DNA from: Oscillospiraceae bacterium
GTDB lineage: Bacteria > Bacillota > Clostridia > Oscillospirales > Acutalibacteraceae
Length of the DNA stretch: 36,135 nucleotides
Reading direction: 5' to 3'
NCBI GenBank assembly: GCA_031290105.1
Contig: JAITOD010000098.1
Location: 1 to 36,135 of the forward strand
Below, piece by piece: positions 1-36,135 of this stretch (position 1 is its first letter; each line of letters starts with the position of its first letter). The position numbers and the translations under genes are program-made. Below the pieces are notes generated by a model. That model worked only from the letters and a program-made list of their open reading frames with translations, searched no databases and was not told the DNA's origin.

Positions 1-2
1 GT

Positions 3-2213
3 CCGGCGGAGGGTACGGAAAAATCCGCGCCCGACAACGCCGCGTCCCCTGAACCTGAGCACGAGGAGCAGCTCTACTCCCTCAACTACGCCTGCCCCAT
101 CCACGGTGTTTCCATCTCCGAGATGAGTCCGCGCATGTTCTCGTTCAACAACCCCTACGGCGCGTGCCAAACCTGTTCGGGGCTGGCGCAGTTCATGGTT
201 GCGGATCCGGAGAGAATCCTGCCCAACCTGCGCCTGACCATCCGCCAAGGGGCAATCCGTGCCAGCGGCTGGACATCGTCGGAGGGCGGCACAATCGCGC
301 AGATGTATCTTGAAGGGCTTGCCGATCACTATAATTTTTCGCTGGATGTGCCGGTGAAAGATCTGCCCAAAAAGGCGATTGATGTGATGCTATACGGCAC
401 GCACGGCGAAAAAATCAAGATGACGCGCAAGAATGAATACGGCAGCGGCTCATACTACACCGACTTTGAGGGCATTGCCGAAAACCTGCAGCGCCGCCAC
501 AAGGAAACCCAGAGCGACTGGATGCGGCAAGAGCTGGAGAGCTACATGACAATGGCTCCCTGCCCGGATTGCGGCGGCAAGCGGCTGCGCGGGGAATCGC
601 TGGCGGTCACAATCAAGGGCAAGGAGGAGGCAAAGCGCCGGCTTCACGACAAACAAACGCCCACCGAATACAACATCATCGACTTCACGGAAATGACCAT
701 CGTCAAGGCGCTGGCCTTCCTTGGCACGCTGCAGCTCACGCCGCGCCAGGCAAAAATTGCGGAGCTGATACTCAAGGAAATCCACGCGCGCCTTAACTTT
801 CTTGAGAGCGTTGGGCTGGATTATCTGACTCTCTCCCGCGCGTCGGGCACGCTTTCCGGCGGCGAGAGCCAGCGAATCCGCCTTGCCACGCAAATCGGCT
901 CATCGCTCATGGGCGTGCTGTATATTCTGGACGAGCCGTCCATCGGTCTGCACCAAAGCGATAACGCAAAACTGCTGGGAACTCTGCGCCGTCTGCGCGA
1001 TTTAGGCAACACGCTAATAGTGGTTGAGCACGATGAGGAAACCATGCTTGCAGCGGATTATATTGTTGACATCGGACCCGGGGCGGGCATTCACGGCGGC
1101 GAGATAGTCGTGCAGGGCACTCCGCAGGAGGTCATGGACTGCGAATATTCGATAACCGGGCAATACCTCAGCGGACGCGAGCGCATACCCGTGCCCAAAA
1201 AGCGGCGTGAGGGCAACGGCAAGAGCCTAACGGTGCTGGGAGCCGGCGAAAATAATCTGCAAAACCTTGACGTAACAATCCCCTTGGGCGAATTCGTTTG
1301 CGTGACGGGGGTTTCCGGTTCGGGGAAGTCGTCGCTGGTCAACGAGATACTCTATAAGCGTCTGCAGGGCGAGCTGAACCACGCGCGCACCAAGCCCGGC
1401 GCTCACCGCGAGATGTTGGGAATAGAGCACCTGGACAAGGTAATCGATATTGACCAGTCGCCGATCGGGCGCACGCCGCGCTCCAACCCCGCCACATACA
1501 CGAGCGTTTTCACGGATATCCGCGAGCTGTTTTCCCAAACGCCGGACGCCAAGGCCAAGGGGTATAAGTCCAACAGATTCAGCTTCAACGTGCGCGGCGG
1601 GCGCTGCGAGGCGTGCCAGGGCGACGGCATTGTGAAGATTGAGATGCACTTTTTGCCGGATGTCTACGTTCCGTGCGATGTCTGCAAGGGTGCGCGGTAT
1701 AACCACGAAACCTTGCAGGTGCACTACAAGGGCAAGACTATTTACGATGTGCTGGAGATGACGATTGAGGAGGCGCTGGCGTTCTTTGAGGCGATCCCGA
1801 AGATTTCCCGCAAGATTCAGACGCTGTTTGACGTTGGTCTGGGCTACGTTAAGCTGGGTCAGAGCGCGACGACGTTATCCGGCGGCGAGGCGCAGAGGGT
1901 CAAGCTGGCGACGGAGCTTACCAAACGGGCGACGGGACGCACCATCTATATCCTTGATGAGCCGACAACCGGGCTGCACACGGCGGACGTACGCAAGCTG
2001 ATTGAGGTTTTGCAGCGTTTGGTGGATTCCGGAAACAGCGTGCTTGTGATTGAGCACAATATGGACGTGATAAAAATTGCCGACTGGGTGATTGACCTTG
2101 GTCCGCACGGCGGCGACAGGGGCGGTCGGATTGTGGCGCAGGGTACTCCGGAGGACGTTGCGCGCGAGGAGAAATCCATGACGGGGCAATATCTGCGGAA
2201 GGTTTTACAGTAG
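3..2213 (+). CDS. uvrA: Excinuclease ABC subunit A (UvrA), 5'-truncated by the window edge
   Basis: Frame is open from base 3 (...[29 protein letters not shown]); two ABC signature motifs ([24 protein letters not shown]), Walker [11 protein letters not shown], CxxC zinc motifs. Confidence 0.97.
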
Positions 2214-2345
2214 GCGGGCAGCTTGTAAAGGCATTTCACTTTACAGGAAAACGCTCTCAATTTGACGAAACGGGCGGGAAATACAACAGGGGGCGGGCGG
2301 ATTGCCGGATTCTGTTTTTGTTATTGTTGGGGGGAGGATTATTGC

Positions 2346-2615
2346 TTATTTGCGGACGTAGGTCTGCCGGCGGGCTTTTATATCCAAAAGCGCAACAAAC
2401 TTTTTGCCTTCTGCATCTTCAGCAAAGTCCAAAAAGTAACGCCCAAGCATTTTCCTGCCATTTGCGGGAATTCGCTTCCACTTATATCCACGGAAGAGGT
2501 CCGCAAGGAAGAACGTTTCGCCTTCATGCAAGTGCATAATTTCCTTCTTCGCTATGCCCATTAATTGCGCAATTGACTGACGATCCTCAAAGTTGATTGT
2601 TTCGGTGATGTGCAT
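2346..2615 (-). CDS. Small DUF1413-like protein
   Basis: 89 aa ORF; FFLADLFRGYKWKRIPANGRKMLGRYF resembles the DUF1413 pattern; RBS aaggagaaatcacc-ATG. Confidence 0.65.
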   Translation of the reverse strand: MHITETINFEDRQSIAQLMGIAKKEIMHLHEGETFFLADLFRGYKWKRIPANGRKMLGRYFLDFAEDAEGKKFVALLDIKARRQTYVRK

Positions 2616-2905
2616 GGTGATTTCTCCTTTTGTTTTGCAGTTTAGGGACTTTTTGCTTTTGAGGTGGTGGTATTAACTTTTGTGCGGAAGCATTATTGCG
2701 CGTATGCATACGCGAAACCATACACTTAACCGTGCGCAGGAAATGAGTATATAGCAATAGCTCTATTTTGCCAACTCAGACAAAAAGCGTGTGCATAGGC
2801 ATGGTCTCTGCACGCCCTGCGCTTTAGAGATTTTCGTGTGTAACAAACGTTATAAAAAAGCCCATCCGGTCAATTCTGCCGCTAATAAAAATTCATCACG
2901 CAAAC

Positions 2906-3673
2906 TCAGCCCAACGCCACGTCCAGCACCATCATAATCAAAAAACCCGCCAGCGCGCCCAGCGTACCCACGCCAAAACGCCCGCCCTTTGCCGCCGGAA
3001 TCAGCTCGTCAAAAACAACGTAGAGCATTGCCCCCGCCGCAAATGACAGCAGCCACGGCATTATCGGCGCAATCCACCCTACCGCCAGAAAGCTGAGTAT
3101 CCCCGCCGCGGGTTCCACTGCGCCGGATAGGCAGCCGAAAGCAAAAGCCTTACCCGCGCTGACTCCGTCCTGACGCATAGGGAGCGAAACCGCCGCGCCC
3201 TCCGGAAAATTCTGTATCCCTATCCCAAGAGAGAGCGCCGCCGCCGCCGCAAACGCTCCGGAGTCGCCGCCATGTACTGCCGTGAGCGCAAACGCAAGCC
3301 CAACCGCCATACCCTCGGGTATGTTGTGCAACGTGATTGCGGTAAATAATAGCTTTGTGCGTTTTGAGAACGCAGTTTCGCCGGATGGGCGCAAGCGGCT
3401 GATCAAGCCCTCCAAAAGGAACAAAAAGCCCGCGCCCAACAGGAATCCCGCAGACGCCGGCACCCAGCCCGGCTTGCCCTGTGCCTCGGTTTCCTCTATC
3501 GCCGGAATCAGCAGACTCCAGATTGAGGCGGCAATCATCACGCCGCCGGCAAACCCCAAGCTCAGTTTCTCCATGCTTTTGGGCGTTTTTTTGCTGAAGA
3601 AAAACACCGTCGCCGCTCCAAGGCTTGTCATCGCAAAAATAAATCCCAGCCCGCCAAGTACTGAATACTGCAT
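2906..3673 (-). CDS. ZIP-family metal (zinc) transporter
   Basis: Start revised from the ORF track to MQYSVLGG at 3673 (RBS ggaggcgggttaattct). ZIP motifs HNIPEGMAVGLAFA and IGIQNFPEGAAVSLPM. Confidence 0.9.
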   Translation of the reverse strand: MQYSVLGGLGFIFAMTSLGAATVFFFSKKTPKSMEKLSLGFAGGVMIAASIWSLLIPAIEETEAQGKPGWVPASAGFLLGAGFLFLLEGLISRLRPSGETAFSKRTKLLFTAITLHNIPEGMAVGLAFALTAVHGGDSGAFAAAAALSLGIGIQNFPEGAAVSLPMRQDGVSAGKAFAFGCLSGAVEPAAGILSFLAVGWIAPIMPWLLSFAAGAMLYVVFDELIPAAKGGRFGVGTLGALAGFLIMMVLDVALG

Positions 3674-3793
3674 AGAATTAACCCGCCTCCCTTTTATCCC
3701 GCTACTTCCATGCTTATTCCCCAAAAGCAACTTCGGTGAGAATATTATAACTGCCTCTTGCTTATTTTGCAAATTTATACTACAATATCGGTT

Positions 3794-6178
3794 ATGGAAC
3801 AGAAAAAACATTACAGCGTCCTGGAGCTGGGCAAAGTGCTTGCCCGGCTTGCGGAGTTTTGCGCCTGTGACGACGCCAAAGAGCGCGCCCTTGCCCTCTC
3901 TCCCGCGCAGACCCTTGATGAGGCCCGGCTGCTCATGAATCAGACCTCCGACGCGCACCGGCTCCTTGCGGGCTTTGGCGCGCCCACATTCGGGGGGCTG
4001 CGAAGCATTGCGGGTGCGTTGGCACGGGCGGCGGCGGGAGGTATGCTCTCTCTGCGTGAGCTGTTGGATACGGCGGCGGTGCTAAGCGCGGTCCGCGGCA
4101 TTATCCGCTGGCGCGAGAGCTGCGCGAGCATTGAAACCGTGCTGGATTTTTCCGCGCTTGAGCCGAATTCATATCTGGAAAAGCTCATCAACGACGCGGT
4201 TGCCAACGAGGAGGAGCTGAGCGATAACGCCTCGCCTGCCCTTGCCGATTTACGCCGTAAAATCCGCGTGCAGGAGAGCCGCGTGCGCGAGCAGCTGGAG
4301 AAGACTATCCGCTCTGCGCGCAACTCCAAGATTTTGCAGGAAGCTATCGTCACTCAGCGCGCCGGGCGATATGTCGTGCCCGTCAAGGCGGAAATGCGCG
4401 GCGAGTTCCCCGGGCTTGTGCATGATTCCTCCGCCAGCGGCGCAACGGTTTTTGTGGAGCCGATTGCCGTGGTTGAGGCGAACAACGAAATACGGATTCT
4501 GCGCGGCAAAGAGCGGGCTGAGGTTGAGCGCATCGTCATGCAGCTTTCGGCGCAGGTCGGCGAGTTTGCGCACTCAATCAAGCGCAGCTATCAGGCGGCT
4601 ATTGAACTCAACCTAATCTTTGCAAAGGCACAGTACGCTTACAAAATCAAGGCGTGCGCGGTTGAGATAAACGACAGCGGTCAAACGCTCCTGCGTGCCG
4701 CACGCCACCCGCTGCTGCCGCCGGAAAACGCCGTGCCAATCGACATAAACCTTGGGATAGATTTCGACACGCTGGTGATTACGGGCCCAAATACAGGCGG
4801 CAAAACCGTCGCCCTGAAGACCCTGGGGCTGCTGAGCCTGATGGTGCGCTGCGGGCTTATGCTCCCCGTACGGGACGGCAGCTGCGCGGCGTTTTATCCG
4901 CGCGTCTATGCAGATATTGGCGACGAGCAGTCTATCGAGCAGTCGTTGTCAACCTTTTCGGCGCACATGACAAATATCAGCGCAATCCTTGCCGAAGCTG
5001 ACCGGAATTCACTGGTGCTTGCGGACGAATTGGGCGCGGGCACCGACCCCGTGGAGGGCGCGGCACTGGCACAGGCTATATTGGAAAGTCTGCGGGAAAA
5101 GGGCGCGCACATTGCCGCAACAACGCACTACGCGGAGCTGAAAGCATACGCCCTGACCGCGCCGCGCGTGCAAAATGCCTCCTGCGAGTTTTATGTGCAG
5201 ACTCTGCGCCCCACATATCGCCTGATTATCGGCACGCCGGGGCGCTCAAATGCGCTGGCAATATCCGAGCGCTTGGGCGTGGAGCCGCAGGTTTTGGAGC
5301 TTGCGCGTTCGCTGATAGCACAGGAAAACCGGCAATTTGAGGAGCTTGTTGATCGCCTTGAGGAGAGCCGCCGCGCCATGGAGTCGGAGACTTCGTCCGC
5401 GCGTGAGCTGAAAAATCAGGCGCAGGCGGAGCGTGACACAGCCGCGGCAAAGCGGGCAGAAATCGAGAAGCTATGGCAGCGTGAGGAGGAACAGGCGCGC
5501 GGCGCGGCTCTGCGTATTATTGAGCAGGCAAAGCGTGAGGCGGCGGTTCTTTTGGCGGAGCTGGACAAGCTGCGCCGCGAGAAAGACAGTGCGGCGTCGG
5601 AGCTTGCAAAGAGGGCCAAATCCGCACTCAAAAAGACCATGCAAGCCCTTGCGGAGGGCGACCTTCAGCGCACAATCCCTGCGGAGGACGACGATTATGT
5701 TCTGCCGCGCCCGCTTGCCGTCGGCGATAGTATTCAGCTTGCGGGCATTGGCACGAATGGTGTTGTGCTCACGCTGCCGGACGCAAAAGGGCTGCTCACA
5801 ATACAGACGGGCAACGCCAAGAGCCGCGTTTCTGTCAGCACGGTTCGGCTGGTCGGGCGGGATAAGCCGCAAAAACTGCCGCGGGATATCAGCCCCAAAG
5901 CGGCGCAAAAGCCAGATTCAATGGGCGGCAACGCAAGCGATAACCGCTTTGACCTGCGCGGCATGACGGTGGAGGAATGCTTGCACGCGCTGGAATATTA
6001 CCTGGACGGCGTAATGCGCACAGGCTTGCACGAGTTTGTGATTGTGCACGGCAAGGGTACGGGCGCCCTGCGTGCCGCAGTCAAGCGCTATCTGGATTCA
6101 AGCGTCCTCGTTGCATCGCACCGATTGGGCGGTTACGGCGAGGGCGGCGACGGTGTGACGGTGGTTTCGCTGCGGTGA
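3794..6178 (+). CDS. mutS2: MutS2 family protein with C-terminal Smr domain
   Basis: MEQKKHYSVLELGKVL start; Walker A TGPNTGGKTVALKT; DELGAGTDPVEGAALA; Smr motifs DLRGMTVEECL and HGKGTGALR. Confidence 0.95.
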   Translation: MEQKKHYSVLELGKVLARLAEFCACDDAKERALALSPAQTLDEARLLMNQTSDAHRLLAGFGAPTFGGLRSIAGALARAAAGGMLSLRELLDTAAVLSAVRGIIRWRESCASIETVLDFSALEPNSYLEKLINDAVANEEELSDNASPALADLRRKIRVQESRVREQLEKTIRSARNSKILQEAIVTQRAGRYVVPVKAEMRGEFPGLVHDSSASGATVFVEPIAVVEANNEIRILRGKERAEVERIVMQLSAQVGEFAHSIKRSYQAAIELNLIFAKAQYAYKIKACAVEINDSGQTLLRAARHPLLPPENAVPIDINLGIDFDTLVITGPNTGGKTVALKTLGLLSLMVRCGLMLPVRDGSCAAFYPRVYADIGDEQSIEQSLSTFSAHMTNISAILAEADRNSLVLADELGAGTDPVEGAALAQAILESLREKGAHIAATTHYAELKAYALTAPRVQNASCEFYVQTLRPTYRLIIGTPGRSNALAISERLGVEPQVLELARSLIAQENRQFEELVDRLEESRRAMESETSSARELKNQAQAERDTAAAKRAEIEKLWQREEEQARGAALRIIEQAKREAAVLLAELDKLRREKDSAASELAKRAKSALKKTMQALAEGDLQRTIPAEDDDYVLPRPLAVGDSIQLAGIGTNGVVLTLPDAKGLLTIQTGNAKSRVSVSTVRLVGRDKPQKLPRDISPKAAQKPDSMGGNASDNRFDLRGMTVEECLHALEYYLDGVMRTGLHEFVIVHGKGTGALRAAVKRYLDSSVLVASHRLGGYGEGGDGVTVVSLR

Positions 6179-6195
6179 AGGCAAGTGCCCATTGC

Positions 6196-7752
6196 TCAAT
6201 CAATCCACCAAGTGCCAAGCGTAATGATGAAGTTCACAATGCCAAGCGCCAAGTCCTTGAGTCTGGCAATAGGGTTAAGCGCCGCGCCGGCTTGCTGCAA
6301 AAAGCTTGCCTTAACTTCCGGTATAAAGTTGTCGTCTTCGTCCTTCTCCAAAAACTGCGGATAATTAGGATCGCTGAAGACTGTTTGGGTTTTGGGAGAA
6401 TCCAAAAACCACTTGGCAAAATCATTGTTTGACCCGCCGATGTGGGCGGAATTGCGGACAAACCAAGTCTGCTCCGGCAACAAACAGGTGGAGGCATCGA
6501 TTGTTTTGTCGGGAGAAATGTGCTTGTGCCCGTCCTTCACTTTCTGAAAAACAACGCCCACCACGCCCAGCTTTTTCCCGTATGGCTCGGCGACGGTTGC
6601 GCCAAGTGACGCAAATGAGGTATCCACAAAGCCGTCCGAATTTTTTTGGGAGTTTTTAACGGCAGGGAACAGGGGTGCGTTTGATCCGAGATACACGCCG
6701 ATGCGGATTTTTTGCGCCGCCGCTTTCAACAGCTCGTCTGATTTGACGGCAACGTTGTAGTGATATCGGTCAAGCTTTCGGATAAGGTCCACATATTGAC
6801 CGCGTTTTTCCCCAAAGCATATCGTTTTGCTGCTCTCGTAGTCCTCGTCAGGCACATACGCCCAAAGCATAGGCAGGCTAAGCATTGTGGGGACAATCGC
6901 TTTTTCGTAAAGCCGGTCAACAATGCGCGGAAATGCGCGGTTGATTGTTGCAAGCAGCGCTTTGAGCAACCCCGCTTGGTTTGCCGCTTGCAGCATATTG
7001 AGGATTTTCTCGTTATTCGGCACTTCAAAATCACGCAAGAATCCGGTTTGCGCAAGTGCGTCGGCGTCAAGGTAGAGCCGCTTGTTGGCAATATCCCCAA
7101 AGATGGACGACCCATTGTGGAGCGACGCGCGCACCACCGCCGAGCAGATTCTATCCGTGCCGTAACGCGCTAAATATGACAGGAAAATCGTGCAGGAGCC
7201 GCTCTGTGCCACAACCTTGACCGTACTGTGCCCTGTCGCCTCGCAAACCTGCTCTATGTATGCTCTGAGCCGCTCCGCCAGAACCCATGGGTCTTCGCGC
7301 CAGTCGTAACAGAAATCGTATTCGCGCGCGTCCGGATTGCCCTTGTGGTCCTGCTTCAAATCCTCCAGCGAATCGTTGAGATCGCCGTTCAAATCCGCTA
7401 CGCTCTCGCCGTCGGAATTAAAGCGGATTGGTCCCAGCAGCGCGTTTGCAAAATCCGCCAGTATGTCGGCAATTTTGTCCCACTCCTCGTTTCTGACGTA
7501 CTTTGGGAACTCCGGCAAAAGCGCTTGCAAATCCGAAACGATGTCCGTGCCGCCGCCGCCCGTGTTCCATGCTTCCTCTTGCTCCGGCGTTCCCGCGTTG
7601 CTGTAAAGCGCATGCCAGGCCCCCTCGCAAAAGACGATGGGAACCTTTGTGCAGGAAGCTTCGTCGTGCGGCGCCGCATCTGCGCTCGCGGGGAAAACAA
7701 GCCCCGCAAGCAGTAATAAAACAGCAAGCAAACAGACAAATATACGCTTCAT
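6196..7752 (-). CDS. Secreted alpha/beta-hydrolase, lipase/LCAT-like
   Basis: Signal peptide MKRIFVCLLAVLLLLAGLVFPASADA; YDWREDPWVLAERLRAYIEQV...VKVVAQSGSC resembles the LCAT/lipase nucleophile elbow; RBS ggaggaagatc-ATG. Confidence 0.6.
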   Translation of the reverse strand: MKRIFVCLLAVLLLLAGLVFPASADAAPHDEASCTKVPIVFCEGAWHALYSNAGTPEQEEAWNTGGGGTDIVSDLQALLPEFPKYVRNEEWDKIADILADFANALLGPIRFNSDGESVADLNGDLNDSLEDLKQDHKGNPDAREYDFCYDWREDPWVLAERLRAYIEQVCEATGHSTVKVVAQSGSCTIFLSYLARYGTDRICSAVVRASLHNGSSIFGDIANKRLYLDADALAQTGFLRDFEVPNNEKILNMLQAANQAGLLKALLATINRAFPRIVDRLYEKAIVPTMLSLPMLWAYVPDEDYESSKTICFGEKRGQYVDLIRKLDRYHYNVAVKSDELLKAAAQKIRIGVYLGSNAPLFPAVKNSQKNSDGFVDTSFASLGATVAEPYGKKLGVVGVVFQKVKDGHKHISPDKTIDASTCLLPEQTWFVRNSAHIGGSNNDFAKWFLDSPKTQTVFSDPNYPQFLEKDEDDNFIPEVKASFLQQAGAALNPIARLKDLALGIVNFIITLGTWWID

Positions 7753-8065
7753 GATCTTCCTCCCGGCGCGCCGCTTTTATGCGGCAAAAATGCCGGGGTT
7801 AGTATAGCACACGCGGGCGGCGTTATTATTCGGAATAAGAAAAATAGTGCTGCTTTGATTAAAATTCAACTTACAGCTGCGCTTACACTTTTGCCGGGTA
7901 TTGACTGGGATATTGGCAAACGCAGCTTAACAGCGGTTATTAAAGAAACAACAGCTCCGAACTAAGCGCTTGCGCGGAACATCCAAATTTCGCCGCAACC
8001 GTGCCAAAGTGAATCACGGCACATACTGCCGAAACAAACAACTGCGCTTGAGCTTAAAAGGCTCA

Positions 8066-9694
8066 CTACCGCATTTGCTGCTCCACCAAGCTTTCGCCAA
8101 CATATTTCTTCCGCAGACGAGGCTTTTCAATTTTACCCGTCGGATTGCGCGGCACAAGGTCAAACACAATGCGGCGCGGGCGCTTGTATCGCGGCATGGC
8201 GGCGCAGAACTCCATGATTTCGCCCTCGGTGGCGCTCATTCCCGGTTTAATTTCGATGATTGCCGCCGCGATTTCGCCCAAACGGTGATCAGGCAAACCG
8301 ATCACTGCCACGTCCTTAATCTTTGGGTGGGCACGCAAAAAATCCTCAATCTGCACGGGATAGAGGTTCTCGCCGCCGGTGATAATCACGTCCTTTTTGC
8401 GGTCAACAAGATAGATGAAGCCCTCGTCGTCCTGCCGCGCCATGTCGCCCGTGAAGAGCCAATCGCCGCGCAGCACAGCCGCAGTCGCCGCCTCATCCTT
8501 ATAATAACAGCGCATAACGCCCGGACCCTTCACCGCAAGCTCACCCACGTCGCCCGGCGTGACATCGCCGCCGCGCTCATCAACAATACGAGCCTCCCAA
8601 CCATGCCCCGCAACGCCGATTGCCCCCACCTTGCGGACGTTCTCAACGCCCAAATGCACCGCGCCCGGTCCAAGAGATTCCGACAATCCGTAGTTTGTGT
8701 CATACGCGTGATTTGGGAAAACTCCCTGCCAGCGCTTGACAAGGCTGGGCGGCACCGGCTGCGCGCCGATGTGCATGAGCCGCCACGCAGATAAATCAAG
8801 CCGCGCAAGGTCAATGTCGCCGCTGTCGATTGAGTCCAGAATATCCTGCGCCCACGGCACCAGCAGCCACACGATGCTGGCTTTTTCGCTTGCGGCTGTC
8901 TCGACTATCCACTGCGGGGTTGCTCCGCGCAGCAGCACCGCCCGTCCGCCCACAATCAGCGAGCCGAACCAGTGCATTTTCGCGCCCGTGTGATACAGCG
9001 GCGGGATGCACAAAAAAACATCGTCCTTAGTCTGCCCGTGGTGCGCCTGTTCCGTCACGCAGGCGGAGATAAGCCCCGCGTGGGAGTGCAAAATAGCCTT
9101 GGGAAACCCGGTTGTGCCGCTGGAGAAATAAATCGCCGCGTCGTCCTCGTCGTCAATTGGAACGTTGGGCTTTTGTGCGCTCTTACCCTCGGCGAGCTTT
9201 AGGCAGTTTTCGGCAAACGGCGGCGCATCATCACCAAGAAAAAATTGCAGCCGTACCTTGGGCATTTCGCCCTGTATTGCTTCCACCCGCGTCACAAACT
9301 CCGTGCCGAAAATCAACACTGACGCGTCCGCCAAATCAAGGCAGTATCGGATTTCGTCAGACGCATAGCGGAAGTTCAGCGGCACAGCCAACGCCCCCGC
9401 CTTGAGCGTACCAAAGTAGAGCGGCAGCCACTCAATGCAGTTCATCAGAAGGATTGCAACCTTGTCGCCCTTTTTCACCCCGTGCGCAATGAGCAGATTG
9501 GCAAAGCGGTTCGCCTGCGCGTCAAACTCTGCCCACGAAAGGGTTTTGCGGTAGCCGGAGTGCCGGTCCGTTTCCACAAGCTCCGCCTCGCTCCAGGGGG
9601 CGGCGTTATTGCGCATTTCAGGGTTGACCTCCACCAAGGCGCAGTCCGTCCCGAATTTGCGTGCGTTGTTCTCCAAAAAATCTGTGATAGGCAT
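8066..9694 (-). CDS. AMP-dependent acyl-CoA synthetase/ligase
   Basis: IYFSSGTTGFPKA P-loop, YGLSES, GDWLFTGDMARQDDEGFIYLVDRKKDVIITGGENLYPVQIE, C-terminal PTGKIEKPRLRK. Confidence 0.93.
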   Translation of the reverse strand: MPITDFLENNARKFGTDCALVEVNPEMRNNAAPWSEAELVETDRHSGYRKTLSWAEFDAQANRFANLLIAHGVKKGDKVAILLMNCIEWLPLYFGTLKAGALAVPLNFRYASDEIRYCLDLADASVLIFGTEFVTRVEAIQGEMPKVRLQFFLGDDAPPFAENCLKLAEGKSAQKPNVPIDDEDDAAIYFSSGTTGFPKAILHSHAGLISACVTEQAHHGQTKDDVFLCIPPLYHTGAKMHWFGSLIVGGRAVLLRGATPQWIVETAASEKASIVWLLVPWAQDILDSIDSGDIDLARLDLSAWRLMHIGAQPVPPSLVKRWQGVFPNHAYDTNYGLSESLGPGAVHLGVENVRKVGAIGVAGHGWEARIVDERGGDVTPGDVGELAVKGPGVMRCYYKDEAATAAVLRGDWLFTGDMARQDDEGFIYLVDRKKDVIITGGENLYPVQIEDFLRAHPKIKDVAVIGLPDHRLGEIAAAIIEIKPGMSATEGEIMEFCAAMPRYKRPRRIVFDLVPRNPTGKIEKPRLRKKYVGESLVEQQMR

Positions 9695-9789
9695 ATGCTT
9701 TGCTCCTTTTGCGTTAACGCGCTAAAGTGATTGGGTATAGTATACCTTGTCCGTACAAAAAACGCAAGTTCTCTTAAAGTCTAAATTGC

Positions 9790-9818
9790 TTGACAAAAAC
9801 GGCACAATCGGATATGCT
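9790..9818 (+). promoter_or_regulatory. Sigma-A-type promoter upstream of the AIM24-like gene
   Basis: TTGACA-17 bp-TATGCT. Confidence 0.7.
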
Positions 9819-9847
9819 ATCAATATCAATAAACGGGAGGATTTTTT

Positions 9848-10528
9848 ATGCAATACCAAATTATCGGCGAGCCAACACCGGTGGCGCAGTGCACTCTGGA
9901 CTCCGGCGAAAGCATGAAAACCGAGAGCGGCTCCATGGTCTGGATGAGCCCTAACATGGGAATGTCCACCAATGCGGGCGGCAGCGTCGGAAAGGCGCTT
10001 GGGCGTATGCTCACAGGCGAAAAGATGTTCCAAAACGTCTACACCGCGCAGGGCGGATCGGGCATGATTGCGTTTGGCTCAAGCTTTTTGGGTTCAATCC
10101 GCGCGGTGCAGCTGACGCCGGACAAGCCAATCGTTTGCCAAAAACGCGCATTTCTTGCGTCCGAGATGGGCGTGGAGCTGTCTATCTTCTTTCAGAAGCG
10201 TTTTGGAGCAGGGCTGTTTGGCGGCGAGGGCTTTATCATGCAAAAGCTGACAGGCAACGGCTTGGTTTTCCTTGAGATTGACGGCTACGCTGTGGAGTAC
10301 GACCTGGCGCCCGGGCAGACGCTTATCGTGGACACAGGCGCGTTGGCAATGTGCGACTCAACCTGCTCAATTGACGTGCAGGCAATCAAGGGAGTGAGCA
10401 ATGTGCTGTTTGGCGGCGAGGGCTTTTTCAACACCAAAATCACAGGACCGGGCCGCGTGACACTTCAGACGACATCAGTGCGCTCATTTGCCCAACAGCT
10501 GATTCCGTATTTGCCGGCTAAGGGCTGA
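9848..10528 (+). CDS. AIM24 / TIGR00266-like family protein
   Basis: MQYQIIGEPTPVAQCTLDSGESMKTESGSMVWMSPN...; RBS gggagg; typical length of the family. Confidence 0.8.
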   Translation: MQYQIIGEPTPVAQCTLDSGESMKTESGSMVWMSPNMGMSTNAGGSVGKALGRMLTGEKMFQNVYTAQGGSGMIAFGSSFLGSIRAVQLTPDKPIVCQKRAFLASEMGVELSIFFQKRFGAGLFGGEGFIMQKLTGNGLVFLEIDGYAVEYDLAPGQTLIVDTGALAMCDSTCSIDVQAIKGVSNVLFGGEGFFNTKITGPGRVTLQTTSVRSFAQQLIPYLPAKG

Positions 10529-10542
10529 TTGCAAAAAACAAT

Positions 10543-10580
10543 AGGCAAAAAGCAAGAATGCGCGGGAATGCTTTTTGCCT
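10543..10580 (+). terminator. Hairpin between the AIM24-like gene and rnhA, possible terminator
   Basis: Perfect 12-bp stem AGGCAAAAAGCA/TGCTTTTTGCCT; the T-run is within the stem and 3' flank is only moderately T-rich. Confidence 0.45.
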
Positions 10581-10613
10581 TTCATTTATTGAATAATACA
10601 GGAGAGAAAAAAC

Positions 10614-11063
10614 ATGCCGACTCCCCCTCAAAAGCACGTGCAAATCTGGACGGACGGCGCTTGTTCAGGCAACCCCGGGCCCGGGGGCTGGGGCGCGATT
10701 TTGCGTTTTGGCAAACACGAAAAGGAGCTCTCCGGCGGCGAAAAACAGACTACAAACAACCGCATGGAATTGACTGCCTGCATTGTTTCCTTGGAGGAGC
10801 TGAAGGAGCCGTGCCGCGTTACGCTGACGACAGATTCGCAGTACGTAGCCAACGGCATTACTAAGGGCTGGGCAAAGTCGTGGCGTTCGCGCGGTTGGGT
10901 CAAGGCAGATAAAACTCCGGCGCTCAATCCGGATTTGTGGGAGCGGCTTCTTGCGCAGACCGAACGGCACAGCGTTGAGATAATTTGGGTTCGCGGGCAC
11001 GCCGGGCACCCGGAAAATGAGCGCTGCGATTCGTTGGCGGTAAGGGCGTCCGGGCGCGCATGA
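10614..11063 (+). CDS. rnhA: Ribonuclease HI
   Basis: [53 protein letters not shown] aggagag. Confidence 0.96.
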
Positions 11064-11096
11064 TTTAAGCTTTGAAGAAAGCGTTCGCCGCAGCGG

Positions 11097-12908
11097 CTAT
11101 AATTCAAGCTTGCAAACTTCTCTGTCAAAGGTCACAAGACCGTTGGTTTCGTCCTCAACGTCGGAAACTTGGGTATAGACGGCCGCGCTCAAGCCTGCGT
11201 CAATCATGGGCCGGAGCTGGTCGCGGCAGAGTCTCTCATACGCCGCGCGGAATTTTTCGGGCGACTTGAACTTCTTATACCCGAACGCGCGGCTTGGGTT
11301 ATAGACGTGCCCCGGCGTGTGGTAGGAATAGCCGCCAAACTCCGAAAGCACCAGCGGGCGCGGGGCGGGCGAGGGCTGCGCGGGGTTCTCAACGTTCCAC
11401 TTGCCGTCCGCAAACACCGGTAACGGCAGCTTTTTGAAGTAGACGTGGATGCTCGCCACGTCGCCGCCGCCCTGGTCGTGCCAGCCGCTGGCGTGGTCAA
11501 CGGTGCGGGAAGGGTCACTTTCTTTGACATACGCCGCCGCCTCGGTTGCGTCAAACTGCCCCCAACCCTCGTTGAACGGCACCCACATTGCAATCGACAC
11601 GGCGTTGTGCAAATGCTCAAGCATGGCGGCAAGCTCGCGTTTATATAGCGCACGCCCGTCCGCGTTCGTTCTGCCAAAGCGCGCGTAGCTCTCCGCGCCG
11701 TCGCCGAGCACCTTGCCCAAAAACGGGATGGAGCTTATCACGTTCCAGTCCGGCTCGCCGCCGCCGTTCATCATGTCCTGCCAGACCAGCATTCCCAACC
11801 TGTCGCAGTGATAATACCAGCGCAGCGGCTCAATCTTGATGTGTTTGCGCAGCATATTGAAGCCAAGGCGCTTCATGGTTTCAATGTCCCAAATCAGCGC
11901 GTCGTCGCTCGGCGCGGTCAGCAGCCCGTCGGACCAATACCCCTGATCGAGCAAGCCGTTGTGGAAATACGGCTGATTATTCAGGCACAGGCGCGGCACG
12001 CCGTTTTTGTCCGCCGCAACGCTGAATTTGCGCATCCCAAAATAGCTGCGCACGCTGTCGGTCCCCGCCGTGAGCTGCATATTATAAAGAAAAGGCGTTT
12101 CGGGGGTCCAGAGTTTTGGCTCGGGTATTTTGATGAGCTGCGCCGTGCCGCTGTTGATTTGGACAGAAGCGACCTGTGTTTCGCCGTCCAGAATCCTCAC
12201 ACGCACGGCGAGGTTTTGCGGTGCGGTGTTCAGTTCAACGACTATGCCGCCGCGGTCGATATCCGGCGAGACCTTGAGAGACGTGATGTGATCACTCGGC
12301 ACACTCTCCAGCCAGACCGTCTGCCAAATGCCCGACTGCGGCGTGTACCAAATCCCGCCGGGCTTGCTTGATTGCTTGCCCCGGCTGATATAGGATGTGT
12401 CGGTGGGGTCAGTGACGGCAAGGCGAATTTCGTTCTCGCCCGCGCGGATTGCGTCGGTGACGTTCAGTGAAAACGGCAGGAAGCCGCCGCTGTGTGCGCC
12501 CACGGATCGACCGTTGAGCGTGACGGTACAGTCGCAGTCAACCGCGCCAAAGTGCAGATATGTGACCGCATGCAGGAAGTCGGCGGGCACGGCAAAAATG
12601 CGTTTATAGTGCAGAGTTTCGTCCGGATGCAGAATTTTGCCCACACCGGAAAGCAGACTCTCGGGGCTGAATGGCACCACAATCTCGCCGTGCAGCTGCT
12701 CTGGCGGGGCGCTTTGGCGGGTTATCGCGTATTCCCACACGCCGTTTAGGTTGAGGCAGCTTTGCCGCTCAAACTGCGGGCGCGGATATTCCGGCAGCGG
12801 ATTATTGCGGTCAAGCGCATTGCCCCGGCTGGTATAGAGCGGCACATTTTGGTGGCGTTTGAGCTTTGCCAGGCGTATTTTTTCGCGCAGATTGGGCTTA
12901 CTTTCCAT
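11097..12908 (-). CDS. Glycoside hydrolase family 2 (beta-galactosidase/glucuronidase-like)
   Basis: Start revised to MESKPNL at 12908 (RBS ggaggaatata). GH2 sugar-binding domain, acid/base FNEGWGQ, nucleophile LSEFGGYSYHTPG. Confidence 0.9.
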   Translation of the reverse strand: MESKPNLREKIRLAKLKRHQNVPLYTSRGNALDRNNPLPEYPRPQFERQSCLNLNGVWEYAITRQSAPPEQLHGEIVVPFSPESLLSGVGKILHPDETLHYKRIFAVPADFLHAVTYLHFGAVDCDCTVTLNGRSVGAHSGGFLPFSLNVTDAIRAGENEIRLAVTDPTDTSYISRGKQSSKPGGIWYTPQSGIWQTVWLESVPSDHITSLKVSPDIDRGGIVVELNTAPQNLAVRVRILDGETQVASVQINSGTAQLIKIPEPKLWTPETPFLYNMQLTAGTDSVRSYFGMRKFSVAADKNGVPRLCLNNQPYFHNGLLDQGYWSDGLLTAPSDDALIWDIETMKRLGFNMLRKHIKIEPLRWYYHCDRLGMLVWQDMMNGGGEPDWNVISSIPFLGKVLGDGAESYARFGRTNADGRALYKRELAAMLEHLHNAVSIAMWVPFNEGWGQFDATEAAAYVKESDPSRTVDHASGWHDQGGGDVASIHVYFKKLPLPVFADGKWNVENPAQPSPAPRPLVLSEFGGYSYHTPGHVYNPSRAFGYKKFKSPEKFRAAYERLCRDQLRPMIDAGLSAAVYTQVSDVEDETNGLVTFDREVCKLEL

Positions 12909-12997
12909 TATATTCCTCCGTTGCAACAGGCAAACTTCTTTTTGGGAAGTATAACACATTATGGCGCGTCCGTCAATGAAAATTTAGCAAAAAGAGC

Positions 12998-13026
12998 TTT
13001 ACTTTTTCCGTGGAATAAGTTATAAT
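12998..13026 (+). promoter_or_regulatory. Sigma-A-type promoter upstream of the GH5 gene
   Basis: TTTACT-17 bp-TATAAT. Confidence 0.7.
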
Positions 13027-13067
13027 GTATACAGTTGAAAATTATCGTTCTACAAGGAGTGCATTAA

Positions 13068-14321
13068 ATGAACGCCATACTGGATTTTATCCCCGTTTTC
13101 TTTCGCCCGGCACTCAACGCTTTGTTCGCGTTCCTCTTCACGGTTTCCGCGTTCTTTTCGCCGGTTCAGCCCGCGCCCGCACGCCACGTGCTCAACGAAT
13201 CGGATTTCCTGCACACGCGCGGCACACGGATAGTCAATGCCGCCAACAACGAGATCTATCTGCGCGGAACAAACGCCGGCGGCTGGCTGGTTTTTGAGCA
13301 GTGGATGTGCGCCATCGAAAACGCGCCTGACCAGCAGACAATAATCAGCACGCTGACGGAGCGTTTTGGCGAGGAAACCTGTGATGAGCTGCTTGATGTT
13401 TACCGCGACAATTTCTGGCAGGAGCAGGACTTCGACAACTGCGCCGAGCTTGGGCTGAACGTCATTCGGCTACCGTTTAATGTTTACAGCTTTGCTTCTG
13501 CCGACGGCGTGTTGAAGGACGACATTTTCAGTCGTCTTGACTGGTTTGTGGATAACTGCGGCAAGCGCGGAATCTACGTGATTCTGGACATGCACGGCGC
13601 GTTCGGATCGCAAAACGGAAACGACCACACCGGGATAATCAACGACGGGCGGCAGCTGTATTACAACGCCGAAAACCGCGCCAAAACCATTGCGCTGTGG
13701 ACGAGAATTGCGGAGCACTATAAAGATAACCCCGCCGTCGCCGGCTACGATCTGCTCAACGAACCGACGGCCGACACCGGCAGCACAGGCGAAATGCAGT
13801 GGGATTTTTATGACGAGCTATACGATGCGGTTCGCGCCGTTGACCCCAATCACATCATCATTATGGAGGCGTGCTGGACGTTTTTGGATCTGCCGCACCC
13901 GCTGCGTTACGGCTGGAAAAACGTGATGTATGAATACCACTACTATGCCTGGGACCACGACAAGGAGCCGGAATTCATCAAGCTGCACACCGCCATGCAG
14001 ATAATCGCGACGGGCGCAATGCTGCACAATGTGCCGGTTCTCGTCGGCGAATTCACGTTCTTTGACCAAGCCGACGCGTGGCATTACGGGCTGGACAGCT
14101 TCAACAAGGTCAAGTGGAACTGGACCACCTGGACGTACAAAATTCTGGGCACCAGCTCCTGGGGGCTCTACAATTATTTCCCCGAAGATGAGGGCTATTT
14201 CCCCGGGCGTGCGGATATTTTGAACGACTCCGAGGCAACGATTCGCGAGAAGTGGAGCAAAATCGGGACGGATTATTGCGTGCCGGGGACAATGCAGGGG
14301 ATTATTCGGCAGTATTTTTGA
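13068..14321 (+). CDS. Secreted glycoside hydrolase family 5
   Basis: N-terminal hydrophobic segment; LRGTNAGGWLV, acid/base YDLLNEPTAD, nucleophile VLVGEFTFF. Confidence 0.88.
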   Translation: MNAILDFIPVFFRPALNALFAFLFTVSAFFSPVQPAPARHVLNESDFLHTRGTRIVNAANNEIYLRGTNAGGWLVFEQWMCAIENAPDQQTIISTLTERFGEETCDELLDVYRDNFWQEQDFDNCAELGLNVIRLPFNVYSFASADGVLKDDIFSRLDWFVDNCGKRGIYVILDMHGAFGSQNGNDHTGIINDGRQLYYNAENRAKTIALWTRIAEHYKDNPAVAGYDLLNEPTADTGSTGEMQWDFYDELYDAVRAVDPNHIIIMEACWTFLDLPHPLRYGWKNVMYEYHYYAWDHDKEPEFIKLHTAMQIIATGAMLHNVPVLVGEFTFFDQADAWHYGLDSFNKVKWNWTTWTYKILGTSSWGLYNYFPEDEGYFPGRADILNDSEATIREKWSKIGTDYCVPGTMQGIIRQYF

Positions 14322-14322
14322 T

Positions 14323-14351
14323 TTGACAAACGCAAACGGATCTGTTATAAT
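14323..14351 (+). promoter_or_regulatory. Consensus sigma-A promoter for rplS
   Basis: TTGACA-17 bp-TATAAT, both hexamers perfect consensus. Confidence 0.9.
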
Positions 14352-14357
14352 ATGTGC

Positions 14358-14450
14358 CGTGCCTTTGCGCTGAGCGCAACGGTACTAATCAGTTGTTCCT
14401 CTGGCGGCATATGCGCGCGCAAGAACAGCGTTGAATTTCGGAGGATACCC
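14358..14450 (+). promoter_or_regulatory. Structured rplS 5' leader, candidate L19 leader
   Basis: Hairpin TTGCGC-TGA-GCGCAA followed by a stem gttgttc/gaacagc (one G-U) enclosing a GC-rich inner hairpin, ending at SD ggagg and rplS ATG. Confidence 0.6.
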
Positions 14451-14999
14451 ATGGCAGACGAAGAAAAAGTTGTGACAGAAGAAGTCACCAACGAGACGGC
14501 GGAAGATACCGCTGAAGAAACCACCGAAGACACCGCGGCGGAAGATACCGCTGAAGAAACCGGCGAAGACACCGTGGCAGAAGACACCGCTGAAAAAGTT
14601 GAAGAGACCCCAAAAGCGGCGCCGGCTCCCAAAGCGGAAGCTAAACCCGCCTACATTGACCCGCTGAAGCTCATCGCACAGGACAGCATCAAAGCAGAGC
14701 CGCCCAAGTTCGAGATTGGCTCCACGGTCAAGGTCCACGTGAAAATACGCGAGGGTGAGCGTGAGCGCGTTCAGATTTTCGAGGGCACGGTTATTGCCCG
14801 CAACGGCTCCGGCGTGAGCGAAACTTTCACCGTGCGCCGCCTGTCCTATGGCGTGGGCGTGGAGCGCGTGTTCCCCGTGCACTCACCGAATGTAGATAAG
14901 GTGGAAACTGTGCGCTTCGGCCGCATTCGCCGCGCAAAGCTGTACTATCTGCGCGACCGCGTGGGCAAGGCTGCAAAGGTACGCGAGCGCCTTCGCTAA
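14451..14999 (+). CDS. rplS: 50S ribosomal protein L19 with acidic N-terminal extension
   Basis: Start at MADEEKV (RBS ggagg); core [60 protein letters not shown] is canonical L19. Confidence 0.95.
14499..14576 (+). repeat. 39-bp in-frame tandem repeat in the rplS extension (two full units plus a partial third)
   Basis: gcggaagataccgctgaagaaacc...gaagacaccg at 14499 and 14538, then gcagaagacaccgctgaa. Confidence 0.85.
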
Positions 15000-15012
15000 A
15001 TAATCGAGCGGC

Positions 15013-15076
15013 AGGGGCGAGCGCTTGCCCGTCCCTGCGGGAAATTTTCACAGTGGACGGCCAACGCGTCGCCCCT
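15013..15076. repeat. Small inverted-repeat intergenic element, MITE-like
   Basis: Terminal AGGGGCGA...TCGCCCCT; nested GCAGGG/CCCTGC and GGGC/GCCC stems in the left half; sits between rplS and lepB. Confidence 0.5.
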
Positions 15077-15098
15077 ACAGACGAACCAACTGAAGGCG

Positions 15099-15725
15099 GT
15101 GAACAGTTTGTCGGAAGAACCGGAGCTCACGGAGCAAAACAACGAGCGGGAAGCTTGGTCTTTCGGTGAGGCTGTGATGCGCACCCTGTATGATTTGGCT
15201 TCCGTTGCGGTGTCAGCCGTGGTGGTGGTTTTGTTTGTGTTTGTGTTCGGCTTCCGCATGGTGGGGGTTGTGCAAAGCTCCATGCGCCCAACGCTGGAGC
15301 CAGATCAGAGCCTGATTGTCACCGCGTTTATGCCGCACGTCAAACAGCACGATATTGTAATAATCACCAAGCCCGGCTATAAAGATCCGCTGGTCAAGCG
15401 CGTGATTGCAACTGGCGGTCAGACCCTGCGCATTGATTTTGCGGCGGGTGATGTTTGGGTGGACGGCGTTTTGCAGGACGAGGCGTTTATCAGCGAGAAA
15501 ATCACAATAAAAAGCATCCAGAATTTTCCGCTAAATGTTGACACTTGGGTGGGCGAGATCACCGTGCCGGAGAAGTCCGTGTTCGTTATGGGCGACAACC
15601 GCAACGACTCCCGTGACAGCCGTGACGAGGCAATCGGCTGTGTCCGCGAGGAATATCTGCTTGGCAAAGTATTGTTCCGTATCAAGCCTTTTGGTCAGTG
15701 GGACGTTTACAGGACGACGCCGTGA
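15099..15725 (+). CDS. lepB: Signal peptidase I
   Basis: VVQSSMRPTLEPDQ catalytic Ser region, KDPLVKRVIATGGQTL catalytic Lys region, VMGDNRNDSRDSR. Confidence 0.93.
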   Translation: MNSLSEEPELTEQNNEREAWSFGEAVMRTLYDLASVAVSAVVVVLFVFVFGFRMVGVVQSSMRPTLEPDQSLIVTAFMPHVKQHDIVIITKPGYKDPLVKRVIATGGQTLRIDFAAGDVWVDGVLQDEAFISEKITIKSIQNFPLNVDTWVGEITVPEKSVFVMGDNRNDSRDSRDEAIGCVREEYLLGKVLFRIKPFGQWDVYRTTP

Positions 15726-16585
15726 GCGCCCCGCCAATCCAGTGGTTTCCGGGGCATATGGCAAAAACTCGCAGGCTTATCCGTGAGAATTTGCACCTGT
15801 GCGACGGTGCCGTGGAGATAGTTGACGCGCGGGTGACGCGGTCCGGGCGCAACCCCGAAATTGAGAAGCTATTAGCGGGCAAGCCCCGCATTTTGTTGTT
15901 GAATAAAGCTGACCTGGCAGACGCGGACGCTACCGCGCGCCGGGCCGCTGAGTTGCACCACGAGTCTATTGCCGTGCTGCCTGTTGATTGCCGTAGCGGG
16001 CGGGGACTGAACGCCTTCGCGCCGCTTGCCCGCGAGGTTTGCGCTGAACAAGCCGCGCGAAACAAGAGCAAGGGTATGGTTGGGCGCGCGCTGCGGTTCA
16101 TGGTGGTGGGGATTCCCAACTGCGGCAAGTCGTCGTTTATCAACCGCATGGCAGGGCGTGTGAAGGCGGAGACGGCTGACCGTCCCGGCGTGACCAAGCG
16201 AACAAGTTGGTTTGCAATCGGCGGCGGTTTGGAGCTCTTAGACACGCCCGGAGTGCTGTGGCCAAAGTTCAGCGACCCGACTGTTGGGTTGCGCTTGGCG
16301 TTTATCGGCTCAGTTAAGGATGAGGTTCTGGATATTGAGGAGCTGGCGTGCTCTTTCCTGCACATTGTGCGGCGGCAGTACCCGGAGCGGCTGGCGGAGC
16401 GGTACAGCGTTATATGCAACGCCGGCACGGACGGCGACCCCTTCGCGGACTACGAACTGCTGCGCCAACTCGCGCTCTCGCGGGGCTTTTTGCTGCGCGG
16501 CGGCGAGGCGGATACTCTGCGCATGGCGCACACTCTGCTGGACGAATACCGCGGCGGCAAACTCGGTCGGATAAGCTTGGACTGA
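15722..16585 (+). CDS. rbgA: Ribosome biogenesis GTPase YlqF/RbgA
   Basis: IQWFPGHMAKTRR, permuted GTPase motifs NKAD then GIPNCGKSSFINR; GTG start overlaps the lepB stop by GTGA. Confidence 0.95.
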   Translation: MSAPPIQWFPGHMAKTRRLIRENLHLCDGAVEIVDARVTRSGRNPEIEKLLAGKPRILLLNKADLADADATARRAAELHHESIAVLPVDCRSGRGLNAFAPLAREVCAEQAARNKSKGMVGRALRFMVVGIPNCGKSSFINRMAGRVKAETADRPGVTKRTSWFAIGGGLELLDTPGVLWPKFSDPTVGLRLAFIGSVKDEVLDIEELACSFLHIVRRQYPERLAERYSVICNAGTDGDPFADYELLRQLALSRGFLLRGGEADTLRMAHTLLDEYRGGKLGRISLD

Positions 16586-16596
16586 CAGGCATCCTC

Positions 16597-16636
16597 AAAA
16601 AACTGCCGCACCGGAGGGGAGGACTCCGGCGCGGCA
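16597..16636 (-). terminator. Intrinsic terminator, copy 1
   Basis: Minus strand tgccgcgccgga-gtcctcccc-tccggtgcggca-gTTTTTT, one G-U pair in the stem. Confidence 0.8.
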
Positions 16637-16731
16637 TGGAGGAGAGAAAATGAGAAAAAGACTATTTATGTTAGGCTCTGAAAGCCTATTGCTTGGCTCG
16701 GAATTCGCGTTGCAAGGTCTTGTTTGTTTAT
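16597..16731 (-). ncRNA. Candidate small regulatory RNA, copy 1
   Basis: Minus strand: TGaTATACT (16738-16746), hairpin TAGGCT/AGCCTA, CU-rich CTCTCCTCC, then a 12-bp terminator stem with 9-nt C-rich loop and T6. Confidence 0.55.
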
Positions 16732-16901
16732 GAGCAAAGTATATCATGCTTTGCAGCTGAGAACTACCACATTGGGGCAACAGTTTAGAATCAGTTTGGT
16801 TGCGGGTTTATAAATTTTGTTACATTTTGTCACTAAACCGTGTGCTTTTAGTGGCGTAATTGTTGCTTTTGCGTGTGATTCCGCCAATCCGGAAGCCGGG
16901 C

Positions 16902-16941
16902 AAAAAACTGCCGTGCCGGAGGGGAGGGCTCCGGCACGGCA
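16902..16941 (-). terminator. Intrinsic terminator, copy 2
   Basis: Minus strand tgccgtgccgga-gccctcccc-tccggcacggca-gTTTTTT, perfect stem. Confidence 0.85.
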
Positions 16942-17036
16942 TGGAGGAGAGAAAATGAGAAAAAGGCTGTTTATGTTAGGCTCTGAAAGCCTATCGGTTG
17001 GCTAGGAAATGGTGCTGCAATGTCTTGTTTGTTTAT
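16902..17036 (-). ncRNA. Candidate small regulatory RNA, copy 2
   Basis: Same architecture: TGgTATACT (17043-17051), TAGGCT/AGCCTA hairpin, CTCTCCTCC, perfect 12-bp terminator stem and T6. Confidence 0.55.
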
Positions 17037-17153
17037 GTGCAAAGTATACCATGCTTTGTTGTCGAAAACTACCACATTAGGGCAACAGTTTAGAATCAGT
17101 TTGGTTGCGGGTTTATAAACTCGGTTACATTTTGACACTAAGCCGCGTGTTTT

Positions 17154-17531
17154 TCACGGCGCAGTTGTTACTTTTGCGGAAAATTCCGCCAATTCGGAAC
17201 ACTCTGTGCGCTCAAAGCGCAGTGTAAATCGGCGCAGCGTCCTCCCGCCTATGCGCAGATTGCCTTTGGGTGTAACGCGCAGCAGCGGCAGCTCCCCGCA
17301 CAAGGCGTAACCCTCAGGGGCGCGGGTCAGGGCAAGTGTGTATATTCCCGGGCATAGCGGCGGAAAACGCACTGTGCCTTCCGCGCCGCTCTTGACCGAA
17401 AACAGCGGGCAGGCGTTGCTCTGAAGAGTCAGCACCGTACCGGGCAGTCCGGCGCCGCCGTGCTTGTCCGCGGTGCGCAGGGCAAAACGCGCAGTTGCGC
17501 ATGGGCAGAGCCCCTTTGGTATGTGTGCCAT
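17154..17531 (-). CDS. Small SpaA/prealbumin-like-fold domain protein
   Basis: Start MAHIPKG at 17531 with RBS aaggaggcatacatt; ARFALRTADKHGGAGLPGTVLTLQ...GTVRFPPLCPGIYTLALTRAPEGYAL resembles SpaA/Cna-B-like repeats. Confidence 0.65.
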   Translation of the reverse strand: MAHIPKGLCPCATARFALRTADKHGGAGLPGTVLTLQSNACPLFSVKSGAEGTVRFPPLCPGIYTLALTRAPEGYALCGELPLLRVTPKGNLRIGGRTLRRFTLRFERTECSELAEFSAKVTTAP

Positions 17532-17628
17532 AATGTATGCCTCCTTGCTTTTCGGCTGAGTGGGTTGTCCCATTCACAGAATATGCGCTCCCGCCGGACT
17601 GAGTGCCATTCGGCGTATCAAATGGTTT

Positions 17629-17658
17629 TTGACACAACAGACCAATTGTCTGAATACT
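17629..17658 (+). promoter_or_regulatory. Upstream promoter for the TetR gene with an inverted repeat in the spacer
   Basis: TTGACA-18-AATACT; CAGAC-CAATT-GTCTG at 17638-17652 fills the spacer. Confidence 0.5.
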
Positions 17659-17681
17659 GCAGCAAAATCCGTGAAAAACAC

Positions 17682-17710
17682 TTGACTTTTGGCAGGAATT
17701 CCGTTATACT
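17682..17710 (+). promoter_or_regulatory. Sigma-A promoter for the TetR gene
   Basis: TTGACT-17 bp-TATACT. Confidence 0.75.
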
Positions 17711-17761
17711 GCAAGATATTGTTGTGTGGGGTTTGTAATTGCCCGATAGGGGTGGTATTCA

Positions 17762-18451
17762 ATGGAGAACGCTGCGGCAGACGAGCGGCCGGAAAAAATT
17801 CTTGCAAGTGCGGCGGAGTTGTTTATTAAGGTCGGCTTCCGCAAGGCAAACATGGATGAGCTCTCACGCGGAAGCGGCGTTTCCGTGGGCGGAATCTACG
17901 ACTTCTTTGAGAACAAGACCTGCGTGTTCTACGCCGCGCTCAAACAAATTATTGACCACGCCTTCTGCGGCAGCATAACAGCCTTCCCGCTGCGGCAAGC
18001 GGATTTTGTTGGTCTGGAGAGCGAATGCACCGCCGCAATGGCGGAGTTTGTGCAAACCTTTGGGGCGCCCTTGCGCAAACGCCGCGATGACTACACATAC
18101 GCCGATATGCTCTCAGATGCGTTTGATATGCTTTCGCCGTTTGGGATGGGAAGCCTGCTCCTTAAGGCAAACCCGCGCGTATGCCCTGTCGTCTTCAAAT
18201 ACTTCAACAAAACGTGCGTGGAGCTGCACAAGCTGTTTGACGGCTATCTGCGCTTGTTTCAGTCAAGGGGAGAAATACGTCCGCTGGCGGATACGGATTT
18301 GCCCGCGCGTTTTCTGCTTGAAAGCATCTATTGGTGGGGCTCCATGATTCATTACAAGGATTTTGACCCAGCCAACGCCCACATACCGCGCGATTTGGCG
18401 AAGCTTGTGTGCACACAGGCCCTTTACCGTGCTTATTCCAATAAGCAATAA
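17762..18451 (+). CDS. TetR/AcrR family transcriptional regulator
   Basis: N-terminal HTH ERPEKILASAAELFIKVGFRKANMDELSRGSGVSVGGIYDFFENK. Confidence 0.9.
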   Translation: MENAAADERPEKILASAAELFIKVGFRKANMDELSRGSGVSVGGIYDFFENKTCVFYAALKQIIDHAFCGSITAFPLRQADFVGLESECTAAMAEFVQTFGAPLRKRRDDYTYADMLSDAFDMLSPFGMGSLLLKANPRVCPVVFKYFNKTCVELHKLFDGYLRLFQSRGEIRPLADTDLPARFLLESIYWWGSMIHYKDFDPANAHIPRDLAKLVCTQALYRAYSNKQ

Positions 18452-18498
18452 ATTCAATGAACAGGCTGAATGTTAATTGATATTATGGAGGTTACACA

Positions 18499-19974
18499 AT
18501 GACAGACCACTACAGCATTTCGCAGTACCCCGACGCACGGGCAGTCACAAAGCAGCTGGACGAGCTCATCGCTCAGCCGATTTGGGGCATTCGCCCGGAT
18601 TCACTGGCAAAGTATGAGGATGAGTACTACGGCAAAAAATGCGCCAAAAGCAAGGCGATGATCGACGACGCAAAGCAGATCATCCCCGGCGGCGTGCAGC
18701 ATAACCTTGCCTTCAACCACCCCTTCCCGCTGGTTTTCACCAAGGCTGAGGGCGCACGCCTTTACGACCTTGACGGCAACGAATATTACGACTTCCTCCA
18801 GGCGGGCGGTCCAACCGTGTTGGGCAGCAACCCTCCGGTTGTGCGCGAAAAAGTCATTGAGCTGCTCAACACCTGCGGACCGTCCACCGGGTTGTTCCAC
18901 GAGTTTGAGTACCGCCTTGCAAAAAAGATATCCGACTCCGTTCGCTCTGCCGAAATGTTCCGTATGCTTGGCTCCGGCACAGAGGCGTGCATGGCGGCAA
19001 TCCGCGTGGCACGCCTTGCAACCAAGCACAAGAACATAGTCAAAATGGGCGGCGCATACCACGGCTGGAGCGACCAGCTGGCTTACGGAATCCGCATTCC
19101 CGGCAGCAAGTGGACTCAGGCAAGCGGCGTGCCGATGTACGTTTTCCGCCACATTCAGGAGTTCTTCCCGAATGATTTGAACAACCTTGAGCATATCCTA
19201 AAGCGCAACCGCTTGCACGGCGGAACGGCGGCCGTCATTCTGGAGCCGATCGGACCCGAGAGCGGCACACGCCCTGTGGATAAGGATTTCTGCCGCGGCG
19301 CGGAGGAGCTTTGCCATCAGTACGGAGCTTTGCTGATTTTCGACGAGGTCGTCACAGGCTTCCGCATTGGTATGGGCGGCGCTCAGGGGTATTTCGGCGT
19401 GTCGCCTGACTTAACCGTGTTCGGCAAGGTTGTTGCGGGCGGATACCCCGGCGCGGGCGGTCTTGGCGGCAAGAGAGAATACATGAAGTACCTTGCGGCG
19501 GGCATTGCCGGCGGCGAAAAAATCAAGAAAGCGCTCATTGGCGGGACGATGGCGGCAAATCCGCTATCCTGCGTGGCGGGCTACTACACACTGGAGGAAA
19601 TCGACCGCACAGACGCCTGCGAGCGCTCAGGTCAAATGGGCGACAGGCTTACCGCGGGTCTGCAGGGGCTGGTTGATAAATACTCCCTGCCGTTTGTGGC
19701 GTTTAATCAGGGCAGCATTTGCCACTTCGAGACTGTGGGCACTATCCACTTTGCAATCGACTGGCACAAGCCGTGGAAAATCCCCGATGTGCTCAAGGCA
19801 ACCAGCGTACGCAAAAAAGCCATGGAGCACATGGGCGCGGCATATATGGCAGAGGGCTTGGTGACTCTGGCGGGCAGCCGCCTCTACACCAGCGCGGCAT
19901 ACACGGAAGAAATGATTGACGACGCTGTTGCATGCTTTGACAGAGTTATGGCGCATGTGACAAAGCTTGGCTGA
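18499..19974 (+). CDS. Class III PLP-dependent aminotransferase (glutamate-1-semialdehyde aminomutase-like)
   Basis: LGSGTEACMAAIRVARLAT, GAYHGWSDQ, LIFDEVVTGFR, PLP-lysine region VFGKVVAGGYPGAGGLGG. Confidence 0.9.
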   Translation: MTDHYSISQYPDARAVTKQLDELIAQPIWGIRPDSLAKYEDEYYGKKCAKSKAMIDDAKQIIPGGVQHNLAFNHPFPLVFTKAEGARLYDLDGNEYYDFLQAGGPTVLGSNPPVVREKVIELLNTCGPSTGLFHEFEYRLAKKISDSVRSAEMFRMLGSGTEACMAAIRVARLATKHKNIVKMGGAYHGWSDQLAYGIRIPGSKWTQASGVPMYVFRHIQEFFPNDLNNLEHILKRNRLHGGTAAVILEPIGPESGTRPVDKDFCRGAEELCHQYGALLIFDEVVTGFRIGMGGAQGYFGVSPDLTVFGKVVAGGYPGAGGLGGKREYMKYLAAGIAGGEKIKKALIGGTMAANPLSCVAGYYTLEEIDRTDACERSGQMGDRLTAGLQGLVDKYSLPFVAFNQGSICHFETVGTIHFAIDWHKPWKIPDVLKATSVRKKAMEHMGAAYMAEGLVTLAGSRLYTSAAYTEEMIDDAVACFDRVMAHVTKLG

Positions 19975-20006
19975 ATTTTCCCGCAGAATCCGGAGGAAAC
20001 ATATAA

Positions 20007-21215
20007 ATGAACATCAACGAAGCAAAACTCGCTGTAATTGCCGCCGGTCACCGCCTGAAAGAAACGGGACTGATTGCGCGCACCTGGGGCAATATTTCCG
20101 CGCGGGTTGACGACAAGCACTTCGTCATCACGCCCAGCGGAATGTCTTACGAGCGCCTGACGCCGGACGACATTGTTCTGGTGGAAACAGAAACACTCAG
20201 CTACGAAGGTGCGGTGAAGCCATCGAGTGAAAAGGGAATCCACGCCACCGTATACAAAAAACGCCCGGGCGCACAGTTTGTCATCCACACGCACCAGGCA
20301 GATGCGTCCATGGTCTGCGCGCTGCGTGCGGGGATTATGGATATTGCCCCGGATTCACGGGAGCGGTTCGGCTTGTGCGTGCCGCTGGCGGGGTATGGTC
20401 TGCCGGGCACGGGCAAGCTGCGCCGCGGCGTTGAAAAGGCTATGGACGAAACGGAGGGGCAAGCCGTCCTTATGGCGCACCACGGCGCGGTTGTTTGGGG
20501 CAAGGATTCGGACGACGCTTTCCAAACCGCCGCGGAGCTGGAACGGCTGTCGCGTCATGCGCTCTATGGGCAATATACGGCAGTGACAGGCGATGAAGTG
20601 CCCGAAACAGAGGGCGAGTTTGCGGACGCAATCGTTCGCACATTCAAAAAGGACTGGAATCCCGTTGACAACTACGCTTTCTTTTGCTGTGACAGCTACC
20701 GCGTTGAGGACAAACCCGCGTTTGTGATTTCCTATCCCGACGGTGACAAGGAATACTCGGTCTATATGGACGGCAAGGGCGAGCCGCCGGAAGCGTTGCT
20801 TTATCGTGCGATTTACCGTCACCGTTCGGATATCCGCGTGATTCGCGTTACGCGTGAGGCGGCAGTGATAGCCGTGTCGCTGCTTGGCGAGCCGCTGCGT
20901 CCTCAGCTGGACGATTTCGCGCAGCTGTTGGGCGAATCTGTCCATTGTGTGACGTATAACAACAAGGTGCCGCACTCAAGTGCCGCATGGTGCGTCAAAG
21001 CACTGGCCGGGCGCAACGCGCTGCTGCTCATGGGCGTGGGTGCGCTCTGCTGCGGCGCAAACGAGGACGACGCAGACGCCGCGCGCATGATACTTAACAA
21101 AGCATGCCGCACGCGTGGTGCATCGCTGCTGTTCAACACATACCGCGCCATACCAAAGCTGGAAGCAAAGCTCATGCGGTTTGTGTATTTGAAAAAATAC
21201 AGCAAAAAAGTATAA
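20007..21215 (+). CDS. Class II aldolase/adducin family protein with two tandem aldolase-like domains
   Basis: Domain 1 WGNISARVDDKHFVITPSGMSY, SSEKGIHATVYKKRPGAQFVIHTHQ, LMAHHGAV; domain 2 from ~20658 has the same layout without the histidines. Confidence 0.85.
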   Translation: MNINEAKLAVIAAGHRLKETGLIARTWGNISARVDDKHFVITPSGMSYERLTPDDIVLVETETLSYEGAVKPSSEKGIHATVYKKRPGAQFVIHTHQADASMVCALRAGIMDIAPDSRERFGLCVPLAGYGLPGTGKLRRGVEKAMDETEGQAVLMAHHGAVVWGKDSDDAFQTAAELERLSRHALYGQYTAVTGDEVPETEGEFADAIVRTFKKDWNPVDNYAFFCCDSYRVEDKPAFVISYPDGDKEYSVYMDGKGEPPEALLYRAIYRHRSDIRVIRVTREAAVIAVSLLGEPLRPQLDDFAQLLGESVHCVTYNNKVPHSSAAWCVKALAGRNALLLMGVGALCCGANEDDADAARMILNKACRTRGASLLFNTYRAIPKLEAKLMRFVYLKKYSKKV

Positions 21216-21277
21216 GCCCGTTAGGGATTGAACACCATCAAACCCAATGGATAAAGCAAACTTAGGAGGGCCTTATC

Positions 21278-21436
21278 ATGCAAAAGTACGTTTGTTCACT
21301 GTGCGGCTATGTCTATGACCCGGAGCTTGGCGACCCGGATTCCGGCGTACTGCCCGGCACTGCCTGGGAGAATGTGCCCGAAGACTGGGCGTGTCCGCTG
21401 TGCGGCGCGGGCAAGGCGGATTTTGAGGCGGAGTAG
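21278..21436 (+). CDS. Rubredoxin (52 aa, not in the ORF track)
   Basis: [52 protein letters not shown]: two CxxCG knuckles; RBS taggaggg. Confidence 0.96.
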
Positions 21437-21555
21437 GCGCGCGAATTGTGGCGACTAAAAACAGGGCGGTAAATTTGCCGCTCTGTTGTTTTGGCGCACC
21501 ATATCCATGCACACTCAGGCGCAATCCGTAAGTGCTGTTCCTGTATTGATTTTGC

Positions 21556-22110
21556 TCATATTGCCGAGTCGCTCAACGCGCCGTCCGCCCCAGCAAGCAC
21601 GTCCTTGACGATGCCAACAGCGGCCTTGCGAACCGTGTGCACGCAAACCGCGTTGCTCTTTTTCTTGGGTTCGCTGTCCAACAGCTCTTCAATCACGGCA
21701 TTGAGCCAGTGTGCCGGTATTTTCTCCCCGCCGCTAACCCGCAGAAGCAGTACGGCCAACGCCCGGACCAACCGCGGCGCTTCATCGGCGTTCTCCGTGC
21801 TGCAGGAGAGTGCGGCAACGGCTCGCGCCACTGTGGATAAGCAGAATGTGCCGTCCATTTTCAGCGGGGAGTCGGTCTGCAAAAACGATGTTGCCGCGGC
21901 TTCCTCAGTGCTGCGTCCCAGGAGGATATCGCAGCTGACCGCATAAAATTGCGCCGCACGCAGAAGAAAATCCAGACTGCCCTCGCGTATCCCGCGCTCA
22001 TAATGTGAGAGCAGGGACTGCGAAATGCCAAGCTGAGCCGCAGCTTCGCGCTGACTTAGCTTGCGTTTTTTGCGCAGATGTACAAGACTTGCGGCAAGGG
22101 CATTGGACAT
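21556..22110 (-). CDS. XRE-family HTH transcriptional regulator
   Basis: LRKKRKLSQREAAAQLGISQSLLSHYERGIREGSLDFLLRAAQFY. Confidence 0.88.
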   Translation of the reverse strand: MSNALAASLVHLRKKRKLSQREAAAQLGISQSLLSHYERGIREGSLDFLLRAAQFYAVSCDILLGRSTEEAAATSFLQTDSPLKMDGTFCLSTVARAVAALSCSTENADEAPRLVRALAVLLLRVSGGEKIPAHWLNAVIEELLDSEPKKKSNAVCVHTVRKAAVGIVKDVLAGADGALSDSAI

Positions 22111-22145
22111 TTTGTATTATCCTTCCATATGTAAGACCCTGCAAT

Positions 22146-22169
22146 AAAAAAACGCCCACCCGACTGGGC
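22146..22169 (-). terminator. Intrinsic terminator downstream of the 5S rRNA
   Basis: Minus strand GCCCA-gtcggg-TGGGC-G-TTTTTTT. Confidence 0.8.
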
Positions 22170-22184
22170 AAGCATTTTTCTTAG

Positions 22185-22302
<118 letters not shown>

Positions 22303-22343
22303 CTCAACGCGCTTCACACGTGACCGCGCTGACAACGTTACAT

Positions 22344-22372
22344 AGTATATCAGTTTGCGCGAGGCTTGTCAA
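22344..22372 (-). promoter_or_regulatory. Sigma-A promoter for the 5S rRNA
   Basis: Minus strand TTGACA-17 bp-TATACT, about 35 nt upstream of mature 5S. Confidence 0.85.
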
Positions 22373-22513
22373 GCGTTTGGTGTGGATTTTGTGAAAATCG
22401 GCGTTTTGCATATTCACAACGGATTAATCGGAATAAAATTAGTTAAAATCATGGACCGCAAGTAAACAAATTTACTGCCAAGGATTTTCTTCAAGTGCCG
22501 TAAGCATCCAAAC

Positions 22514-23185
22514 TCACGCCGTCAATTTGCCGCGCAGCAGCATCAGCAAAGCCTTCTCGCGCCGCGAAATCTGAACCTGCGTCATGCCCAAAAGCGCGGC
22601 GGTGCGGCTTTGGGTGAAGCCCTTATAGTAGCGCAAAATCAGCAAATCGCGGTCGCGCTCGCAAAAGCCGTCAAGCTCTTGGTGCAGGGCAATGCTGTCC
22701 GTGATTTGCTCGTCCGGCGCGTTGACCGGTATTTCCAGTATGCGCTCTTCACCGTCCGCGCCCGTTGAATATATTGGAACAGTGGGCGAAAAAACGCCCA
22801 GCAGCTCAGCTGTTTGCGCGCAGTCAATACCAAGCCGTGTGGCCAGCAAATGCAGCGGCGGCTCGCGCCCCAGTTCTTCCGTCAACGCGGACTGAACGCG
22901 CAGTGCCTCACGAGCCCTCTCGCGCATTGCACGCCCGATTTTCACCGCCCCGCCCTCGCGGAACAGCATACGTATTTCGCCCAAAATCACAGGCACAGCG
23001 TAGGTTGAGAACGCAAATCCGCGCTCCGGCTCAAACCTGTCCGCCGCCTTAATCAGCCCCACGCAGCCCGCCTGGAACAGGTCGTCGTATTCCGTCCCGC
23101 GCCCGCGGAAACGGTTGGCGCAGGTGTGGACAAGGCTCAGGTTGTCCTCAACAATGCGGTTGCGGGTTGAACGCTCAAGCGGCAT
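22514..23185 (-). CDS. sigF: RNA polymerase sporulation sigma factor SigF
   Basis: Sigma-70 region 2 DDLFQAGCVGLIKAADRFEPERGFAFSTYAVPVILGEIRMLFRE; region 4 SRTAALLGMTQVQISRREK; located after spoIIAB. Start revised to 23185. Confidence 0.93.
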   Translation of the reverse strand: MPLERSTRNRIVEDNLSLVHTCANRFRGRGTEYDDLFQAGCVGLIKAADRFEPERGFAFSTYAVPVILGEIRMLFREGGAVKIGRAMRERAREALRVQSALTEELGREPPLHLLATRLGIDCAQTAELLGVFSPTVPIYSTGADGEERILEIPVNAPDEQITDSIALHQELDGFCERDRDLLILRYYKGFTQSRTAALLGMTQVQISRREKALLMLLRGKLTA

Positions 23186-23269
23186 ATAGCAACTCCAATA
23201 CGGGCACAAAGCCGCAGTATGTAATGCGGCGGCAAACAGAAAATCCGGCCGGCGAAACTATGCTTGCCC

Positions 23270-23719
23270 CTACGCCGCAGATTTATTGTGTTCCCGCCCC
23301 TGTATTTGTTTTTCCAGCGTCACAGAAGTGCCGCGCCCGTATGTGCTGCGAACGCGAACCTTGTCGCAAAAGCTCTCCATCACGGCAAAGCCAAGCCCCG
23401 CGCGTTCCCCGCCGACTGACGACCACAGCGGCTCAAGCGCCTGCTTCACGTCCGGGATTCCGCAGCCGCGGTCGCGGATTCTCACGCGTACCAGCCCCGT
23501 TTCAAACAGCTGCGTGTGTATGTTAATCCTGCCGACTCTGTCAGCATAGGCGTGCACAATGCAGTTAGTCACAGCCTCGCTCAACGCGGTTTTCAGATCG
23601 CTGATTTCCTCCACCGTGGGGTCAAGCTGCGCGGCAAAGGCGGACACCGCCACGCGCACGTAGCTTTCGTTTACGCTGCGGCTATCCACCGTCATGCGCA
23701 TTTCGTTCAATGGGGTCAT
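23270..23719 (-). CDS. spoIIAB: Anti-sigma F factor SpoIIAB
   Basis: HATPase motifs DLKTALSEAVTNCIVHAY, DRGCGIPD, AGLGFAVMESFCD; operon context. Confidence 0.94.
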   Translation of the reverse strand: MTPLNEMRMTVDSRSVNESYVRVAVSAFAAQLDPTVEEISDLKTALSEAVTNCIVHAYADRVGRINIHTQLFETGLVRVRIRDRGCGIPDVKQALEPLWSSVGGERAGLGFAVMESFCDKVRVRSTYGRGTSVTLEKQIQGREHNKSAA

Positions 23720-23745
23720 GGTTAATTCTCCTTATGTGTTTATAG

Positions 23746-24075
23746 TCACGCATTCAAGCGTTGTTCCTTAAGCGTAAGCCGGGCAAGCTTTTCCAGACCG
23801 GCAAGGCGCATCAGACGGTAATACCTTTCGTTGAGGTTGACAACCTGCACGCGGCTGCCCAACTCACGCGCAAGACGGTAACGCCCCATAACAAGCCCTA
23901 TCGCGGAGCTGTCTATGAACGTAACCTGCGAAAAATCCAGGCGCAGGAGCGGCGGCTTGTGTTTGTTCAGCGCATCGTCGATTGCCTTGCGCATACCCGA
24001 GGCGCTGTGGTGGTCAATCTCGCCGCGCAGGAGTGCGGTGACGCTGATGGGGGTGAGGATGATATCAGGCGGCAT
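23746..24075 (-). CDS. spoIIAA: Anti-sigma F factor antagonist SpoIIAA
   Basis: STAS domain with phosphorylatable-Ser motif FIDSSAIGLVMGRYR; GEIDHHSA; operon context. Confidence 0.94.
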   Translation of the reverse strand: MPPDIILTPISVTALLRGEIDHHSASGMRKAIDDALNKHKPPLLRLDFSQVTFIDSSAIGLVMGRYRLARELGSRVQVVNLNERYYRLMRLAGLEKLARLTLKEQRLNA

Positions 24076-24432
24076 GGTTAAGTAACTCCCTTATATAAGT
24101 ATTGCGCGTAAGGTGCCGAAATATGCGGGATGAGGGTAAGATTGCGTCTAAAACCAAAAGTCCGGCGTCCGCTGTCTATAATACCCGCTTGTCCAAGGGA
24201 AAAATGTCGCTTTTGTGCGTGCGGAAAATTTTTGCAGGCAGGATTGAAAATGAGTGCTTTGTGCGCTGTAAAGCCATGAAATATAAAATTCTTGTAAATT
24301 GTTGCCGAAAGCACTTGCATTTCTTTGGCATTTTTGCTAAAATACTTACGTACTTTTTGGTGGCTTTGCCGAATAGTGCGCAAAAGCAGAATACCAGTGA
24401 CAAATAATTACACAAGAACGGGAGTTAATGCC

Positions 24433-25503
24433 ATGTCCAGCAGAGTATTCCAGAATTTGGTGCATCAACTGCGTGACGCCACCGGGCGCACCATCGGCGT
24501 GGTGGACGATGGCGGCATTGTCATCTCGTGCAGTGAGTTAGGCAGAATCGGTGAGGCGGTGCCCGGCACTGCCGCGCTGCAGAGCGCTGTTACCGCCGCC
24601 CCATTTGAGGGAGCAACATACCAGGGCTTTGGCGGGGGTTACACCGTTTTTGTGGAGGGCGTTGACGAAAGTGCCCGCCTGACGGTGCAAATCTGCGCGG
24701 TTGCGCTGGACAACGCCAAGCAATATCACGACGAGAAATTCGACCGCGGACAGTTCATCAAAAACGTGCTGATGGATAACGTCCTGCCGGGCGATCTGTT
24801 TCTGCGCTCCCGCGAGCTGCGTTTTGACGGCGAAACAGAGCGCGTGGTGCTGCTAATCCGCCTGAATAATCACGTGGAAACCAATGCCCTTGCAATGGTT
24901 CACAGCCTTTTCCCGGATATTGACACGGATTTTGTTGTTAACCTCAGTGAGAACGACATTGCCGTCGTCAAGGAAATCCGCCATCCGATTGTTCCGAACG
25001 ACCTGGAAAAATTAGCCAGAGCAATTTCCGACTACCTTGGCACGGAGCTTTACGCCACGCCGTACATAGGCATTGGAACTGTGGTTACAACCATTAAGGA
25101 GCTCATCCGCTCCTTTAAGGAAGCACAGATTTCCTTGGAAGTCGCCAAGATTTTCGACCAAGAAAAAACCATTATCCGCTATGAGGCGCTGGGCATTGCC
25201 CGCCTGATTTATCAGTTGCCGCTGACGCTGTGCAATATGTTCCTCAACGAGGTCTTCAAGAAGGGCTCTATCGACAGCCTGGACATGGAAACCAACTTCA
25301 CAATCCTGCGCTTTTTCGAAAACAACCTCAACGTTTCCGAAACCTCGCGCAAGCTGTTTGTGCACCGCAATACGCTGGTCTATCGCTTGGAGAAAATCAA
25401 GAAGCTCACCGGGCTTGACCTGCGCGAATTCGACGACGCCATCGTCTTCAAGGTAGCGCTCATGGTCAAAAAGTACCTTGACGAAAGACCGATGCTCTAC
25501 TAG
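24433..25503 (+). CDS. CdaR/PucR-family transcriptional regulator
   Basis: C-terminal HTH FFENNLNVSETSRKLFVHRNTLVYRLEKIKKLTGLDLREFDDAIVFKVAL; start revised to MSSRVF. Confidence 0.88.
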   Translation: MSSRVFQNLVHQLRDATGRTIGVVDDGGIVISCSELGRIGEAVPGTAALQSAVTAAPFEGATYQGFGGGYTVFVEGVDESARLTVQICAVALDNAKQYHDEKFDRGQFIKNVLMDNVLPGDLFLRSRELRFDGETERVVLLIRLNNHVETNALAMVHSLFPDIDTDFVVNLSENDIAVVKEIRHPIVPNDLEKLARAISDYLGTELYATPYIGIGTVVTTIKELIRSFKEAQISLEVAKIFDQEKTIIRYEALGIARLIYQLPLTLCNMFLNEVFKKGSIDSLDMETNFTILRFFENNLNVSETSRKLFVHRNTLVYRLEKIKKLTGLDLREFDDAIVFKVALMVKKYLDERPMLY

Positions 25504-25512
25504 CTTTTAGGC

Positions 25513-25533
25513 TTCAGATATCAGATGTTAGAT
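25513..25533. repeat. Heptamer micro-repeat TTCAGAT ATCAGAT GTTAGAT
   Basis: Three 7-mers in register. Confidence 0.6.
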
Positions 25534-25628
25534 TATGGGAATATCGGACTTTTGGGAAAGTCCGGTTATATATTGCGTACGCGTTCATGATTTCATCAAG
25601 AGAAATTTAGACTATCGTACAGGAAAAT

Positions 25629-25642
25629 TTACAAATTTGTAA
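25629..25642. promoter_or_regulatory. Perfect 14-bp palindrome upstream of ftsE
   Basis: TTACAAATTTGTAA, just upstream of TATAAT. Confidence 0.45.
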
Positions 25643-25701
25643 GAATTGGGGTGTATAATAATAAAACAGCGCATGTTGGATAATGGGGGAGAATTATCGA
25701 A

Positions 25702-26565
25702 ATGATACATATAGACGGCGTTAGCAAAACCTTTGTTGATGGCGACCGTACGGTTCACGCCATTCAGAATTTGTCACTGCATGTTAAGCGGGGCGAGTTC
25801 GTGTTTGTTGTGGGCCGGAACACCAGCGGCAAGAGCACACTTTTTAACCTGATTACCCGCGAACTTAAGCCCGACGATGGTACGCTGACAGTGGACGGCA
25901 CCGAGCTTGGCAGAATCCGCGAGAAGGATCTGCCGTATTACCGGCGCAAAATCGGTGTGGTCTTTCAGGATTTTCGCCTTCTGCCAAACATGGGTGTGTT
26001 TGACAATGTGGCATATGCCATGCGAGTAATCCACAGCCACAGCGAGAAGGAAATCCGCAAGCGCGTGGCTTACGTGCTCAATTTGGTTGGGCTTGCGCAG
26101 GAAAAATCCCGCGCGTCAATCCATCAGCTCTCCGGCGGCGAAAGGCAGCGCGTCGCCATAGCCCGCGCAATGGTCAACAACCCCAAGGTTCTGTTGGCGG
26201 ACGAACCTACCGGGAATATTGACCCCGAAATGAAGGTAGAGATTTTTCGCCTGATGCGCGGAATAAGCGCACAGCAAGGCACAACCGTGCTTATGGTCAC
26301 TCACGACCACGATTTGGTCAAGCAGTTCACCGGGCGCGTTGTAACACTCGAGGGCGGCAAGCTGGCGGGCGATAAGGTCTATCGTGTGCCGCTGGCGCGG
26401 ATACCGGCAACTGTTTTTCCGGCCGCCGCAAAACTGCTTTTGCCCGGCGATGAACGCGCTTCCGCTCAGACGGCGGGGCACGGCGAAGCGCCGCAGAGCG
26501 AGGAAATCGGGCGGCTGAACAATCTGCTGTCCATCCTTAATAACCGCTACGGTGCGAGCGCATGA
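25702..26565 (+). CDS. ftsE: Cell division ATP-binding protein FtsE
   Basis: Walker A VVGRNTSGKSTLF, VFQDFRLLPNMGVFDNVAYAM, LSGGERQRVAIARAMVNNPKVLLADEPTGNID; followed by ftsX with ATGA overlap. Confidence 0.95.
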   Translation: MIHIDGVSKTFVDGDRTVHAIQNLSLHVKRGEFVFVVGRNTSGKSTLFNLITRELKPDDGTLTVDGTELGRIREKDLPYYRRKIGVVFQDFRLLPNMGVFDNVAYAMRVIHSHSEKEIRKRVAYVLNLVGLAQEKSRASIHQLSGGERQRVAIARAMVNNPKVLLADEPTGNIDPEMKVEIFRLMRGISAQQGTTVLMVTHDHDLVKQFTGRVVTLEGGKLAGDKVYRVPLARIPATVFPAAAKLLLPGDERASAQTAGHGEAPQSEEIGRLNNLLSILNNRYGASA

Positions 26566-27536
26566 AGCTGCCTGATTGCAAAAAAAACAGGCCCCTGCGC
26601 GAGGATACCGCAGGGCGGCTTAACATCGGCTACCTCATCAGCCAGGGGCTGAAGAACCGGCGGCGCAACCGCAGCGGAGCGGTTTCATCGTCGGCGGTGC
26701 TTTTTGTGTGCCTGCTGCTATTGGGCAGCGCGTACCTTTTTGCGGCAAATATCATTAACATTCTGGACGTTGTGCAGGGCGAGAACGTCATTATGGTTTT
26801 TGCGCGTTATGATGCAAGCAAGCTTCAGGTTGATGCGCTGGGCAGGCAAATCTCCGCTATGGAAAACGTGGAGGATGTGCAGTTCATATCAAAAGAAGAG
26901 GCGCTCAAACAACAGCTGGCATTGCTGAAGGGTTCGGCGTCTGCGGCGCTGGCGGATAATCTGCCGGAAAACCCTCTGCCTGACGCATATTGCGTTACGG
27001 TGCGCAATATGGAAGCTTTTGCCTCAACTGCGGACTCGCTGAAGGGTCTGCAAAACGTGGAGAATATCCGTGAAAACCGCGAGCTTGCCGCACAGCTGAC
27101 CGGGCTGAGCAAAACCGCGGGCGCGGCGGGGCTTGGCGTGGTGCTGATATTGGCGTTCGGTTCACTGCTGGTGGTTATGAATACCACGCGCCTGAGTATG
27201 CAAAAAAGTGAGGACGCAATCAAAATAATGCGCGTTGTGGGCAGCACGGAGCGCGACATCCGCATCCCCTTCCTTGTGGAGGGTATAGCCAACGGGCTGG
27301 TTGCCGGAGTGCTGGCGTTTGGCGTGGTGTGGGGACTTTATGCCGCCGCGATTGCCTATTTGCAGCCAATGATAAGCGTATTTTTTGCCGGGCAATTCCT
27401 GCCGTTCGGGCGCTTTGTTCTGCCGCTGATTGGGGCGTATTTGCTTGTTGGCTTGGCAACGGGCGTTTTGGGTTGCCGCTTTTCTGTCCGCAATTATTTC
27501 CGTGAGAAAGGCAAGGTGGTTGAAATTGTGCCGTAA
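26562..27536 (+). CDS. ftsX: Cell division protein FtsX (permease-like)
   Basis: Single N-terminal TM, extracellular domain (VEDVQFISKEEAL), C-terminal TM region (NTTRLSMQKSEDAIKIMRVVGSTERDIRIPFLVEGIANGLVAG). Confidence 0.94.
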   Translation: MKLPDCKKNRPLREDTAGRLNIGYLISQGLKNRRRNRSGAVSSSAVLFVCLLLLGSAYLFAANIINILDVVQGENVIMVFARYDASKLQVDALGRQISAMENVEDVQFISKEEALKQQLALLKGSASAALADNLPENPLPDAYCVTVRNMEAFASTADSLKGLQNVENIRENRELAAQLTGLSKTAGAAGLGVVLILAFGSLLVVMNTTRLSMQKSEDAIKIMRVVGSTERDIRIPFLVEGIANGLVAGVLAFGVVWGLYAAAIAYLQPMISVFFAGQFLPFGRFVLPLIGAYLLVGLATGVLGCRFSVRNYFREKGKVVEIVP

Positions 27537-28917
27537 AGCTGTTGATATTTACGGTAACGCTCCCGGAGTCGTGCCGTTTTCACGCCGCCTGTTTGGGGTG
27601 TTTTGCACCGCGCTTGCGCTGATTATCTGCGTGGGCGGGATTCTGCGTCTGCTTGCGCCGGCCGCCCGTGCTGACGAAATTGACGACATGAACGACCAAT
27701 ACGAGGCACTGGAAAATCAACGCAAGAAAAACGCAAACGACCTCAAAGACGCGCAGGAACGCCTTGCGAACAACGAAGTTATGCTGGAAAAGCTTGTGGA
27801 ACAAGCGGACACGCTGGAAGCTCAGCAAGCAATATTGGAGAAGCAGAGCGCTCTGCTTAAGGCAAAAATCACCGCCGCTGACGCAAAGCTGGCGGACCTG
27901 AATAAACAGATTCGCCGAACAAAAAACGAAATCGATTACAACACAACGGAAAAAGAGCGTGTTGAAAACAGCATCGAGAAGGGCACACAGCAGCTCATGG
28001 CACGCATGAGGGCAAACTACATGGCGGGCTCCGCAACGTGGCTGGAGGTGCTGCTGCAGTCGCAGAATATGCAGGATTACCTGACGCGCACGGAGCTTTT
28101 TGCTCGTCTTGCGGAGCACGACCGACTGTTGTTGGAGGACTTGGATAAACAGACTAAGAGCCTTGAAAGCCTCATTAACGGCTTGGCGGCAAAAAAAATT
28201 GAGCTTGAAGCTCAGCAGAAGGATGCCACCGCAACAAGGAGCGATCTGAAAGTTCAGGAAAACGCTTTTAACGAGAGCCGCGCAAGGCTGATTGCAAAAC
28301 AAAATCAGCTGGAAGCCAACGCCGAATCGGTAAAGACCCGCATGGCGGAGTTGAATGCCAGCAGCGATACCTTCACCACCCAACGTGAGCGCATTACCCA
28401 ACAAATGGCAGCGCTGGAAGCGGAAATCCGCAAGGCAATAGCTGAGCGCGGTTCGTCCAAGGGCGGCGCGGACACCTCCGGGGGAACCGGCGAGGTTAAG
28501 CTGATTTTTCCGCTGCATGTGGGGCAGGGGGATTATTATATCGGGGATAAGTACGGTCCGCGAATAAACCCTGTTACGCACTTGCCGAGCGTTCACCAAG
28601 GCGCCGACATTGTTGTTGGGTACGGAACCCCGGTTTACGCCATGGCGGCCGGCACCGCAATCATTGCGCACTTCAGCTCATCGTTCGGCTATTACATAAT
28701 GATTGACCACGGCAACGGGCTGTTTACGCTCTATGCCCACGCCTCAAAATTACTCATATACGAGGGCGATCACGTTGAGCAGGATCAGAAGATAATGCTT
28801 GTCGGCAGCACGGGTATGTCCACAGGAGCACACCTGCATATTGAGGTGCACATTCAAGAAGCGGACGGCACTTCACACACGGTCAACCCGCTTTCGGGTT
28901 ATGTTCCGTTGCCGTAG
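27520..28917 (+). CDS. M23-family murein hydrolase activator/endopeptidase with coiled coil (EnvC-like)
   Basis: Signal-like segment then long coiled coil, then LytM with intact HQGAD, LYAHASKL and GAHLHIEV. Start uncertain (27520 TTG or 27571 GTG); the ORF track's 27430 lies inside ftsX. Confidence 0.9.
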   Translation: MKLCRKAVDIYGNAPGVVPFSRRLFGVFCTALALIICVGGILRLLAPAARADEIDDMNDQYEALENQRKKNANDLKDAQERLANNEVMLEKLVEQADTLEAQQAILEKQSALLKAKITAADAKLADLNKQIRRTKNEIDYNTTEKERVENSIEKGTQQLMARMRANYMAGSATWLEVLLQSQNMQDYLTRTELFARLAEHDRLLLEDLDKQTKSLESLINGLAAKKIELEAQQKDATATRSDLKVQENAFNESRARLIAKQNQLEANAESVKTRMAELNASSDTFTTQRERITQQMAALEAEIRKAIAERGSSKGGADTSGGTGEVKLIFPLHVGQGDYYIGDKYGPRINPVTHLPSVHQGADIVVGYGTPVYAMAAGTAIIAHFSSSFGYYIMIDHGNGLFTLYAHASKLLIYEGDHVEQDQKIMLVGSTGMSTGAHLHIEVHIQEADGTSHTVNPLSGYVPLP

Positions 28918-28919
28918 AT

Positions 28920-28948
28920 TTGCCTTTTGCACAAATTTCGTGTATACT
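28920..28948 (+). promoter_or_regulatory. Promoter upstream of the S41-like gene
   Basis: TTGCCT-17 bp-TATACT. Confidence 0.6.
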
Positions 28949-28955
28949 ACCAGAC

Positions 28956-28983
28956 GATGGATATTAGATATTAGATTTTGGAT
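28956..28983. repeat. Heptamer micro-repeat GATGGAT ATTAGAT ATTAGAT TTTGGAT
   Basis: Four 7-mers in register in the presumed 5' UTR of the S41-like gene. Confidence 0.65.
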
Positions 28984-29034
28984 GCGGTAATTGAACCGCA
29001 TTGCGTTTGATGTATGCGTTTGGAGGTTTTTGGC

Positions 29035-30291
29035 ATGAGTACAGAGCAAAATACTAAGAAAACCAAGGAACCCGCAAAGATTCTTTTGGGTGCGGCAATC
29101 GCGCTGATTTTCGCGGCGGTTGCTGCAACCGTTGCAATCACCATGAGCATTTCCGGCACGATGTACGGCAACCTGATTAAGTCGCTGTCCCCGCGCGTGG
29201 CAATGTATGACACAATTCAGGAGCTTGACGGCATTGTGCGCAACAACTATTACGGCGAAATCAACAACCTTGATCACACAGCGCAGCTGGAAATCGGCTA
29301 TATCAAGGGCATCGGCGACAGCAAGAGCCGCTATTTTTCACCCGAGGAATATAAGGCGTATCAGCAGCGTTTGAAGGGCAATGAACCCGCCGCAGGAATC
29401 CTGACGCAGTTTAAAACCGCTGCGGGCGGCTTGCAGGTGACGCGGGTTTTTGATTCGTCGCCGGCGTCAAAGTCCGGACTAAAGGCGGGGGACGTCATCA
29501 CCGAAATTGCCGGGAGCGCGGTCAATGCGGGGAATGCCGCTCAGCTTTTGGGCAAGCTCCAAGGCGGCACACTCAGCAGTGTGCAGATAAAATACAGCCG
29601 CGCCGGCAAGGAGAGCAGCGTCAAAATATTGCTTGGCTACTCCAACCCCACGGTTGTGTATGAGATGCAGGGCGAAATCGGCTATGTGCGCATATTTGCG
29701 TTCTACGAGAAAACCGCGGACGAAGTGATGTATGCCATTAACGCACTGCAAAAAAAGAAAGCCGCAGCCGTTGTTTTTGACGTACGCGGTGTGAGCGAGG
29801 GCACAATCGCCAATGCCGCCGACGTGCTTGATAAGCTTTGCCCGGTGCCGGTTGACGGTTCCGGAGCGTTGGCGACGCTGGTGGGCAAGGACGGAAAAGT
29901 ACAGCTTAGCTACTCCTCTGACGCAAGTCAGGTTTCCATGCGCATGGCGGTAATCACAGACGGCGGCACGTCGGGTCCTGCGGAGCTTTTTGCCTGCGAT
30001 TTGCGGGACTTTGACAAGGTCTATCTTGTGGGAGAGAAAACTGCCGGAGACGACAGCGCACAGGCATCCTTCCCGCTGAAGGACGGCGGCGGAATCCTGC
30101 TTACGACCGCAAAGGTGCGCCCATACAAGCGGGAAAGCTATGCGGAGGGGATTTCACCCGATGTCGCCGTGTCCCTGACGGACGAAAACAAGGCTAAGGG
30201 GGCGTTGCTGCCGCTCGCTGAAGACGCCCAGGCGCAGGCGGCGTTCGCGCTTTTTGAACAAGCGCAGGGCGGCAATGAAAACACCCCTTGA
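29035..30291 (+). CDS. S41 (C-terminal processing) peptidase-like protein with PDZ domain, possibly inactive
   Basis: Membrane anchor, PDZ GGLQVTRVFDSSPASKSGLKAGDVITEIAG, S41 core IGYVRIFAFYEKTADEV...; start revised to MSTEQ with RBS ggagg. Confidence 0.85.
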   Translation: MSTEQNTKKTKEPAKILLGAAIALIFAAVAATVAITMSISGTMYGNLIKSLSPRVAMYDTIQELDGIVRNNYYGEINNLDHTAQLEIGYIKGIGDSKSRYFSPEEYKAYQQRLKGNEPAAGILTQFKTAAGGLQVTRVFDSSPASKSGLKAGDVITEIAGSAVNAGNAAQLLGKLQGGTLSSVQIKYSRAGKESSVKILLGYSNPTVVYEMQGEIGYVRIFAFYEKTADEVMYAINALQKKKAAAVVFDVRGVSEGTIANAADVLDKLCPVPVDGSGALATLVGKDGKVQLSYSSDASQVSMRMAVITDGGTSGPAELFACDLRDFDKVYLVGEKTAGDDSAQASFPLKDGGGILLTTAKVRPYKRESYAEGISPDVAVSLTDENKAKGALLPLAEDAQAQAAFALFEQAQGGNENTP

Positions 30292-30321
30292 TTGCATAGC
30301 AAACACAAAGAGGACGCGCCA

Positions 30322-31959
30322 ATGACACGTCACGCAAAAAATCTCAGGAATTGTGCCGCGCTGATTTTGGCGGCGGTATTGTTGCTCTTGCCCGCGTGCA
30401 AAAAAGACGACGGCTCGCTTGGAAATTTCTACTACCCAATCCCCGCGAACCCCGAACGCCTTGACCCGCAGATTGTCAGCGGCACAGCGGAGGACACGAT
30501 ATTGCTGGGCTGCATGGAGGGCCTTGTGCGCATTGCGGGGGACGGCACTGCCGAGCCGGGAGTGGCCGCTTCGTGGGAGCTCAGCCCGGATGGCAAGACC
30601 TACACCTTTCATCTGCGTGAGGACGCAAAATGGCATGCCGCCGCCGCGTTTTATGACAAAATACCAAAGGAATTCTTCGAAAAGTTTGATAACCATGTGA
30701 CGGCACAGGATTTTGTGTTTGCCTTCCGCCGCGCGGTCATGCCGTCGATTGGCTCGCCGCTTGCCGAAAGGCTTGGTCAAATCAAAAACGTGTGGCAGAT
30801 TCGCCAAGGCACCGCAAAGCCGGAAACTCTTGGCGTAACCGCAATCGATAAAAGCACCCTGCAAATCACACTCTCGCAACCGGGCGCAGAGTTCCTGCCG
30901 TCCCTTGCGTTTGCGCCGTTTTTCCCGTGCTCACAGGCGTTTTATGACGCTACGCAAGGGCGTTACGGGCTGGAGCCGTCATATTTGCTGTGCAACGGTC
31001 CGTTTTATCTTTCGCGCTGGCAGGAGGGCGGAAGCTCTGTTATCCTGCGGAAAAACCCGGACTATGCGGGGGCGGAGCCGGTATTGCCGGCCTTGGTGAC
31101 GCTGCAGGTGGATTCCAACGCCGCCGGGTATGCGGCGCGGCTTTCAAGCGGGATGTATTCGCTGTGCCCGCTGGAGAGCGCGGCAGATTTGCCGTCCGGC
31201 AGCAGCTTGATATCCGTGGAAAACCGCGTGACGGCGCTGGTATTCAACTGCGCCGCGGGGCTTATGCGGCAGTCGGCTGTGCGTGCGGCGCTGGTTGGCG
31301 TGCTTGATTTGACGAAGCTGGGAGCCAATGCCTACACAGCTGCGCCGGGCTTGGTGCCAAACAGCGCGCTTGTGGGCGACGAGAATTACCGCGCAAAAGC
31401 GGGCGGCGCCTCCTTAGCAAAGCCGGACGCGAAAAATGCCAAGGCGGCTCTTGCGGCGGCACTGGCAAAATCCGGCGAAAGCGCGCTGGAGCTCACCGTG
31501 CTGTGCGCGCCGGAGCTTGAACAGCCGGTGCGACAGCTGCTGCAGCAATGGAACGCCGCCTTTGGGCTTCTGGTTAAGACGGGCGTGGAGACCATGACTG
31601 CGCAGAGCTTGGAATCCCGCGCGGCCGGGGGAAGCTTTGCGGCGGCAGTGCTTCCGCTGACCTTGCGCGGACAAAGCCCGCTGAGCTTTTTGGCGCAGTT
31701 TTCTGCAGATTCGCCGCAGAACCTGCCGCGTTTTGACTCGGCTGAGTACGCAAAGCTGCTCAATTCCCTGCGGAACGCAGTCGGCAGCAAGGCCGCCATA
31801 AGCGCCGCCTTGCGCGCGGAGGACTACCTGATGCAAAACGGCGTGTGTTTGCCGCTGTTTGAGGGCGAGAGCTTTTTCGCGTTGGGCAAAAACGTCAGCG
31901 GCGTGGAGTTTCCGTTCAGCTCGGTGCCGGATTTCCGCTCGGGCAAAATCAAATCATAA
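30322..31959 (+). CDS. Oligopeptide ABC transporter substrate-binding lipoprotein (SBP family 5)
   Basis: Lipobox ILAAVLLLLPACKK; YPIPANPERLDPQIVSGTAEDTILLGCMEGLVRI...VAASWELSPDGKTYTFHLREDAKW. Confidence 0.92.
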   Translation: MTRHAKNLRNCAALILAAVLLLLPACKKDDGSLGNFYYPIPANPERLDPQIVSGTAEDTILLGCMEGLVRIAGDGTAEPGVAASWELSPDGKTYTFHLREDAKWHAAAAFYDKIPKEFFEKFDNHVTAQDFVFAFRRAVMPSIGSPLAERLGQIKNVWQIRQGTAKPETLGVTAIDKSTLQITLSQPGAEFLPSLAFAPFFPCSQAFYDATQGRYGLEPSYLLCNGPFYLSRWQEGGSSVILRKNPDYAGAEPVLPALVTLQVDSNAAGYAARLSSGMYSLCPLESAADLPSGSSLISVENRVTALVFNCAAGLMRQSAVRAALVGVLDLTKLGANAYTAAPGLVPNSALVGDENYRAKAGGASLAKPDAKNAKAALAAALAKSGESALELTVLCAPELEQPVRQLLQQWNAAFGLLVKTGVETMTAQSLESRAAGGSFAAAVLPLTLRGQSPLSFLAQFSADSPQNLPRFDSAEYAKLLNSLRNAVGSKAAISAALRAEDYLMQNGVCLPLFEGESFFALGKNVSGVEFPFSSVPDFRSGKIKS

Positions 31960-31970
31960 GGAGTACAGCG

Positions 31971-32069
31971 ATGAAGGGAAAATACAACTGGGAGGACATT
32001 TTCTTCCCGATTCTGGCGTTTGTGGGGATTATCATTTTTGGGATTTACTTCGGCTTCAAACTTGCATAA
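31971..32069 (+). CDS. 32-aa single-pass membrane microprotein (not in the ORF track)
   Basis: MKGKYNWEDIFFPILAFVGIIIFGIYFGFKLA; RBS aaggag 7 nt upstream; 11 nt after the lipoprotein stop. Confidence 0.7.
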   Translation: MKGKYNWEDIFFPILAFVGIIIFGIYFGFKLA

Positions 32070-32147
32070 ACTTTCGCTTTATGTGAATATTTATGCGCAA
32101 AGCGCCGTATATTTCCAATGCGGAACAATAAATGTTTGCACATGTGT

Positions 32148-32153
32148 TATAAT
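32148..32153 (+). promoter_or_regulatory. Extended -10 promoter upstream of argC
   Basis: TGtTATAAT; no clear -35. Confidence 0.55.
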
Positions 32154-32200
32154 TCTTCCATTATGCTGATTGCATACACAGTGCCAAATGGAGAGCAAAA

Positions 32201-33169
32201 ATGCATACGATATTCATTGACGGCGCGCAGGGGACCACGGGCTTGCGTCTGAGCGACAGGCTGTTCGCGCGGGCGGAGTTGCGAATTACGCAGTTGCCTG
32301 AGGAGCTGCGCAAGGCTCCCGCCGCACGCCGCAAAGCCATGCAGGGCGCGGAAATCACATTCCTTTGTCTGCCGGATGCCGCCGCGCGGGAGAGCGTGGA
32401 ATTGGCGCAGGGCACGGGCACGCGCATTGTTGACGCGTCTACCGCTCACCGAACCGCGCCGGGCTGGGTTTACGGCTTCCCGGAGCTGCTGCCCGCCCAG
32501 CGGGAGCGAATCGCCGGGGCGGAGCGGGTCGCCGTGCCGGGTTGTCACGCAAGCGGGTTTGCGGCAATCGTTGCGCCGCTGCGCCGTGCGGGTCTGCTTG
32601 AGCGCGATGCGCTGCTTTCGTGCTTCTCAATCACTGGCTATTCGGGCGGCGGCAAACCGATGATAAATGAGTATTCAACGAGCAATGAGCAATTGACAAA
32701 TAATGGCAGAACGGCTGAGTATGACGCGCCGCGGCAGTACGCATTGGGGCAATTGCACAAGCACCTGCGCGAAATGTGCCACGTTTGCGATTTGGAATAC
32801 GCGCCGGTTTTTGCGCCGATTGTGGCAGATTTTCCCTGCGGCATGGCGGTGAGCGTCCCGCTGCACTTGCGCAGCTTGGCGCGGTCAGTCGCGGTGGACG
32901 AGCTGTTGGAGCTATTCGCGGCGCACTATCTGGACGAGCGTGCAATCAGCGTATTGACCCCCGAAGACGCCGCACCCGATGGTTTTTTGGCGGCAAACAC
33001 GCTTGACGGGCGGGACGACATGCAGATAATCATTGGCGGGAACAAAGAGCGGGCACTCGTCACGGCGCGATTTGACAACCTGGGCAAGGGCGCGTCCGGC
33101 GCGGCTGTGCAGTGTATGAACCTTATGCTGGGCTTGCCGGAATATGCGATGCTGAATGTCGGATATTAG
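32201..33169 (+). CDS. argC: N-acetyl-gamma-glutamyl-phosphate reductase (type 2-like)
   Basis: IDGAQGTTGLRL, DASTAHRTAPGWVYGFPEL, VPGCHASGF, SITGYSGGGKPMI; followed by argJ and argB. Confidence 0.94.
   Translation: MHTIFIDGAQGTTGLRLSDRLFARAELRITQLPEELRKAPAARRKAMQGAEITFLCLPDAAARESVELAQGTGTRIVDASTAHRTAPGWVYGFPELLPAQRERIAGAERVAVPGCHASGFAAIVAPLRRAGLLERDALLSCFSITGYSGGGKPMINEYSTSNEQLTNNGRTAEYDAPRQYALGQLHKHLREMCHVCDLEYAPVFAPIVADFPCGMAVSVPLHLRSLARSVAVDELLELFAAHYLDERAISVLTPEDAAPDGFLAANTLDGRDDMQIIIGGNKERALVTARFDNLGKGASGAAVQCMNLMLGLPEYAMLNVGY
32668..32722 (+). repeat. 48-bp in-frame insertion in argC flanked by TGAGTAT direct repeats
   Basis: TGAGTAT at 32668-32674 and 32716-32722; interior contains heptamers AGCAATG AGCAATT GACAAAT. 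Confidence 0.75.
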
Positions 33170-33211
33170 GTCGTGTTGGAAAAACATTTATCGTATATTG
33201 GGAGCAAAAAG

Positions 33212-34432
33212 ATGATCAAAATAATCACGGGCGGCGTTTGCGCTCCGCAGGGCTTCAAGGCGGCGGGGATTCACTGCGGTATTCGCCGTAACAAAAGTAA
33301 GCGCGATTTGGCGCTGATTTACAGCGAATATCCCGCGTCTGCGGCGGCGGTATACACCACAAACCGAGTGCAGGGCGCACCGATTGCGGTCACTCGGCGG
33401 CACTTGGCGGACGGCACTGCCCGCGCGATAATCTGCAACAGCGGCAACGCCAACACCTGTAACGCGGACGGCGAAAAAATCGCGGAGCAGATGTGCGCGC
33501 TTGCGGCGGCAGAGTTGGGGCTGCGAGCGCAGGATATAGCCGTAGCGTCCACGGGCGTTATCGGTCAGCCGTTGGACATCACGCCAATTGCCGGTGGTAT
33601 TCCGGAGCTGGCGTTGGAGCTCTCGGTGAACGGCGGCGCAGACGCGGCGGACGCGATAATGACCACTGACACACGCCGCAAGGAGATTGCCGTTGAGTTC
33701 GTTTTGGGCGGCAAAATCTGCCGTATGGGCGGCATTGCCAAGGGTTCGGGCATGATTCATCCGAACATGGCGACGATGCTGGTTTTCATCACAACGGACG
33801 CGAACATTGCCGCAGATGTGCTGCAGACTGCTCTGCGCGAGGACTGCGAGGACTCCTTCCACATGATCAGCGTTGACGGCGACACCTCAACCAATGACAC
33901 CGTGCTCATTCTCGCAAACGGCGGTGCAATCAACAATGAACAATTAACAATTAACAGCGCAGATTATCAAGAGTTCCGCGCGGCACTACGCACTGTGACG
34001 ACCCACCTTTGCCGCGAAATTGCCCGAGACGGCGAGGGCGCAACCCGCTTATTGACGTGCAGCGTCACGGGCGCGGCGGAAAAATCAACGGCACGCAGGG
34101 CGGCAAAGTCGGTTATCTGCTCGTCGCTGGTGAAGGCGGCGATGTTTGGCGCGGACGCAAACTGGGGACGCGTATTGTGCGCATTGGGCTACGGCGTTGC
34201 GGAGCTTCAGCCGGAGCGCGTTGACGTTGCGTTCAGCTCTGCGGCGGGCAGGATTGAGGTCTGCCGCGCGGGCAGCGGGCTTGCATTCAGCGAGGAAAAC
34301 GCCAAGCAAATCCTCACGCAGCCGGAAGTGACGATTGAGGTTAATCTGCACTCCGGGCAATATTCTGCGGCGGCGTGGGGCTGCGACCTCACGTATGACT
34401 ATGTGAAAATAAACGGCGATTACAGGACATAA
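33212..34432 (+). CDS. argJ: Glutamate N-acetyltransferase / amino-acid acetyltransferase ArgJ
   Basis: Autocleavage region GSGMIHPNMATMLVFITTDA, VDGDTSTNDTVLILANG, ANWGRVLCALGY; start revised to MIKIITGGV. Confidence 0.95.
   Translation: MIKIITGGVCAPQGFKAAGIHCGIRRNKSKRDLALIYSEYPASAAAVYTTNRVQGAPIAVTRRHLADGTARAIICNSGNANTCNADGEKIAEQMCALAAAELGLRAQDIAVASTGVIGQPLDITPIAGGIPELALELSVNGGADAADAIMTTDTRRKEIAVEFVLGGKICRMGGIAKGSGMIHPNMATMLVFITTDANIAADVLQTALREDCEDSFHMISVDGDTSTNDTVLILANGGAINNEQLTINSADYQEFRAALRTVTTHLCREIARDGEGATRLLTCSVTGAAEKSTARRAAKSVICSSLVKAAMFGADANWGRVLCALGYGVAELQPERVDVAFSSAAGRIEVCRAGSGLAFSEENAKQILTQPEVTIEVNLHSGQYSAAAWGCDLTYDYVKINGDYRT
33932..33955. repeat. Heptamer repeat AACAATG AACAATT AACAATT AAC inside argJ
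   Basis: Encodes NNEQLTIN in frame. Confidence 0.8.
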
Positions 34433-34480
34433 TTTTCGCCCGTAAAGACGCATCATATAATCCAATTCAAGGAGCAAACC

Positions 34481-35332
34481 ATGTCTATCCCAGCCGAAAC
34501 CCGCGCGCAGGTGCTGATGCAGGCTCTGCCGTATATCCAAAAATACCACGGCAAGATTATCGTCATAAAATACGGCGGCAACGCCATGCTCAGCGAGGAG
34601 CTGAAGCAAGCCGTCATGGGCGATTTGACCTTGCTGGCGCAGATTGGCGTGCGAGTTGTGCTGGTGCACGGCGGCGGACCCGAAATCACCGATCTGATGC
34701 AAAAAACCGGCAAGGAGCCTGTGTTTGCCGACGGTCTGCGCGTTACGGACAAGGAAACTGTGGAGCTTGTGCAAATGGCGCTTGCCGGCAAGGTCAACAA
34801 GGATTTGGTGAACCGAATTTCGCTTTGCGGCGGCCGGGCGATTGGGCTTTGCGGCATTGACGGGCGCATGATTCTTGCCAAAGCGCGGGACGAGCGGCTG
34901 GGCTTTGTTGGAGAGATCACGGACGTGAACCCGCAGCCGATCTTGGACATGCTGGCGGCGGGATACATCCCCGTGGTGTCTACAGTCGGTTGCGGCGAGG
35001 ACGGCAGCGTTTATAACATCAATGCGGACACTGCGGCTGAGCACATTGCCGGTGCGCTGGGGGCACAAAGTCTAATCATGATGACGGATACGCCGGGTAT
35101 TCTGCGGGAGCAGGGCAAGCCAAATACCCTCATTACGGAGCTTACGGTCAGCCGGGCGGTGCAGCTAATCCGCGAGGGCGTTATCTCCGGCGGCATGATC
35201 CCCAAGACGCACTGCTGCATCAACGCAATCCGCCGCGGCGTTGAGCGCGTGTTCATCATTGACGGGCGCACTGCTCACGCCATCCTCATCGAAGTGCTTA
35301 CGGACGAGGGCATCGGCACAATGTTCAGATAA
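34481..35332 (+). CDS. argB: Acetylglutamate kinase
   Basis: IVIKYGGNAM, VLVHGGGPEITDLM, NINADTAAEHIA, GGMIPKTHCCINAI. Confidence 0.96.
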   Translation: MSIPAETRAQVLMQALPYIQKYHGKIIVIKYGGNAMLSEELKQAVMGDLTLLAQIGVRVVLVHGGGPEITDLMQKTGKEPVFADGLRVTDKETVELVQMALAGKVNKDLVNRISLCGGRAIGLCGIDGRMILAKARDERLGFVGEITDVNPQPILDMLAAGYIPVVSTVGCGEDGSVYNINADTAAEHIAGALGAQSLIMMTDTPGILREQGKPNTLITELTVSRAVQLIREGVISGGMIPKTHCCINAIRRGVERVFIIDGRTAHAILIEVLTDEGIGTMFR

Positions 35333-35362
35333 TGGATAATTGAGAGTGGATGGTGGATAATG
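35328..35362. repeat. Heptamer micro-repeat GATAATG GATAATT GAGAGTG GATGGTG GATAATG
   Basis: Five 7-mers in register starting at the argB stop. Confidence 0.75.
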
Positions 35363-35401
35363 AACGAGAAATGAATAATTATGCACAATGATAGGAAAAA
35401 C

Positions 35402-35956
35402 ATGCGTTACGATATTTACGATTTTGACGGCACGGTTTATCGCCACGAAAGCGAAAGCCGCTTCTATCTGTTTTGCTTATTGCGGCGACCGTACATTCTG
35501 CCGCTGCTGCCGTATCAGTTGTTTGGGCTTGCGCTGCGGCTGACAAAGCGCGGTAGCCAAAAATGGATGCGCCGCTTCTTCTGCTTCCTGCATCTTGTGG
35601 ATTCCGAGAAGCTGGTGCGGCAATTCTGGCAGCGCGAGCGGAAGAACATACGCGAGTTTTTCTTGCCGCAGAACCGTGAACACCTGGCTGTGGTTTGCAG
35701 CGCATCGCCGCAGTTTCTGCTGGAGCCGATTTGCGATATGTTTGCCGTGGATATTTTGGTGTGCACAAAGCTGGATTCCGGCAAAATCCTGCGCGGAAAA
35801 GAGAAGGTTCCCGCGATTCTTGCGGCAGTGCCGAACGCTGAGTTTCTCCGCGCTTATTCCGACAAACCCAAGCTCGACGCGCCAATGCTTGCCCTTGCTT
35901 CTGAGCAATATTGGGTCAAGCGCAGCGGAGAAATAGTTTTGATTAATGAATATTAA
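35402..35956 (+). CDS. HAD-superfamily (IB-like) hydrolase
   Basis: Motif I YDFDGTVYR; VVCSASPQFLLEPIC; AYSDKPKLDAPML. Confidence 0.82.
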   Translation: MRYDIYDFDGTVYRHESESRFYLFCLLRRPYILPLLPYQLFGLALRLTKRGSQKWMRRFFCFLHLVDSEKLVRQFWQRERKNIREFFLPQNREHLAVVCSASPQFLLEPICDMFAVDILVCTKLDSGKILRGKEKVPAILAAVPNAEFLRAYSDKPKLDAPMLALASEQYWVKRSGEIVLINEY

Positions 35957-35994
35957 TGCACTTGCTATTCGTTAATCATAAGAGGAGATTTAAC

Positions 35995-36135
35995 ATGATA
36001 ATCGATACACACGCCCACGTTTACCCGGAGAAAATCGCCCGAAAAGCGTCCAACGCCGTCGGTGAATATTACGAAATGCCCATGGGCTACGACGGCACCG
36101 CCGCCAATCTGCGGGAGAATGGGCTTGCCGCCGGA
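35995..36135 (+). CDS. Amidohydrolase family protein, 3'-truncated by the window edge
   Basis: MIIDTHAHVYPEKIARKASNAVGEYY metal-binding HxH start; RBS agaggag. Confidence 0.75.
   Translation, partial: MIIDTHAHVYPEKIARKASNAVGEYYEMPMGYDGTAANLRENGLAAG

Follow-up and report, generated by a model that had tools for sequence, protein, structure and literature searches.

The window, that is, the entire 36,135-nt stretch analyzed here, contains an ungapped direct repeat (16596-16894 and 16901-17199, spacing 305, 87% identity in a repeat search of the window) located between the convergent genes for an rbgA-like GTPase (15698-16585, plus strand) and a SpaA-fold protein, with a TetR-type gene found beyond the latter. 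The original prediction described this locus as two abutting copies, aligned at a constant +305 without an indel and about 87% identical, that encode a putative pair of sibling anti-Shine-Dalgarno (anti-SD) sRNAs on the minus strand. The repeat search returned the same spacing and identity with 0 gaps, and the coordinates of the duplicated element and most of its other details proved right on re-examination. A search of the source genome (G000) detected no further copies of the element. Elsewhere in the window, positions 22185-22301 (minus strand) hold a lone 5S rRNA gene (94 bits), beside which the Rfam scan of the window listed neither a 16S/23S match nor a tRNA. The features of the two copies are listed in the table.

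Features of the duplicated element and the adjacent gene (window coordinates)
Feature	Position	Strand	Basis
sRNA copy 1, predicted ~134 nt, start near 16733	16600..16733	-	Extended -10 upstream, terminator downstream; conserved in G003, G002
sRNA copy 2, predicted ~134 nt, start near 17038	16905..17038	-	As copy 1, at +305
Copy 1 upstream box, TGTTGC-N5-TGTGGTAGTT, 18 nt before -10	16762..16782	-	Conserved; genus-wide box scan
Copy 2 conserved upstream box	17067..17087	-	Genus-wide box scan
Copy 1 -10 TATACT, TGA before it	16739..16744	-	Sequence reading
Copy 2 -10 TATACT, TGG before it	17044..17049	-	Sequence reading
Copy 1 conserved 5' leader, CATAAACAAACAAGA	16719..16733	-	Four-copy comparison
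Copy 2 conserved 5' leader	17024..17038	-	Four-copy comparison
Copy 1 TAGGCT-N5-AGCCTA hairpin	16672..16688	-	Same in both copies; absent in G003, G002
Copy 2 TAGGCT-N5-AGCCTA hairpin	16977..16993	-	Same in both copies; absent in G003, G002
Copy 1 invariant 18-mer, UCUCAUUUUCUCUCCUCC, anti-SD + anti-start	16638..16655	-	18/18 identical, four copies; predicted unpaired 0.97
Copy 2 invariant 18-mer	16943..16960	-	18/18 identical, four copies; folding prediction
Copy 1 intrinsic terminator, 13-bp stem, C-rich loop UCCUCCC, U6	16598..16636	-	Terminator scan, pair comparison
Copy 2 intrinsic terminator, 13-bp stem, C-rich loop CCCUCCC, U6	16903..16941	-	Terminator scan, pair comparison
SpaA-type prealbumin-like-fold gene	17154..17573	-	Pfam PF17802, E=3.7e-6; same strand as sRNAs, upstream of them

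A BLAST comparison with related genomes, which had been proposed as a check, found homologues in two further species of the genus, both represented by MAGs: a match of 72% identity (E 1e-21) in Oscillospiraceae bacterium Gsp477_bin26 (G003, JAIRYC010000102.1) and a short match in Hs463_bin127 (G002, JAISJQ010000064.1). Isolate names of this kind presumably come from termite-gut MAGs. Thus, four copies are known from three genomes, two of them in the window genome and one in each relative. BLAST returned no sRNA match in the remaining genus members G001 and G004, but since both genomes are 86% complete, absence from these two is not certain. Rfam models, applied at gathering thresholds and at E<=10, gave only chance-level matches, in agreement with the first reading, which had recognized no family. 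In a pattern scan of ~85,000 species genomes, 48 stretches were retrieved, with the RNA itself present only in G002 and G003 and the other stretches resembling antisense of ribosome-binding sites (RBSs) or chance; the pattern and filtered searches would overlook strongly diverged relatives. Six matches on viral contigs included no sRNA, and covariance-model searches of 300 family, 396 relative, and 394 order genomes yielded no convincing copy outside the genus, those of the extra low-scoring matches that were inspected being ordinary gene terminators or real RBS antisense. One such chance match (L161 in G500) is a gene start, GAGGAGAGAAAATGAAAAAACGC, that follows a TGCCGT...ACGGCA hairpin and resembles the sRNA in antisense. 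The tandem duplication and the different genomic place in G002 would also suit a mobile or repeat element devoid of regulatory function; however, further copies were found neither in the genome nor at the order level, and strong conservation is confined to defined blocks, which makes such an element extremely improbable.

The minus-strand extended -10, predicted as TGnTATACT, is present in both window copies (TGATATACT in copy 1 and TGGTATACT in copy 2), and the leader CATAAACAAACAAGA starts 5-6 nt downstream of it in each. All four copies share the promoter layout TGTTGC-N5-TGTGGTNGTT-N18-TATANT (TATACT or TATAAT) and the 5' end CAYAAACAAACA. The conserved upstream box, which was missing from the elements originally listed, has perfect matches at the four sRNA promoters and nowhere else in a scan of five genus genomes; used as a regulon marker, it retrieved no other site in the genus with fewer than two mismatches, and the background at 2 mismatches was equal to that of the control. 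A scan for sigma-70 promoters detected none at either minus-strand sRNA start because the -35 region is poor. The upstream box probably serves as the binding site for a dedicated activator or sigma factor. In front of each promoter, a block of approximately 40 nt (TTTATAAACCCGCAACCAAACTGATTCTAAACTGTTGCCC, minus strand; 16774-16814 and 17079-17119) is identical between the window copies and better kept than the remaining upstream region; it might possibly be a regulator site as well.

The SpaA-like gene lies on the same strand directly upstream of the element in both G000 and G003, where the sRNA is syntenic, following an SpaA-like orthologue (66% identical) with a TetR-type gene beyond it, as in the window. 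This arrangement would be expected if the element were merely the 3' untranslated region and terminators of the SpaA-like gene, with no separate sRNAs. Yet in G002, the element is found on contig C64, away from the SpaA-like gene on C26, without having lost its upstream box, -10, 5' end, or terminator; moreover, promoter and terminator are separate in each tandem copy. A 3' untranslated region is therefore very unlikely.

Both terminator hairpins were recovered on the minus strand by an intrinsic-terminator scan. The C-rich hairpin with T6 is as predicted, but its size is not: the stem comprises 13 bp and the loop 7 nt, followed by G and T6, rather than 12 bp and 9 nt. The loop contains CCTCCC in all copies and is predicted to be open in all four. 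Between the window copies, one stem pair changes from C-G to U-A and another from G-C to G-U, just as originally described, and the G003 terminator brings one more G-U; such pairs can form only in the minus-strand reading, which sustains the strand assignment made from the first two copies. Covariation in homologues, another check proposed at the outset, is seen in this stem, in which three pairs are changed on both sides and two show G-U, and 98% of the stem cells are paired versus 29-57% in slid controls. This covariation is modest because it comes from four sequences from only three genomes, and any terminator would show such changes; it points to a minus-strand terminator and not to a special functional fold. 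The TAGGCT-TTCAG-AGCCTA hairpin, regarded as invariant in the original prediction, is indeed identical in both window copies but is not a feature of the family.

Between that hairpin and the terminator, each window copy carries TTTTTCTCATTTTCTCTCCTCCAT, and the CU-rich stretch TTTTCTCTCCTCCAT noticed earlier is present and identical in both on the minus strand. An 18-mer (TCTCATTTTCTCTCCTCC) shows zero changes across all four copies and is exactly complementary to GGAGGAGAGAAAAUGAGA, in which an SD sequence, a spacer, and an AUG stand in register. The proposed SD complementarity thus stands, although it is not limited to the SD, as the 18-mer also covers the spacer and AUG. The conservation is far above chance, given that four copies agree at every position of the 18-mer, whereas the adjoining RNA, from the 5' end to the 18-mer, shows inter-genome identity of 0.49-0.54 versus 0.46-0.49 for shuffled sequences. 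Folding predicts the 18-mer to be unpaired in three of the four copies (mean unpaired value 0.97) and partly so in G003 (0.42, with 0.75 for its anti-SD part). At the sequence level, the four copies show a conserved promoter box, 5' end, and 18-mer, together with compensatory terminator changes.

On the plus strand, the complement of the 18-mer contains a good SD and an ATG, which open a frame of 27 codons in copy 1, 16 codons in copy 2, and an unrelated 29 codons in G002. The locus could accordingly be read as a plus-strand short-peptide gene, e.g., for a type I toxin that the minus-strand RNA would counteract as an antisense antitoxin. However, the frame of copy 1 is cut short in copy 2 and consists of only two codons in G003 (ATG AGA TAA, Met-Arg-stop), and conservation falls on the promoter, 5' end, and terminator of the minus strand, the only strand on which the G-U pairs are valid. 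The homologues therefore keep the minus-strand elements and not the ORF, the opposite of the pattern that had been named as speaking against the sRNAs. Because of this variation of the frame and the strand of the G-U pairs, the toxin/antitoxin reading was rejected, and a plus-strand peptide appears hardly credible. Two sibling minus-strand anti-SD sRNAs are still the best reading of the locus, now resting on the homologues and on the conservation of minus-strand elements.

In Gram-positive bacteria, RsaE/RoxS employ C-rich motifs for anti-SD pairing, and we know of no anti-AUG extension in these RNAs. They were the comparison originally offered; the likeness in anti-SD pairing holds, but the csRNAs are a closer model because the 18-mer is complementary to SD, spacer, and AUG and not to SD alone, and no RsaE/RoxS covariance model matched even at E<=10. 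The streptococcal csRNAs, which are CiaR-dependent, come in several similar copies with an unpaired region complementary to the SD and start codon; certain members possess no stem-loop besides the terminator, they share a promoter element, and they have been proposed to block start regions in trans (PMC3091779). The window RNAs resemble them in forming similar copies in one genome under a common promoter element, and in the SD and start codon complementarity of an 18-mer that is predicted to be unpaired in three of four copies and partly in G003. They differ in the upstream box TGTTGC-N5-TGTGGTNGTT, in an 18-mer that combines anti-SD, spacer, and anti-AUG and does not vary between copies, and in the tandem arrangement. 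Similarly, LhrC1-5 of Listeria monocytogenes are multicopy siblings in which both a single-stranded stretch and the terminator loop carry redundant CU-rich sites; CUCCC(...)UUUU occurs in three places, including stem-loop A, and LhrC blocks the target start region, with Hfq-independent regulation of lapB (PMC4132741). The window-type RNAs likewise carry a CUCUCCUCC stretch and a CCUCCC terminator loop in all copies, but have two CU-rich sites, one running into the anti-AUG, and no conserved loop A. Neither a csRNA family (compared through Rfam models only) nor LhrC was among the cmscan matches at E<=10, so membership in these families is not claimed. CcsR1 (RF02791, Conserved CCUCCUCCC motif stress-induced RNA 1), named for its CCUCCUCCC motif, matched copy 1 at chance level (15.2 bits versus a gathering threshold of 65.3), and it is known from Rhodobacter, a different phylum.

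Hfq (PF17209) was not found in the five genus genomes, which are 86-94% complete, whereas control genomes were positive; the genus thus lacks the detectable Hfq expected for Hfq-dependent sRNAs. As the 18-mer is antisense to SD-spacer-AUG and predicted to be mostly single-stranded, an Hfq-independent block of initiation is the simplest reading. The extended -10 and the upstream box would start each RNA; target mRNAs would then be bound across SD, spacer, and AUG by the single-stranded 18-mer, possibly with assistance from the terminator loop CCUCCC; and 30S binding would be blocked, lowering translation with no need for Hfq. We consider it quite probable that the two copies are transcribed independently, each into a trans-acting sRNA of ~134 nt that works in this way; their transcription, their pairing with targets, and the resulting repression are what we infer. 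Since the unchanging stretch mirrors an RBS and start codon, the paired RNAs probably shut down protein synthesis from other mRNAs. Most likely, they represent a new lineage-restricted family of Hfq-independent anti-SD/anti-start sRNAs that work in a csRNA/LhrC-like manner without detectable homology. A bolder version, in which a regulator-driven, Hfq-free "universal start-site mimic" (18 nt of perfect antisense to an idealized SD, spacer, and AUG) dampens a whole regulon and was duplicated in one species for dosage, is tentative and rather unlikely. The paired sRNA gene is previously uncatalogued, and its host is an uncultured gut-type bacterium. A genus of uncultured Oscillospiraceae in which Hfq was not found gains a defined sRNA family that comes with a seed and a promoter element as well as a target candidate that can be tested. 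The findings suggest that csRNA/LhrC-style start-site blocking by multicopy CU-rich RNAs arose more than once in Firmicutes.

Outside the locus, the start site in the genome closest to the 18-mer belongs to a PLP-dependent aminotransferase (L033, G000:C70:689-1960), whose RBS, GGAGGACAGAAAATGAC, is a near-perfect match to the 18-mer complement, with a predicted duplex of -22.1 kcal/mol; for scale, start sites in the window give -4.6 to -18.5 kcal/mol. Start sites of its orthologues form duplexes of -20.6 (G003), -15.5 (G001), -12.1 (G004), and -7.6 kcal/mol (G002), so that G001 is intermediate though without a detected sRNA, and this comparison revealed no target conserved across all three sRNA-bearing species. 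Chosen as the best match after the fact, the aminotransferase is a putative target only, and the match is no evidence of targeting. The missing universal target with extended complementarity, along with an invariant 18 nt that exceeds the usual seed length, would fit an RNA-binding-protein site, i.e., a protein-titrating sRNA rather than an mRNA-pairing seed, and a non-Hfq CU-binding protein is conceivable. Such a site is nevertheless improbable: the 18-mer corresponds exactly to anti-SD, spacer, and anti-AUG in the correct register, the anti-SD CCUCCC of the terminator loop is explained by pairing and not required by protein binding, and Hfq was not found in the genus. Pairing with start sites is thus retained as the preferred role of the 18-mer. 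A 3-mismatch match to its complement is seen in the RBS GGAGGGCAAAAAATGAG at G000:C101:583-599 (L037), in front of a gene whose protein start looks, by eye, like that of a nitrogenase component.
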